From positions 62,001 through 126,000 of the forward strand of contig JAIMAY010000003.1 in assembly GCA_023511725.1 (NCBI GenBank): 64,000 bases of DNA. Reading direction: 5' to 3'. This DNA is from Alicyclobacillus sp. (GTDB lineage: Bacteria; Bacillota; Bacilli; Alicyclobacillales; Alicyclobacillaceae). Below the pieces are notes generated by a model. It was not told the origin of the DNA. It saw only the letters and a program-made list of their open reading frames with translations, and ran no database searches. Positions 1-64,000 of the stretch are shown piece by piece. The translations under genes were made by a program, and so were the position numbers. The stretch's first letter is position 1; each line of letters begins with the position of its first letter.

Positions 1-616
1 AGGCGATAAGAAGATTGGTGAAATCGTCCGTCGTCAGGTCCTTCCCTCTGCGCTTCGTCAGTTTATCGAGGATTCCCGTCTCCTTCAGCGAATTGCCGGT
101 GACCACCACGGTTTCTAGGATTTGATCCGCCTGCTGCAGGTAATTGAGACCCTTGCGCACCATGCCATGCAGGTTACCCACGGTCTTGAGCGAATCCTGC
201 AGTCCGGCGCCTCCGAACAGTTGCCCGAATCGGAACGGCACCGGCCGGATTGGTCCTGCACCAGGTGCCGATCCCGCCCCGGGCACCGCGGCCGAACCCG
301 CACGCCGCCCGTTCCCAGACTTCGCCTGTCCGCCAGGGCGCCTCCCCTGTGGCCTGCTGTTTGCGCGGCGCCCCGCACCGCGTGGCAACGGCTCCGCGGC
401 CCACTCAATCTGCAGAGGGCCGTGAGAGGGGCGCGTCACGGCCAACGCATGCTGGGCGATGGCACCGCGTGCCGGTTGCGTTGCCGCCGGGGCCAAGGTA
501 CGCCAGGCCGACTTCTCGCTCCGGCGGGCCGCCGTGGACCGGACCCTTCGAGGCATGGCGGTGCGCGCAGTCCGCCTTCTTGCTCCGCTGGTCTTGCGCA
601 CCGATCTCACCCCCAT
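1..616 (-). CDS. Hypothetical protein, C-terminus beyond left edge
   Basis: An open frame without stop runs on the minus strand from about 616 off the left end. An ATG at 614-616 has a purine-rich stretch (GAGGGGCGG) directly before it; a second in-frame ATG lies at 554-556, so the start is uncertain. The first ~120 residues are rich in Arg, Ala, Gly and Pro and look like low-complexity sequence. From about position 240 leftwards the frame has normal codon use and reads like a folded, mostly helical domain (GGAGLQDSLKTVGNLHGMV, later LNYLQQADQILETVVVTGNS). It follows aspB on the same strand after about 110 bases. I do not recognise the family. The helical part is very likely coding; the N-terminal part may be untranslated. 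Confidence 0.5.
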   Translation of the reverse strand, partial: MGVRSVRKTSGARRRTARTAMPRRVRSTAARRSEKSAWRTLAPAATQPARGAIAQHALAVTRPSHGPLQIEWAAEPLPRGAGRRANSRPQGRRPGGQAKSGNGRRAGSAAVPGAGSAPGAGPIRPVPFRFGQLFGGAGLQDSLKTVGNLHGMVRKGLNYLQQADQILETVVVTGNSLKETGILDKLTKRRGKDLTTDDFTNLLIA

Positions 617-727
617 TCCGCCCCTCGCAAGGACAGCACGGGGCCGCCTCGGGGGCGCTTCACTGTAGTGTATGGATGAGGATGGGGGCGCTGGCGCGGG
701 CATTCGCCCACGCGGGTGAGCCGGACA

Positions 728-1924
728 TCAGTCCAGCTTGCTCACAAATCGGCCAATCCGCTCAATCGCCTGCTCGACCTGCTCGAATGACACCGCGTAC
801 GACAGGCGGATGTTGTTGGGTGCGCCGAAGCCGCCGCCCGGCACCGCCGAGACGAGATCCTCCTCCAGCAGCCATTCGCAGAACTGATCCGCATTCTCGA
901 GTGTCTGACCGCGGAACCTGCGGCCAAACAGGCCGGAGATGTTGGGGAACGCGTAGAATGCCCCCTGCGGCTCCGCGCACGTGATGCCGGGGATCTCGCG
1001 CAGGCCGGCCACGAGCCGGTCGCGGCGGCGGCGGAATTCGCGGACCATGTCGGGATCGAACGCATCGAAGGCAATGACGCCCGCATACTGCGAGATGGTC
1101 GACGGGCTGCCCGTCGCGTGGCTCTGCAGGCTCGTCATCGCCTTGGCCACGTCCAAGGGGGCCGCAGCGTAGCCCAGGCGCCACCCGGTCATCGCGAACG
1201 CCTTCGAGAATCCGTTGACGACGATGGTGCGCTCCTTGAGATCCGGCAGGAGCGCGGGCAGGCTCACGTGCTCCACGTCATATACGAGCTTCTCGTAGAT
1301 CTCGTCGGTCACGATGTAGACATCGTGCTCCAGCAGCACCTCGCCGAGCGCACGCAGCTCCGCCTCCGTGTAGACGGCGCCCGTGGGGTTGTTGGGCGAG
1401 TTGATGAGGACGGCTTTCGTCCGCGGCGCGATGGCCTGGCGCAGCTGTTCCGGCGTCATCTTAAAGCCTGTCGATTCGTCGCAGCTCACGATGACCGGTG
1501 TCGCCCCGGCCAGTCGGATCTGATCCGGATACGAAACCCAGTAGGGGGCGGGGAGGATGACTTCGTCACCGGGATTGCAGATGGTCAGGAAGATGTTGAA
1601 CAACGAGTGCTTGGCACCGGAAGAGACCACAATCTGCTCCGGCGTGTACTGCAGGCCGTTCTCGGCCGCCAGCTTGCGGCAGATGGCGCGCCGCAGCGCG
1701 AGCGTGCCCGCCGCTGGCGTGTACCGCGTTTGGCCCTCGGTGATGGCGCGGATGCCGGCGTAGGCGATGCGCACGGGGGTGTCGAAATCCGGCTCACCCA
1801 CGCTCATGTTGATCACAGGTTGGCCCTGCTCAATCAGCGCCTTCGTCTTTGCGTCCATCGTGATGGTTGGCGAGGGCGCAATCCCCCGCACACGGCTGGA
1901 CAAGCGCTGCTCCATCGTGGTCAC
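728..1924 (-). CDS. aspB: Aspartate aminotransferase, PLP fold type I
   Basis: Pyridoxal-phosphate enzyme transferring the amino group between aspartate and 2-oxoglutarate (cytoplasmic). The 398-residue length is normal for the AspB (class I gamma) family. The opening segment holds NMSVGEPDFDTP, the substrate and PLP region has SPNNPTGAVY, and the Schiff-base lysine sits in VNGFSKAFAMTGWRLGYA; the C-terminal arginine lies in NNIRLSYA. The start is GTG at 1922-1924 behind GGAGAGGAG; an ATG three codons later is an alternative. It is transcribed leftwards from its own extended -10. A second, only moderately similar aminotransferase (21004-22197) is the better candidate for the DAP pathway. Exact amino donor specificity cannot be read from sequence. 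Confidence 0.9.
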   Translation of the reverse strand: MTTMEQRLSSRVRGIAPSPTITMDAKTKALIEQGQPVINMSVGEPDFDTPVRIAYAGIRAITEGQTRYTPAAGTLALRRAICRKLAAENGLQYTPEQIVVSSGAKHSLFNIFLTICNPGDEVILPAPYWVSYPDQIRLAGATPVIVSCDESTGFKMTPEQLRQAIAPRTKAVLINSPNNPTGAVYTEAELRALGEVLLEHDVYIVTDEIYEKLVYDVEHVSLPALLPDLKERTIVVNGFSKAFAMTGWRLGYAAAPLDVAKAMTSLQSHATGSPSTISQYAGVIAFDAFDPDMVREFRRRRDRLVAGLREIPGITCAEPQGAFYAFPNISGLFGRRFRGQTLENADQFCEWLLEEDLVSAVPGGGFGAPNNIRLSYAVSFEQVEQAIERIGRFVSKLD

Positions 1925-1947
1925 CGCTCCTCTCCTTCAATGCCGTC

Positions 1948-1956
1948 ATTGTATCA
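1948..1956 (-). promoter_or_regulatory. Extended -10 promoter of aspB
   Basis: On the minus strand the sequence reads TGATACAAT, an extended -10 element, about 24 bases upstream of the aspB start codon. No good -35 hexamer lies 17 bases further upstream. It fits the extended -10 pattern seen at other promoters in this window. Confidence 0.5.
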
Positions 1957-2034
1957 CACGACGCGCGGGGAGCGGGTGTGCACAGCCAGCAGCGGCGGTT
2001 GCCTGAGGACCCGGTGACGGACCCGCCCGTGCGT

Positions 2035-2145
2035 TCACCGATTGCATACCAAATACATGGTATGCCCGTCTGGATCATTGAAGTGGATGACCCGGGCTGC
2101 TGCACCTTCCACGAGGTCACGGAATTCGACACCGCGGGACTTCAC
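2035..2145 (-). pseudogene. C-terminal relic of a VOC (glyoxalase-like) protein
   Basis: A 36-codon frame begins at GTG 2143-2145, just past the stop of the PBP gene, and ends at 2035. It reads VKSRGVEFRDLVEGAAAR followed by VIHFNDPDGHTMYLVCNR. The pattern of a short helix, then strand, then FxDPDGxxxxL is the classic end of a vicinal oxygen chelate (glyoxalase/bleomycin resistance) domain. Upstream, the same frame simply runs antisense-like through the PBP gene, so the rest of the domain is missing. I infer a gene remnant left when the PBP locus was joined to this site. It is unlikely to be expressed as a functional protein. Confidence 0.55.
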
Positions 2146-2146
2146 A

Positions 2147-4222
2147 TCACCGCCGCCACCACTGGCGCCATGCCGATGCCCAGCGCTTGTACCACGGAAC
2201 CTCCGCACCAACGGCGCCGCCATCTCCGGCGCCGGTCTCCGGATGGAGGGGGCACATGTCCGTCGGCTGAGAGCCCGGCAGGAACCAGTCCTCCTCCTTG
2301 ACGGGGCAGGTGGACGTGGCGAGGGCGCCGGTGACGGGATCGATGCTGCGCTGGACCAAGCCCGGCGGCGGGGTGTACCAGCCGGCCGGGAGGTGCTGCT
2401 GCGCGGCGCCCATGAACTTGCCCCAGATGGGCGCGGCGAGGTGAGCTTCGGCGGTGGACAGGTGCCGGTTGTCGTCGTAGCCGACCCAGACGGCGCAGAC
2501 GAGGTTCGGCGTGTAGCCGACCATCCAGGCATCGGTGTCCGTGGTGCCGGTTTTGGCGGCGGCGGGGCCGCGCAGCCAGGCACGGGCGGGGGCGCCGGTG
2601 CCGTGATCGGACAGGACGCTGGTGAACAGATCCGTCACCTGGTAGGCGATCTCCGGCGCCAGCACACGCTCTGGCGGCGCAATGGCCCCACCTGCCGCTG
2701 GCTTGTCGGGAAACTCGACGCGCTGGATGGTGTACGGGTGCACACGTTCGCCGCCGTTGGCCAGGGTGGCATACGCGCCGGCGAGCTCGAGCGGACTCAC
2801 GGGGAACACGCCGAGCGCCAGCGACGGGTATGGGGCGAGCGGCGAGTCGATGCCCAGCCGGTGGGCGGTGTCGACGACCGTCTGCGGACCGATGTCCATC
2901 TCGCAGGAGACGGCGTAGACGTTGTCGGATCGCTCGATGGCTTCGCGCATGGTGAGCGGCCTGTGCGCGTAGAAGTCGCCGTAATCGTGCACGCTGTACA
3001 GCCGGGATTTGTCGTACAGGAAGGTCGTCGGCTCGCTCGTCACCTGGCGCGCCGGCGTCCACCCGTGGCCGAGCGCCGCGGTGTACAAAAACAATTTGAA
3101 GGTCGATCCCGGCTGTCTCTCCGCGAGCGCCCGGTTGTACGGCGCGTGCGCGAAATCGCGCCCGCCCACCATCGCCCGGACGGCGCCCGTGTGCGGATCG
3201 ATGGCCACCAGCGCGGCCTGTAGCCCGCTGCCCGCGGGCAGGGTGCTGGCGATGGCCTGCTCCGCCGCCGACTGCAGGACCGGGTCCAGCGTCGTGGTGA
3301 TGTGAACCCCGCCTTTGTACAGGTCCTCCGAAGACATGCCGAAGCGCCGCTGCGCCTCCTGCAGCACCACCGAGGTGAAATACGGCGCCTTCGTCGTCGG
3401 CGTGCTGATCCGGTGCGGCGTGAGACGGAGCGGCTGCGCGTAGGCCGCGTCCGCCTGCGCGCGTGTAATCATGCCGAGCGCGACCATCCGGTCGAGCACC
3501 CAGCGCTGCCGCTCTTTGGCCCTGTCCATATGCGTGAACGGCGAATACACGGCCGGGCCGCGGGGCAAGCCGGCGAGCAGCGCGCACTCGGCGAGGGTCA
3601 GATCCTGCGGCTGCTTGCCGAAGTAAACCTCCGCCGCCGCGCGCACGCCGTACGCGCCGTTGCCGTAGTAGACCGCGTTCAGGTACTGTTCGAGAATCGT
3701 GCGCTTCGACTCATGCAATTCCAACTGGAGCGCGTACAGCGCTTCCTTCAATTTGCGTGTGAGCGTGCGGTCTTGCGTCAGGAACAGGTTCTTCGCAAGT
3801 TGCTGCGTGATGGTCGACCCACCTTCGACGATCCGGCCATGCCGCGCATCAACCCACAGCGCGCGCGCAAGCGCGGGGACGTCGAACGCGCCGTGCTGAT
3901 AGAAGCGCGCATCCTCCACGGCCAGCGTCGCCTGCTGCAGGGCCGCCGGGATCTGCGTGAGCGGGACGCGCTCTGCGCGAGCGCCGCGCTCGCTCCACTC
4001 GGCCAGCCGCTCGCCATCCGCGCTGTCGATCAGCGTCGGGTGGAGAACACTCGGATCCGGCAGGGGCGCGAAACGAAGTAGCGTCAACAGCCCCGCCATA
4101 CCTGCGAATCCCGCGACCAGCGGCAGGGCCACCACCTTGCTCCACAACGGCCAGCGTTTCGGGCCCCCGTCGCCCCAGGTGGATTCATTCGTCTTCGTCA
4201 GGGTGCTGTGCTCGAAACTCAC
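2147..4222 (-). CDS. pbpG: Class A penicillin-binding protein (GT51 + transpeptidase)
   Basis: Bifunctional peptidoglycan synthase of about 691 residues. A short cytoplasmic N-terminus precedes one membrane anchor (residues ~25-45, VVALPLVAGFAGMAGLLTLL). The glycosyltransferase 51 domain follows, with EDARFYQHGAFD and GGSTITQQLAKNLFL. The transpeptidase domain has the nucleophile motif STFK (in QPGSTFKLF), SDN (in ERSDNVYAV) and KTGTT. I chose GTG 4220-4222, which sits behind GGAGGAG; an open frame continues further upstream but overlaps the divergent speE start. Domain order and length match B. subtilis PbpG (PBP2d) or PbpF. The gene symbol is by analogy. A VOC remnant directly follows the stop. 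Confidence 0.85.
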   Translation of the reverse strand: MSFEHSTLTKTNESTWGDGGPKRWPLWSKVVALPLVAGFAGMAGLLTLLRFAPLPDPSVLHPTLIDSADGERLAEWSERGARAERVPLTQIPAALQQATLAVEDARFYQHGAFDVPALARALWVDARHGRIVEGGSTITQQLAKNLFLTQDRTLTRKLKEALYALQLELHESKRTILEQYLNAVYYGNGAYGVRAAAEVYFGKQPQDLTLAECALLAGLPRGPAVYSPFTHMDRAKERQRWVLDRMVALGMITRAQADAAYAQPLRLTPHRISTPTTKAPYFTSVVLQEAQRRFGMSSEDLYKGGVHITTTLDPVLQSAAEQAIASTLPAGSGLQAALVAIDPHTGAVRAMVGGRDFAHAPYNRALAERQPGSTFKLFLYTAALGHGWTPARQVTSEPTTFLYDKSRLYSVHDYGDFYAHRPLTMREAIERSDNVYAVSCEMDIGPQTVVDTAHRLGIDSPLAPYPSLALGVFPVSPLELAGAYATLANGGERVHPYTIQRVEFPDKPAAGGAIAPPERVLAPEIAYQVTDLFTSVLSDHGTGAPARAWLRGPAAAKTGTTDTDAWMVGYTPNLVCAVWVGYDDNRHLSTAEAHLAAPIWGKFMGAAQQHLPAGWYTPPPGLVQRSIDPVTGALATSTCPVKEEDWFLPGSQPTDMCPLHPETGAGDGGAVGAEVPWYKRWASAWRQWWRR

Positions 4223-4332
4223 GGCCTCTCCTCCCGACTGGCGGGCTCGCCAACTTTTTCCTCGCGTAGTATGCGAAACCGCATGGCTCGGCATGCACTT
4301 CGGGCTGGCGTTTATGTCCAAAAGCGGTTTGG

Positions 4333-4338
4333 TATAAT
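4333..4338 (+). promoter_or_regulatory. -10 element of speE operon
   Basis: A perfect TATAAT lies 30 bases before the chosen speE start. The -35 region 17 bases upstream (GTTTAT) is poor. The 145-base gap between the divergent pbpG and speE starts must hold promoters for both. Confidence 0.5.
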
Positions 4339-4367
4339 ACCTCTGCAACTCGGAGGAGGTGCCGGTG

Positions 4368-5201
4368 ATGGCAGGCATGGAACTGTGGTTCACGGAGCTG
4401 CAGAACGAGAATCTCACCATCGGTCTGCGCATCCGCCACACGATACATAGTGAAAAAACCGAATACCAACATCTGGATGTCGTGGAGACCGTGCAGTACG
4501 GGCGGATGCTCGTGTTGGACGGTTGCATCATGACCACCGACAAGGACGAGTTCGTGTATCACGAGATGCTGGCGCACGTGCCGATGCACACCCACCCGGA
4601 GCCCAAGCGGGTGCTGGTTGTCGGCGGCGGCGACGGCGGCGTGATCCGCGAGGTGATCAAGCATCCGTCCGTGGAGAAGGCGGTGCTCGCCGAAATTGAT
4701 GGGCGCGTCGTCGAGGTCTCCAAGCAGTACTTCCCGCAGATTGCCAGTGGCTTCTCGGACCCTCGCGTCGAGGTCCAGATCACGGACGGCATCAAGTACG
4801 TGGAGGAGCACCCGAACGAGTTCGATGTGATCCTCGTCGACTCCACGGACCCGGTCGGTCCCGCCGTCGGGCTGTTCTCGAAGCCGTTCTACGAAGCGGT
4901 CCATCGAGCGCTCAAAGAGGACGGCGTGTTCGCCGCACAAACCGAGTCGCCGTTCATCAACCAGGACCTGATCCGCGGCGTATATCAGAGCGTGCGCAGC
5001 GTGTTCCCGCAGACGCATCTGTACCTGGCGTATGTGCCCACCTATCCGACGGGCATGTGGAGCTTTACGCTCGGCACCAAGCGCCATGACCCGCTCGCCG
5101 TCACCACGGCACGGGTGCGCGACACCAAGTACTACTCGGCGGAGGTGCACCGGGCGGCGTTCGTGTTGCCGCCGTTTGTGCAGGAGTTGCTCAGGCCATG
5201 A
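4368..5201 (+). CDS. speE: Spermidine synthase
   Basis: Transfers the aminopropyl group of decarboxylated S-adenosylmethionine to putrescine. The 277-residue protein has the small N-terminal beta domain ([18 protein letters not shown]), the SAM-binding [14 protein letters not shown], the acidic end of the second strand ([12 protein letters not shown]) and the catalytic DSTDPVGPA loop. ATG 4368 is eight bases after GGAGGAGG; GTG 4359 overlaps that ribosome-binding site and is less likely, and ATG 4377 is a second option. Its stop overlaps the speB start (ATGA), so the two are translationally coupled. The speE-speB pairing is conserved in Bacilli. Confidence 0.93.
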
Positions 5202-6088
5202 CGGCATGGATGCACAGCCTCCAGCGCCCGTTTGATCCTGCCTACAGCGGCAACGTCTTCATCGGCGCCACGGAGGACTTCGAGCGCGCGAAGGCCGTCC
5301 TCTACGGGATGCCGATGGATTGGACCGTCTCGTTCCGCGCCGGTACCCGGCTCGGACCGGCGCGGATCCGCGAGGTTTCCATCGGGCTGGAGGAGTACAG
5401 TCCTTACCTGGACAGGGACCTGCGCGATATCGACTACTTCGACGCCGGCGACGTGCCGCTGCCCTTTGGCAACCCGGCGGCGAGTGTGGACAGGCTGTAT
5501 ACCTACGTGCGCGGACTTTTCGAAGCTGGAAAGTTCCCGCTCGGGCTGGGCGGCGAACACCTCGCTTCGCTCGGGCCGCTGCGCGCCGCCTGGGAGCGCT
5601 ATCCGGATCTGCGCGTCGTCCATATCGACGCCCACACGGATCTGCGCGAGGACTACGAAGGCGAGCCGTATTCGCACGCGACCGTGATTCGCAAGGTGTG
5701 CGACGCCATCGGGCCGGACAGGGTGTACCAGTTCGGCATCCGTTCCGGCACGCGCGAGGAGTTTGCGTGGGCGCGCGCTCACACGCACTTCTTCCCGTTC
5801 GAGGTGGCTGCGCCGCTCGAGCGCGTGATGGATGAACTCGCCGGCCATCCGGTGTACGTGACCTGGGACATCGACGTGTTTGATCCCGCCCACGCCCCCG
5901 GCACCGGCACGGCCGAGCACGGCGGCATTGATCCGCGCGAAGGCTTCCGCGCGATGCAGCTGCTCAGCCGGTTGAACGTGATCGGCTTTGACCTCGTGGA
6001 GGTGTCGCCGCCGCTTGATCCCAGCGAACTGGCGCAGATCCTGGCCGCCAAGCTGGTGCGCGAAGCGCTCCTGGCGTTCGTGCGCTGA
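5198..6088 (+). CDS. speB: Agmatinase (ureohydrolase family)
   Basis: Hydrolyses agmatine to putrescine and urea, supplying the substrate of the preceding SpeE. The 296-residue protein carries the dinuclear manganese signature: [17 protein letters not shown] and [17 protein letters not shown], with the SHAT motif between. These are the arginase/agmatinase metal ligands. Arginase cannot be excluded by sequence alone, but coupling to speE favours agmatinase. The ATG overlaps the speE stop by four bases. Confidence 0.92.
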
Positions 6089-6100
6089 GGGGGTTCGGGG

Positions 6101-6571
6101 ATGAAGCGCACGTGGTGGTGGGACGAGGAGACCCCCACGCGCAGGGTTCGGCTCGAGGTGGTCCGCGAGGTGCGCGAACCAGGCGGCTACGCGGAAGAGC
6201 AGCGCCTGGACGCGGTGGCCGACTGGCACCTGCGCGGCGGCGCCCACTACTTGCGTTTCACCGCCCAAGACGAAGACAACGCCGCGATTTCCATGACGCT
6301 GCGGATTCGGCCGGATGAGGTGACGCTGATCCAGGACGGGGGCCGCCGCTGGCAGCAGGTGTTCCGGACGGGTGTGCGGACCGGTGGCCGGCTGCTGGCG
6401 GGCAATCTGTCGATCCCGGTGGAAGTCGCCACCCACCGGCTGGACGTGCGCGTCACCCCGAGCGGTGGGCAGGTGCGCGTGACCTTCACGCAAACAGTCG
6501 CGGGGCATCCGCAGCCTGTGCGTCTGTGGGTGCGCTTCAGCATCCCTTCGGAGGGGGGAGATCAGCGTTGA
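6101..6571 (+). CDS. ywiB: DUF1934 / YwiB-like beta-barrel protein
   Basis: A 156-residue soluble protein with alternating hydrophobic strands and no signal peptide: an N-terminal RRVRLEVVREVREPGG, then ADWHLRGGAHYLRF, then MTLRIRPDEVTLIQDG. This fits the lipocalin-like DUF1934 family of B. subtilis YwiB, whose function is unknown. Position after speB fits, since ywiB lies close to speE in B. subtilis, normally beside argS. Here argS is missing and a SASP gene follows, overlapping by four bases. The assignment rests on fold pattern and synteny and is moderately sure. Confidence 0.65.
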   Translation: MKRTWWWDEETPTRRVRLEVVREVREPGGYAEEQRLDAVADWHLRGGAHYLRFTAQDEDNAAISMTLRIRPDEVTLIQDGGRRWQQVFRTGVRTGGRLLAGNLSIPVEVATHRLDVRVTPSGGQVRVTFTQTVAGHPQPVRLWVRFSIPSEGGDQR

Positions 6572-6897
6572 CGGTGCGCGGATCCGGCGGGCGCGGGCGG
6601 GCCCGCGCTGGAAACAGCCGACCGTCCCCGCGCCTTGGCCGCGGCCGGAGCGGGGGCGCGTCCGGACGGCGCAACGTACGGCGGCGCGCTCCCGACCCGG
6701 CGCTGCAGGCGTTGATGGAGCGCATGCGCTACGAGGTGGCGCGCGAACTGGGGCTCAGCGGCGCCATGGACGCCGACTTCGGCCGCGACACCACGGCGAT
6801 GTGCGGCAAGTTCGGACAGGTGCTGTACGCGCGCGCGAGGGCGCTGCTGCGCGAAGGGCACCACGGTGCGCCGGGGGGCCGAGATCCGCAGGCGTGA
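6568..6897 (+). CDS. Divergent alpha/beta-type small acid-soluble spore protein
   Basis: A 109-residue product begins at TTG 6568, seven bases after a GAGGGGGGAG ribosome-binding site and overlapping the ywiB stop. The first ~47 residues are Arg/Gly/Ser-rich. The core from ~50 onward (LMERMRYEVARELGLSGAM, then DTTAMCGKFGQVLYARARAL) keeps the alpha/beta SASP layout: a helix with E(I/V)A, a short turn, then DTTAxxxGxxG and a second amphipathic helix. Those proteins coat spore DNA in the A-like form. Unusual points are the basic N-terminal extension, a cysteine in the second motif and the absence of the usual NGxVGGE(I/M)T sequence. Location at the end of the spe operon suggests an extra forespore promoter, not identified. 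Confidence 0.6.
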   Translation: MTVRGSGGRGRARAGNSRPSPRLGRGRSGGASGRRNVRRRAPDPALQALMERMRYEVARELGLSGAMDADFGRDTTAMCGKFGQVLYARARALLREGHHGAPGGRDPQA

Positions 6898-7030
6898 CGC
6901 CGTGCAATCCGGCCCTTTGCCGCGGCTGGTCCAAGCGATACCGCGCCGATGGCTTGAATCTTCTGTGACGACCCGCTCTACTTCCTCTCTTGGTACTTAT
7001 CTACCGCTTCTGACCCCTTGATCGAATTGC

Positions 7031-7080
7031 TATACTAGTACTGAACGATTTTCCGCCCAGTGGCGAACCGACTGGTCGGT
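7031..7080 (+). promoter_or_regulatory. Promoter and palindromic operator of the acyl-CoA oxidation cluster
   Basis: A -10-like TATACT at 7031-7036 is followed at 7067-7080 by ACCGACTGGTCGGT, whose six-base arms (ACCGAC/GTCGGT) are perfectly complementary around a two-base centre. The palindrome would lie about 25-40 bases downstream of the transcription start and about 50 bases before the first gene. Short palindromes of this type are typical of TetR-family repressors that sense acyl-CoA (FadR of Bacilli and relatives). No regulator gene is in the window, so the identity of the binder is inference. The rest of the 6898-7131 gap shows nothing else I can name. Confidence 0.5.
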
Positions 7081-7131
7081 CGACCTCCCAGGTGCTGACC
7101 CGGTTCGTTTGAGAAGGAGAGGACGCCTGCC

Positions 7132-9117
7132 ATGGGTTACATCGTCCAGGGGATCATCTTCCTCGTGCTGTTTGTTGGCGCGTTGGTCCTATTCGCCACC
7201 GCCATCGCTGACAGGGTGCGGTTTCTCCTTGCGGCGGAAAAGGACCCTTCGCGCTTGGACCGCCCGGGTGAGCGTGCCTGGGGGTTCGTCAAGTATGTGC
7301 TCGGCCAGCGCAAGGTTGTCGCTGAGCCGTCCGGGATTGCCCACTTCTTCATCTTCTGGGGCTTCATCGTCCTGGTGTTTGGCGATCTCGACTTTCTCAC
7401 CTATCACATCACGCACTGGCATTTTCCGTGGGCTTACTCGCCGGTGTACATGTTCCTGCAGGAACTGTTCTCGCTGTGCGTGTTCGTCGCGATTGTGCTG
7501 GGCTTCATCCGCCGCTACGCGCTGCGGCCGATGCGTGTCGAGGCGTCGTTTGAAGGCGGGTTCATCTTGGGCTTGATTGGCACCATCGTGGTCACGTACT
7601 GGATCACGACGGGCGCCGACTTCGTCCTGGAGGGCCGCGGCGCCGGTTGGGCATCGCCGGTGGCCAGCCTGTTCGCCGCGTGGTTCGCGGGTCTGTCGCA
7701 CTCGTCGCTGATTGCCATCCAAGAAGTGTTCTTCTGGCTTCATGCGCTGGCCATCATGACGTTCCTGGTGTTCATCCCGCGTTCGAAGCATCTGCACATG
7801 ATTGGTGCAATGTTCAACTGGTACTTCCGCAAGTTTGACCCGCCGGGCAAGCTGCGTAAGCTCGATCTGGAGGACGAGAGTGTCGAGGAGTTCGGCGTCG
7901 GCCACATCCACCAGTACACCTGGAAGCAGCTGTTGGATGGCTACGCCTGCACGGAGTGCGGCCGCTGTCACGTCTCGTGCCCCGCGACTTTGAGTGGCAA
8001 GCCGCTGTCGCCGAAGTACCTCATCCTCAAGATGAAGGAGCATCTGGTCGAGCAGGGGCCGGGCATGTTGGCGCAACTCGCGGCGGGGGCCGAGAACCTG
8101 CAGACGCCGTCGCTGTTTGAGGTGGGCGTGTTCAGCGAGGAGGAGGTCTGGTCCTGCACCACCTGCCGCGCCTGTGAGGAAGCGTGTCCGGTGGCCAACG
8201 AGCACGTCCAGAACATCATCGACCTGCGCCGCTACCTGGTCCTGACGGAGGGTCGCACGTCGCCCGAAGTGACCAAGGTGTTCGCCAACCTGGAGCGCCA
8301 GTCCAACGAGTGGGGCATCAACCGGCGCGAGCGCGGCGCCTGGGCCAAGGACCTGCCCGTCAAGACGATGGCCGAGTGCGAGGGGCAGACGGAGTATCTG
8401 TACTATGTCGGTTCTGCCGCGTCGTTTGACCAGCGGAACCAGAAGATTGCCCAGGCGTTCGCCAAGCTGCTGCTGGCGGCCGGCGTGGACTTCGCCATCC
8501 TCGGCGAGGAGGAGGAGAGCGACGGCGATTCGGCGCGGCGCCTCGGCAATGAGTTCCTGTATCAGGAGTTGGTGCAGGCCAACATCGAGATCTTCAAGAC
8601 GTATGGCGTGAAGAAGATCGTGACGACGGACCCGCACGCGTACAACACGTTCAAGAACGAATACCCGGACTTCGGATTCGAAGCGGAGGTCATTCACGCG
8701 ACGGAGCTGTTGGCCCGGCTGATCCGAGAGGGCCGCTTGAAGCCGACGAAGACCATCGACAAGACCATCACCTATCACGATTCGTGCTATCTGGGCCGCT
8801 ACAATGACATCTATGATCCACCCCGTTTCATCCTCGAATCCATCCCCGGCGTAAAGCTGGTGGAGATGGAGCGCAGCCGCAACAAGAGCATGTGCTGCGG
8901 CGCGGGCGGCGGCGGGATGTTCAAGGAAGAGGGCGGCGCGACGCGGATCAACGTGATGCGCGCGAAGCAGGCACTCGATACGGGGGCCGAAATCGTCAGC
9001 ACCGCGTGTCCGTACTGCATGACGATGATGATCGATGGAACCAAGGCCAACGGGGCCGAGGAGCAGATGAGCACGTACGATGTGATTGAGCTTCTCGCCA
9101 TGGCCTGCGAGGTCTGA
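7132..9117 (+). CDS. fadF: Membrane FeS oxidoreductase, ETF:quinone type (FadF-like)
   Basis: A 661-residue protein with a membrane part of about six helices in residues 1-235 (similar to NarI/HdrE haem-b subunits), then two [4Fe-4S] motifs, CTECGRCHVSCP starting near residue 273 and CTTCRACEEACP near 342, and a C-terminal pair of CCG-type heterodisulfide-reductase modules (HDSCYLGRY near 552, MCCGAGGGG near 588, CPYC). This order matches B. subtilis FadF (YwjF) and the ETF:methylquinone oxidoreductases, which pass electrons from reduced ETF of acyl-CoA dehydrogenases to menaquinone. Location ahead of acyl-CoA dehydrogenase genes and upstream of rpoE-pyrG supports this. ATG 7132 follows GAAGGAGAGG. 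EtfAB itself is not in the window. Confidence 0.85.
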   Translation: MGYIVQGIIFLVLFVGALVLFATAIADRVRFLLAAEKDPSRLDRPGERAWGFVKYVLGQRKVVAEPSGIAHFFIFWGFIVLVFGDLDFLTYHITHWHFPWAYSPVYMFLQELFSLCVFVAIVLGFIRRYALRPMRVEASFEGGFILGLIGTIVVTYWITTGADFVLEGRGAGWASPVASLFAAWFAGLSHSSLIAIQEVFFWLHALAIMTFLVFIPRSKHLHMIGAMFNWYFRKFDPPGKLRKLDLEDESVEEFGVGHIHQYTWKQLLDGYACTECGRCHVSCPATLSGKPLSPKYLILKMKEHLVEQGPGMLAQLAAGAENLQTPSLFEVGVFSEEEVWSCTTCRACEEACPVANEHVQNIIDLRRYLVLTEGRTSPEVTKVFANLERQSNEWGINRRERGAWAKDLPVKTMAECEGQTEYLYYVGSAASFDQRNQKIAQAFAKLLLAAGVDFAILGEEEESDGDSARRLGNEFLYQELVQANIEIFKTYGVKKIVTTDPHAYNTFKNEYPDFGFEAEVIHATELLARLIREGRLKPTKTIDKTITYHDSCYLGRYNDIYDPPRFILESIPGVKLVEMERSRNKSMCCGAGGGGMFKEEGGATRINVMRAKQALDTGAEIVSTACPYCMTMMIDGTKANGAEEQMSTYDVIELLAMACEV

Positions 9118-9143
9118 CGGCAAAAACGAGGGGTTTTGAAGAG

Positions 9144-9187
9144 CGCGGATGAGCCGGCCGTGTTGTCACGGCCGGATCCGCGTTTCT
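9144..9187 (+). terminator. Strong hairpin between fadF and thiolase gene
   Basis: CGCGGAT (9144-9150) pairs with ATCCGCG (9176-9182), and CCGGCCGTG (9154-9162) with CACGGCCGG (9167-9175), around a TTGT loop with one three-base bulge. Only TTTCT follows. It could be a partial intrinsic terminator or an mRNA stability element that sets fadF expression apart from the downstream genes. Confidence 0.55.
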
Positions 9188-9236
9188 GCGCACATACGCG
9201 GGCGGTCGCGAAGGCTGCCGGCGAGGGGGTGTCTTG

Positions 9237-10424
9237 ATGGGACGGTCGGTGATTGTGAGCGCGGTCCGCACGCCGGTCGGGCGCTTCCAGGGTGCGCTGT
9301 CGCCACTCTTGGCGGCTGATCTGGGCGCGGTCGCCATTCGCGGTGCGCTGGAGCAGTCCGGTGTGGCCGCGCAGGAAGTGGACCAGGTCCTGATGGGGAT
9401 GGTGCTGCAGGGGGGCGCGGGCCAGATTCCGGCGCGCCAAGCCGCGCGCAAGGCGGGCTTGCCTTGGGAGACGCCATGTGTCACGATCAACAAGGTGTGT
9501 GCGTCCGGCATGAAAGCGGTCACACTGGCGGACGCGCTCATCCGCGCGGGGGACATCCGCACGGCGGTGGCGGGTGGCATGGAGAGCATGTCGAATGCGC
9601 CCTACGCCCTGCCGGGCGCGCGGCGCGGACTGCGCATGGGGGATGGCAGCGTAATTGACCTGATGGTGCACGACGGCCTCACCTGCGCGTTCCACAATGT
9701 CCACATGGCGGTGCTCGGTAGTCGCGTGGCGGCCGAATACGGCATCACGCGCGAGGCGCAGGATGCGTGGGCGCTCCGGAGTCATCAGCGTGCGGTGCGC
9801 GCCATCGACGAGGGGTTGTTTGCCCGGGAAATCGTTCCTGTGGATGTGCCGCAAAAAGGTGCGACGGTACGCGTCGACACGGACGAGGCACCGCGGCGCG
9901 ACACCTCGCTGGAGAAGCTGGCGGCGCTGCCGCCGGTGTTTGACCCCAGCGGCACCATCACGGCGGGCAACGCGCCGGGCGTCAACGATGGCGCGGCAGC
10001 GCTTGTGGTGATGTCGGAGGAATACGCGGAGGAGACGGGCCGCACACCCCTGGCGCGCATCCTGGGCTGGGCGGAGGCGGCCGCCGAGGCAGCGTACATC
10101 GCCATCACGCCGGCGCTCGCCATCCGTAAACTGTTGGACAAGACGGGTTACAAGCTGAAGGACATTGACCTGCTGGAGGTCAACGAGGCGTTCGCCGCGG
10201 TGGTCCTGACCAGCGGGCAACTGCTGGGATGGGATGAGGAGAAGGTGAATGTCAACGGCGGCGCAGTGGCCCTGGGCCATCCCATCGGCGCCAGCGGCGC
10301 GCGGATCTTGGTGACGTTGATCCACGAGTTGCGGCGCCGCGGCGGAGGACTCGGGATTGCCGCCATCTGCAGCGGTGCGGCCCAGGGGGACGCCATCCTG
10401 ATTGAGGCACCACGCATTCACTGA
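9237..10424 (+). CDS. Acetyl-CoA C-acyltransferase (thiolase)
   Basis: Final step of beta-oxidation: thiolytic cleavage of 3-ketoacyl-CoA (or the reverse acetoacetyl-CoA condensation). The 395-residue protein has the nucleophilic cysteine in [11 protein letters not shown], then [11 protein letters not shown], the [19 protein letters not shown] segment carrying the catalytic His, and the second cysteine in [13 protein letters not shown] 9237 lies eight bases after GAGGGGG; an adjacent TTG at 9234 is possible. It is followed 16 bases later by a 3-hydroxyacyl-CoA dehydrogenase, as in mmg- and fad-type operons. Chain-length specificity cannot be read; a paralogue lies at 37962-39155. Confidence 0.9.
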
Positions 10425-10440
10425 CGGGAGGAAGGCAGAC

Positions 10441-11298
10441 ATGGCACAGGAGATCAGGACGGTGATGGTGGTTGGCGCGGGACAGATGGGCAGCGGCATT
10501 GCCCAGGTGGCCGCGCAGACGGGGCTGCGCGTGCTGCTCCACGACGTGAAACTCGCACTGGCCGAGCGAGGGCGTGGCGTGATCGAGAAAAACCTGCGCC
10601 GCCAGGTGGAGAAGGGGCGCCTCAGCGATGGGGACGTGGCGGAGATCCTCGGCCGGATCACGCTCACCGACAAGCTGACCGCCGCCGCCGAGGCGGATCT
10701 GGTGATTGAGGCTGCGACGGAGAACCTCGAAATCAAGCTTGACATCTTCCGCACGCTGGATGAGGCGGCGCCCGCGCACGCCATCCTGGCATCGAACACA
10801 TCATCCCTGCCCATCACGGAGCTCGCCGCCGCCACCCGGCGCCCAGCGCAGGTCATCGGCATGCACTTTTTCAATCCGGTGCCGGTGATGAAGCTGGTGG
10901 AGATCATCCGCGGCTTGGCGACCGCGCAGGAGGTCTACGAGACGGTGCGCGCCTTGGCCGAACGGATGGGCAAGACGCCGGTGGAGGTGCAGGACTTCCC
11001 GGGCTTCGTCTCGAACCGCGTGCTGATGCCAATGATCAACGAGGCCATCTACTGTGTATATGAAGGTGTGGCCACGCCCGAGGCGGTGGATCAGGTGATG
11101 AAACTGGGCATGAACCACCCGATGGGCCCGCTGGAATTGGCGGACTTCATCGGCCTCGACACGTGCCTGGCCATCATGGAGGTGCTGTACGAGGGGTTCG
11201 GTGATCCCAAGTATCGCCCCTGCCCGCTGCTGCGCAAATACGTGAAGGCGGGTTGGCTGGGGCGCAAGACGGGCCGAGGCTTCTACACCTACGCGTGA
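10441..11298 (+). CDS. hbd: 3-hydroxybutyryl/3-hydroxyacyl-CoA dehydrogenase
   Basis: NAD-dependent oxidation of (S)-3-hydroxyacyl-CoA. The Rossmann fold opens with [18 protein letters not shown]. The catalytic dyad region includes [17 protein letters not shown] and the C-terminal dimerisation domain has [16 protein letters not shown]. The length of 285 residues is that of stand-alone Hbd/MmgB proteins, without a fused hydratase. The start is ATG 10441 after GGGAGGAAGG; an upstream ATG in the frame overlaps the thiolase gene and has no suitable ribosome-binding site. Enoyl-CoA hydratase follows directly. Confidence 0.92.
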
Positions 11299-11324
11299 CA
11301 AGGTCTGGCGGCAAGGGGGCGAGG

Positions 11325-12110
11325 ATGGTGACGGGTGAAGCGCTGGTGCGCGTGGAGATACAATCGGGCGTGGCGGAGGTCGTCCTCAACCGCCCGAAAC
11401 AACTGAATGCGCTCAACGAAGCGGTGCTGACGACGCTCCATGAGGTGTTGCACCGCGTGGCCTACGACAACTCGGTGCGAGCGGTGATCCTGCGCGGCGA
11501 AGGGCGCGCCTTTGCGGCGGGGGCGGACATCGCGCAGATGCGGGATTTCGATGCCGTTCGGGCGGAGCAGTTCGCGCGACTGGGGCAGCAGGTGTTTCTG
11601 CAGCTGGAGCGGATGCCGCAGCCAACACTGGCCCTGGTGCAGGGCTACGCGCTCGGAGGGGGCATGGAGCTGGCGATGGCCTGCGATGTGCGCTACGCGG
11701 CCGAGGGCGCCAAATTCGGACAGCCGGAGATCACGCTCGGGGTGATCCCGGGATTCGGCGGCAGCCAGCGCCTGCCGCGCATCGTCGGGCAGGGCCGCGC
11801 GCTGGAGCTGATGCTGTCCGGGGAGATGATTGACGCCCAGGAAGCGTGGCGGATGGGGCTCGTGAACAAGGTGGTGCCGGCGGAGGAGTTGCTGGAGGCC
11901 GGGCGCGCCTGGGCACAGCGGATGGTGGGGCTCGCGCCAAAGGCGCATGCCTTGATCAAGCGCGCCGTCTATGACGGGGCGGAGCTTGACCTGGAGCGCG
12001 GCCTGGCGCACGAGGCGGTGTTGTTCGGCCTGTGTTTCGCGACGGAGGACCAAAAGGAGGGCATGGATGCCTTCCTGGAGAAGCGCCCGGCGAAGTTCAG
12101 CGGACGCTGA
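11325..12110 (+). CDS. Enoyl-CoA hydratase (crotonase family)
   Basis: Hydrates 2-enoyl-CoA to 3-hydroxyacyl-CoA. The 261-residue protein shows the oxyanion-hole segments AFAAGADIAQM and GYALGGGMELAMACD, with the two catalytic glutamates expected in GGGMELAMACD and GQPEITLGVIPGFGGSQRL. ATG 11325 follows a GGGGGCGAGG stretch. It lies between hbd and two acyl-CoA dehydrogenases and completes a beta-oxidation spiral in one cluster. Confidence 0.9.
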   Translation: MVTGEALVRVEIQSGVAEVVLNRPKQLNALNEAVLTTLHEVLHRVAYDNSVRAVILRGEGRAFAAGADIAQMRDFDAVRAEQFARLGQQVFLQLERMPQPTLALVQGYALGGGMELAMACDVRYAAEGAKFGQPEITLGVIPGFGGSQRLPRIVGQGRALELMLSGEMIDAQEAWRMGLVNKVVPAEELLEAGRAWAQRMVGLAPKAHALIKRAVYDGAELDLERGLAHEAVLFGLCFATEDQKEGMDAFLEKRPAKFSGR

Positions 12111-12137
12111 GCATCGTCCGCAAGGAGGCAACACGGG

Positions 12138-13283
12138 ATGGACTTCGAGTTTACGCCGGAGCAGCGAGAGATCCGCAAGCTAGTGGCGGAGTTCGCCCGG
12201 GATGTGATCCAGCCGAGGGCAGCCGAAATTGACGAGAAGGACGAGTTTCCCCGCGATATCATTCGCAAAATGGGCGAGCTCGGCATCATGGGCTTGCCCA
12301 TTCCGGAGGAATGGGGCGGCGTCGGCGCCGATTTCGTCTCCTACATCTCGGCCATTGAGGAGATCTCCTACGCGTCGGCGGCGGTCGGCGTGATCCTGGC
12401 CGTGCACACGTCGGTTGGCACATTCCCGATTCTTTACTTCGGCACGGAGGAGCAGAAGCGGCGCTACCTGCCAAAACTGGCCAGCGGCGAGTGGCTGGGG
12501 GCGTTTGCCTTGACGGAACCGGGTGCTGGCTCGGACGCGGCCTCCATCCGCACGCGCGCCGTGCGTGACGGTGACCACTATGTGCTGAACGGCAGCAAGG
12601 TGTTCATCACGAACGGCGGCGAGGCCGACGTGTACTGCGTGTTTGCAGTGACGGACCCCGGCCGCGGCAGCCGCGGCATCACCGCCTTCCTGGTGGAGCG
12701 TGACACACCGGGCTTTCGTGTCGGCAAGAAGGAGCGTAAGATGGGACTCAACGGGTCCGCGACGTGCGAGCTGTTGTTTGAGGACGCGCGTGTGCCGGTG
12801 GAGAACCGGTTGGGCCAGGAAAACGAGGGCTTCAGCATCGCCATGCGCCTGCTGGACGGCGGCAGAATTGGCATTGGCGCGCAGGCGCTCGGCATTGCCA
12901 GGGCGGCGCTCGATGCCGCCAACGAGTACGTGCGGCAGCGGAGACAGTTTGGTCAGGCGCTGATAGATTTTCAGGGTGTGCAGTTCATGCTGGCGGACAT
13001 GGCCACACAGGTCCAGGCCGCCCGCTGGCTGGTCTATCACGCGGCGACGCTGCGTGCGAAGGGCCAGCGCTGCACGCAGGAGGCGTCGATGGCTAAACTG
13101 TTTGCCACCGATACGGCGATGAAGGTCGCGACGGACGCCGTGCAACTCTTCGGCGGCTACGGCTACATCAAGGATTATCCTGTCGAACGGTATATGCGGG
13201 ATGCCAAGGTCACGCAGATCTATGAAGGCACCAATCAGATCCAGCGCATTGTGATTGCGCGCCAGCTGGCGCGGACAAGGTGA
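12138..13283 (+). CDS. Acyl-CoA dehydrogenase 1
   Basis: FAD-dependent alpha,beta-dehydrogenation of acyl-CoA, with electrons leaving through ETF to the FadF-like protein upstream. The 381 residues include FALTEPGAGSDAASIRT, FITNGGEADVYCVF, the FAD-contact FGGYGYIKDYPVERY and the YEGTNQIQRIVIAR segment where the catalytic glutamate of short-chain and butyryl-CoA dehydrogenases lies. ATG 12138 has an AAGGAGG site. It is about 60 percent identical by eye with the next gene, suggesting a duplication that has since specialised. Substrate chain length is not determined. Confidence 0.92.
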   Translation: MDFEFTPEQREIRKLVAEFARDVIQPRAAEIDEKDEFPRDIIRKMGELGIMGLPIPEEWGGVGADFVSYISAIEEISYASAAVGVILAVHTSVGTFPILYFGTEEQKRRYLPKLASGEWLGAFALTEPGAGSDAASIRTRAVRDGDHYVLNGSKVFITNGGEADVYCVFAVTDPGRGSRGITAFLVERDTPGFRVGKKERKMGLNGSATCELLFEDARVPVENRLGQENEGFSIAMRLLDGGRIGIGAQALGIARAALDAANEYVRQRRQFGQALIDFQGVQFMLADMATQVQAARWLVYHAATLRAKGQRCTQEASMAKLFATDTAMKVATDAVQLFGGYGYIKDYPVERYMRDAKVTQIYEGTNQIQRIVIARQLARTR

Positions 13284-13359
13284 ACCAGACGGATGGTGCA
13301 GCGCTGATCCGGCAGGTGCCGGACGGTGCGCCGTGGGGCAGAGGAGAGGATGACAGACC

Positions 13360-14511
<1,152 letters not shown>

Positions 14512-14517
14512 CGCCAG

Positions 14518-15528
14518 GTGGCGGGGCATGACCAGAGGCCGAGCCGGCACCCGCTGGTGGAGCGGATTCTCGGCGGGGATCGGCGCGCCGTGGCGAGGGC
14601 CATCACCCTGATTGAGAACGAGGCGCCGGAGAAGCGCATGCTGCTGCGGGACCTGTATCCGTTCGCGGGGCGGGCGCAGATTGTGGGGTTCACCGGATCG
14701 CCCGGGGCGGGCAAATCGACGCTGGTCGATCAGGTGATCTCCTACCTGCGCGGCGCGGGGCTGCAGGTGGGTGTGTTGGCTGTTGATCCATCCTCGCCTT
14801 TCACCGGCGGCGCCCTGCTGGGCGACAGGATCCGCATGAGTCGGCACGCGGCAGACCCGGGTGTTTACATCCGGAGCATGGGTACGCGCGGCGCGGTGGG
14901 CGGCTTGGCGAAGGCGGCGCGCGACGTCCTCTACGTGCTGGAGGCGTTCGGCTGCGATGTGATCCTTGTGGAAACGGTGGGCGTGGGCCAGTCCGAGTTG
15001 GACGTGCTGACGGTGGCGGATACCATTGGGCTGGTGCTCACCCCGGGTGCGGGCGATCACGTCCAGACCGCGAAGGCGGGCATCATGGAGATTGCCGACG
15101 TCTACATCGTCAACAAGGCGGACCTGCCCGGCGCGGATGCGTTGGTGCGCGAGATTGAGCTGATGCTGCGGGACAAGGCCAGTTTTCGCGAGGACTGGCG
15201 ACCGCCCATCGTGCGGACCGTTGCGGCGCGCGGCGAGGGCACGGAAGCGGTGTGGCAGGCCGTTCGAACGCATCTGGCGCATCTCGAGTCGGGTGGCTGG
15301 CGCGCTGCCCGGCGGCGGCTACGGCACAGGAGTGAGACGACAGCGGTGCTGCACCATCTGTTCGACCGGTTCATCGCCGAGCGTGCCGCCTCCGACGATA
15401 CCTGGCGGCGCCTGCTGGACGGCGAAACCGGACTGGATCCGCAGACGTGCGCGGAGCAGTTGTGGTCTGAGTTGAAGCAACGAGTTGCCACCACGGAACA
15501 TGAAGCGCTGCCCGGAAAAAGGATTTGA
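14518..15528 (+). CDS. meaB: MeaB/ArgK-type G3E GTPase
   Basis: GTPase chaperone that protects and loads adenosylcobalamin-dependent acyl-CoA mutases. The 336 residues contain the P-loop GFTGSPGAGKSTLVDQV, the switch segment VDPSSPFTGGALLGDRIRM, the Walker B region VILVETVGVGQSE and the NKAD specificity motif (YIVNKADLP). The start is GTG 14518, six bases after the acdA stop, and the last codons carry the -35 box of rpoE. No methylmalonyl- or isobutyryl-CoA mutase gene is in the window. Its operon position links it to oxidation of odd- or branched-chain acyl-CoA. Confidence 0.9.
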   Translation: MAGHDQRPSRHPLVERILGGDRRAVARAITLIENEAPEKRMLLRDLYPFAGRAQIVGFTGSPGAGKSTLVDQVISYLRGAGLQVGVLAVDPSSPFTGGALLGDRIRMSRHAADPGVYIRSMGTRGAVGGLAKAARDVLYVLEAFGCDVILVETVGVGQSELDVLTVADTIGLVLTPGAGDHVQTAKAGIMEIADVYIVNKADLPGADALVREIELMLRDKASFREDWRPPIVRTVAARGEGTEAVWQAVRTHLAHLESGGWRAARRRLRHRSETTAVLHHLFDRFIAERAASDDTWRRLLDGETGLDPQTCAEQLWSELKQRVATTEHEALPGKRI

Positions 15529-15553
15529 GCGGTCTTCCGGCGTGTGCTATAAT
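15525..15553 (+). promoter_or_regulatory. SigA promoter of rpoE
   Basis: TTGAGC (15525-15530), a 17-base spacer and TATAAT (15548-15553) form one of the best SigA-type promoters in the window. The -35 box overlaps the meaB stop codon. The rpoE start lies about 20 bases after the expected transcription start. Confidence 0.75.
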
Positions 15554-15578
15554 CTCTGTATTTGTGGGGGGAGTGTGC

Positions 15579-16145
15579 GTGTCAGTCGCATTGCAACGAT
15601 CCCAAGAAGAGATCCAGGATATGCCCCTCGTCGAACTGGCCTATGAAATCCTCAAGGCCAAGGGCGAGCCGCTGTACTTCCGCGAATTGATGCGCGAGGT
15701 GCAGGCGCTGCGGGGCATGTCCGAGGAAGAGGCGATGGAGGTCATCGCCCGCCTGTACACGGAGATCAATATCGACGGGCGCTTTGTCTGCATCGGCCAG
15801 AACGTATGGGGGCTGAAGCGCTGGTATCCCGTCGATAAGGTGGCGGAGCGCACGCTGGGTGGCAAGCGCTTCATTCGTGGCAGCGGCGATGCCTTCAGCG
15901 ATGAAGATGAAGATCTCGAGTTGGATGAGTACGATGAGGATCTCGTCGATGATGAGGAGTCCGACGAGGTGGCCTTGTATGGCGACGAGGAGACCGGTCT
16001 GTCGGATGTAGACGAGGATCAGGATGAGTTCGCCGTGCCGCCTGACGAAGAGGAGTCGGATCTCACGTCGGATGACGAGTTGCCGCTGGATGAGCCTCTG
16101 CTGGATGAGGACGTGGAGGATGATTCGGGAGAACATCACGACTGA
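15579..16145 (+). CDS. rpoE: DNA-directed RNA polymerase delta subunit
   Basis: Gram-positive-specific RNA polymerase subunit that increases recycling and affects promoter selectivity. The N-terminal ~90 residues form the HARE-HTH domain (MPLVELAYEILKAKGEPLYF, then FVCIGQNVWGLKRWYPVDK). The remainder, from about residue 110, is a very acidic, disordered Asp/Glu tail, as expected. I chose GTG 15579 after GGGGGAG; an earlier GTG at 15573 sits inside that site. Length is 188 residues, close to the 173 of B. subtilis. pyrG follows, the usual neighbour. Confidence 0.93.
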   Translation: MSVALQRSQEEIQDMPLVELAYEILKAKGEPLYFRELMREVQALRGMSEEEAMEVIARLYTEINIDGRFVCIGQNVWGLKRWYPVDKVAERTLGGKRFIRGSGDAFSDEDEDLELDEYDEDLVDDEESDEVALYGDEETGLSDVDEDQDEFAVPPDEEESDLTSDDELPLDEPLLDEDVEDDSGEHHD

Positions 16146-16248
16146 CGGTTGCTCGGCGACCACCGGGCCCGGCGGCAAGGGATTGCGTTCTGGCACACGC
16201 CGGAACGCTGTTTTTTGTGTGCCGCCGGCGGTCGCGTGCAACATGTGA

Positions 16249-17892
<1,644 letters not shown>

Positions 17893-17893
17893 G

Positions 17894-17924
17894 GGCGGAA
17901 CCTTGTCGGTTCCGCCTTTCTTTG
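17894..17924 (+). terminator. Rho-independent terminator after pyrG
   Basis: GGCGGAACC (17894-17902) and GGTTCCGCC (17908-17916) form a perfect nine-base stem with a TTGTC loop, followed by TTTCTTTG. It directly follows the pyrG stop. Confidence 0.9.
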
Positions 17925-17987
17925 TCAACAAAAACCTCCAACGCTCAGATTTCGGAACCATCCGTCATGGCAAATGCGGCATGGCCG

Positions 17988-18015
17988 ACAGGAAATGCCA
18001 CGCTGCGTGGCGAAT
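17988..18015 (+). promoter_or_regulatory. spo0F: SigH-type promoter of spo0F
   Basis: ACAGGAAAT (17988-17996), 12 bases, then GGCGAAT (18009-18015) match the SigH consensus RnAGGAwWW-N11-12-RnnGAAT at every defined position. spo0F of B. subtilis has a SigH promoter, so both sequence and knowledge agree. The predicted start of transcription lies about 35 bases before the start codon. Confidence 0.75.
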
Positions 18016-18061
18016 GTTCGAGGGGACGCGTAACTAGAACGTACGGAAAAGGGTGACACGA

Positions 18062-18424
18062 GTGTCCAAACAGGTTCTGATTGTCGATGATCAGTTCGGG
18101 ATCCGCGTGCTGCTTCAGGAGGTCCTGCAGAAAGAAGGCTACACGGTGTTTCAGGCGGCGAACGGGCCTGCCGCGCTGGAGATTGCGGAGCAGCAGCACC
18201 CAGATCTGATCCTGCTCGACATGAAGATCCCGGGGATGGACGGATTGGAGATCCTGCGGCAGCTGCGCCGGCGTGAGGTTCCGAGCAAGGTCTTGATGAT
18301 GACGGCGTACGGGGAGCTCGATATGATCCAGGAGGCGATGGAACTCGGTGCCCTGGCGCACTTCACCAAGCCCTTCGATATCGAGGAACTGCGCAGTGCG
18401 GTGCGCGCGCACCTCGGGGAATGA
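18062..18424 (+). CDS. spo0F: Sporulation phosphorelay response regulator Spo0F
   Basis: Single-domain receiver that takes phosphate from sporulation kinases and hands it to Spo0B. The 120 residues match the family along the full length: [16 protein letters not shown] with the acidic pocket (D9, D10), the phosphorylated aspartate at about D53 in [15 protein letters not shown], and [20 protein letters not shown], a nearly invariant Spo0F segment, with K in [10 protein letters not shown]. There is no output domain. I chose GTG 18062, six bases after AAGGGTG; GTG 18053 would overlap that site. The perfect SigH promoter upstream supports its regulation at sporulation onset. Confidence 0.95.
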
Positions 18425-18505
18425 CCTCGTCCCGCGGGCATGTCCCCCGTTCCGGCGCGGATAATATGCTATGATGTAGACGCGTGGAAAGTGAGGGATC
18501 CTGCC

Positions 18506-19159
18506 ATGAAGATCTTCATTGATACCGCCAACGTCGCGGAGATCCGCAATGCTGCGGAGATGGGTATCCTCAGCGGCGTGACCACGAACCCGAGCTTGGT
18601 CGCCAAAGAGGGCCGCGATTTCATCGAGGTGCTGAAGGAGATTGTTACCATCGTCGATGGCCCCATCAGTGCGGAGGTCGTCAGCCTGGACGCCGAAGGT
18701 ATGGTCGAAGAGGCGCTCCCGCTGGCGGAGATTCACCCCAACATCGTGATCAAGGTTCCGCTCACCGCGGAGGGCCTGAAGGCGGTCAACCGCCTGGCGA
18801 AGCGCGGCATTCGCACCAATGTGACCCTCATCTTCTCCGCCAACCAGGCGCTGTTGGCTGCGCGCGCGGGCGCGTCGTTCGTGAGCCCGTTCATCGGCCG
18901 TCTGGACGACATCAGCTACGACGGGGTGGAACTGATCAGCGACATCGCCACCATCTTTGACCTGCACGGCATCGAAACGGAGATCATCGCCGCCAGTATC
19001 CGCCATCCGATGCACGTGACGCAGGCCGCCAAGGCGGGGGCGGATATTGCGACGTGTCCGTATGCCGTGATCGACAAGATGATCCACCACCCGCTGACGG
19101 ACCAGGGCATTGAGCGGTTCCTGGCCGACTGGAGCAAGGTCAGCAAGGTCCACGCGTGA
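18506..19159 (+). CDS. tal: Transaldolase / fructose-6-phosphate aldolase family
   Basis: A 217-residue member of the small TalC/FSA (YwjH) subfamily of the pentose phosphate pathway. [15 protein letters not shown] opens the barrel, [14 protein letters not shown] follows, the Schiff-base lysine is K83 in [11 protein letters not shown], and [11 protein letters not shown] closes the sugar-phosphate site. Transaldolase and F6P aldolase activities cannot be separated with certainty. ATG 18506 follows AGTGAGGG. B. subtilis has fbaA between spo0F and this gene; here it is missing. Confidence 0.9.
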
Positions 19160-19203
19160 CGGCCGCTTGGCTCACCACCGACTACGCCCCGAGGGAGAGA
19201 GGC

Positions 19204-19905
19204 ATGGACGCACAGCAACTGATTGAACTGATCCAAAAGAGCCCGAAGAAGACGCCCGTCAAGGTGTACATCAAGGGGGATGTGGAGGGGCTCGATTTCG
19301 GACCGCATGTGCGCGCGTTCGTGTCCGGCCGGGCCGGCGTGCTGTTCGGCGAATGGTCCGACGTCGAGGCTGCGCTGCGCATGTATGCGGACCGGATTGA
19401 GGATTACGTCGTGGAGAGCGACCGGCGCAATTCGGCCATTCCGCTGCTCGACCTCAAGCACGTCCGCGCCCGCATCGAGCCGGGGGCCATCATCCGAGAT
19501 CACGTGGAGATTGGTGAAGGCGCTGTGATCATGATGGGGGCCGTCATCAACATCGGCGCCGTGATTGGCGCGGGCACGATGATCGACATGAACGCGGTCG
19601 TCGGCGGCCGGGGAATCATCGGCAAGAACTGCCACATCGGTGCCGGCGCTGTGATTGCGGGCGTCATCGAGCCGCCGTCGGCGCAGCCGGTGGTGATTGA
19701 GGACGACGTGCTGGTGGGTGCCAACGCGGTCATCCTGGAAGGCGTCCGAGTAGGGCGCGGTGCCGTGGTGGCAGCTGGCGCGGTGGTGATTGAGGACGTG
19801 CCGCCGAATACGGTGGTGGCGGGTGTGCCGGCGCGTGTCATCAAGGAGATCGACGAGAAGACGCGGGCGAAGGTCGAGATCAAACAGGAGTTGCGCCAAC
19901 TGTGA
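19204..19905 (+). CDS. dapH: Tetrahydrodipicolinate N-acetyltransferase
   Basis: Acetylates tetrahydrodipicolinate using acetyl-CoA, the first step of the acetylase branch to meso-diaminopimelate and lysine. The 233 residues have the DapH N-terminal domain ([18 protein letters not shown]) and then left-handed beta-helix hexapeptide repeats from about residue 85 ([38 protein letters not shown]). The [16 protein letters not shown] insertion is typical of DapH. ATG 19204 follows GAGGGAGAGAGG. Its stop overlaps the dapL start by four bases. Confidence 0.93.
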
Positions 19906-21044
19906 GCGGCGTGCGGTTGCCCGATTGGGTGGAGGTGCGGCGGGCGCTGCACCGCATCCCCGAACCCGGCTTCGCCGAACACAAGACGCAACGCCTGTTG
20001 CTGGACCTGTTGGCGCAACTCCCTTCGGAACGTTTGGAGATTCGGACCTGGCGCACCGGCCTGGTGGTCCGGGTGCCGGGTCTGCGTCCGCGCCGACGCT
20101 GGGCGTGGCGGACGGACATCGATGGTTTGCCCATTCGGGAGGAGACGGGGTTGCCGTTTGCCTCGGAGCACCCCGGGTACATGCACGCCTGCGGTCATGA
20201 CATGCACATGACCGTGGCCCTCGCCATCCTTCATCACTTCGTACACCATCCGATGGATGATGACCTCATCGTGATCTTTCAGCCGGCCGAAGAGGGGCCG
20301 GGCGGTGCACGCCCCATGCTGGACGAGGGCGTGCTGGAGCCTTGGCGGCCGGACGCCATCTTCGCGCTTCACATCGGACCCGAGTATCCCGTCGGAACCA
20401 TCGCCACCCGGCCGGGAATTCTGTTTGCCAACACCTCCGAACTGTTCATCGATCTCGTTGGTCTCGGCGGACACGCCGCCTATCCGCACCGCGCGAATGA
20501 CATGGTGGTGGCGGCCGCGCACCTGGTGACGCAGTTGCAGACCATCATCTCCCGCGATGTGGATCCGCTCGAGGCGGCCGTGATCACGGTCGGCAGGGTG
20601 GAGGGCGGTACGAAGCAGAACGTGATTGCCGAACGGGCACGTTTGGAAGGCACCATTCGAACCTTATCATTGGCGGCGATGGAGCGCATCAAGGCGCGCA
20701 TCGAGGCGCTGGTGAAGGGTGTGGAAGCCGGGTTCGAGTGCCGCGCGATGATTGACTACGGCGCCGCATACCGGCAGGTGGACAATGACCCGTTGCTCAC
20801 CGGTGAGTTCATGTCGTGGGTGCGGCGTAGCGGCAGCGCGAATCTGCTCGAGTGCCGCGAGGCCATGACGGGGGAGGATTTTGGGTATTTCCTGGAGGCG
20901 TATCCGGGCTTCATGTTCTGGCTCGGTGTGGGGGACGCACACGGCCTCCACAGCGCCCGCCTGAGTCCGGACGAGCGGGCGCTGGATGTGGCCATTCGCA
21001 CGGTCACGGGATACCTGCGTTGGAAGTCGGAAGCGAGCGGATGA
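19902..21044 (+). CDS. dapL: N-acetyldiaminopimelate deacetylase (M20 family)
   Basis: Removes the acetyl group from N-acetyl-LL-diaminopimelate. The 380-residue M20D metallohydrolase has metal-ligand motifs [40 protein letters not shown] and a C-terminal [19 protein letters not shown]. Fusion of start and stop with dapH (ATGA-type, here GTGA) shows an operon. The GTG at 19902 is the only sensible start. The last 41 bases overlap the 3' end of patA on the other strand. Confidence 0.93.
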
Positions 21045-22197
21045 ACCTCTCCATCCTATCCATCGCTTCGCTCAGCAGCGCGTCGTCGGTCGCGTAGGAG
21101 ATGCGAACGTAGCCCTCGCCCAAGGGAGAGAACGCGTCCCCGGGAACCACCGCCACCTTGCCTTCCCGCAACAGACGGCTGGCGAATTCAAACGAGGAGA
21201 GGCCGAGCTGACCGATATAGGGGAACACGTAAAAGGCGCCGCCGGGCTTGGTCACCTGAAGCCCCATCGCCCCGAGCCGCTCAAGCACGACATCACGACG
21301 CCGCCGGTACACCTCGCGCATGGCGTGAGCGTCATCCTTGCCGCGCGTGAGCGCTTCGACAGCCGCATACTGACTGATGCTGCTGGCGCAGGACACGCTG
21401 TACTGCAGGACCTTGAGCATCTCCGCCGTCAGCTCCCCGGGCGCGAACACGAACCCCACGCGCCAGCCGGTCATGCTATGCGATTTCGACAGCCCGTGGA
21501 TGACGACCGTTTTCTCCCACATCCCGGGATACGCGGCGATGGAGGTATGCGCCTCATCGTACACCAGTTCGCTGTAGATCTCGTCGGACACCACAAACGC
21601 ATCTTTTTCCGCCAGGAACGCAGCCAACGCTTCCACCTGGGCGCGTGTGGGGGCGGCGCCGGTGGGGTTGTTCGGGTACGGCAGGATGACACACTGCGTC
21701 TTGTCTGTCCATACCCTGGCCAGCGCCTCCGGCGTTACGACGAAGCCGTCTTGCCGGGTATCCACGAACACCGGACGCGCACCGGCCATCCGGACCTGCG
21801 GCTCGTAGCCGGGATACACCGGCGCAGGGATCAGCACGTCATCCCCTGGCCGCAGCAGGGTGCGGAGGCTGATGTCGATGGCGTGGCTGGCGCCGATGGT
21901 CACCAGCACCTCGGTGGCGGGATCGTAGGATAGCCCGTACTTCTCCTGCACGAACGCCGCGGCCGCCTTGCGCAGCTCGGGCAATCCGGCCGTGGGGGTG
22001 TACGCGGTGTATCCCGCGTCAATGGCGGCCTTTCCCGCCTCGCGCACATGTTCAGGCGTGGGAAAATCCGGCTGACCGATGGTGAGCGAGATGGCGCCTG
22101 GCGTCTCCGCCACAAGATTGCTGAAGCGCCGGATACCCGAGATGGCCAGTCCGCGCACGGCGGGATTCAGACGCGATTGGATGGAGCCTGCGGTCAC
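21004..22197 (-). CDS. patA: PLP aminotransferase, likely N-acetyl-LL-DAP aminotransferase
   Basis: 397-residue fold-type I aminotransferase (cytoplasmic). It holds [16 protein letters not shown], the ASHAID anchor, [14 protein letters not shown], the Schiff-base lysine in [17 protein letters not shown] and YVRISYATD. It matches B. subtilis PatA in length and motif style. Convergent location against dapH-dapL, with 41 bases of 3' overlap, makes it the natural third enzyme of the acetylated DAP branch. That role is inferred from position. The GTG start at 22195-22197 has GTGAGG eight bases upstream, and a TATACT (22261-22266, minus strand) may be its -10. Confidence 0.85.
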
Positions 22198-22375
22198 GTT
22201 CGTCGCCTCACTTTGATCCAGGCGGGAGGAGGTCTTCCCGACGCCTGGCTGGGTGTCACCTCCAGTATAACAGAGGATTCAGTATGTCATATTTCATCAA
22301 ATGTGCTATATTGAAATCGCCAATAGTCTGGAGTGTGCGCATCCATACGATGGCGACCTGACGGAGGGAGACGGC

Positions 22376-23407
<1,032 letters not shown>

Positions 23408-23410
<3 letters not shown>

Positions 23411-23416
23411 TATAAT
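23408..23416 (+). promoter_or_regulatory. Extended -10 promoter of rho
   Basis: TGATATAAT at 23408-23416 straddles the glpX stop. No -35 is evident. The transcript would carry a leader of about 60 bases before the rho start. Confidence 0.6.
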
Positions 23417-23481
23417 GCTTGTCGGTTCCGGGCCGTCTTCCGGCGGCCCAAGGGACGGACAGACAAAGCGGGGGACGCCTA

Positions 23482-24735
23482 TTGGACATTCGCGAATTGG
23501 AAGCGATGAAGCTGACGGAACTCTACAAATACGCGCGAGAGTTCCAGATACCCGGGTATGGCAACATGAAAAAACGCGAACTGATCTTCGCCATCCTCAG
23601 AGCCCAGGCTGAGCGAGACGGGCTGATGTTCGCCGAGGGTGTGCTGGAGATCATGCCGGACGGCTACGGATTCCTCCGGCCGGTCGGCTACCTGCCGAGC
23701 GCGGAAGACATCTACGTCGCAGCCTCGCAGATTCGCAGATTTGACCTGAGAACGGGTGACCTGGTCTCCGGGAAGGTGAGGCCGCCCAAAGAAAACGAAC
23801 GGTACTTCGGGTTGTTACATGTGGAAGCCGTCAACGGCGTCAGTCCCGAAGAAGCCGCGGAACGCCTGCACTTCCCCGCTCTCACTCCCTTGTTTCCTCA
23901 GAAACGCATGGTCCTTGAAACCACACCTGAACGAATCGCCACTCGGATTATCGACCTGTTTGCTCCGGTTGGATTCGGTCAGCGTGGACTGATTGTCGCA
24001 CCGCCGAAAGCGGGCAAAACGGTGCTGCTCAAAGAGATTGCGCACAGCATCGCAACGAATTATCCGGATGTCCACCTGTTCGTGCTCCTGATCGATGAGC
24101 GTCCGGAGGAAGTGACGGACATGCAGCGGTCGGTGCGTGGCGAGGTGGTGGCGTCCACATTCGATGAAGTTCCGGACAATCACATCAAGGTCGCCGAACT
24201 GGTGATGGAACGGGCGTTGCGCCTGGTGGAGCATAAGCGGGATGTGGTGATCCTGCTGGACAGCATCACGCGTCTAACGCGGGCGTACAACCTCTACATC
24301 CCGGCCAGTGGCAGGACGCTGTCAGGTGGCATTGACCCCGCTGCATTTCACCGACCCAAGCGCTTCTTTGGCAGTGCGCGCAACGTCGAGGAGGGCGGCA
24401 GCCTCACCATCTTGGCGACGGCGTTGATTGACACCGGATCGAGAATGGACGATGTGATCTACGAAGAATTCAAGGGAACGGGCAACCTCGAGCTGCACCT
24501 TGACCGTCGCCTGGCGGAAAGGCGCGTGTTCCCGGCGCTGGACATCCGCAGATCCGGTACACGCCGCGAGGAACTGCTCATGCCGAAAGAGGAGTTGGAG
24601 AAGGTGTGGGCTATCCGCAGGTCGATGGGGGACAACCCGGACTTCACGGAAATGTTCATCCGCAAGTTCAAAAACTACAAGACGAACGCTGAATTCCTCG
24701 CCAGCTTGGAACTTCACCGCGAGCGCAAGGCATGA
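23482..24735 (+). CDS. rho: Transcription termination factor Rho
   Basis: Hexameric RNA-dependent ATPase. The 417 residues include the N-terminal helical domain ([20 protein letters not shown]), the RNA-binding cold-shock-like fold ([15 protein letters not shown]), the Walker A loop [17 protein letters not shown], Walker B ([16 protein letters not shown]) and the R-loop/arginine finger region [16 protein letters not shown] chose TTG 23482 because the encoded [14 protein letters not shown] is the family's usual N-terminus and a GGGGGA lies upstream; the open frame before it has no family similarity. An in-frame ATG at 23509 is another option. Confidence 0.93.
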
Positions 24736-24794
24736 CCGCCGCTGCCGCCGACTCCCCGCGGTGACGGCCGGCGGGGGGAGGAAGGTGGACTGGT

Positions 24795-26078
24795 GTGTCG
24801 CAACCCCGATTGCTGTATGCCAATCGATACGGAGATATCGTGGAGCACCCGCGTCTGCTGGCCGCGGGCCGAGCAGGTCAACTGATCACGGATGTGGAGC
24901 CGGAAGAATGGGTCCCGCTGCCCGATGGCGCGACCTTGGCGTGGCTGCCCGGAACAAGGCCCATCGGTGTGGACCCGCGCACAGGCGAGATGACCGCGCT
25001 GGGGGACGGTTGTTATGCCGTGGGCGCGCTTCTGCCTCAGGGATACACGCGGCTGCTGCTGCCGGGCTATGTGCGGCGTAAAGAGGAGGACGTCACCCTG
25101 CCTCTGTTCGGTTACACGGCGGTGGGCTGGCACCGTGGACGCATCATGGTGGCCGCCCACCGAACCGATGATCCGGCGCCATGGAACCCCGCGTTGGTTC
25201 GTGAAGTGGATGTCGAGCAGGCCGTGCGACGGATGCTCGCGTCTCATCCGGGCAATCGGGTGTTTGAGCACCTGTCCCACTGTGCGCTGACGTATGGCTG
25301 CATGACGGCGAAAAACACCTTCCTCGGCCGCTACGAGGGCGCGCTTCCGGTGTCTGCCGCATGCAATGCCGGGTGCGTGGGCTGCATCTCCGAACAGCCG
25401 GAGGATGCGCCGTTTCCGTCGCCGCAGACGCGGCTCACCTTCCGCCCCACCGTGGACGAGATGGTGGACGTGATGCTGACGCACATCCGTTCCCATCCAG
25501 ACGCCATCATCAGTTTCGGGCAGGGCTGCGAAGGGGAGCCGAGCATGCGCTGGCCGGATATCGCCCGGGCCATTCGCCGCGTGCGCGAGGAGACCGCGGA
25601 GGGCTACATCAACATCAACACGAACGCCGGCCTCACTCGCGGCATTCAGGCGATTGTCGACGCCGGTCTCGACCTGATGCGCGTCTCCATCATCAGTGCC
25701 ATCCCTGAGCACTACAACGCCTACTATCGCCCGCGCGGCTACACGCTCGACGATGTGGCCGCATCCCTGCGTTACGCGGCCGATCACGGTGTATACACGT
25801 CCATCAACTATCTCGTGTTTCCGGGGGTGACGGATCGGGAGGAAGAGGTCGAGGCCATGGCCGAGTTCCTGCGCCGCACCGGCGTCCGACTGGTGCAGAT
25901 GCGCAACCTCAACATCGATCCAGATTACTACCTGGCGCGGATTCCACCTCAGCGTGGCGAACTCATTGGCATGCGGGGCGTGATGGAGGCGCTGCGGAGC
26001 GAGGTCCCGGGGCTGGAGATAGGTTCGTACACACACGTGCCGCCGGCGCCGTTGGCGCGTCGACGGGGCTCGCTGTGA
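24795..26078 (+). CDS. Radical SAM protein of unknown function
   Basis: A 427-residue protein with a radical SAM cluster motif CNAGCVGC (in SAACNAGCVGCISEQ) near residue 193, followed by an ordinary TIM-barrel half: DAIISFGQGCEGEPSMRWPD (the GGE-like SAM-binding strand), YININTNAGLTRG and RVSIISAIPEHYNAYYRPRG. The first ~180 residues form a separate domain (VPLPDGATLAWLPGTRPIGV) of unclear fold, ending in SHCALTYGCM. There is no extra cysteine cluster at the C-terminus. GTG 24795 follows a GGGGGAGGAAGG stretch. It is downstream of rho in the same direction and before rpmE. I cannot name the substrate; 'radical SAM protein' is as far as the sequence goes. Confidence 0.8.
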   Translation: MSQPRLLYANRYGDIVEHPRLLAAGRAGQLITDVEPEEWVPLPDGATLAWLPGTRPIGVDPRTGEMTALGDGCYAVGALLPQGYTRLLLPGYVRRKEEDVTLPLFGYTAVGWHRGRIMVAAHRTDDPAPWNPALVREVDVEQAVRRMLASHPGNRVFEHLSHCALTYGCMTAKNTFLGRYEGALPVSAACNAGCVGCISEQPEDAPFPSPQTRLTFRPTVDEMVDVMLTHIRSHPDAIISFGQGCEGEPSMRWPDIARAIRRVREETAEGYININTNAGLTRGIQAIVDAGLDLMRVSIISAIPEHYNAYYRPRGYTLDDVAASLRYAADHGVYTSINYLVFPGVTDREEEVEAMAEFLRRTGVRLVQMRNLNIDPDYYLARIPPQRGELIGMRGVMEALRSEVPGLEIGSYTHVPPAPLARRRGSL

Positions 26079-26121
26079 ACAGCGGTGCGGACGCACGGTG
26101 ATCCAGGTAGACCATCATTGT

Positions 26122-26153
26122 GACGCGGGAGAGTCCATGCTCTCTCCCGCGTC
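26122..26153. terminator. Perfect hairpin between radical SAM gene and small minus-strand ORF
   Basis: GACGCGGGAGAG (26122-26133) and CTCTCCCGCGTC (26142-26153) form a perfect 12-base stem with an eight-base loop. It lies between two convergent genes, so it can serve as a two-way transcription end. Neither side has a long T-tract. Confidence 0.6.
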
Positions 26154-26173
26154 TGTCGCCTTTCTGCGCGTGC

Positions 26174-26347
26174 CTACTGCCAGTCCGGCCCCATCGCGGC
26201 GCTCGGTGACACGGTGTCTGCCACCGCAACCGATCCGCCTGTCGGATGCATCGCGTGACGCACAGGTCCAGCGATGCCTACCCCCACTGCCAACAAGGTG
26301 AGCAGCGCGCAAGCCACCGTCCAGCGTTTCCACGTCCAACCTTTCAT
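26174..26347 (-). CDS. Small membrane-anchored or secreted protein, 57 residues
   Basis: The start is ATG 26345-26347 on the minus strand with AAGGGAGA about seven bases before, and the stop is TAG at 26174-26176. The protein starts MKGWTWKRW, then VACALLTLLAVGVGIAGPV as a hydrophobic segment (residues ~11-29), then a polar tail ending in MGPDWQ. Two basic residues before the hydrophobic run give the usual positive-inside charge, so it is a signal peptide or single membrane anchor. The hairpin at 26122-26153 lies downstream. I recognise no family. The combination of ribosome-binding site, signal-like segment and terminator supports a real gene; the open frame covering it in another phase has no such features. 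Confidence 0.55.
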   Translation of the reverse strand: MKGWTWKRWTVACALLTLLAVGVGIAGPVRHAMHPTGGSVAVADTVSPSAAMGPDWQ

Positions 26348-26578
26348 TCTGCATCTCCCTTACCTGGTTTTTGGGCCTTGTCCTCTTGTGGACCGTTGTC
26401 CGCGTCGCAGGCCCCCTTGCCCCTTGTCGGCTCGCCGCGGCGCGTTGAGTCCATGATAAGGTGTTTCCCAGCGGCTCGCCATGACGAACAGGAGAATCCC
26501 AAGGCTTCCGGTGCGTATGGTCGCATTTCCCAGGAGGGCGAGGCGTAATCTGCCCCTGTTGGGGCGAGAACTCAGAAG

Positions 26579-26607
26579 GTGACACGTTCACCGTTTCGTG
26601 ATATAAT
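26579..26607 (+). promoter_or_regulatory. SigA promoter of rpmE
   Basis: GTGACA (26579-26584), a 17-base spacer and TATAAT (26602-26607), with an extended TG one base before the -10, make a strong promoter. The start codon of rpmE is about 43 bases downstream of the -10 element. Confidence 0.75.
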
Positions 26608-26649
26608 GGACGGCAGTGTCTGATGTTCCACAGAAATGAGGTGAACGCC

Positions 26650-26859
26650 ATGAAGTCCGGGATTCATCCCGAATACCATATCACGACGGTAACGTGCGCC
26701 TGCGGCGAAACGTTCGAAACCGGGTCCACCAAGGCCCACATCCGTGTCGACGTGTGCTCGAAGTGCCATCCGTACTTCACGGGTAAGCAGAAGCTGGTCG
26801 ATGCGGGCGGCCGCGTTGATCGGTTTAACAAGAAGTACGGCCTGACGCAGGCTCAGTGA
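26650..26859 (+). CDS. rpmE: 50S ribosomal protein L31, zinc type
   Basis: A 69-residue ribosomal protein. The four cysteines of the zinc site are present (CACGETF and [10 protein letters not shown]), marking the C+ form; the paralogue YtiA lacks these. Start ATG 26650 follows GAGGTGAACGCC. Its own promoter lies upstream and an intrinsic terminator downstream. Confidence 0.95.
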
Positions 26860-26883
26860 AGCCCAGTTCGCCGGACGCGGCTC

Positions 26884-26932
26884 GGGGGTGACGTCGGCAT
26901 CGCGACGCGGTGCGGCGCGCACCCCCTTTTTT
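26884..26932 (+). terminator. Terminator after rpmE
   Basis: GGGGGTG (26884-26890) pairs with CACCCCC (26920-26926), a long GC-rich loop between, and six Ts follow (26927-26932). It lies just before prfA, so prfA expression must come from read-through or a promoter not recognised. Confidence 0.75.
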
Positions 26933-26957
26933 GTTGAAGTGCAGAGAGGTGTGCGCG

Positions 26958-28031
26958 GTGTTCGATAAACTGGACGCCATTGAACGGCGATATCAGGAGA
27001 TCACGGACCAATTGTGCGATCCCGCCATCGCAGCGGACCCTCAGCAGCTGCGCGCGCTCTCCAAGGAGCAGGCCGATCTCGCGGAGACGGTGGAGACCTA
27101 CCGCAGATACAGGCAGACTCAGCGTGGGCTGGAAGAGGCGCGCGCGATGCTTCAAGAGAAGCTGGACGAGGATTTGCGCGAACTCGTCCAGGCGGAGATC
27201 CGCGACTTGACAGAGCGTCTGCAGGCGCTGGAGCATGAGCTACGCCTCTTGCTGCTTCCCCGTGACCCCAACGATGACAAGAATGTCTTCCTCGAGTTGC
27301 GGGCCGCCGCGGGTGGCGAGGAGGCGGCGCTATTCGCCGCGGACCTGTTGCGCATGTACACGCGGTTCGCCGAACGTAAAGGTTGGCGCGTCGAGCTCAT
27401 GGACGCGCATTACACCGAGCTCGGCGGGATCAAGGAAGCAACCCTCTCCATCCAGGGGAAGGGCGCGTTCAGTCAGCTCAAATTCGAGAGTGGAACGCAC
27501 CGTGTGCAGCGCGTGCCTGTCACCGAGTCGGGCGGGCGCATCCACACCAGCACCGCCACCGTCGCGGTCTTGCCTGAGGTGGAGGATGTGCAGGTGGAGA
27601 TCCATGACAAGGACCTGCGGATCGACACGTTTTGCGCGACGGGGCCGGGGGGCCAGCACGTGAACACCACCCAGAGCGCTGTCCGCATCACGCATCTGCC
27701 CACAGGCATCGTGGTGTCCTGCCAGGACGAGAAGTCTCAGCTCAAGAACAAGGAGAAGGCGCTCAAGGTGCTGCGTGCCCGCCTGTACGAGAAGTACCAG
27801 CGCGAGCAGCAGGAGGCCATGGCAGCGGCGCGCCGCAGCCAGGTTGGGACGGGAGACCGGAGCGAGCGTATCCGTACCTACAACTTTCCACAGAGCCGGG
27901 TGACGGACCATCGGATTGGTCTCACCTTGCACCGTCTCGAGGCGGTGCTCGACGGCGACCTGGAGGAGATCATCCAGGCGCTCATCGTCGCAGATCAAGC
28001 GGAGCGCCTGAGCGAGGCGGCGGAGGCGTGA
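26958..28031 (+). CDS. prfA: Peptide chain release factor 1
   Basis: Releases nascent peptide at UAA and UAG. The 357 residues carry the coiled-coil N-terminal domain, the stop codon recognition region, the catalytic GGQ in [10 protein letters not shown] and the [18 protein letters not shown] segment typical of RF1. Start GTG 26958 follows AGAGAGG; an upstream ATG in the frame falls within the rpmE terminator. prmC overlaps its stop by one base (TGATG). Confidence 0.95.
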
Positions 28032-28960
28032 TGCAAGCTCATGACGACCATCCGCGCACGGTGGGCGAGGCGCTGCGGCGGACCAGGGCTGCCCTGGCGA
28101 GTTGCCTGTCCGAAGTGGCGGGCATCGTCCCGAGCGAGGCGGAGCAGCAGGCGCGGGCGGAGGCGGAGATCATGCTCAGCGCCGTGCTTGGCGCTGACCG
28201 TTCAGCGTGGTTGACACGCTGGGCGGATCCCTTGCCGCTGACCGCCTGGGCGACGCTGGAGGCGTGGCTTGCGCGGCGCGCACACGGTGAGCCGCTGCAG
28301 TACATCGTCGGCAAGGCGTGGTTTTACGGGCGCGAGTTCAGCGTGCGCCACGGCGTTCTCGTGCCGCGCCCGGAAACCGAATGGTTGGCGGAGGCCGCCA
28401 TCCGCTGGATTCTGGCGCACCGGCCGGACGCGCGCGTCGTGGATCTCGGTACGGGCAGCGGCGTGCTGGCCATCACCATCGCGTTGGAGTGCGCGGGGGC
28501 GGAGGTGACCGGGATCGACATCTCCGAAGAAGCGCTGACCGTCGCCCGCGACAACGCGGCACGGTTTGGCGCGCAGCGTGTGCGCTGGCTCCGTGAGGAT
28601 GGCCGCACGTGGCTGCAGCACGCGGCCGATCCGGCACGACCCCACGTGCTCGTCAGCAACCCGCCTTACATTCCCTCGGCGGACGTCGCGCGCCTGGCGG
28701 TGGAAGTCTGGCGGTACGAGCCTCGCCTGGCGCTGGACGGGGGCCCGGACGGGCTTGATTGGTACCGCGCTCTTCAGGCGGCGGGCCCGGACAGGCTTGC
28801 GCCCGGTCCTGCCGCGGTGTTCTGCGAGTTGGGGGTGGACCAAGCCGAGGCCGTGCTGGCGCTCTTCCGCGCCGATACGCGCTGGCACGGCTGGGAGATG
28901 GCCGTGCTGCCGGACCTCCGCGGTATCCCGCGCGTGCTGTCGTTGGTTCGGGAGGTTTAA
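28031..28960 (+). CDS. prmC: Release factor glutamine N5-methyltransferase
   Basis: Methylates the GGQ glutamine of release factors, here that of the neighbouring PrfA. The 309 residues have the N-terminal five-helix domain, the SAM-binding VVDLGTGSGVLAITIAL and the catalytic SNPPYIPSADV. ATG 28031 shares its A with the prfA stop, indicating coupling. Confidence 0.95.
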   Translation: MQAHDDHPRTVGEALRRTRAALASCLSEVAGIVPSEAEQQARAEAEIMLSAVLGADRSAWLTRWADPLPLTAWATLEAWLARRAHGEPLQYIVGKAWFYGREFSVRHGVLVPRPETEWLAEAAIRWILAHRPDARVVDLGTGSGVLAITIALECAGAEVTGIDISEEALTVARDNAARFGAQRVRWLREDGRTWLQHAADPARPHVLVSNPPYIPSADVARLAVEVWRYEPRLALDGGPDGLDWYRALQAAGPDRLAPGPAAVFCELGVDQAEAVLALFRADTRWHGWEMAVLPDLRGIPRVLSLVREV

Positions 28961-28983
28961 ATCTATCAACTGCGGGTCAGACT
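28955..28983 (+). promoter_or_regulatory. spoIIR: SigF-type promoter of spoIIR
   Basis: GTTTA (28955-28959), 15 bases, then GGTCAGACT (28975-28983) fit GyWTA-N15-GGnnAnAnT. The -35 overlaps the prmC stop. B. subtilis spoIIR is under SigF, so the match is in the expected place. Confidence 0.65.
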
Positions 28984-29087
28984 GAGACCTGGTAGGGATG
29001 ATAGAGAAACCTCCCGGCCGGGCCGCATCCGCGGCGCTGCGTAGGCGCCGCCATCACCGGCCGGGGATCACCCGGAGGGATGGCGCG

Positions 29088-29837
29088 ATGGTGATGCGGC
29101 GGTGGTTGTCCTTTCTGCTGGTGATGGCGCTGGTGGTCGGCGTGGGACGCTGGATGGAGCAAGGGCAAGGGGCTGCGGCCGGGGCCTCGGCGCCGGTCGC
29201 GACCACCGCGTCCAGCACGGGGGTCGCAGTGCGGACCGTGTCGGATGCATCCGGCTGGGACCCCGCCGAACCGCACGGTGAACCCATCCCGTCGGATGCC
29301 ATCCGGCTGCGCATCATCGCCAACAGCGACAGCCCGGCGGATCAGGCGCTGAAGGAAGCGGTGCGCGACAAGGTGGTGACGGCGGTCGCCGTTTGGCTGC
29401 GCAACGCGAAAACGCCGGATCAGGCGCGCGCCATCTTGGTGCAGCATCTGCCGCAGATCCGCGAAATTGCCCAGGATGAAGTGCGCGCACGAGGCGCCCA
29501 CTACGGGGTGCGCGCGGATGTGGGGCGGGTCCCGTTCCCCACCAAGGTCTATGGCAACATGGTGTACCCGGCAGGGGAATATGAAGCGCTGCGGATCACG
29601 CTGGGGGCCGGCCAGGGTCAGAACTGGTGGTGTGTGCTGTTCCCGCCGTTGTGCTTCATCGAGATCGCCGATGGGGACGCCGTGCCCAACACGGGTGGGT
29701 TCCCCGACCTGCCTCCGCTTGAGACGCTTCAGGTGCCGACGGTGGACGGGGGCACGACGCAGGTGCAGGTGCGGGTGGCGGCGTTGGATTACGGCGAGGC
29801 GTTGTGGCGCACCCTGCGTCACTGGTTGGGTGCGTGA
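29088..29837 (+). CDS. spoIIR: Stage II sporulation protein R
   Basis: Forespore-made signalling protein that triggers SpoIIGA processing of pro-SigE in the mother cell. A signal-anchor lies at the N-terminus (WLSFLLVMALVVGVG), followed by the family segment IRLRIIANSDSPADQALKEA and YGNMVYPAGEYEALRITLG, with NWWCVLFPPLCF near the end. I chose ATG 29088, ten bases after GGAGGG; upstream in-frame ATG 28998 would add a basic, low-complexity stretch. Order prfA-prmC-spoIIR-ywlC is the same as in B. subtilis. A SigF-type promoter precedes it. Confidence 0.92.
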   Translation: MVMRRWLSFLLVMALVVGVGRWMEQGQGAAAGASAPVATTASSTGVAVRTVSDASGWDPAEPHGEPIPSDAIRLRIIANSDSPADQALKEAVRDKVVTAVAVWLRNAKTPDQARAILVQHLPQIREIAQDEVRARGAHYGVRADVGRVPFPTKVYGNMVYPAGEYEALRITLGAGQGQNWWCVLFPPLCFIEIADGDAVPNTGGFPDLPPLETLQVPTVDGGTTQVQVRVAALDYGEALWRTLRHWLGA

Positions 29838-29881
29838 GCTGCGTGCAGCGGCGACGCTGCGCGCGCGAGGAGGGGTGCACG

Positions 29882-30946
29882 ATGAGGTGGTGGGACGCTC
29901 GCGACCTGGAGCGTCCGGAGGCACAGACGGCGTTGGCGGAAGCGGCGGCCCTGCTTCGTGCGGGCGGCCTTGTTGCGTTTCCGACCGAGACCGTCTACGG
30001 CCTCGGTGCCGATGCGACCAATGAGACCGCGGTGCGCGGCATCTTTGCCGCGAAGGGAAGACCGGCGGACAATCCGCTGATTGTACATATTGCAAGGCAT
30101 GCGCAGCTGTCGACGGTGGTGGCGCCGGACGCCGCGATTCCGGAGTCTGCGCGGCGGGTGATGGCGGAGTTGTGGCCGGGGCCCATCACGCTGCTGCTCC
30201 CCGCCCATCCGGCGCTCGCGCCGGCGGTGCACCCTGAGCTCGACACGGTGGGTGTGCGCATGCCGTCGCATCCTGTGGCGCGGCGCCTGCTGGATCTCGC
30301 AGGGGTCCCGGTGGCGGCGCCCAGCGCCAACCTCTCCGGCCGGCCGAGCCCGACGCGTGCGGAGGATGTGGCGGAGGATATGGCGGGCCGGATCGACGGC
30401 ATTGTCGACGGGGGGCCGTGCAACGTGGGCGTGGAGTCGACCGTGGCGTTGGTCACCGCTCACGAGGCCGTGATCTACCGCCCCGGCGGTGTGACGCCTG
30501 AGCGGTTGGCGGAGGTGGCGGGCGTGCCGGTGCGCCTGGATGCACACTTGACCGACCCTGCGGCGGCCCCGCGCGCGCCGGGCATGAAGTACCGGCACTA
30601 TGCGCCGCGCGCGCAGGTGCGCGTGTGGTGGGGTGACGAGACGGCGGCGGTGATGGCCATCGCCGCGTGGACGAAGGCGCAGCCGGATGCACCGTGCGGA
30701 GTCATCTGCCCGGCGTCTGCCGCCACCGCGATTGCCCGCCACGCTTCGCCGGCGCGCATCTGGAGTCCGCCGCCGGCTGAGCCGTACGCGCAGGCGCTCG
30801 CCCGTGAGTTGTATCATCTACTGCGCGAGATGGACCGTGCTGGGATGGCGAGGATAGCCGTGATTGGTCCAGAACCCGATGGGGCGGGGCTCGCAGTGAT
30901 GAACCGGCTCGAGAAAGCGGCGGAGGGCCGCGTGCTGCGCGTGTGA
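29882..30946 (+). CDS. ywlC: Threonylcarbamoyl-AMP synthase (Sua5/YwlC)
   Basis: Makes L-threonylcarbamoyl-AMP for t6A37 tRNA modification. The 354 residues contain the YrdC fold with VAFPTETVYGLGADATNETA, KGRPADNPLIVH, APSANLSGRPSPTRAEDV and then a C-terminal Sua5 domain linked by APGMKYRHYAPRAQVRV. The length is that of the two-domain form. ATG 29882 follows GAGGAGGGG; an upstream ATG would overlap spoIIR. Confidence 0.95.
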   Translation: MRWWDARDLERPEAQTALAEAAALLRAGGLVAFPTETVYGLGADATNETAVRGIFAAKGRPADNPLIVHIARHAQLSTVVAPDAAIPESARRVMAELWPGPITLLLPAHPALAPAVHPELDTVGVRMPSHPVARRLLDLAGVPVAAPSANLSGRPSPTRAEDVAEDMAGRIDGIVDGGPCNVGVESTVALVTAHEAVIYRPGGVTPERLAEVAGVPVRLDAHLTDPAAAPRAPGMKYRHYAPRAQVRVWWGDETAAVMAIAAWTKAQPDAPCGVICPASAATAIARHASPARIWSPPPAEPYAQALARELYHLLREMDRAGMARIAVIGPEPDGAGLAVMNRLEKAAEGRVLRV

Positions 30947-31036
30947 CCGTAGAGCGCATGTCCCCCGGTGTTTCCGCATAGACATGGGCGTGGACAGACG
31001 CGGCCGCCTTGGCGGACGCTCGAGAGGAGGCCCCCT

Positions 31037-31597
31037 GTGTCTGCCGATCACGTCCATGATCTGCTGGAAATCCTGATGATGTCGCTCGCGCTCGGCATGG
31101 ACGCGCTCTCGCTGTCGCTCGGCATCGGAATGCAGGGCATCTCGCGCAGGCGCGCCGTCGTGCTCGCACTGCTCATCGCCGTTTTTCATTTCGGCCTCAC
31201 CTATGTGGGTCTGCTGCTCGGTGCCATCACGGGCGAGCTGCTGGGCCAGGTGGCCCGTTGGTTCGGCGCGCTTCTGCTCATGGGTCTGGGCTTGCACATG
31301 ATGGTTTCCACGCTGTTCGTCAAGCAGCCGGCGGCGGTCGTTGGGTCCACGCTGCCGGCCATGCTCGCCTTCTCCACCAGCGTCTCCGTCGACGCGCTCT
31401 CCGTCGGCTTCAGCCTCGGTCTGAGATCCGCCACCTACGGCTTTGTCTCCGCCGCCAGCTTCGCCTTGTTCGGCGGCGCCATGTGTCTGATGGGCCTCGT
31501 CATTGGGCGCGGTGCGAACGCCATCGCCGGTATGTGGGGGGAGCTCCTGGGCGCCGCCATCCTCGTCGGCTACGGGGTGCACTTCTTGTGGACCTGA
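31037..31597 (+). CDS. mntP: Manganese efflux pump MntP family (YwlD)
   Basis: Six-helix inner-membrane protein of 186 residues with an internal repeat: the first half has LGMDALSLSLGIGMQ and the second SVSVDALSVGFSLGLR, each with the family's aspartate. MntP of E. coli exports Mn2+, and I assume the same here. GTG 31037 follows GAGAGGAGG. Same position as ywlD of B. subtilis, between ywlC and ywlE. No manganese riboswitch is obvious in the 90-base gap upstream. Confidence 0.85.
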   Translation: MSADHVHDLLEILMMSLALGMDALSLSLGIGMQGISRRRAVVLALLIAVFHFGLTYVGLLLGAITGELLGQVARWFGALLLMGLGLHMMVSTLFVKQPAAVVGSTLPAMLAFSTSVSVDALSVGFSLGLRSATYGFVSAASFALFGGAMCLMGLVIGRGANAIAGMWGELLGAAILVGYGVHFLWT

Positions 31598-31747
31598 GCA
31601 CCGCGGAAGCAGGCGGACCGTCGCTTGGACGCAGCCCGAGGGGAGGCTGTTGCAGCGGGCTTTCGCCGCATTGCAGGCGCGATTTTGCGGAGGCTATACT
31701 GGGGTTGCCAGCAAAGGCCCGATGTGCCGAAAGCGAGGTCAGGCAAG

Positions 31748-32257
31748 GTGACGCGAATCCTGTTTGTGTGCACGGGAAACACCTGCCGCAGTCCGATGGC
31801 GGCGTACCTTGCGCGGGTCGTGGCGCAGCGGCGGGGACTGGCCTGGGAGATTGACTCGGCCGGGCTGTACGCGGTGCCCGGCCTGCCCATCAGTGATCCG
31901 GCTACCGTCGTTCTCGCGCGCCGCGGCGTCGAGGATGCGCACACCCACAGCGCCAAGCCGGTGAGCGCCGCGTTGGTTGAGGCGGCGGACCTCGTTCTGG
32001 CGATGACGGAGAGCCACGCGCGCGAGTTGCGTGAGCGTTTCCCGGATGCGGCGGACAAGGTGCATGTGCTCGGCGCCTTTGTGCAAGACGGGACGGAGCG
32101 TGCGGATCTGCCCGATCCGTTCGGCGGCACGGAGGCCGACTACGAAGCGTGCGCCGCGCGGCTCGAGGGGTGGCTGGAGCGTCTGGCGGACAGACTCAGC
32201 GCACATACCGAGGCGCAGCCTGAGCAAGATGAGCCCTCGCAGGACGCGAAGGCGTGA
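31748..32257 (+). CDS. ywlE: Protein-arginine-phosphatase / LMW phosphatase YwlE
   Basis: A 169-residue low-molecular-weight phosphatase. The P-loop is CTGNTCRS (C8 to S15), with threonine at position 12, the feature that in YwlE gives phosphoarginine specificity, and the general acid in LPDPFGGTEADY. It counteracts the McsB kinase in protein quality control. The start is GTG 31748; a longer upstream frame has no family similarity. Clear synteny with ywlE, followed by rpiB. Confidence 0.9.
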   Translation: MTRILFVCTGNTCRSPMAAYLARVVAQRRGLAWEIDSAGLYAVPGLPISDPATVVLARRGVEDAHTHSAKPVSAALVEAADLVLAMTESHARELRERFPDAADKVHVLGAFVQDGTERADLPDPFGGTEADYEACAARLEGWLERLADRLSAHTEAQPEQDEPSQDAKA

Positions 32258-32272
32258 GGAAGGGATCAGACG

Positions 32273-32761
32273 ATGCGTGTCGCAATTGCGAGCGATCACG
32301 CCGGTTTCCGCCTCAAGGAGGCGCTCAAGCCGGCGTTGGCGGAGCTGGACGTGACGGTGGAAGACCTGGGTTGTTACGATGAGCAATCCGTGGATTACCC
32401 CGACTACGCGTTGAAGGTCGCGCGGGGGGTGGCGGCGGGCACCTACGACCGCGGCATCCTCATCTGCGGGACAGGGCTTGGCATGTGCATCACGGCCAAC
32501 AAGGTGCGCGGCGTGCGCGCCGTCACGGCGCACGACACGTTCAGCGCGCGCATGTCTCGCCTGCACAACGATGCCAACGTGTTGACCATGGGGGAGCGCG
32601 TGATTGGCCCCGGGCTGGCGGCGGAGGTGGTGCGCGTGTGGCTGGACACGGAATTCGAGGGCGGCCGTCATCAGCGGCGGGTCGACAAGATCCGCGACGC
32701 GGAAACGGGTGCCGGCGGCATTATCGAGGCCCATCCGTTGCCGCACGAGGGCAGGTGCTGA
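32273..32761 (+). CDS. rpiB: Ribose-5-phosphate isomerase B
   Basis: Interconverts ribose 5-phosphate and ribulose 5-phosphate. The 162 residues have ASDHAGFRLKE, the catalytic cysteine in ILICGTGLGMCITANK and SRLHNDANVLTMGERVIG, all characteristic of the RpiB/LacAB family. ATG 32273 has a GAGGAAGG site. It fits between ywlE and ywlG as in B. subtilis (ywlF). Confidence 0.95.
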   Translation: MRVAIASDHAGFRLKEALKPALAELDVTVEDLGCYDEQSVDYPDYALKVARGVAAGTYDRGILICGTGLGMCITANKVRGVRAVTAHDTFSARMSRLHNDANVLTMGERVIGPGLAAEVVRVWLDTEFEGGRHQRRVDKIRDAETGAGGIIEAHPLPHEGRC

Positions 32762-32764
32762 CCC

Positions 32765-33358
32765 GTGGCGGCGCGTGATGCGCAGGTGCGCGCGGAGGAC
32801 GTGCGGGCACAGCTCGAGGAATGCCTCGCGGACCTGCAGGCCGTGGCCGAGCTCGGGCCCGGCGATGTGCTGGTGGTCGGCGCGTCGACCAGCGAAGTGG
32901 CGGGAGAGCGGATTGGCACGGCGGGCTCTGTGGAGCTGGGACGCACTATCGCCACGACGGTGTTGGACTTTACGGCGCGCTGCGGGTGCGACGCGGCGTT
33001 TCAGTGCTGCGAACACCTCAACCGGGCGCTGGTCGTTCCTCGGCGCGTCGCCCGTGAGCGCGGGCTGCGCGAGGTGTCGGCGGTGCCGGTGCCCGGCGCC
33101 GGGGGCGCCGTGGCCGCATGGGCGTACGCGCTGCTGGAGGACGCCTGCTTGGTGGAAGGAATGGAGGCGGAGGCCGGGATCGACATTGGGGATACACTCA
33201 TCGGGATGCACCTGCGCTCCGTGGCGGTGCCGGTCCGCGGCAGGCGCACGGAGGTGGGGCGCGCGCACGTGGTCATGGCCCGGACGAGGCCGCCGCTGAT
33301 TGGCGGTGTGCGCGCGGTCTATGACAAGGAGGAGCTGCGTCGGCGGCTCGGGCTGTGA
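32765..33358 (+). CDS. ywlG: DUF436 / YwlG family protein
   Basis: A 197-residue conserved protein with VLVVGASTSEVAGERIGTAGS, then DAAFQCCEHLNRALVVPR and GDTLIGMHLRSVAVPVR. The CCEHLNRA motif is conserved and may hold an active site, but the function is unknown. It starts at GTG 32765 just three bases after rpiB, and is the last gene of this co-oriented group. In B. subtilis glyA follows; here two minus-strand genes do. Confidence 0.9.
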   Translation: MAARDAQVRAEDVRAQLEECLADLQAVAELGPGDVLVVGASTSEVAGERIGTAGSVELGRTIATTVLDFTARCGCDAAFQCCEHLNRALVVPRRVARERGLREVSAVPVPGAGGAVAAWAYALLEDACLVEGMEAEAGIDIGDTLIGMHLRSVAVPVRGRRTEVGRAHVVMARTRPPLIGGVRAVYDKEELRRRLGL

Positions 33359-33364
33359 AGCGGC

Positions 33365-34705
33365 TCAGTGATCCGGCACGGCTTTCTGGTCGGACCTGCC
33401 GTGGGCTTCCTCCGCCTCGCGCGCGGCGGCTTCCATGCGGCGCCGGCGCGTTTCAATCGGCAGGAAGATGTACAGCACGCCCATCAGCGCAATGACGCCC
33501 GCCGCCAGGAGGAATGGCGCCTGCGGGCTGAACGCGTCCCACATCAGGCCGCCCAGGTACGGCCCGAGCGTATTGCCCAAACCTTCGACGGTCATGAAGA
33601 CGCCCCACAGGGCGCCTTTTTTGTCGGGATCAATGGCGTGATCGAGCACCGAGTTCCACGCTGGCAGGATGAAGGCGTAGCACATGCCGATCACGGCCAC
33701 CATCACCCACGTGCTCCAGCGCGTGTGGTGCAGGGTGTAGAGCCCGAGGCCAATGCCGCAGATCAGGAACGCCGGCACCAGGAAGCGGCGCGGGCCGAAT
33801 CGATCCACCAGCTTACCGGCGGGCAGCAGGAACAGCACCACGAGTGAGCCGCCGCACACCAGCAGCGCGCTGTACATGGCGGGGGTGAGGTGCAGCACCA
33901 CGTTGGTGTACAGCGACAGGATGGGGATGAGCGACGAGACGGCAAACGTCTGCACGAACATCCCCGGGAACAGGAATGCGACCTGCTTCATGTTCCGCCA
34001 CAGGCTACGCCAGTAGCTGCGGTCGACAGCGCCGCGCAGCCGCGACTTCAGCGCCTGACCGGCGGGCAGGACATGTCCCTCCGGCGCGTATACCTGCCTC
34101 GGGCGATGCACCAAAAACCATGCCGCCACAAACCCGGCAATGTCGACGCAGGTCATGATGACGAACGCCAGCCGATACGTGCCACCCGCCACCAGGTTGA
34201 TCAGGACCGGGCCGAGACCGGCGCCCACCAGCCAGAAGATGTACATGTAGCCCATGAACGCCGCGCGATTGTGCGGCGGCGTGGCAATGCCGATGGCGGA
34301 GACAGCGCTGGGCCAGACCGGTGTGATGCCGATCCCGTACAGCGCCATCCACAGAAACAGCCAGCGCAGTTGGTGCACGTTCATCATGCCGAACATGGAC
34401 ACCGCCGACAGCGCAAAGCCGATGAGCAGCGCAGGGCGTTGCCCGACTCGGTCGACGAACCAGCCGATGGGGGAGCGCAGGCCGTTGTCGAACAGATAGT
34501 GGATGGACAGCGCCAGCGACGTCCACTCCACGCCGAACCCCAGCACCGTTCGGCCGTAATTGGGCAGTACGGAGAACACGAGCGCGCCCCTCACGAATTC
34601 TGCCAGCGTGATGGAGAGCAGCACGCCAAACAAAAAAGGCTCGAACAGTTCGGGTTCCAGCCAGCGGAGCCATCGCCCGCGCGGCGCACCGGCCTGTTCC
34701 GTCAC
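33365..34705 (-). CDS. MFS transporter
   Basis: A 446-residue integral membrane protein with about 12 predicted helices. The loop between helices 2 and 3 has the family motif-A form (GWFVDRVGQRPALL) and the second half repeats a version of it (GKLVDRFGPRRFLV). A central loop with basic residues (SRLRGAVDRSYWRSLWRN) separates halves. GTG 34703-34705 is preceded by AGGAGG. Nothing tells the substrate; drug or sugar efflux are possible. It stands with the next minus-strand gene where glyA is normally found. Confidence 0.85.
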   Translation of the reverse strand: MTEQAGAPRGRWLRWLEPELFEPFLFGVLLSITLAEFVRGALVFSVLPNYGRTVLGFGVEWTSLALSIHYLFDNGLRSPIGWFVDRVGQRPALLIGFALSAVSMFGMMNVHQLRWLFLWMALYGIGITPVWPSAVSAIGIATPPHNRAAFMGYMYIFWLVGAGLGPVLINLVAGGTYRLAFVIMTCVDIAGFVAAWFLVHRPRQVYAPEGHVLPAGQALKSRLRGAVDRSYWRSLWRNMKQVAFLFPGMFVQTFAVSSLIPILSLYTNVVLHLTPAMYSALLVCGGSLVVLFLLPAGKLVDRFGPRRFLVPAFLICGIGLGLYTLHHTRWSTWVMVAVIGMCYAFILPAWNSVLDHAIDPDKKGALWGVFMTVEGLGNTLGPYLGGLMWDAFSPQAPFLLAAGVIALMGVLYIFLPIETRRRRMEAAAREAEEAHGRSDQKAVPDH

Positions 34706-34748
34706 ACGGATCCTCCTCGCAGGACCGCCGGGCCGTCACGCCCGGCGT

Positions 34749-35924
34749 TCAGTGGTGATATTCATAGTTTGCCCGCACGGAAGCGGGATTTACGAGGCTG
34801 CACAACTGTTCGGCGATGTCGTCCGCTGCCCGCGGTCTTCGCAGAGCGCGCATCTGATCTCGCATCCGCGCCCGGCGCTCCGGGCGTTCCACCAAAAGGT
34901 CCCGCAGCAGCGCGCTCACCTCGCGTCGGCTTTTCGCATGAACCGCGACACCCGTCTGCGTCAGATACGCGGCGTTGGCCTCCTCCTGGCCCGGGATGGG
35001 ACGATAGATGAGCATCGGCAATTCCATCGCAATGGCTTCCGAGATGGTGAGCCCGCCCGCCTTGGTGATCATCAGGTCGGCGATGGCCATCAGCTCATGG
35101 ATCATCTCCACGAAACCGAACACCCGCACGGGATGGCGCGCATGGAGTGCCTGCGGGCGCAGTTGTTGGCGAAGTCGCTCGTTGCGGCCGCAGACCACCA
35201 TGACCTGCACCGGGTGCGGGTAATGGAACAGCTCACGGCAGATATCCTCGACGTCACTCATCACGCCATACGCGCCGCCCATCACCAGGACCACCGGCAC
35301 ACCCTCCGTCACCCCGTACTTGTGCCGAAGTTTGCGCACATCCTGCGGGATGGAGAACACCTGGCGGATGGGGATCCCCGTCACCCGGATGCGGGCCTCC
35401 GGCACACCCCGTTCGAGCAAGCCCCGACGGACTTCCTCCGATCCCACACAGTACAGGTCCGTGGCAGGATGAATCCATTGGCTGTGCACCGCGTGATCCG
35501 TAATCACGGTGGCAAGCGGCACGTGGATGTGGCCGCGCAGTTTTAATGATGATACCACGCCGGCAGGCGTGGGGAAGGTTGCCACGACGAGATCCGGGCG
35601 CCAGCGTGTGAGTTCCCGTCGCATGACCTCCCAGCCGACACTGTTGAGCTGGCGCTGGATCAGCGACGTCGGTTGGATCTGGCTTGTCCCCCGGTAAAAC
35701 CAGCCCCATAGTGCCGGGGCCACCTGCACACTCTTGAGATAGCAGTACTTGGTGAATTGATTGAGCCACGGGTGCACCGCCCGGATGTAATCGACGATGG
35801 GCACCCGCATGCCGGGATCCTGCCGCAGCAGCGCTTCACGAATGGCCGCCGCAGCCTGTTGATGACCGTCCCCGTAGGATGCGGAGAAGATCAGAACCTT
35901 GGACGGAATCGGCAAACATGCCAC
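34749..35924 (-). CDS. Processive diacylglycerol glucosyltransferase-like GT28
   Basis: 391-residue membrane-associated glycosyltransferase of the MGDG synthase/UgtP family. The N-terminal domain starts KVLIFSASYGDGHQQAA and has ITDHAVHSQWIHPATD; the C-terminal nucleotide-sugar domain has VLVMGGAYGV, VMVVCGRNERLR, the acceptor/donor segment MITKAGGLTISEA and IPGQEEANA. Such enzymes make glycolipids and lipoteichoic acid anchors from diacylglycerol and UDP-sugar. Start GTG 35922-35924 is preceded only by a weak site. An extended -10 (TGGTATAAT) lies 60-68 bases upstream. Confidence 0.85.
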   Translation of the reverse strand: MACLPIPSKVLIFSASYGDGHQQAAAAIREALLRQDPGMRVPIVDYIRAVHPWLNQFTKYCYLKSVQVAPALWGWFYRGTSQIQPTSLIQRQLNSVGWEVMRRELTRWRPDLVVATFPTPAGVVSSLKLRGHIHVPLATVITDHAVHSQWIHPATDLYCVGSEEVRRGLLERGVPEARIRVTGIPIRQVFSIPQDVRKLRHKYGVTEGVPVVLVMGGAYGVMSDVEDICRELFHYPHPVQVMVVCGRNERLRQQLRPQALHARHPVRVFGFVEMIHELMAIADLMITKAGGLTISEAIAMELPMLIYRPIPGQEEANAAYLTQTGVAVHAKSRREVSALLRDLLVERPERRARMRDQMRALRRPRAADDIAEQLCSLVNPASVRANYEYHH

Positions 35925-35983
35925 CCCACTCTGCGATCTCGTCCCGCCCGCCGTGGCCGGACCGTGATCGCATTCAAGTCCAC

Positions 35984-35992
35984 ATTATACCA
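35984..35992 (-). promoter_or_regulatory. Extended -10 promoter of the glycosyltransferase gene
   Basis: The minus strand reads TGGTATAAT, a perfect extended -10, 60 bases before the GTG start of the GT28 gene. No -35 hexamer is visible. It is divergent to the upp promoter. Confidence 0.6.
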
Positions 35993-36053
35993 TACGGATC
36001 CTGCGCAAGCGCTTCGGCGGCAGCCGCCGTCGCCGTGCACGCGGGTCCTGTTC

Positions 36054-36062
36054 TGTTATAAT
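36054..36062 (+). promoter_or_regulatory. Extended -10 promoter of upp
   Basis: TGTTATAAT at 36054-36062 lies 75 bases before the upp start codon. A -35 is missing. The seven-base palindrome CGGCGGC/GCCGCCG at 36014-36028 sits between the divergent promoters. Confidence 0.6.
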
Positions 36063-36136
36063 GGCTAGGAAATCGCGCGGACAGACATCTTCAGGGGTAG
36101 ACCGAGACACGGCCAAGGGCGCAAGGAGGAATCACG

Positions 36137-36766
36137 ATGGGGCGTCTGCACATTCTGGATCACCCCCTGATTCAGCATAAACTTACGTACATCCGGGCCA
36201 AGGACACAGGGACCAAGGAGTTTCGCGCGCTGGTCGAAGAGGTGTCCATGCTCATGGCCTATGAGATCACGCGGGATTTGCCGTTGGTGGAAACGACGGT
36301 GGAGACCCCGGTCGGTGTGGCCCAAACCAAGGTGATTGAGGGACGGACGCTGGCGCTCGTCCCCGTGCTGCGCGCCGGGCTGGGCATGGTACACGGGATT
36401 CTCAACCTGATCCCCAATGCGAAGGTGGGTCACATTGGCCTGTATCGAGACCCCGACACACTCCAACCCGTCGAGTATTACTGCAAACTTCCGCAGTATA
36501 TGGAGGAGCGGGATGTCATCGTCATCGACCCGATGCTGGCGACCGGAGGGTCAGCTTCGGCAGCACTGCGGGCGGTCAAGGCGCGCGGTGCATCGTCCAT
36601 CAAGCTGATGTGCCTGGTGGCGGCGCCGGAAGGGGTCGCGCGCGTGCAGGCTGATCATCCGGATGTGGACATCTATGCCGCGGCTTTGGACCAGGGCCTG
36701 AACGATCACGGCTACATCGTTCCCGGATTGGGCGACGCGGGTGACCGCTTATTCGGCACGCGCTGA
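36137..36766 (+). CDS. upp: Uracil phosphoribosyltransferase
   Basis: Salvages uracil to UMP with PRPP. 209 residues, the normal length, with [14 protein letters not shown], the PRPP-binding [15 protein letters not shown] and the uracil-site segment [22 protein letters not shown] 36137 follows AAGGAGGAATCACG. The mnaA gene overlaps no bases but follows after 19. Confidence 0.96.
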
Positions 36767-36785
36767 GCGGCAAGGAGGCCATCGA

Positions 36786-37940
36786 ATGTCCAGGATTCGT
36801 GTGATGACGGTGTTCGGCACGCGCCCGGAGGCCATCAAGATGGCGCCGCTGGTGCAGGCGCTCGGGGCGCATCCCGAGATGGAGAGCGTGGTCTGTGTCA
36901 CTGCGCAGCACCGGCAGATGCTGGACCAGGTGCTGGAGGTGTTCGGGATCACGCCCGACGAGGATCTGGATATCATGGAACCGAGGCAGACGCTCGGCAC
37001 CATCACGCGCAAGGCGTTGGAGGGGCTCGAGGACGTGATGGCGCGGCGCAAGCCGGACATCGTGCTGGTTCACGGGGATACCACCACGACCTTCGCGGCG
37101 TCCCTCGCGGCGTTCTATCACCAGGTTGCCATCGGCCACGTCGAGGCCGGGCTACGCACCTACGACAAATACAGCCCCTATCCGGAGGAGATGAACCGCC
37201 AACTGACGGACGTGCTGTGCGATCTCTTCTTCGCCCCGACCCTCTGGTCTGCGCAGAACCTGTGGCGGGAAGGCAAGCCGGCGGACCGCGTGTTCGTGAC
37301 GGGGAACACCGCCATCGACGCGATGCGGACCACGGTGCGCCAGGATTATCGGCATGAGGTGCTGGACCGGGTGAGCAGTGGGCGGCGGTTGGTCTACATG
37401 ACCTCGCACAGACGCGAGAACCTCGGTGACGGGTTGCGCCGGATCTGCGAGGCGGTCCGCCGCTTGGTCGATGCGTTCGAGGATATTGAGGTGGTGTATC
37501 CGGTGCACCTCAACCCGCAGGTGCGCGAGACGGTGTTCGCCATCCTGGCGGACCATCCGAGGATTCATCTCATTGATCCGTTGGACGTGATCGACAACCA
37601 CAATTTCATGGCACGCGCCCACCTGATCCTCACGGATTCCGGCGGCATTCAGGAGGAGGCACCGTCGCTTGGCGTACCTGTTCTGGTGCTGCGTGATACC
37701 ACGGAGCGGCCGGAGGGCGTATGGGCCGGTACCTTGCGACTGGTGGGCACGGATGATCAGCGTATCTTCGATACTGCGGCACGACTGCTCACGGACCAGG
37801 CGGCGTACGACGATATGGCGAGGCGAAAGAATCCGTACGGTGACGGTCGCGCGTCGGAGCGGATCGTCCAGGCCATCCTGCACGCGTTTGGCCGCGGTCC
37901 ACGGCCGGAGCCGTTCACCTATGATCTGCAACACGCGTGA
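36786..37940 (+). CDS. mnaA: UDP-N-acetylglucosamine 2-epimerase (non-hydrolysing)
   Basis: Interconverts UDP-GlcNAc and UDP-ManNAc for teichoic acid linkage units or other wall polymers. The 384 residues show VFGTRPEAIKMAPLVQAL, VHGDTTTTFAASLAAF, GHVEAGLRTYDKYSPYPEEM, the TSHRRENLGDGL loop and ILTDSGGIQEEAPSLGVPVL. ATG 36786 lies after AAGGAGGCC. Synteny upp-mnaA-atp matches Bacilli. Confidence 0.95.
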   Translation: MSRIRVMTVFGTRPEAIKMAPLVQALGAHPEMESVVCVTAQHRQMLDQVLEVFGITPDEDLDIMEPRQTLGTITRKALEGLEDVMARRKPDIVLVHGDTTTTFAASLAAFYHQVAIGHVEAGLRTYDKYSPYPEEMNRQLTDVLCDLFFAPTLWSAQNLWREGKPADRVFVTGNTAIDAMRTTVRQDYRHEVLDRVSSGRRLVYMTSHRRENLGDGLRRICEAVRRLVDAFEDIEVVYPVHLNPQVRETVFAILADHPRIHLIDPLDVIDNHNFMARAHLILTDSGGIQEEAPSLGVPVLVLRDTTERPEGVWAGTLRLVGTDDQRIFDTAARLLTDQAAYDDMARRKNPYGDGRASERIVQAILHAFGRGPRPEPFTYDLQHA

Positions 37941-37961
37941 GTGGGAGAGGGGAGACGGGGT

Positions 37962-39155
<1,194 letters not shown>

Positions 39156-39292
39156 GCTGTCAGCCACCCCGCGCATGGGTGCTGTGGAGCGCCAAAGCGC
39201 GCGTGCGAGCGCCGAAGCGAAAGATTTTCGGTCAAATTTATGAACACATCGCCGCTCGCGCCCGTTCACGGGCGCTGGCGGCCGCAGATTCG

Positions 39293-39322
39293 TTGACAAC
39301 AATTTTTTCGGTAGTGTACTAT
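39293..39322 (+). promoter_or_regulatory. Candidate SigA promoter of the atp operon
   Basis: TTGACA (39293-39298), 18 bases, then TACTAT (39317-39322). The -35 is perfect. Transcription would start near 39329, inside or just before a large hairpin. Confidence 0.6.
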
Positions 39323-39323
39323 T

Positions 39324-39393
39324 AGCGAGGGTTCCGGCGTTTCACGAGGGACACGCGTCCCGGTGTGTCGTGAACGATGCCGCCTCGCTTTTT
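39324..39393 (+). terminator. Structured leader hairpin with T-tract before the atp operon
   Basis: AGCGAGG (39324-39330) pairs with CCTCGCT (39383-39389), CGGC (39335-39338) with GCCG (39379-39382), and CACGA (39343-39347) with TCGTG (39368-39372); an inner GGGA/TCCC pair closes the tip. TTTTT follows (39389-39393). The shape is that of an intrinsic terminator. It could end the transcript of thiolase 2 or act as an attenuator of atp transcription, since the promoter lies directly upstream. Confidence 0.6.
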
Positions 39394-39532
39394 CGTGTCG
39401 ACGGCAGACGGAATCGGTGCAACCTCGCGATGAATGGCAGGGAAGAAGGGTACGATGAATCCGGTGGGATGAGTATCTTTCCCGCTCCGCACAACGGCTC
39501 TCCGCGAATCCGCAAGAACATGCGATGGGTGG
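39394..39532 (+). other. Non-coding leader before atpZ
   Basis: About 140 bases between the hairpin and atpZ hold no credible gene. GGGAA, GGGT and TCCGG elements hint at secondary structure. TACGAT at 39451-39456 might be a -10 but has no -35. The earlier part, 39156-39292, shows nothing I can name. Confidence 0.35.
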
Positions 39533-39802
39533 GTGGCCACTGTCGGGACTGATAGCGACAAGCCCCGGAAGGACAGACCGCCGGGCAATGGAGCATATCC
39601 GGTCTGGAAAACGTTTGCACTTTTTTCCGGCGCCGGCCTGCAGCTCGGGGTCAATATCGTCGTGTTCGCGTACTTGGGCCGGTTGGCGGGGCTTCACTAT
39701 CACAAGTCGTGGCTGGTGGCCGTCGGGGCGCTGGTGGGGATCATCACCGGTGCTTCCGGATTGGTGATCATGCTGCGACGAATGATGGGAGACTCGCGAT
39801 GA
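39533..39802 (+). CDS. atpZ: AtpZ/ATPase gene 1-like membrane protein
   Basis: An 89-residue protein with two hydrophobic helices (FSGAGLQLGVNIVVFAYLG and WLVAVGALVGIITGASGLVI) behind a polar N-terminus rich in Lys, Pro and Asp. It fits the AtpZ (F1F0 ATPase gene 1) family, which is thought to carry Ca2+/Mg2+ or support c-ring assembly in many F-type operons. GTG 39533 was chosen because the frame opens there; ribosome-binding support is weak. atpI overlaps its stop (ATGA). Location at the head of the atp operon is as expected. Confidence 0.7.
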   Translation: MATVGTDSDKPRKDRPPGNGAYPVWKTFALFSGAGLQLGVNIVVFAYLGRLAGLHYHKSWLVAVGALVGIITGASGLVIMLRRMMGDSR

Positions 39803-40227
39803 CGGACCGAAGCGCTGACGTGACGACTGACATCGAGGTGCTGCATGCCCGGTTTCGGTGGATGGCCATCACGGGCGTGGCTGCCATTATGCTGGTAGCG
39901 CTGCTGTGGCTGGCGTTGCCGGTCTACCGCCCCTATACAGGTGGGTTGCTCATCGGCCAGCTTGGGGGTGCGTACGTCGTGTACAGCATGTTTCGGCAGG
40001 GGCACCTTCGCGATGGTATGCAGGGCACGGCGCTGTTTGCGTCGGGGATGTTTGGGCTTTTCACCCGACTCATCGTCCTCGCGGTCGTCATCGTAGCGGC
40101 GGAAAAATTGCCGCATCTTAACGTATATGCCGCACTCGTGGGGTATGTGCTGGGATTTGTTTGGATCATCGCCGGTCTGTACGGGCTTGCGAAGCGGCGA
40201 GGCACGGCCCTTGGGGAGGAGAGGTGA
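39799..40227 (+). CDS. atpI: ATP synthase protein I
   Basis: 142-residue membrane protein with four predicted helices (WMAITGVAAIMLVALLWLAL; YTGGLLIGQLGGAYVVYSMF; GMFGLFTRLIVLAVVIVA; VYAALVGYVLGFVWIIAGLY). AtpI helps assemble the c-ring. Starts at ATG 39799 overlapping the previous stop; a longer upstream frame coincides with atpZ and is not used. Sequence conservation in this family is low, so identification relies on topology and operon position. Confidence 0.85.
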   Translation: MTDRSADVTTDIEVLHARFRWMAITGVAAIMLVALLWLALPVYRPYTGGLLIGQLGGAYVVYSMFRQGHLRDGMQGTALFASGMFGLFTRLIVLAVVIVAAEKLPHLNVYAALVGYVLGFVWIIAGLYGLAKRRGTALGEER

Positions 40228-40230
40228 GAC

Positions 40231-41007
40231 ATGCCGGCATTCCCGACGTTGTTCAGAGGTACAGCGTTCGCCATCAATCTGACCACCATCGCCATGATGG
40301 TGCTGACCGGATTGGTGGTGTTGATCGTGATGCGGCTGGCCGTGCGGCGGCTCGACATGCGGCACCCGCGGGGGCTGCAGAACGTGATCGAATGGATTGC
40401 GGACTTCGCAGCGACCACCGCACGCGATGCCATGCCTTCGGAGAAGGCGGCCCGGTCCATTCTGCCGCTCGCGATGGTGATGCTTGTCTACCTGTTTGTG
40501 GCCAACTGGCTGGGCCTCATCGCGACGATTGAGCTGGTCGTCAAGAAGCCTGTGCCATGGCTGGGGCTGACGCCGGACGTGTTGGAGCAGGCCCATGGCC
40601 GTGTGGCCTTGTTCGACTCGCCGACGGCGAACATGAGCATGACGCTCGGCCTCGCCATCATGGTGTGGTTGATGAGCCACGCCCGCGGTCTGCGCCATCC
40701 GCGCGAATGGGCAAAACACTTCCTCTCGCCCACGCCGTGGGTGTTGCCGCTGACCATCATTGAAGAGATCACAAACCCGCTGACGCACGGGATGCGTCTC
40801 TTTGGCAACATCTTCGCGGGTGAAGCGCTGATGGGTGTCATCCTCGGCATTCCCCTGATCTTCGGTTGGGTGCCGGTGGGGTTGCCTCTGCTCTTGATCT
40901 GGCTGTTCTACAGCGCGTTCGTCAGCACGATTCAGGCGTATGTCTTCACCATCCTGATGTGCTTGTACATTGGGAACAAGTCGTTTGACGAGGGACACGC
41001 GCATTGA
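40231..41007 (+). CDS. atpB: F0F1 ATP synthase subunit a
   Basis: Proton-channel subunit, 258 residues and five or six helices. The essential arginine is in NPLTHGMRLFGNIFAGEALM, followed by the C-terminal helix AFVSTIQAYVFTILMCLYIG. ATG 40231 follows GAGGAGAGGTGAGAC. A gap of 146 bases with no gene separates it from atpE. Confidence 0.95.
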   Translation: MPAFPTLFRGTAFAINLTTIAMMVLTGLVVLIVMRLAVRRLDMRHPRGLQNVIEWIADFAATTARDAMPSEKAARSILPLAMVMLVYLFVANWLGLIATIELVVKKPVPWLGLTPDVLEQAHGRVALFDSPTANMSMTLGLAIMVWLMSHARGLRHPREWAKHFLSPTPWVLPLTIIEEITNPLTHGMRLFGNIFAGEALMGVILGIPLIFGWVPVGLPLLLIWLFYSAFVSTIQAYVFTILMCLYIGNKSFDEGHAH

Positions 41008-41138
41008 GTTTTGCCGGTATCGGTCGACCGTCCTGCCGATCCGCTCTTGCTCCATCTTGCGCGCCCATCCTTGAAAATTGCTTGAAGCATGCGCAGAACG
41101 CGCGCCCGGCGCGCGATGCACAATCTCATCTGTCTTGA

Positions 41139-41390
<252 letters not shown>

Positions 41391-41474
41391 TCTTGGGATG
41401 ACGGCTGGACACGGACCGGCCGTGCGTCGGACCGCCCTGGCGTTGCAGACCACGGTCGAGGGAGGGTGGTACGG

Positions 41475-41960
41475 TTGTTCGAGTTGGGAACGTTCGTGGT
41501 ATCCATCATCACGTTCCTGATCCTATTCTGGTTGATCAAGCACTTCGGCTTCGAGCCGTTGGCCAAGATGTTGGAGCAGCGGCGCGTGCACATTGAGACT
41601 CAGATCTCGGAGGCGGAGAAAAGCCGCGCCGAGGCGGAGGCGTTGCTCGCCGAGCAGCGCCGATTGCTCGAAGAGGCGCGCCAGGAGGCGAAGCGCTTGC
41701 TCGAATCCGCGCAAGCGCGCGCGGACGAGCAGGCTCGCCAGATTGTGGCCGAAGCGCAGGCGGAGGCCCAGCGGATCTTGGAGGAAGGCCGACAGGTGAT
41801 CGAGCGCGAGCGAGCGGAGGCGCTCAGCGCTGTGCTCGACCGTGTTTCGCAGCTCACGGTGGAATTGGCCGCGCAACTGCTGCGTGAACATGTGACGCCG
41901 CAGGTGCATGAGGAGATGCTGCAGGAAGCGGAAAAGCGGTTGGGTGAACTGGTATGCTGA
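41475..41960 (+). CDS. atpF: F0F1 ATP synthase subunit b
   Basis: 161 residues: one membrane helix (FVVSIITFLILFWLIKHF) and a long highly charged alpha-helical stalk (QRRLLEEARQEAKRLLESAQ). TTG 41475 is eight bases after GGAGGG; GTG 41466 overlaps this site. The last seven bases overlap atpH. Confidence 0.92.
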   Translation: MFELGTFVVSIITFLILFWLIKHFGFEPLAKMLEQRRVHIETQISEAEKSRAEAEALLAEQRRLLEEARQEAKRLLESAQARADEQARQIVAEAQAEAQRILEEGRQVIERERAEALSAVLDRVSQLTVELAAQLLREHVTPQVHEEMLQEAEKRLGELVC

Positions 41961-42523
41961 GCGGCGCCGTGACCAACCGCTACACTGAGGGTCTGTACCG
42001 CGCGGCTCGGGCGCAGCACAAGGTCGCCAAGGTGGATGACGGGCTGCGCTTGATTGCAGATGTTCTGGAGCAAAACTCGGAACTGGAGGGGATTCTGCAA
42101 CACCCCGTGATTTCGCCGCAGCAGAAGGCGGGCGTGATCCAGTCCGTGTTCGGTGAGGACCTGGATCCACTGTTGACGCGCTTCCTGCGGCTGCTGTTTG
42201 AACGCGGCAGATCAGCCTACATCGGCGCCATCGCTCGGCGCTTTCACGAATTGGCCGAGGAGGCGGAGGGGCGCGTTCGGGTGCGGATCGAAACCGCCAT
42301 GCCCATCCCCGAACCGCGCTTGCGAGCGCTCGAGGACGCGCTATCACAAAGGCTTCAGAAGCAGGTGAGGGCGGACATCGCCATCGTCCCCGACCTCATC
42401 GCCGGCATCCGGATTCATGTGGGCCATCGCGTGTTGGATGCCACGGTCAAGGGTGCGTTGGACCAGTTCGCGGAACGGCTTGGCCGCGTGGCGTCGGCAC
42501 AGCGAAAGGCGGAGGCGGAATGA
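41954..42523 (+). CDS. atpH: F0F1 ATP synthase subunit delta
   Basis: Part of the stator, 189 residues. Six-helix N-terminal domain (NRYTEGLYRAARAQHKVAKV), C-terminal segment GIRIHVGHRVLDATVKGALD typical of the OSCP family. Overlap with atpF implies coupling. Confidence 0.93.
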   Translation: MLSGAVTNRYTEGLYRAARAQHKVAKVDDGLRLIADVLEQNSELEGILQHPVISPQQKAGVIQSVFGEDLDPLLTRFLRLLFERGRSAYIGAIARRFHELAEEAEGRVRVRIETAMPIPEPRLRALEDALSQRLQKQVRADIAIVPDLIAGIRIHVGHRVLDATVKGALDQFAERLGRVASAQRKAEAE

Positions 42524-42545
42524 ACGAGAGGCGACCCACAAGTGA

Positions 42546-44066
<1,521 letters not shown>

Positions 44067-44093
44067 CATCGGCCGCAAGGGTGGTGAACATAG

Positions 44094-44954
44094 ATGCCAG
44101 CGAATATGAGGGATATCCGCCGGCGCATCAAGAGCGTGCAGAACACGGCCCAGATCACCAAGGCGATGGAGATGGTGGCGGCGGCCAAACTGCGCCGGGT
44201 GCAGGCGGCGGTGAAGCTGGCGCGTCCCTATTTGGAGCGCATGCAGGAGATGCTGGCGGCGGTGTCCGCGTCGGCCCGCTATGTGAAGCATCCACTGCTC
44301 TCGGCGCGGCCGGTGAGGCGCACGGGCTATCTCGTGATCACCAGTGACCGGGGTCTCGCAGGCGCGTACAACGCGCAACTCATCCGCGTCGCGCTGGAGC
44401 AGTTCCGTCATCAGGACCGGTCGTCCTACACCATTTACGCGGTGGGGCGTAAGGGGCGCGACTTCTTCGTGAAGCACGGCTATCCGCTGGGCGGCGAGAT
44501 CACAGGCTTGCCTGATTCTCCGACCTACGCCAACGTCCGTCACCTGGCGGAGCAGATTGTGGCGGCATACGCCCGCGAGGAGTTCGACGAGCTGTACTTC
44601 ATCTACAACGAATTTGTCAACCCCGTCGTGCAGCGCCCGGTGGTGAAAAAGGTGTTGCCGCTGGGGGATGTCGGGGCAGATTCGAAGCGGCCGCGTGTGA
44701 ACTACATCTTTGAGCCCGATGCGGAGGCTGTGCTCAAGGCACTGCTGCCGCGCTACGCGGAGACGCTGGTGTACCAGGCCGTGCTGGAGGCCAAAGCGTC
44801 CGAGCATGGTGCGCGCATGACCGCGATGGGCAACGCGACCGATGCGGCGAAGGACATGATCCAGCAGTTGACTCTGTCGCTGAACCGCGCGCGCCAGGCC
44901 GCCATCACGACGCAGATTGTCGAGGTGGTCAGCGGTGCCGAGGCGCTCAAGTGA
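44094..44954 (+). CDS. atpG: F0F1 ATP synthase subunit gamma
   Basis: Central rotor shaft, 286 residues. N-terminal helix MRDIRRRIKSVQNTAQITKA and C-terminal helix NRARQAAITTQIVEVVSGAE form the coiled coil, GYLVITSDRGLAGAYNAQL lies in the Rossmann-like part. ATG 44094 is preceded by AAGGGTGGTG. Confidence 0.95.
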   Translation: MPANMRDIRRRIKSVQNTAQITKAMEMVAAAKLRRVQAAVKLARPYLERMQEMLAAVSASARYVKHPLLSARPVRRTGYLVITSDRGLAGAYNAQLIRVALEQFRHQDRSSYTIYAVGRKGRDFFVKHGYPLGGEITGLPDSPTYANVRHLAEQIVAAYAREEFDELYFIYNEFVNPVVQRPVVKKVLPLGDVGADSKRPRVNYIFEPDAEAVLKALLPRYAETLVYQAVLEAKASEHGARMTAMGNATDAAKDMIQQLTLSLNRARQAAITTQIVEVVSGAEALK

Positions 44955-44997
44955 CGCGCAGGAACGTCCTGCTTCGCTTCATCGCAAGGCAGCCTGA

Positions 44998-46425
<1,428 letters not shown>

Positions 46426-46439
46426 ACGGGGGATAGCGC

Positions 46440-46892
46440 GTGCTCACAGTGCCGTTGGAAGTTGTGACGCCGGACAAGGTGGTGCTCTCGGAACCGGTGC
46501 GGATGGTCATCTTCCGCGGCGGAGACGGCGAACTGGGCATCCTGCCTCGCCACGCCCCGCTCGCCACGACGTTGAAGCCGGGTGTGGTGAAGGTCCGGCT
46601 GGAGGACGGATCGGAAGACTTCATCGCAGTCACGGACGGATTCGTGGAGGTCCGGCCGGATAAGGTGACGATTCTGGCCAACGCGGCGGAGGTGTCGCAT
46701 CAGATTGATACGGCACGCGCGGCTGCCGCAAAGGAACGCGCCGAGGCGCGGCTGGCTCAGCGCACAGAAGGCGTGGACGTGGCCCGGGCGGAAGCAGCGC
46801 TGCGGCGCGCCATTCATCGCCTCGAGGCCGCAGAGCTGGGTGCCCGCGCGGGTCATCCGCTGGCGAAGCGTATGACCGGCGAAGAGGTGTAA
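46440..46892 (+). CDS. atpC: F0F1 ATP synthase subunit epsilon
   Basis: Regulatory rotor subunit, 150 residues. Beta-sandwich N-domain (FRGGDGELGILPRHAPLATT) and a C-terminal helical hairpin rich in Ala, Arg and Glu. GTG 46440 follows GGGGGATAGCGC. Last gene of the operon, with a strong terminator after it. Confidence 0.93.
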   Translation: MLTVPLEVVTPDKVVLSEPVRMVIFRGGDGELGILPRHAPLATTLKPGVVKVRLEDGSEDFIAVTDGFVEVRPDKVTILANAAEVSHQIDTARAAAAKERAEARLAQRTEGVDVARAEAALRRAIHRLEAAELGARAGHPLAKRMTGEEV

Positions 46893-46925
46893 GCGCGCCT
46901 TGGCAGGCAGGCGCGTAAGTGCGAA

Positions 46926-46966
46926 GGGGCTGACCCTGGTCCATTTGGGGGGTCAGTCCCTTTTTT
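46926..46966 (+). terminator. Terminator of atp operon
   Basis: GGGGCTGACCC (46926-46936) pairs with GGGTCAGTCCC (46950-46960), with one G-U pair, and TTTTTT follows (46961-46966). It ends ten bases before the nuo -10 box. Confidence 0.9.
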
Positions 46967-46972
46967 GTCGTA

Positions 46973-46981
46973 TGCTATAAT
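46973..46981 (+). promoter_or_regulatory. Extended -10 promoter of nuo operon
   Basis: TGCTATAAT at 46973-46981 is a perfect extended -10; any -35 would fall within the terminator stem of atpC. The first nuo codon is 42 bases downstream. Confidence 0.65.
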
Positions 46982-47022
46982 AGACTCGCCGATCTTCGAC
47001 ATCTGCATCTGGGGGCGACGCC

Positions 47023-47391
47023 ATGCAGCCGTATTGGAACGCGTACCTGTTCATCGTGCTGTTCCTGGTCGTCGGAATACTTCTGCCAGTGGGATCATTG
47101 TGGCTGGTGGGGCCACTCTTGCGGCCCAAGAATCCGCGGCCTGAAAAGCTCACGAGCTATGAAAGCGGTGTCGAGCCGTTCGGCGACGCCCACGTACGCT
47201 ACCATGTTCGCTATTACCTGTTCGCGTTGCTATTCGTGGTGTTCGACGTCGAGACGCTGTTTCTCTACCCGTGGGCGGTGGCCTACGGCAAACTTGGATG
47301 GTTCGGTTTCATTGAAATGCTGATCTTCCTCGTATTGCTCGCTATCGGTCTGGCGTATGCGTGGCGAAAGAAGGTGCTGGAATGGAACTGA
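47023..47391 (+). CDS. nuoA: Complex I subunit NuoA
   Basis: 122 residues and three membrane helices. Family motif [20 protein letters not shown] is followed by [15 protein letters not shown]. The encoded membrane subunit lies next to the hydrophilic arm. ATG 47023 is preceded by GGGGGCGACGCC. nuoB starts inside its last codons. Confidence 0.95.
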
Positions 47392-47918
47392 CGCGCGCGC
47401 ACGAGCTCCCCGTGATTCAATACGAGGGTCTCACGCCGGAAGAGAACGCGGAACTGCGGCGCGGTGGCGTGCTGCTCAACACGCTTGAACAGGTGAAGGC
47501 GTGGGCCCGCAGCAACAGTTTGTGGCCGCTCCAGTTTGGGTTAGCGTGCTGCGCTATCGAAATGATGGCCGCGGGCGCCTCACACTACGACCTGGACCGG
47601 TTCGGCATCCTGTTTCGCTCTTCACCCCGCCAGTCGGACCTCATGATTGTGGCGGGAACCGTCACAAAGAAGATGGCGCCGCTGCTGCAACGCCTGTATG
47701 ACCAGATGGCGGAGCCCAAATGGGTCGTCGCCATGGGCGTCTGCGCCACGGCCGGCGGTCCGTATGTGAACAGCTACTCGGTAGTCAAGGGCGTGGACCA
47801 GGTGGTGCCGGTCGACGTGTATATCCCCGGCTGCCCGCCCTCACCGCCCGCGCTGATCTATGGACTCAATCTCCTGCAGGAGAAGATTCGCCGAGGCGGC
47901 GTGCGCGTCAGGAGGTGA
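47382..47918 (+). CDS. nuoB: Complex I subunit NuoB (cluster N2)
   Basis: 178-residue FeS subunit. All N2 ligands are present: [29 protein letters not shown] and [14 protein letters not shown]. Start ATG 47382 overlaps nuoA by ten bases and follows GAAAGAAGG; an upstream frame into nuoA is not used. Confidence 0.96.
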
Positions 47919-47923
47919 GTGGC

Positions 47924-48586
47924 ATGGCAGACGATTCACAGCAAAAGGATCACCCCCAGCAGGAATCCGAGACACGGGCGGAAAGATCCGCATCCTCAGA
48001 AGCATCCGCACCTCGTCCTGCGAGGCCGACTGCGACTCCGCAGGCGCAGGCACCGGCAGCCCGCCCAAAGCGCCCGGCGCCACCACCGGACCCGCGCGTG
48101 GAGCGGGCGAAGGAGATTGCGGAAAAGTTGCGTGGCGTGATTTCCTCCGTGTTAGGCGACGACGCTGTGGAAGAGACGGGTGCCGCACACATCGTGCCGA
48201 TGGTTCGCGTCCGGCGCGAGAAGTGGCGGGAGGCTGTGCAACTGCTGCGGGATCATCCGGATTGGCGTATGAACTACCTGGAGTGCATGGCAGGGACGGA
48301 TTATCCCGAGCACATCGAGATTGTGATCTATCTGCAATCGACGAGCCTGGGGCATTTCCTCTGCCTGAAGACACGAACACCGCGCGATCCGGCCGAGGTT
48401 CCCTCGCTGGTGCCCGTCCATCCCGGCGCGAACTGGGAGGAACGCGAGATCTACGACCTGCTCGGCGTAAAATTCTCAGGTCATCCGGATCTGCGCCGGA
48501 TCATGCTGTGGGAAGGATTCGAAGGGCACCCGCTGCGTAAAGACTACGATGCCTGGGCTTCCGGGGTGAACAGGATATGGCGCTGA
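47924..48586 (+). CDS. nuoC: Complex I subunit NuoC with Pro/Ala-rich extension
   Basis: 220 residues. Residues ~60-220 form the standard 30-kDa domain, with [20 protein letters not shown] and [14 protein letters not shown]. The first ~60 residues are a charged then Pro/Ala-rich extension ([20 protein letters not shown]) with the look of a flexible tether. Related NuoC proteins of Bacilli often carry variable charged N-terminal extensions. ATG 47924 follows GTCAGGAGGTGAGTGGC. Confidence 0.92.
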
Positions 48587-49698
48587 TGGACGAGCGGGAC
48601 GTGGTACGGACAGAAGAGATGCTGCTCAACGTCGGTCCGCAGCATCCCAGCACGCATGGTGTATTCCGGTTAATTGTGAAAATTTCCGGGGAAACCATTC
48701 TCGATGCGGAGCCGGTCATCGGTTACCTGCACCGCGGCACGGAGAAACTGGCGGAGAATCTGCAGTACACACAGATCATTCCTTATACCGACCGGTTGGA
48801 TTACCTTGCCGCGATGCTCAACAACTATGCGCTCTGCCACACCGTGGAGCAGGCGCTGGGTGTCGAGATCCCGGAGCGCGCGGAGTACCTGCGCGTCATC
48901 GTCATGGAGCTGCAACGCATCGCGTCGCACCTCCTTTTCATCGGCGCATACCTGATGGACCTCGGTGCGATGGGGCCGTTCCTCTACGCGTTTCAAGAGC
49001 GGGAGCGCATCGTCCAGATGTTCAACGAGATCTGCGGTGCGCGGCTCACGTACAACTATATGCGCATCGGGGGCGTGCGCTGGGACGCGCCGCCGGGGTG
49101 GTTGGACCAGGTCCGCGAATTCATTCCCTACATGCGCGAGCGACTCAAGATGTACGACGACCTTATCACGGGCAACGAGATCTTCCTCAATCGCGTGCGC
49201 GGTGTGGGCAAGTACGACACGGAGACGGCGCTGGCCTACGGACTGTCCGGCATCAACCTGCGCTGTACGGGGTTGGAGTGGGACCTGCGGAGGAAGAAGC
49301 CGTACAGCATCTATGACCGGTTTGACTTCGAGATCCCGGTGGGCAAGAACGGCGACTGTTTCGACCGCTACTATCTACACCTGCTGGAAATGCGTGAGTC
49401 GCTCAAGATTGTGGAGCAGGCCATCGAGCAGATTCCTTCAGGACCGGTGCTCGGAAAGGTGCCGAAGCTCATCCGCGTCCCTGCCGGCGAGTACTACAGC
49501 GGAATCGAGGGGGCGCGGGGGGAGATCGGCTTTTACATTGTCAGTGATGGCAAGGACAAACCGTATCGCCTGAAGATCCGCAAACCGTCCTTTGTGAATC
49601 TGCAACTCCTGCCGGAGTTGCTGCGCGGCGAGAGCATGTCCAACCTGCTGGCCATTCTCGGTGCGGTGGACATCGTGTTGGGGGAGGTGGATGCCTGA
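48577..49698 (+). CDS. nuoD: Complex I subunit NuoD
   Basis: 49-kDa quinone-site subunit, 373 residues and no NuoC fusion. [19 protein letters not shown] opens, then [17 protein letters not shown], and [20 protein letters not shown] in the second half. The quinone-proximal residues (His in GPQHPSTH, Tyr in the [12 protein letters not shown] run) are present. It overlaps nuoC by ten bases. Confidence 0.95.
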
Positions 49699-50696
49699 TG
49701 TGGCAGTGGCAGACACAGCCGCTGACATGGTCGACCTTCCTGGCGATGCTCATCGGCACCGTGGTCATCCTGCTGCTCGCCCTGGGCGTGGTCACGTACG
49801 GTATCCTGGCGGAGCGCAAGGTGCTGGGGTGGATGCAGGGCCGGATTGGCCCCAACCGGGTGGGGCCGTTCGGCTTGCTGCAGACGGTGGCGGATGTTCT
49901 CAAGCTGTTCATCAAGGAGGACGTGGTGCCGGCGGCGGCGGATCGGCCACTGTTCTTGCTCGCACCCGTTCTGGCCTTCGTGCCTGCCTTCATGGCGCTC
50001 GCCGTGATCCCGTTCTCGATGCAGCACATCTTTACGGCGGGCATCGGCACAGGGTTGTTGTACTACCTGGCGCTCTCGGCGCTCACCATCCACGGCGTGA
50101 TGCTTGGCGGTTGGGCGTCGAACAACAAGTACTCGTTGATTGGCGGCATGCGCAGTGCGGCGCAGATGCTCAGCTACGAGGTGCCATTGGGGTTGTCTCT
50201 GGTCGGTGTGGCACTCCTCGCCGGGTCGTTGAACCTGAACGATGTGGTGCGCGCTCAGCAGCATCTGGGTCTGTGGTTCATCATCCCGCAGTTCCTCGGC
50301 TTCTGCGTGTTCATCGTGGCGGCCACGGCAGAACTGAATCGCACACCCTTCGACCTGCCGGAGGCCGAATCGGAACTGGTCGCGGGTTATCACACCGAGT
50401 ATTCGGGCTTCCGCTGGGCCTTTTTCATGCTCACGGAATACGTGTACCTGTTCGCGATGGCGGGTCTGACCGCCACGCTGTTTCTCGGCGGTTGGTCCGG
50501 CCCATGGCTGCCGGGCTGGCTGTGGTTTGCGCTCAAGGCCGCCGCATTCTTCTTCTTCCAGTTCTGGCTGCGCAACACGATGCCGCGCATTCGCGCGGAT
50601 CAGCTGATGACCCTGTGCTGGAAGGTGCTGTTGCCGCTGGGACTGGTCAATTTGGTGCTGACAGCGGTGCTGAAAGCCGTTCTGCTGAAGGGGTGA
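49698..50696 (+). CDS. nuoH: Complex I subunit NuoH
   Basis: 332 residues, eight predicted helices. The signatures GWMQGRIGPNRVGPFGLLQ, IPFSMQHIF and AATAELNRTPFDLPEAESEL with acidic E-channel residues are all in place. Overlaps the nuoD stop by one base. Confidence 0.95.
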   Translation: MWQWQTQPLTWSTFLAMLIGTVVILLLALGVVTYGILAERKVLGWMQGRIGPNRVGPFGLLQTVADVLKLFIKEDVVPAAADRPLFLLAPVLAFVPAFMALAVIPFSMQHIFTAGIGTGLLYYLALSALTIHGVMLGGWASNNKYSLIGGMRSAAQMLSYEVPLGLSLVGVALLAGSLNLNDVVRAQQHLGLWFIIPQFLGFCVFIVAATAELNRTPFDLPEAESELVAGYHTEYSGFRWAFFMLTEYVYLFAMAGLTATLFLGGWSGPWLPGWLWFALKAAAFFFFQFWLRNTMPRIRADQLMTLCWKVLLPLGLVNLVLTAVLKAVLLKG

Positions 50697-50700
50697 CAAC

Positions 50701-51159
50701 ATGCTGGGCTTTCTCAAGGGGCTGAGCGTCACGCTCAGCCAGCTGCCGAAGAAAAAGGTGACCATCCAGTACCCCGACGTGCAGCCTGAATGGCCCGAGC
50801 GGTTCCGCGGCGTTCATCGTTTTATCCCCGAGGATTGCACCGTGTGCAATCAGTGCGCGCGGATCTGCCCGACGAATTGCATCTCACTCTCCGGAACCCG
50901 CGATGAGAACAAGAAACTGCGTATCGATACCTACGATATCAACTTCGACATCTGCATCCTCTGCGGGCTCTGCACCGAGGTGTGCCCCACAGAGTGCATC
51001 CTGATGTCGGATACCTTCGAGCTGGCGAACGAATCGCGGGATAAGCTATACCTCGACATGCACTGGCTGTACGAGAATCAACTGCGATACACGCAGCGCC
51101 ATCCTGAGCGTGTGGCTCAGGAAGCTGCCAAGGATCACGAGGAGGCGCCCGCGACATGA
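50701..51159 (+). CDS. nuoI: Complex I subunit NuoI
   Basis: 152 residues with two [4Fe-4S] motifs, CTVCNQCARICPTNC and CILCGLCTEVCPTECI, that form clusters N6a and N6b. ATG 50701 follows AAGGGGTGACAAC. Its stop overlaps nuoJ by four bases. Confidence 0.96.
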   Translation: MLGFLKGLSVTLSQLPKKKVTIQYPDVQPEWPERFRGVHRFIPEDCTVCNQCARICPTNCISLSGTRDENKKLRIDTYDINFDICILCGLCTEVCPTECILMSDTFELANESRDKLYLDMHWLYENQLRYTQRHPERVAQEAAKDHEEAPAT

Positions 51160-51683
51160 GTCCGCTGTGGTCTGCGCAGATGATTGCGTTCTTTCTGATC
51201 AGCTTGTTCATCCTTGCGTGCGCCGTGATGATGCTCAGCTTCCGCAAGGTGGTGTATATGGCGCTAGCGGTCGGCGGTGTCTTCATCGGCTGTGCCGCGC
51301 TGTACATCCTGCTCGGAGCCGAGTTTGTCGGCATCGCGCAGGTGGTGGTGTACGCCGGCGCCATCACCATTCTGATTCTGTTTGCCATCATGCTGACCAA
51401 TCACGAAGCTACTGAACCCGAGGAACCCTGGACGGTGCGCAAGGCGTTGGCGGCCGTGGGCTGCTTCCTGCTCGGTGTGACACTGCTGTTCGTCATCCGC
51501 GGGCAGGCATGGCCGCAGGGCGATCCTTCGGTCGACGTCAACCAGGGCATGAGCAACACGCTGGCCATCGGTGAGGCACTTTTCAAGAGCTACATGATCC
51601 CATTCGAACTGGTGTCTCTGCTGTTGACGGTGGCGCTCGTCGGGGCAGTGATCCTGGCCCAGCAACGGAAGGGGGATCAGTGA
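51156..51683 (+). CDS. nuoJ: Complex I subunit NuoJ
   Basis: 175 residues, five helices; [23 protein letters not shown] is the usual helix 3 with the pi-bulge that links the quinone site to the proton channels. Overlaps nuoI. Confidence 0.93.
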
Positions 51684-51684
51684 C

Positions 51685-52014
51685 ATGGGAGGAACCGGCG
51701 CAATTCAGATCCCCACGGGCTCCATTCTGGCGCTCGGCGCCATCCTCTTCTGCATCGGGTTGTACGGGGCCTTGACGAAACGCAATCTGATCATGGTCCT
51801 GGTTTCCATTGAACTGATGCTCAACGCGGCCAACGTCAACCTCGTCGCCTTCTCGCGGCTGGGGGTCTCGCCCAATCTCAATGGGCAGATTTTCTCCCTG
51901 TTCACGATCACGGTGGCTGCGGCCGAGATTGCCGTGGGATTGGCGCTTCTGCTCGCGGTCTTCCGCGTGCGCAAGACGACCGAGGTACGCGATCTCGACC
52001 TGCACCGAAGATAG
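51685..52014 (+). CDS. nuoK: Complex I subunit NuoK
   Basis: 109 residues, three helices with the two conserved glutamates ([11 protein letters not shown] and [11 protein letters not shown]). ATG 51685 follows GGGGGATCAGTGAC. Confidence 0.94.
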
Positions 52015-52025
52015 GGGGTGACGGC

Positions 52026-53939
52026 ATGGTCTGGTGGATACCGGGATTTCCCCTCATCGCGTTTGCGATCACGCTCCTCGTAGGCCGCCGCTTGGCGGAG
52101 CCGGTGGTGGCGGGTATTGCCGTGATGGCAACCCTGATCTCGTTCGTCCTCAGCACCATCCTCCTGCTGCATCCGGGGACACCTGGGGCGGTGACGCAGC
52201 TGGATTGGCTGACGGTGGGGCAAACCCACATCGGGTTTGGGATGCAAACGTCTCACCTCAACGCGTTGATGGCGTTCGTGGTCAGTCTGGTGAGCACCTT
52301 GGTGCTGCTATACTCTCGCGGTTATATGGCGGGGGACGAGCGGTTCTCCGTGTACTACCAATATCTGAACCTGTTCGTGTTCTCCATGCTGGGGCTCGTC
52401 CTGTCGGCCAACCTGCTGGAATTGTACATATTCTGGGAGATGGTCGGCCTCTGCTCCTATCTGCTGGTGGGCTTCTGGTTCTTCAAACCCGAGGCCGCTC
52501 TCGCAGCGAAGAAGTCTTTCATCGTCACCCGCATCGGCGACACGGGGCTGTTTGCGGGCATTGTCCTGCTCTGGCTGGCGAGTGGCTCGTTCAACTTCGA
52601 TGCGGTCTTCCAAGCCGCGCAGTCCCCGGGCTTCGGTTTGGGCTGGCTGAGCGGATCAGGGCTGATCACCCTCGTCGCCATCCTCGTCTTCCTCGGCGCC
52701 GTGGGCAAATCCGCGCAGTTCCCTCTGCACGTCTGGCTGCCGGACGCGATGGAAGGCCCGACGCCGGTGTCGGCATTGATCCACGCCGCAACCATGGTGG
52801 CCGCGGGCGTCTATCTGGTCGCCCGGATGTTTCCGCTGTTTGCGCTGAGCCACGCGGCGCTCACGACCGTCGCCTGGATTGGCGGCGTCACCGCGCTGTT
52901 GGCGGCGCTGATTGCGCTGACGCAGCGCGACATCAAACGCGTCATCGCCTATTCGACGGTCTCGCAACTTGGCTACATGATGATGGCGCTGGGGGCGGGC
53001 GCTTACGCCTACGGCGTGTTTCACCTGTTCACGCATGCCTTCTTCAAGGCGTTGCTGTTCCTGACCGCCGGTTCGGTCATCCATGCCCTCGGCGGTGAAC
53101 AGGACCTGTTCAAGATGGGCGGGCTGGCGGGCAAGCTGCCGATCACGCGCTGGACCTTCCTCGCAGCGGCGCTGGCGCTGGCTGGGATCTTTCCGCTTTC
53201 CGGCTTCTGGTCCAAGGACGCCATCCTGACGGCGTTGCTGGCAGGGGGGCACGGCATCCTCTACGCCGTCGGTCTCATCACCGCCTTCTGCACGGCGTTC
53301 TACATCTTCCGCCTGTACTTCCTGGCCTTCGCTGGCACGCCGCGTGACGAGGCGTTGTATGCGCACGCGCATGAGGGCGGCTGGGTGATGACCGTGCCGC
53401 AGGTTGTGCTGGGGGTGTTGGCCGTGATGGCCGGGTGGTGGAACACTCCCATCGGGGGTCACCCCATCGAGCGCTATCTGTTGGGTGATGCGGGCACGTC
53501 GTTCTTCGCCGGAACGAGTGCCGGCGACATCGGACACGTTTACCCCGAGAATGTTTTGTGGATGGTGATTTCGCTGGTTGTCGCGCTGGCGGGCATCGGC
53601 TTGGCGGCGTGGATGTACGGTGCTCGCGCGGACCAGCGCGCGGCCGCAGCGGCGAGCGCCGCTGGTCCCTTGTATCGCGTGTCGCTGCGCAAGTTCTATC
53701 TCGATGAGATCTACGAGAGCTCCGTCGTGCGCGCGGGCAAGTGGCTGGCCAGGATCGCCGACGGTCTGGACCGGTTCGTCATCCAGAGCATCGTGTATTT
53801 GGCGTCGCGCATGACGTATGCCGCAGGATGGGGTCTCCGCCTGCTGCAAACGGGTCAGGTTCAAACCTATGGCGTCGTTGCGGCGCTTGGCTTGTTTGTC
53901 CTCATTGCCATTGCCATGCTTCGTGGGGGGGTGATGTGA
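52026..53939 (+). CDS. nuoL: Complex I proton pump NuoL
   Basis: 637 residues, about 16 helices with the long lateral helix at the C-terminus. Antiporter-like core: LYIFWEMVGLCSYLLVGFWF (acidic residue), AQFPLHVWLPDAMEGPTPVS (lysine region) and THAFFKALLFLTAGSVIHAL. ATG 52026 follows GGGGGTGACGGC. Confidence 0.95.
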   Translation: MVWWIPGFPLIAFAITLLVGRRLAEPVVAGIAVMATLISFVLSTILLLHPGTPGAVTQLDWLTVGQTHIGFGMQTSHLNALMAFVVSLVSTLVLLYSRGYMAGDERFSVYYQYLNLFVFSMLGLVLSANLLELYIFWEMVGLCSYLLVGFWFFKPEAALAAKKSFIVTRIGDTGLFAGIVLLWLASGSFNFDAVFQAAQSPGFGLGWLSGSGLITLVAILVFLGAVGKSAQFPLHVWLPDAMEGPTPVSALIHAATMVAAGVYLVARMFPLFALSHAALTTVAWIGGVTALLAALIALTQRDIKRVIAYSTVSQLGYMMMALGAGAYAYGVFHLFTHAFFKALLFLTAGSVIHALGGEQDLFKMGGLAGKLPITRWTFLAAALALAGIFPLSGFWSKDAILTALLAGGHGILYAVGLITAFCTAFYIFRLYFLAFAGTPRDEALYAHAHEGGWVMTVPQVVLGVLAVMAGWWNTPIGGHPIERYLLGDAGTSFFAGTSAGDIGHVYPENVLWMVISLVVALAGIGLAAWMYGARADQRAAAAASAAGPLYRVSLRKFYLDEIYESSVVRAGKWLARIADGLDRFVIQSIVYLASRMTYAAGWGLRLLQTGQVQTYGVVAALGLFVLIAIAMLRGGVM

Positions 53940-53940
53940 G

Positions 53941-55494
53941 ATGGGCCTGGTCGCTTGGAGCGTCGCGATTCCGCTGTTGGCGGGCCTCGTCACCATCTTC
54001 CTCCCGTCGCGGGCATGCGGGGTGGCGCGCGCGCTGAGCCTTGTTTCCTCGCTGTTGACGGTGGTGCTCGCCATCTGCGTATGGGTGCTCTCCGCAGCGC
54101 AGCCGGCAGGATTCCACGCGCAGAGCAGCCTCCCTTGGTTCACGTTGCCCAACCTGTGGCAGGGCACGGATCTGGCGGTGCACCTCTCGTTTGGCGTGGA
54201 CGCGCTCTCCCTGCCCATTTGGAGCCTGGCGATTCTGATCTCGGCCGTCGCCGCGTGGGCTGCGGCCACGGCAGATGATTGGCGGGAGCGGGGGAAACTG
54301 CGGTTTCTCTGGTTGGACCTCGGTTCCGCGGGCGTGATCGGCGTGTTTGCCGCCACGGACCTGTTCACGCTGCTGGTCGCGGTGGAACTGACGCTGGTAT
54401 CGGCCTTCTTCCTGGTCCACCTGTTCAGTCGAGGAGCCGCCCGCGGTGCTGCGCTGCAGTTGTTGATCTACCGTGGGCTTGCCTCCGTGTTCCTGATCAC
54501 CGCCATCGTCGGCATGGCCTACGGGTTGGCGGGCGGCTTCGGAGACGCCACGGTGGCCGCGCAAAGCGGGGCGGTGCTCACCTTCGACATCCCGAAACTG
54601 CTGAGCCAGCACGTCGACGCGAGTGTGTTCCCGGCGGTGGCTCGCTCGTGGTTGTTCCTACTTCTTCTGCTCGGTGTGTTCATGGAAGAGGCACTGGTTC
54701 CGCTGCACTCGTGGTATCCCGCGGTGACGGCGGGCGCGGAACGCTGGGTGAACCTCTGGCTGGGCGGCATTGTTACCAAAACGGGCGCCTATCTGTTGCT
54801 GCGCTTCGGTGCGGGGCTCCTCCCGGATCAGGTTCAGCACTGGGGTGCGTTGCTGGGCTGGCTCGGCGTCATCAACATCCTGTACGGGGCGTTTGCCGCA
54901 TGGGGTGCGAGCGGATGGCGGCGATTGGTGACCTTCAGCAGCATCAGCCACATGGGTCTGTTCCTGCTGGGCGTGGCTTCGGCCACCACAGCGGGTGCCC
55001 AGGGCGCCATGTTCCTGATCATCTCGTCGGGCCTGCTCACGGCGTTGCTGTTCTTCCTCGCTGGTGGCGTCGAGGCCCGCGTGGGCACGGAGCGGTTTGA
55101 CAAGCTGGGAGGCTTGTCCTCGTCCCTGCCGCTGCTCAGTGGCTTTCTGCTCACGGGAGCGCTGGGGGCACTGGGTCTTCCCCTCACCAGCGGGTTCATC
55201 AGCGAGATCCAGGCTTTCATGGGAAGCTTTCGGACCTATCCGGGGCTGTCCTTCGTGGCGCTGCTCGGATTGATCCTCTCTGCGGTCTACCTGCTCTATG
55301 CCATGGAGCGCACCACGTTTGGGCGTCCGGGGCCGGCGCTGGAGGCCACGCAGGGTGCGGCGGACCTCACCGGTGCCGAGTGGGTGCCGGTGCTGATCCT
55401 GACGGCGATGGTGCTTCTCGTCGGCGTGTGGCCCAGCGTTCTTGGCCACTGGTTCAATCCTGCAGCCGGTGCGCTGCTGCGGATAGGGGGTTGA
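53941..55494 (+). CDS. nuoM: Complex I proton pump NuoM
   Basis: 517 residues, about 14 helices. LLVAVELTLVSAFFLVHLFS, LLGVFMEEALVPLHSWYPAV (where most NuoM have K-x-x-A-x-P-x-H) and SSISHMGLFLLGVASAT identify the family. The 'FMEEALVPLHSW' segment has methionine/glutamate instead of the common lysine, an odd replacement worth checking. ATG 53941 follows nuoL by one base. Confidence 0.92.
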   Translation: MGLVAWSVAIPLLAGLVTIFLPSRACGVARALSLVSSLLTVVLAICVWVLSAAQPAGFHAQSSLPWFTLPNLWQGTDLAVHLSFGVDALSLPIWSLAILISAVAAWAAATADDWRERGKLRFLWLDLGSAGVIGVFAATDLFTLLVAVELTLVSAFFLVHLFSRGAARGAALQLLIYRGLASVFLITAIVGMAYGLAGGFGDATVAAQSGAVLTFDIPKLLSQHVDASVFPAVARSWLFLLLLLGVFMEEALVPLHSWYPAVTAGAERWVNLWLGGIVTKTGAYLLLRFGAGLLPDQVQHWGALLGWLGVINILYGAFAAWGASGWRRLVTFSSISHMGLFLLGVASATTAGAQGAMFLIISSGLLTALLFFLAGGVEARVGTERFDKLGGLSSSLPLLSGFLLTGALGALGLPLTSGFISEIQAFMGSFRTYPGLSFVALLGLILSAVYLLYAMERTTFGRPGPALEATQGAADLTGAEWVPVLILTAMVLLVGVWPSVLGHWFNPAAGALLRIGG

Positions 55495-55497
55495 AGC

Positions 55498-57147
55498 ATG
55501 CCGGACCTCATTCACGCTCATTACTTCGTCACGATGGGTCCGCTGCTCATCGTCACCGCCACCGCCTTCATCGTGATGGTTCTCGAGTTCTGTCTGCCCC
55601 GCGTGGATGCACGCGTGTGGTTGGGCTTGTCGATACTCGGTACGCTGGCCGCGGTGGTTACAGCCGCCGTGCATGCAGGTCAGAGGGCCCTGACGCTGAA
55701 CAGCGTCGTGCAGGATGCGTTCTCCGCTGTCTTCTCGCTGGTGATCCTGGGCACCACGCTGCTCATCCTCTGGTTTGCGCTGGATTTTGCCCGGCGCGAA
55801 CCGCAGGCGCCGAAGGAGCACCCCTATCTCATCCTGTTCGCCGTCGCAGGCGCGTTGACCATGGCTTCCGCGGTCGATCTCGTCACCCTCTACGTCGGCC
55901 TGGAGCTGCTCTCTGTGGCCAGCTATGTGCTGGTCGGCGTGCGCCGTCAGTCCGCGCGATCCACTGAGGGCGCGGTGAAGTACCTGCTGATGGGCTCCAT
56001 CGGATCAGCGGTGCTGCTGTACGGGATGTCGTTCATCTACGGGCTGACCGGAAGCACCAACCTGTACGACCTGGGCCAGCAGGGCATGATGCTGTGGACG
56101 AACTATCCCGCGGTCACCGTCCTGGCGTTCCTGCTCATGCTATGCGGCATGGGGTTCAAGCTGTCGCTCGTCCCCTTCCACGCATGGACGCCCGACACCT
56201 ACGCGGGTGCGCCGGGGCCGGTGTCGGCGTTGCTCGCCACCCTCTCCAAGACCGCCGGCTTCGCACTTTTGTTGAGGATGCTGCTCTTCATCTTCAACGG
56301 CGCACCACAGGTGTACGTGTGGGCGGGTGTGATCAGCGCGGCCACCATGGTCGTGGGCAATCTCGCCGCGCTGCCCCAGCGTCACATGAAGCGCATGCTC
56401 GCGTTTTCGAGCGTGGCGCAGGCCGGTTATCTGCTGGTCCCGTTTGCGCTGTTTGGGGCGTCGGGCTATCAGGATTGGATAGCGCTGTTCGACAGCCTGG
56501 TGTTCTATCTGGTGGCGTACACCTTCATGACCGTTGGTGCGTTCGCCGTGATCTGGTGGGTGAGCCGGCAGACGCGAAGCTTCGATGCGTCGGTGCTGGA
56601 CGGCCTGGCTCGCCGGAATCCCTGGCTGGCCGGGGCACTCACCGTCTTCCTGCTGGGGCTCGCCGGCATGCCGCTGACGGCGGGCTTCGTCGGGAAGTTG
56701 TATCTGCTCATCGACACGGTCCATCTGCACGAGGTCTGGCTGGGCGTGCTGCTGTTTCTCACCAGCGCCGTCTCCTTCTACTACTACTTCGGCTGGATCC
56801 GGCGGATGTTCCAGCCCGCCGTGTCTGACGCCGAGTTGGCGGGGACCGTGCTCGCCGCCGATGCCGGTGTCTTCACGTTCGGTCTGCAGTTCGACAATCC
56901 GCCAATCACGCCACACCCCGGCGACGAACACTGGCAGGATGATGTGGAGGGGGTTCGCGTCTCGGCTGCGCCTGACGAGACTGGGGCGTCTGATCAACAG
57001 GTGGGAGACGGCTCGGCGGGTACGGACGCTCGCCCAGGCATCGTACTGCAGACGTTGATTGCCGTGTGTGTGATCGGCACGCTGGTGCTGGGCGTGGCGC
57101 CTGCGGTACTCCTGCACGGACTATGGGCCGTGGGTTGGTATCAATGA
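55498..57147 (+). CDS. nuoN: Complex I proton pump NuoN
   Basis: 549 residues, longer than the usual ~490. It has LVTLYVGLELLSVASYVLVG, GMGFKLSLVPFHAWTPDTY and FSSVAQAGYLLVPFALFG in the core. A hydrophilic acidic insert (about residues 450-515, WQDDVEGVRVSAAPDETGAS) sits before the last membrane helix. ATG 55498 is at a GAAGC context after nuoM. Stop overlaps the following gene. Confidence 0.93.
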   Translation: MPDLIHAHYFVTMGPLLIVTATAFIVMVLEFCLPRVDARVWLGLSILGTLAAVVTAAVHAGQRALTLNSVVQDAFSAVFSLVILGTTLLILWFALDFARREPQAPKEHPYLILFAVAGALTMASAVDLVTLYVGLELLSVASYVLVGVRRQSARSTEGAVKYLLMGSIGSAVLLYGMSFIYGLTGSTNLYDLGQQGMMLWTNYPAVTVLAFLLMLCGMGFKLSLVPFHAWTPDTYAGAPGPVSALLATLSKTAGFALLLRMLLFIFNGAPQVYVWAGVISAATMVVGNLAALPQRHMKRMLAFSSVAQAGYLLVPFALFGASGYQDWIALFDSLVFYLVAYTFMTVGAFAVIWWVSRQTRSFDASVLDGLARRNPWLAGALTVFLLGLAGMPLTAGFVGKLYLLIDTVHLHEVWLGVLLFLTSAVSFYYYFGWIRRMFQPAVSDAELAGTVLAADAGVFTFGLQFDNPPITPHPGDEHWQDDVEGVRVSAAPDETGASDQQVGDGSAGTDARPGIVLQTLIAVCVIGTLVLGVAPAVLLHGLWAVGWYQ

Positions 57148-57401
57148 ACCCAGACTTCACCCTGACCCCGTCGCCGGTACTCGCTGTCGATGGCATCGTG
57201 TTCATGGCGTTTCTGCTCGCGTCCACGTATGTCGTGTGGTGGGCACTGGGCATTGTGCGGTGGGACAAACTGCTGTTTGATCCCACGGGGCCGCAGGCGC
57301 GCTGGCTGCGCTTCATCCTTGCCTTGATTGGCGGCTTCTGGATTGCCCTGTGCCTGCTGCTGTACCTGGCGGCGGCGCAACTGCTGCATCTCCTTGCCTG
57401 A
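57144..57401 (+). CDS. ywzB: DUF1146 family membrane protein (YwzB-like)
   Basis: 85 residues with two hydrophobic helices (VDGIVFMAFLLASTYVVWWA and LRFILALIGGFWIALCLLLY) and a central WDKLLFDPTGPQARWLRF typical of DUF1146. Starts at ATG 57144 overlapping the nuoN stop (ATGA). In Bacilli this gene lies next to atpC or nuoN. Function unknown. Confidence 0.8.
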   Translation: MNPDFTLTPSPVLAVDGIVFMAFLLASTYVVWWALGIVRWDKLLFDPTGPQARWLRFILALIGGFWIALCLLLYLAAAQLLHLLA

Positions 57402-57434
57402 GGCTTCGTCCAGCAAACAGCCAGATGCAACAAA

Positions 57435-57459
57435 GGGACAGGGGATACCCCCCTGTCCC
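57435..57459. terminator. Two-way terminator between ywzB and yxcD-like gene
   Basis: GGGACAGGGG and CCCCTGTCCC form a perfect ten-base stem with a five-base loop. On the minus strand TTTGTTG follows, giving the better T-tract there. It lies between convergent genes. Confidence 0.8.
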
Positions 57460-57525
57460 TCATCTGTGTCGACGGCGGATGCCGCCGGTCGACCCGAAGC
57501 ATCTGCTCCTTGCATCGCCGCGGGA

Positions 57526-57819
57526 TCAGCGAACGAGGATGTCCGCGCCGATGCCGAACTCCGGGTTGTACTGCAGGTCTACCTGCAGCCGATCCGGGAT
57601 GAACTGATGGTACTCGGCCAGGTACACGGCGATGGCGTCGACGATGTCCTGCTCCGTCAGATAGGCGTGCCGGAAGCCGAATCGGGCATCCGCGGCGAAG
57701 CCGCTGCCCTCCTGAAATTGTAGGTCTACCTCGACCTGTTCCGGACGGACGCGGTGCTGCCGCGCGACAAACACGCAGCACGCGTCAATCACGTCTTGCT
57801 CTTCAAACCAGATCCTCAC
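57526..57819 (-). CDS. yxcD: DUF2653 / YxcD-like protein
   Basis: 97-residue cytoplasmic protein in two similar parts: MRIWFEEQDVIDACCVFVAR, VRPEQVEVDLQF and again HAYLTEQDIVDAIAVYLAEY, DRLQVDLQY. This ExxDVIDAxxV fold is that of the DUF2653 family (YxcD), of unknown function. GTG 57817-57819 follows GGAGGAGTGAGCGC. No close partner gene; the next minus-strand gene is transcribed in the same direction. Confidence 0.7.
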   Translation of the reverse strand: MRIWFEEQDVIDACCVFVARQHRVRPEQVEVDLQFQEGSGFAADARFGFRHAYLTEQDIVDAIAVYLAEYHQFIPDRLQVDLQYNPEFGIGADILVR

Positions 57820-57846
57820 GCGCTCACTCCTCCACCCTTCCGTGGG

Positions 57847-58404
57847 TCAGCGCCGGAACAAAAAGCGGCGCACCACGGCGATGATGATCACCAGCAGGAT
57901 GATGTCCCCAATCAGCCCCCATAGGCTGAACGGGTGATAGGCCATCCCCCAGTAACCACCAAACGGGTGAAACAGGCTCCCCAGCAGCCACCCTGTACCG
58001 AACGAAAACAGGTGCGATCCGAAGCTGCTTCCGAAGCTGCTCCCGTATGCGCCGTACGTGCCGCGCGACACGCTGGGAGACGGGGAGCGGTAGCCCGAGT
58101 GATAGGTGCCGCTCGTACTGTAGACGCCGGATGATCCAAAGCTACTGCCGGAGCTGTACGAGCGTCCACGCGTCGAGGCCCCACCGCTGAAGGTGCCCTT
58201 CGCGCTGGCTGTCGTTGTGCTGACGCTGGGCGTGACGAACACAACCCTCTGCGCTGGCTCAGTGGCCACCTGTGCACTGGCGCTCGTGGCCGATTGTGGC
58301 GCCCTCATGTCACTGGCCTGGGCAGCCGGGGCGGCCACGCCGGCCATCACCATGCCCGCACTCACCCATCCAGCGAGTGCGGCCAACCATCTCTTGTACT
58401 GCAT
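57847..58404 (-). CDS. Ser/Gly/Tyr-rich secreted or membrane-bound protein
   Basis: 185 residues starting at ATG 58402-58404, six bases after AGGGGAG. A signal peptide (RWLAALAGWVSAGMVMAGVA, cleavage after AQA) is followed by a region rich in Ser, Gly, Thr and Tyr (SYSSGSSFGSSGVYSTSGTY), then a Phe/Gly/Trp-rich stretch (FSFGTGWLLGSLFHPFGGYW) and a C-terminal membrane helix (LIGDIILLVIIIAVVRRFLF). A two-anchor or surface protein with an exposed Ser/Gly segment results. The organisation recalls tail-anchored Ser/Gly-rich proteins of other Bacilli, but I know no named family. Confidence 0.65.
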   Translation of the reverse strand: MQYKRWLAALAGWVSAGMVMAGVAAPAAQASDMRAPQSATSASAQVATEPAQRVVFVTPSVSTTTASAKGTFSGGASTRGRSYSSGSSFGSSGVYSTSGTYHSGYRSPSPSVSRGTYGAYGSSFGSSFGSHLFSFGTGWLLGSLFHPFGGYWGMAYHPFSLWGLIGDIILLVIIIAVVRRFLFRR

Positions 58405-58706
58405 CGTCATCTCCCCTCTGTGCCCGCCGCACTGCGGCGGTTCACGACACCATTGTATCCACTCTTCACATCGCCTGCCTCCACGAGAAACTCCAAGGAG
58501 AGGCGGTGTCGGATGACGTGAGGCGATGGCGGCGCACGGGGAGGGTTGCACCGTATCCGCGCGCCGCCGTGCCCGTCGGCGCGGCCTCGCACGGCTGCAC
58601 GCCGTTCTTTTCATCCTCGCACGGAATGCCAAGAGACATGGTATAAGCGGCGGGCGGATGGCCCACACTGCCGTATAGAGGCAGGACGTGCGGGGGAGGA
58701 GTATAG
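58405..58706. other. Divergent intergenic region without a gene
   Basis: About 300 bases separate the minus-strand Ser/Gly-rich gene from the plus-strand ywmB-like gene. It should hold two promoters. On the plus strand TGGTATAAG (58639-58647) is a good extended -10 candidate for ywmB. The minus strand has TACAAT in GGATACAATGG (near 58450). I see no structured RNA or credible ORF. Confidence 0.4.
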
Positions 58707-59495
58707 ATGAAGGTTCGGTCAAAGCGGCGTTGGCTGTGGCTCGGGGCACTCGCCGCCGTGCTGGCGTGGGGCCTGCAGCAGGCAGCTCAAGCGGCACCGG
58801 GAACCCCGGCGCCAGCAGCGACGGAACGGACGCGCTTTTTGGAACGCGCGTGGCAGGCGAGCGGCGGGACCCTGACGGGATACGAACTACACCTGTGGCA
58901 ACCGCTGTCCTCCGGGGCGGCGCCGGAGGCGGCGATGGCGACCGTGATCAACACCGTTCGGCAGGAATTTCAACTGTCCGACGCGAAGATCTCTCAAGCG
59001 ACAGCGGGCAGCGAGCGCGTGATGGAACTGACCGGTCGGTGGAGCGATGGAACCCAGGTGACGGCCGTCGTCAGCACTTGGGACGGCAGCGCACAGACGC
59101 CGGGCACGGTGCTGGTGATCCGAGCAGAGCATGCGGGTAACTCGACGGATGGTCTGGCGGCGCACCTGGGGTCGTTGTACCAGGTTTCACGTGACCTCTC
59201 GGGCGCCGATGCGTCAGAAATTAGCGCTTGTCTGCAGGGTTTCCTCGATGCTAGAATTGTTGGCGTTGCTGCGGATCATGTGATATCAAGCGTATTTCAA
59301 GCGGTCGGCGCGACACGGGTGGAGGGTGTCTCAACAGCCACGGAAACCAGCGTCTCCGGTTATTCCTCCAATGAACCCGAGTACATCATGACCCACGGGC
59401 GCAGGATGAACATTCAGGTGGCGGTGCACCCAGATACATACCACCATCGTACGAATCTCCTGATTGGAACGCCCATCATAACGTCCGCGTACTGA
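58707..59495 (+). CDS. ywmB: YwmB family protein, secreted
   Basis: 262 residues with a signal peptide (RRWLWLGALAAVLAWGLQQA, then AQAAPG). The mature part is of the YwmB/TATT-box-binding-like type, WQASGGTLTGYELHLWQPLS, STWDGSAQTPGTVLVIRAEH and GADASEISACLQGFLDARIV. Function is unknown. Location before murA and spoIID is the same as in B. subtilis. ATG 58707 follows GGGGGAGGAGTATAG. Confidence 0.8.
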   Translation: MKVRSKRRWLWLGALAAVLAWGLQQAAQAAPGTPAPAATERTRFLERAWQASGGTLTGYELHLWQPLSSGAAPEAAMATVINTVRQEFQLSDAKISQATAGSERVMELTGRWSDGTQVTAVVSTWDGSAQTPGTVLVIRAEHAGNSTDGLAAHLGSLYQVSRDLSGADASEISACLQGFLDARIVGVAADHVISSVFQAVGATRVEGVSTATETSVSGYSSNEPEYIMTHGRRMNIQVAVHPDTYHHRTNLLIGTPIITSAY

Positions 59496-59556
59496 CGGTT
59501 ACGCTCCCCGCAGCGTGACGTGACAGGAGTCCGGCGGCTGATTCGGGGGTGGTGCC

Positions 59557-60837
59557 ATGGCAAAAATCATAGTGGAAGGCGGACACCGCCTCGAGGGCAG
59601 CGTGCGGGTGAGCGGTGCGAAGAACGCGGTATTGCCGATTCTTGCAGCGAGCCTGCTGGCGGCACACGGTACAAGCCGCATCGAGGACGTGCCGCACCTG
59701 CTGGACGTAGAGAACATGATGGCCACCGTCGCTGCGCTTGGCGCGCGTGTGGAGCGCGACGGCCAGGCGGTGTCGGTGTGCGCTGAGAACATCCATTCCG
59801 TGGAGCCGCCCCATGAGTTGGTGCGGCGGATGCGGGCATCCTTCGTGGTGGCGGGGCCACTCTTGGCGCGCTTTGGTGAGGCCGTGATCGCGCTGCCGGG
59901 CGGTTGCAACATTGGGCCGCGTCCGGTGGACCTGCACATCAAGGGGTTTGAAGCGATGGGGGCCACGGCCACCATCGAAGGCGGCCGAGTTCACTTTCGC
60001 GCACCGAAGGAAGGTCTGCGTGGTGCGCGCATCTACCTCGACATTCCGAGCGTGGGCGCCACGCAGAATATCATGATGGCGGCCTGCCTCGCGCGCGGTC
60101 AGACCATCATCGAAAATGCTGCGAAGGAACCGGAAAACGTGGACCTGGCCAACTATCTCAATGCGATGGGGGCCCGGGTGCGCGGCGCCGGTACGGACAC
60201 CATTCGCATCGACGGTGTGGACGAACTCCATGGGGCCGTGCATGCGGTGATCCCGGATCGGATTGAGGCGGGGACCTTCCTCATCGCCGGTGCGCTGGCG
60301 GGCACCGGCGTCTACGTGGAGAACGCGGTATCTCAGCATCTGATGTCGCTGATTGCGAAGTTGGAGGAAGCCGGCGCACGCATGGAGGACGATGTCAACG
60401 GGATTCGGGTCTGGCCGTCGGACGGAGGTCGTTTGAAGGCGGTGGACGTCAAGACGCACTATTATCCCGCCTACCCGACGGACCTGCAGGCGCAGATTGT
60501 CGCCGCGCTCGCGACCGCGCAGGGCACCAGCCTGGTCACGGAAACGGTGTTCGAGAATCGCTTCATGCATGTCGCCGAGCTGCAGCGCATGGGTGCGGAC
60601 ATCCATATTGAAGGACGGACGGCCATTATCGAGGGGATCGATAGGTTGGAAGGCGCGCGCGTGACCGCCACCGACCTGCGCGCCGGCGCGGCGCTGGTCA
60701 TCGCGGGGTTGATGGCGGAGGGAGAGACCGAGATCCACGGGCTGCACCATATCGACCGGGGGTATGACGACCTGGTCGGAAAGTTCCGCGCCTTGGGTGC
60801 GCGGATCCGCAGGGTGGACGGCGAGAACGAGAATTGA
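59557..60837 (+). CDS. murA: UDP-N-acetylglucosamine 1-carboxyvinyltransferase
   Basis: First committed step of peptidoglycan synthesis. 426 residues; K22-N23 in [10 protein letters not shown] and the catalytic cysteine C117 in [15 protein letters not shown], the target of fosfomycin, are present. The closing segment is [26 protein letters not shown] alternatives are absent; ATG 59557 is the start. A long terminator follows. Confidence 0.96.
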
Positions 60838-60850
60838 GGGATGGCGATGA

Positions 60851-60898
60851 GCGGGGCGGGATCGGCCTGTTAGGCTGATTCTCGCCCCGCTTCTTTTT
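60851..60898 (+). terminator. Terminator after murA
   Basis: GCGGGGCG (60851-60858) pairs with CGCCCCGC (60883-60890), with an inner ATCGGCC/GGCTGAT stem, followed by TTCTTTTT. Confidence 0.9.
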
Positions 60899-60909
60899 GT
60901 GCGCGGGCA

Positions 60910-60938
60910 TCATAGTTTGTCCGACACAGGCATAGGGT
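60910..60938 (+). promoter_or_regulatory. spoIID: SigE-type promoter of spoIID
   Basis: TCATAGT (60910-60916), 14 bases, then CATAGGGT (60931-60938). Compared with KMATATT-N13-15-CATACAMT, only one base of the -35 and two or three of the -10 differ. spoIID is a SigE gene in B. subtilis. Confidence 0.55.
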
Positions 60939-60996
60939 AAAGTGGGTGCGCTCCCCGTACACGTCTTCCCTCACTCCCCAGAGAGAAGGTGGCATT

Positions 60997-62115
60997 GTGC
61001 GCACTCGCCTGAAGCATTTCGCCGCACACCGAACGCCGTCGCTGTCTCGCGGGTCCCGCAATGCGCGTGTCACCCGCCTGAGGCGGTTTGGGCTACTGCG
61101 GCTGATCTGGCGTTGGCCGAAGCTGGACAGGCGATGGCGTGTCGCTGGGGCATTGGCCGCTGTCTACGCGGCCATGATTTTGCTTCCCACCGCCTTCGCG
61201 TACACGCTGCATCGGGGGCCTTTGCCTCCTGTGATGGACCCGCACGCGGCGGATGCACGCGTTAGCCTTCGGGTCTATCGGAAGGAAACGGGATCCGTCG
61301 TGACGGTGAGTCTGCGCGACTACGTCATCAGCGTGCTCGCTGCGGAGATGCCGCCAACCGCCCCAGCCGGCGCGCTCGAAGCCGCGGCGGTGGCCATCCG
61401 CACGTACGCGATTCATACCAAAACCGCGGGGCCCTCCAGTCAGGAGGCCCGTTCGCACGGCGCGGACCTCACGGACGATCCCGGCCTCGACCTTCCCTGG
61501 CTGCCGGCCGCGCAGCGGGATCAGCGCTACGGAAGCAGCGCCCCGGTGTACGAGGCGCGGCTTGCCCAGGCGGTTCAGGCCACAGACGGCATCATCCTGA
61601 TCTACGGCGGGGCGCCCATCAATGCCTTCACCTGCGCATTGTCGCCCGGGCGCACGCGGGACGCGTCCACCGTGTTTGGGCGCCGTCTCCCCTACCTACC
61701 ATCGGTGCCCTGTCCGGACGACGCCAAGGCCCCGGACCTGGTGCGAACGGAGACGTTCACGCGGGACGAGATCGCCAGTGCGCTTGGTTTGGACGATGCG
61801 GTGAACCCGCGATCCTTCCAGGTGGCGGGGAGAGATGCATGGAACTTTGTGCTCACCGTGACGGACGGGAAGCACCGCTGGACGGGCGAGGAGTTCGCCG
61901 CCAAACTGCATCTTCCCACAGCCTGCTTCACCATCGCGGCTGCGGACAGTGGCACGCTCACCGTGCGAACGACCGGCGAAGGGAACGGGCTGGGCATGAG
62001 TCTGCATGAGGCGCAGGCGATGGCGCAGCGGGGCACCGCGTGGGCGTCCATCCTGTCCACATTCTATCCCGGGGCGAAATTGGAATCGGTGACCGCAATT
62101 CTACAGGTTCAATGA
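60997..62115 (+). CDS. spoIID: Stage II sporulation protein D (lytic transglycosylase)
   Basis: Membrane-anchored peptidoglycan hydrolase of the engulfment machinery (with SpoIIM and SpoIIP). 372 residues; N-terminal cytoplasmic basic stretch, one membrane helix (VAGALAAVYAAMILLPTAFA), then the SpoIID domain: VSLRDYVISVLAAEMPPTAP with the catalytic glutamate, TDGIILIYGGAPINAFTCAL and GLGMSLHEAQAMAQRGTAW. GTG 60997 after AGAGAGAAGGTGG was preferred over the upstream ATG 60946, which falls within the 5' leader. Confidence 0.93.
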   Translation: MRTRLKHFAAHRTPSLSRGSRNARVTRLRRFGLLRLIWRWPKLDRRWRVAGALAAVYAAMILLPTAFAYTLHRGPLPPVMDPHAADARVSLRVYRKETGSVVTVSLRDYVISVLAAEMPPTAPAGALEAAAVAIRTYAIHTKTAGPSSQEARSHGADLTDDPGLDLPWLPAAQRDQRYGSSAPVYEARLAQAVQATDGIILIYGGAPINAFTCALSPGRTRDASTVFGRRLPYLPSVPCPDDAKAPDLVRTETFTRDEIASALGLDDAVNPRSFQVAGRDAWNFVLTVTDGKHRWTGEEFAAKLHLPTACFTIAAADSGTLTVRTTGEGNGLGMSLHEAQAMAQRGTAWASILSTFYPGAKLESVTAILQVQ

Positions 62116-62125
62116 ATGTGCACAG

Positions 62126-62154
62126 GTATAGAACATCCATTTGGTGGCGACACT
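62126..62154 (+). promoter_or_regulatory. spoIIQ: SigF-type promoter of spoIIQ
   Basis: GTATA (62126-62130), exactly 15 bases, then GGCGACACT (62146-62154) match the SigF consensus GyWTA-N15-GGnrAnAnT in all defined positions. spoIIQ is a classic SigF gene. The promoter lies right after the spoIID stop. Confidence 0.75.
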
Positions 62155-62176
62155 GTCGTACTGAGGTGAGCGCCAA

Positions 62177-62932
62177 ATGGATGAAAAGAAGAATGTGAAC
62201 GCGTCTACCGAGAACCAGGAAACAGACAGGAAGGAAGACTTGGTGGAGGAACCGTTCGCGGATACTGCGGGCAAGGCACGGCGCCTGCTGTCGAAGCGGT
62301 GGGTCTATCCGGCGATCTACCTGGGAGCGGCCGCACTCATCATCGGTTTGATGTACATCAAGAGCCAGATGGGGGCCGCGCCGACGACCGGTGGGTCTGT
62401 CGAGGAGGGGACCACGGCGGCCACGGGTCAAGCGGCACAGGAATGGGTGTGGCCGGCTACAAGTGATGTCAAGACGTCTGTGAGCATGGGGTTCTTCCCG
62501 GATAAGGGCTCCGCAAGCCAACAGGCCGCCGCTCTGGTGTTCTACGACAACGCCTACTATCCGCACCAGGGAATTGACATCAAGGCGAGTGGCGGACAGG
62601 CGTTCGATGTCGTCGCGGCTGCTCCGGGCAAGGTGACGGCGGTCGACAACAATCCGCTGTACGGCAAGACCATCGAGGTCCAGGTCGCCGGTGGTTACAC
62701 CGTTCGCTATGAATCGCTCAGCCAGACCAACGTGAAGGTGGGCGACATGGTGCAGGCCGGGCAGGTCATCGGTCGCAGCGGCACCTGCGAATTCGAAGCG
62801 GGTCAGGGCAATCACCTGTTCTTCCAAGTCTTGAAGGACGGTGCGCCGGTCGATCCGCAGACGCTGGTCAGCCCGTCGGCGGCGACGTCTGCCGCATCCG
62901 CGATGGCGCCTTCCGGTTCGAACCCGCGGTGA
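62177..62932 (+). CDS. spoIIQ: Stage II sporulation protein Q, degenerate M23 domain
   Basis: Forespore membrane protein that joins SpoIIIAH across the intermembrane space. 251 residues; cytoplasmic N-terminus, membrane helix ~43-62 (VYPAIYLGAAALIIGLMYIK), linker and M23/LytM domain. The first zinc motif HxxxD is intact (H130 and D134 in YPHQGIDIKA), while the second, HxH, reads H213-L-F215 (NHLFFQV), so the last zinc ligand is missing. In B. subtilis SpoIIQ it is the other motif that has lost its His. Likely catalytically inactive and structural. ATG 62177 follows GAGGTGAGCGCCAA. Followed by a terminator. Confidence 0.92.
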   Translation: MDEKKNVNASTENQETDRKEDLVEEPFADTAGKARRLLSKRWVYPAIYLGAAALIIGLMYIKSQMGAAPTTGGSVEEGTTAATGQAAQEWVWPATSDVKTSVSMGFFPDKGSASQQAAALVFYDNAYYPHQGIDIKASGGQAFDVVAAAPGKVTAVDNNPLYGKTIEVQVAGGYTVRYESLSQTNVKVGDMVQAGQVIGRSGTCEFEAGQGNHLFFQVLKDGAPVDPQTLVSPSAATSAASAMAPSGSNPR

Positions 62933-62953
62933 TCTCCGCGCTTCCACCCTTTC

Positions 62954-62984
62954 GGCGAACCCTGCACAAGGGTTCGCCCTTTTT
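62954..62984 (+). terminator. Terminator after spoIIQ
   Basis: GGCGAACCC (62954-62962) and GGGTTCGCC (62970-62978) make a perfect nine-base stem, with CTTTTTATTT after it. Confidence 0.92.
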
Positions 62985-63056
62985 ATTTCCCGGGGAGAAA
63001 ACGAGAGAAAACGAGAGCTAGCGCGAAGAAACAAGCCTTAACGCGGCTTCGCCAAG

Positions 63057-63084
63057 GCATATGGTGTACACCCCCTCATATACT
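63057..63084 (+). promoter_or_regulatory. spoIIID: SigE-type promoter of spoIIID
   Basis: GCATATG (63057-63063), 13 bases, then CATATACT (63077-63084), close to KMATATT-N13-15-CATACAMT. spoIIID is transcribed by SigE in B. subtilis. Confidence 0.6.
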
Positions 63085-63123
63085 GTATCAGACCATCCGA
63101 AGAGACCTGGGGAGGCGAGGGGA

Positions 63124-63432
63124 GTGCATGACTACATCAAAGAGCGGACGTTGAAAATCGGGGAATACATTGTTGAGACGCGCAACACGGTCCGTACCAT
63201 TGCCCGCGAATTCGGTGTCTCCAAGAGCACGGTTCACAAGGATTTGACGGAGCGCCTGCCGGAGATCAACCCGGAGCTCGCCAATCGGGTAAAGGAGATT
63301 CTCGAGTATCACAAGTCGATCCGGCATCTCCGCGGCGGCGAAGCCACTCGTCTCAAGTATCACAAGGAAGAGAAGTCGCAGAAGGCCTCAAAAAACTATG
63401 GCTCCCGGAAAGGAGTTTCCACAGGGCTGTAG
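63124..63432 (+). CDS. spoIIID: Sporulation transcription factor SpoIIID
   Basis: Mother-cell DNA-binding regulator acting with SigE. The 102 residues match along the first ~85: HDYIKERTLKIGEYIVETRN, the helix-turn-helix TVRTIAREFGVSKSTVHKDL and IRHLRGGEATRLKYHKEEK. GTG 63124 begins with VHDYIKERT just as in B. subtilis, after GGGGAGGCGAGGGGA. The C-terminal 15 residues diverge. mbl follows. Confidence 0.95.
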   Translation: MHDYIKERTLKIGEYIVETRNTVRTIAREFGVSKSTVHKDLTERLPEINPELANRVKEILEYHKSIRHLRGGEATRLKYHKEEKSQKASKNYGSRKGVSTGL

Positions 63433-63542
63433 AATACAATCTCGGACACCGTCACGCGGGACGAAAGCGGATCATTTGAGACAGCGCACCCGGCAACGGA
63501 CACGCTCGGATGTACGCACCGATTGGGGAGGACTCGCCGTAC

Positions 63543-64000
63543 ATGTTCTCGAAAGACGTCGGGGTCGACTTGGGCACGGCTACCGTGCTGATCTATGTGC
63601 GGGGCAAGGGGATTATTCTGGCGGAACCGTCGGTCGTTGCGATGGACCTGACGACCCGGCAGGTGCTGGCCATCGGCGAAGACGCGCAACGCATGGTGGG
63701 ACGGACACCCGGAAGCATTGTGGCCATTCGGCCGCTGAGGGACGGCGTGATCGCCGATTTCGAAATCACCGAAATCATGTTGAAGTACTTCCTGCGCAAA
63801 GCGCTCGGCAACACTTCCTGGACGAGGCCGCGGATGATGATCTGCATCCCCAGCGGCACGACATCCGTGGAACAGAAAGCGGTGCGTGAAGCGGCGATGG
63901 CGTGCGGCGCCCGCCAGGTGGAACTGGTGGAAGAACCGCGAGCGGCGGCTGTCGGCGCCGGCCTGGACATCTTTCAGCCCAGCGGCTGCATGGTGGTCGA
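63543..64000 (+). CDS. mbl: Rod shape-determining protein Mbl (5' part)
   Basis: Actin-like cell shape protein; the window ends after about 152 residues. FSKDVGVDLGTATVLIYVRG (phosphate 1), GKGIILAEPSVVA, then SIVAIRPLRDGVIADFEIT and MICIPSGTTSVEQKAVREAA identify the MreB family; position after spoIIID favours Mbl. The ribosome-binding site GGGGAGG is 11 bases upstream of ATG 63543, slightly far. The gene continues past the right edge. Confidence 0.9.
   Translation, partial: MFSKDVGVDLGTATVLIYVRGKGIILAEPSVVAMDLTTRQVLAIGEDAQRMVGRTPGSIVAIRPLRDGVIADFEITEIMLKYFLRKALGNTSWTRPRMMICIPSGTTSVEQKAVREAAMACGARQVELVEEPRAAAVGAGLDIFQPSGCMVV

Follow-up and report, generated by a model that had tools for sequence, protein, structure and literature searches.

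The 64,000-nt stretch of Alicyclobacillus sp. DNA analysed here, referred to as the window, contains a gene for a radical SAM (rSAM) protein that the first-pass annotation had located between rho and rpmE and could not place in any named family, which raises the question of what kind of enzyme it encodes and on what substrate this enzyme acts. The location was confirmed (Table 1). The gene starts 59 bases after the end of rho, with a GTG codon preceded by a strong GGAGG-type stretch (GGGGGGAGGAAGG), and the order of genes in the window is rho-rSAM-rpmE-prfA. A 57-aa open reading frame, also reported at first, is indeed present on the opposite strand, 95 bases past the rSAM stop codon.

Three other features of the region were observed. 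Between the rSAM stop codon and the small ORF there is a GC-rich hairpin (positions 26122–26153; 12 pairs and an 8-base loop), which together with its surroundings (81 bases) has a folding energy of −34.8 kcal/mol (z −3.65), and which is not followed by a T tail downstream on the plus strand. A promoter-like site (26579–26607), with 11 of 12 consensus matches plus an extended TG, is situated 43 bases 5′ of rpmE, suggesting that rpmE probably has its own promoter in the window. Additionally, the minus strand contains a 460-aa open frame (24714–26096) antisense to the whole rSAM gene, which we take as a by-product of GC-rich codon use.

Table 1. Positions in the window of the rSAM gene, its predicted parts and its neighbours.
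Feature	Position	Strand	Basis
rho, upstream neighbour (as listed; the true start may be further in)	23419..24735	+	ORF list
Radical SAM protein ORF, 427 aa, GTG start, stop included	24795..26078	+	ORF list; PF04055; family in two phyla
N-terminal beta-rich domain (predicted), residues 1–131	24795..25187	+	AlphaFold2 model, pLDDT 92.2
C163-X5-C169, cysteine pair before the radical SAM motif	25281..25301	+	Cys in 204/204 relatives
Radical SAM barrel (predicted), residues 184–415	25344..26039	+	Full model; nearest solved folds NifB, PFL-AE and LipA, Z 15–16
CNAGCVGC, CX3CX2C motif of the SAM-binding cluster, residues 190–197	25362..25385	+	Sequence; conservation in relatives
GQGCEGEP, residues 242–249, with C245 at the end of strand 2	25518..25541	+	C245 is Cys in 204/204
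57-aa small ORF, outside the system	26174..26347	-	ORF list; homologue search in 41 family genomes
rpmE (ribosomal protein L31), downstream neighbour	26650..26859	+	ORF list

Family membership, distribution and descent

The enzyme falls within the radical SAM superfamily: it shows a PF04055 match above the gathering score, the CX3CX2C motif and, in the predicted structure, a partial TIM barrel. PF04055 was the only Pfam match of the window protein (59 bits versus a gathering score of 29.5, residues 185–357), and 26 of 28 family members matched it at E ≤ 0.1; a search of the window's own genome with PF04055 returned 10 places, and this gene was not among them despite its 59-bit Pfam score. No NCBIfam cutoff was reached by the window protein, whose best score was 32.9 bits versus a cutoff of 325, and with PF04055 as its sole Pfam match the initial judgement that it belongs to no named family holds. 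A literature search, with most subscription journals outside its scope, identified no paper describing this rSAM family, and the passages found in PMC6925170 and PMC2825233 concern other genes.

Among the genomes of 61 relatives, 32 contained a match at E ≤ 0.001, being strong and full-length in 31 cases and weak in one (G005, 8.5e-4). Strong full-length matches were found in 13 of the 37 genomes of the window's own family and in 16 of 18 from the next family of the order. A wider search, covering Bacillota and the phylum of Thermogemmatispora, showed that 155 of 398 Bacillota genomes (E ≤ 1e-30) and 47 of 201 genomes of the phylum of Thermogemmatispora (T. tikiterensis is G455) contain a strong match, with one match per genome in all the rows listed from the Bacillota scan. 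Named carriers among the best 80 loci include Alicyclobacillus pomorum, A. tolerans, many Paenibacillus, Brevibacillus, Cohnella, Aneurinibacillus, Carboxydocella, Pelotomaculum and Thermogemmatispora.

In a tree of the quick kind with 127 rows (38 from Chloroflexota, 17 from Bacilli and 72 from other Bacillota), these three groups required two changes in all, which is the minimum possible; the branch uniting Chloroflexota is weakly supported (51). Searches of a plasmid collection (72,556 records) and of viral contigs retrieved no member of the family, and no PADLOC family was matched; a mobile-element or defence role was rejected on these grounds. The split of the tree by phylum, together with the lack of plasmid and viral matches, points to a vertical descent with many losses. 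One sequence from a Bacillota genome (L246, from G127) is placed apart from the remaining Bacillota rows of the tree, and may represent either a divergent copy or a transfer. These results show an ancient, single-copy and uncharacterised radical SAM family of Bacillota and Chloroflexota.

Invariant cysteines and predicted fold

Cysteine conservation was counted in a set of 204 non-identical relatives, comprising the window protein and 203 loci; 41 of 245 loci matched by tblastn were excluded as duplicates or because they were too short. The CNAGCVGC motif is present, as reported at first, and its three cysteines are conserved in 203/204, 203/203 and 203/203 relatives. C163, C169 and C245 are conserved to the same degree as this motif. 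The first-pass annotation was thus wrong in describing the N-terminal part as devoid of cysteines, since C73, C163 and C169 all precede the motif, and of these C163 and C169 are invariant and C73 is not conserved. Its exclusion of SPASM and twitch enzymes proved correct, because C245 is the last cysteine of the window protein and, further on, none of the alignment columns is Cys in more than 34 of the 204 relatives, so the C-terminal cluster cysteines of both types are missing. In 66 of 75 rows from non-Bacilli Bacillota, the radical SAM motif is followed 8–9 residues later by a CC pair (ECCPSPQ); since it is carried by none of the 91 Bacilli and 38 Chloroflexota rows, this pair was rejected as part of a shared mechanism.

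Radical SAM enzymes produce a 5′-deoxyadenosyl radical at the cluster bound by the CX3CX2C motif and, as a member of the superfamily, the barrel of the window protein would bind SAM through this cluster and make the same radical. There are exactly three further invariant cysteines, as in two-cluster enzymes, and this suggests a second, cysteine-bound cluster, a possibility to which we assign slightly less than even odds. C163, C169 and C245 would then hold the second site, probably with a [4Fe-4S] cluster of the open-site type known from LipA, TYW1 or RimO. PMC5352715 reviews five radical SAM enzymes that bind a second cluster through three cysteines.

The full-length structure was modeled with a mean pLDDT of 91.4 and a pTM of 0.90. 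Compared with solved folds, the predicted barrel gave Z scores of 16.4 for NifB, 15.3 for PFL-activating enzyme (PFL-AE), 15.0 for LipA, 15.0 for RlmN and 14.4 for TYW1, values that are too close for choosing a nearest fold. The highest of them, obtained with the nitrogenase cofactor maturase NifB over 216 residues, is nearly tied with those of PFL-AE and LipA, the identity to NifB is 19 %, and no nif context was present in the loci inspected. The proximity of the model to LipA and TYW1, among others, favors a second cluster; against it, the N-terminal segment does not show significant similarity to the cluster segment of LipA, and C245 aligns with a cysteine of spore photoproduct lyase that is catalytic and not a ligand.

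The lipoyl synthase LipA also has cysteines ahead of the radical SAM motif, with a shared CX5C spacing, and a possible C-terminal Ser/Thr common to both (S or T at position 413 in 200/204 relatives). In a weak alignment of the whole protein, hhalign paired C163 and C169 with cysteines 2 and 3 of LipA (E 0.0013, probability 18.6). However, the LipA pattern is CX4CX5C, the first cysteine being missing here, and the RSSY sequence of LipA (found in 4 of 5 LipA rows listed) contrasts with G[SN][YF][ST] in this family. The N-terminal segment scored 12.7 against the LipA cluster segment, versus 10.4 ± 2.7 (maximum 20.0) for 200 column shuffles, which is not significant, and homology of C163 and C169 to the LipA cluster cysteines was dropped because the segment score is within the shuffled range. 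Both genes occur together in 9 of 61 genomes, showing no association with lipA (p 0.30), and a lipoate link was rejected.

According to PMC5352715, TYW1, MiaB and RimO hold their second cluster by three N-terminal cysteines and have translation-related substrates. TYW1 differs in its CX12CX12C arrangement (same source), whereas the invariant N-terminal cysteines here are C163 and C169 only. The methylthiotransferases MiaB and RimO contain, as described there, UPF0004 and TRAM domains; the window protein matches PF04055 alone, and neither domain was found among 28 family members.

Alternatively, the protein could bind one cluster only, with C245 serving as an H-atom donor, like C141 of the lyase, and with C163 and C169 forming a separate redox, structural or zinc pair. 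PMC3742179 identifies C141 of the Bacillus subtilis spore photoproduct lyase as the direct H donor. In a profile alignment, C245 is at the position of this catalytic cysteine, a position that is Cys in 1 of 22 lyases, that of Paenibacillus (L313, AACTSDP), and Ala in most of the others. Its distance from the last cysteine of the motif is also similar (48 here versus 43 in the lyase). Nevertheless, this alignment is weak (probability 9, E 0.0035), the lyase has a different N-terminal part, to which the match of the N-terminal segment is not significant, and a set of three co-invariant cysteines beyond the motif usually signals a second cluster. Moreover, the presence of the lyase is not associated with that of the rSAM gene, both being found in 13 of 61 genomes (Fisher p 1.0), for which reason a sporulation link was also rejected. 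We consider the one-cluster arrangement doubtful.

Preceding the barrel, the model predicts a separate N-terminal domain (pLDDT 92), in agreement with the first interpretation of this segment. A Foldseek search with residues 1–131 found no match in the PDB (best E 0.86), and re-alignment with VIA-align 2 gave 0 of 995 chains at Z ≥ 2; such failed matches of a model do not prove a new fold. The domain is present in 76 of 149 Bacillota genomes, always within the rSAM gene, with the sole exception of one match (E 0.005) in a frame with stops. Since it is found in this gene alone, bar that match, the domain is dedicated to this enzyme, and these searches found no solved counterpart for it. It might present the substrate to the barrel; to call it a substrate-binding domain, as was initially done, is a guess.

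Gene order and candidate substrates

The comparison of gene order covered 68 loci of Bacillota, belonging to many families, and 33 of Chloroflexota, all with wide flanks, and considered genes on the same strand within 2.5 kb. The neighbor genes to be counted were chosen after looking, and the names obg, pth, rlmH, DUF1385 and M23 are those that we assume from reading the sequences instead of from profile searches. The counts that follow are lowered by early contig ends in some loci, and include loci L146 and L276, although the motif test found no rSAM there. Gene rpmE is downstream in 39/68 Bacillota and 12/33 Chloroflexota loci, and never upstream, whereas rho is upstream in 36/68 and 0/33, respectively. 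Also downstream are prfA (29/68 and 9/33), DUF1385 (31/68 and 8/33) and obg (0/68 and 9/33), and pth (3/68 and 0/33) and rlmH (1/68 and 0/33) occur near the gene. When near, rpmE, prfA, DUF1385 and obg are always downstream and on the same strand, and 11 Bacillota and 9 Chloroflexota loci retain rpmE in the absence of rho. In 57/68 Bacillota and 21/33 Chloroflexota loci, one or more of the genes rpmE, rho, obg, pth, rlmH and prfA are within 2.5 kb, and none of them is near in the remaining 11 and 12.

The association with these neighbors is real but largely inherited. Because the neighbors are housekeeping genes and their synteny is inherited, there are few independent contexts, namely the replacement of rpmE as a neighbor by obg in Chloroflexota and by pth in one Bacillota family. 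The question of whether the rho-rSAM order is kept across Bacilli has a divided answer: rho-rSAM-rpmE occurs in many genomes, but not across Bacilli as a whole, with 5 same-class rows listed with the gene and 10 without it (besides the window's own), and 24 of 37 genomes of its own family lacking it. Two further arrangements were observed immediately upstream of rSAM. A LysM/M23 peptidase gene is directly upstream in 40 of 101 loci, from two phyla (L129-L168, L187-L206, L237-L276), and Thermogemmatispora-like genomes encode a small protein of about 100–130 aa directly upstream, on the strand of the rSAM gene (7 members; L187-L192, L128).

The neighborhood of rpmE, prfA, obg, pth or rlmH suggests that the substrate is most likely a translation factor or part of the large ribosomal subunit, presumably a protein and not RNA, an assignment that we make tentatively and at less than even odds. 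An RNA substrate is disfavored because the family is acidic, with a mean net charge over the 204 rows of −12.7, and −5.3 for the N-terminal domain. The TRAM domain of RimO is described in PMC5352715 as having the opposite polarity, to bind basic S12. L31 itself is not supported as the substrate, since a comparison of the L31 sequences of 50 carriers and 20 non-carriers, the latter mostly Bacilli, found no column that separates both groups. Overall, the best explanation, with a probability of about one in three, is a radical SAM enzyme that has two clusters and acts on some component of translation.

It is also conceivable, if unlikely, that the gene codes for a small-molecule or cofactor enzyme, with chemistry like that of MoaA or BlsE, residing in a housekeeping block without any link to translation. 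The best family-level similarities are with these enzymes. MoaA, a GTP 3′,8-cyclase with which the family shares the radical SAM core, was the commonest NCBIfam match (25 of 28 members, with weak scores), and there was a weak profile match to solved MoaA (E 6e-4); BlsE (cytosylglucuronate decarboxylase) was the top Foldseek match (E 1.7e-9, 28 % identity over 213 columns). The acidic net charge is compatible with such a role, and 23 of the 101 wide loci have no translation neighbor. However, scores are far from the MoaA cutoffs (32.9 bits versus 325.25 for the archaeal model; 27.4 versus 231) and from that of BlsE (24 bits versus 400). The N-terminal domain is absent from MoaA and, as far as the alignment range shows, from BlsE, and the family lacks the C-terminal CX2CX13C motif of MoaA, in keeping with the end of cysteines at C245 in the window protein. 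Additionally, in two phyla rpmE follows on the same strand, whether or not rho is present, and where rpmE does not follow, obg or pth is found.

A role in the cell envelope, in partnership with the LysM/M23 peptidase encoded directly upstream, appears quite improbable. Upstream, on the same strand and at no more than 2.5 kb, an M23/LysM gene is indeed found in 33/68 Bacillota and 7/33 Chloroflexota loci, but the window lacks it at this place, as do most loci of Paenibacillus and Alicyclobacillus; no signal peptide is evident by eye in the predicted protein, and radical SAM enzymes are cytoplasmic. Finally, maturation by this enzyme of a peptide encoded by the 57-aa ORF, favored by proximity only, is extremely improbable: the enzyme is kept in two phyla and has no SPASM cysteines, whereas the small ORF does not co-occur with it, having no convincing homologue in 41 family genomes (best match outside its own genome, E 0.0038), and its role as precursor peptide is refuted as far as conservation can do so.

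Significance of the family

The gene is old, single-copy and undescribed in the literature searched, and is therefore worth a bench test. Single-copy radical SAM enzymes that are kept across two phyla usually carry out one fixed, useful reaction, and this unnamed enzyme combines a domain without a solved counterpart with a place beside ribosome and termination genes. In its fullest form, the proposal is that of an undescribed modification of the translation machinery by a two-cluster rSAM enzyme whose N-terminal fold would be new and which would have been inherited since early Bacillota and Chloroflexota and lost in Bacillus-like lineages; as a whole, we regard it as unlikely. If true, this modification would have been missed because the model organisms do not have the gene. 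If the enzyme does modify a translation component, the family would add a modification that is invisible to studies of Escherichia coli and B. subtilis.
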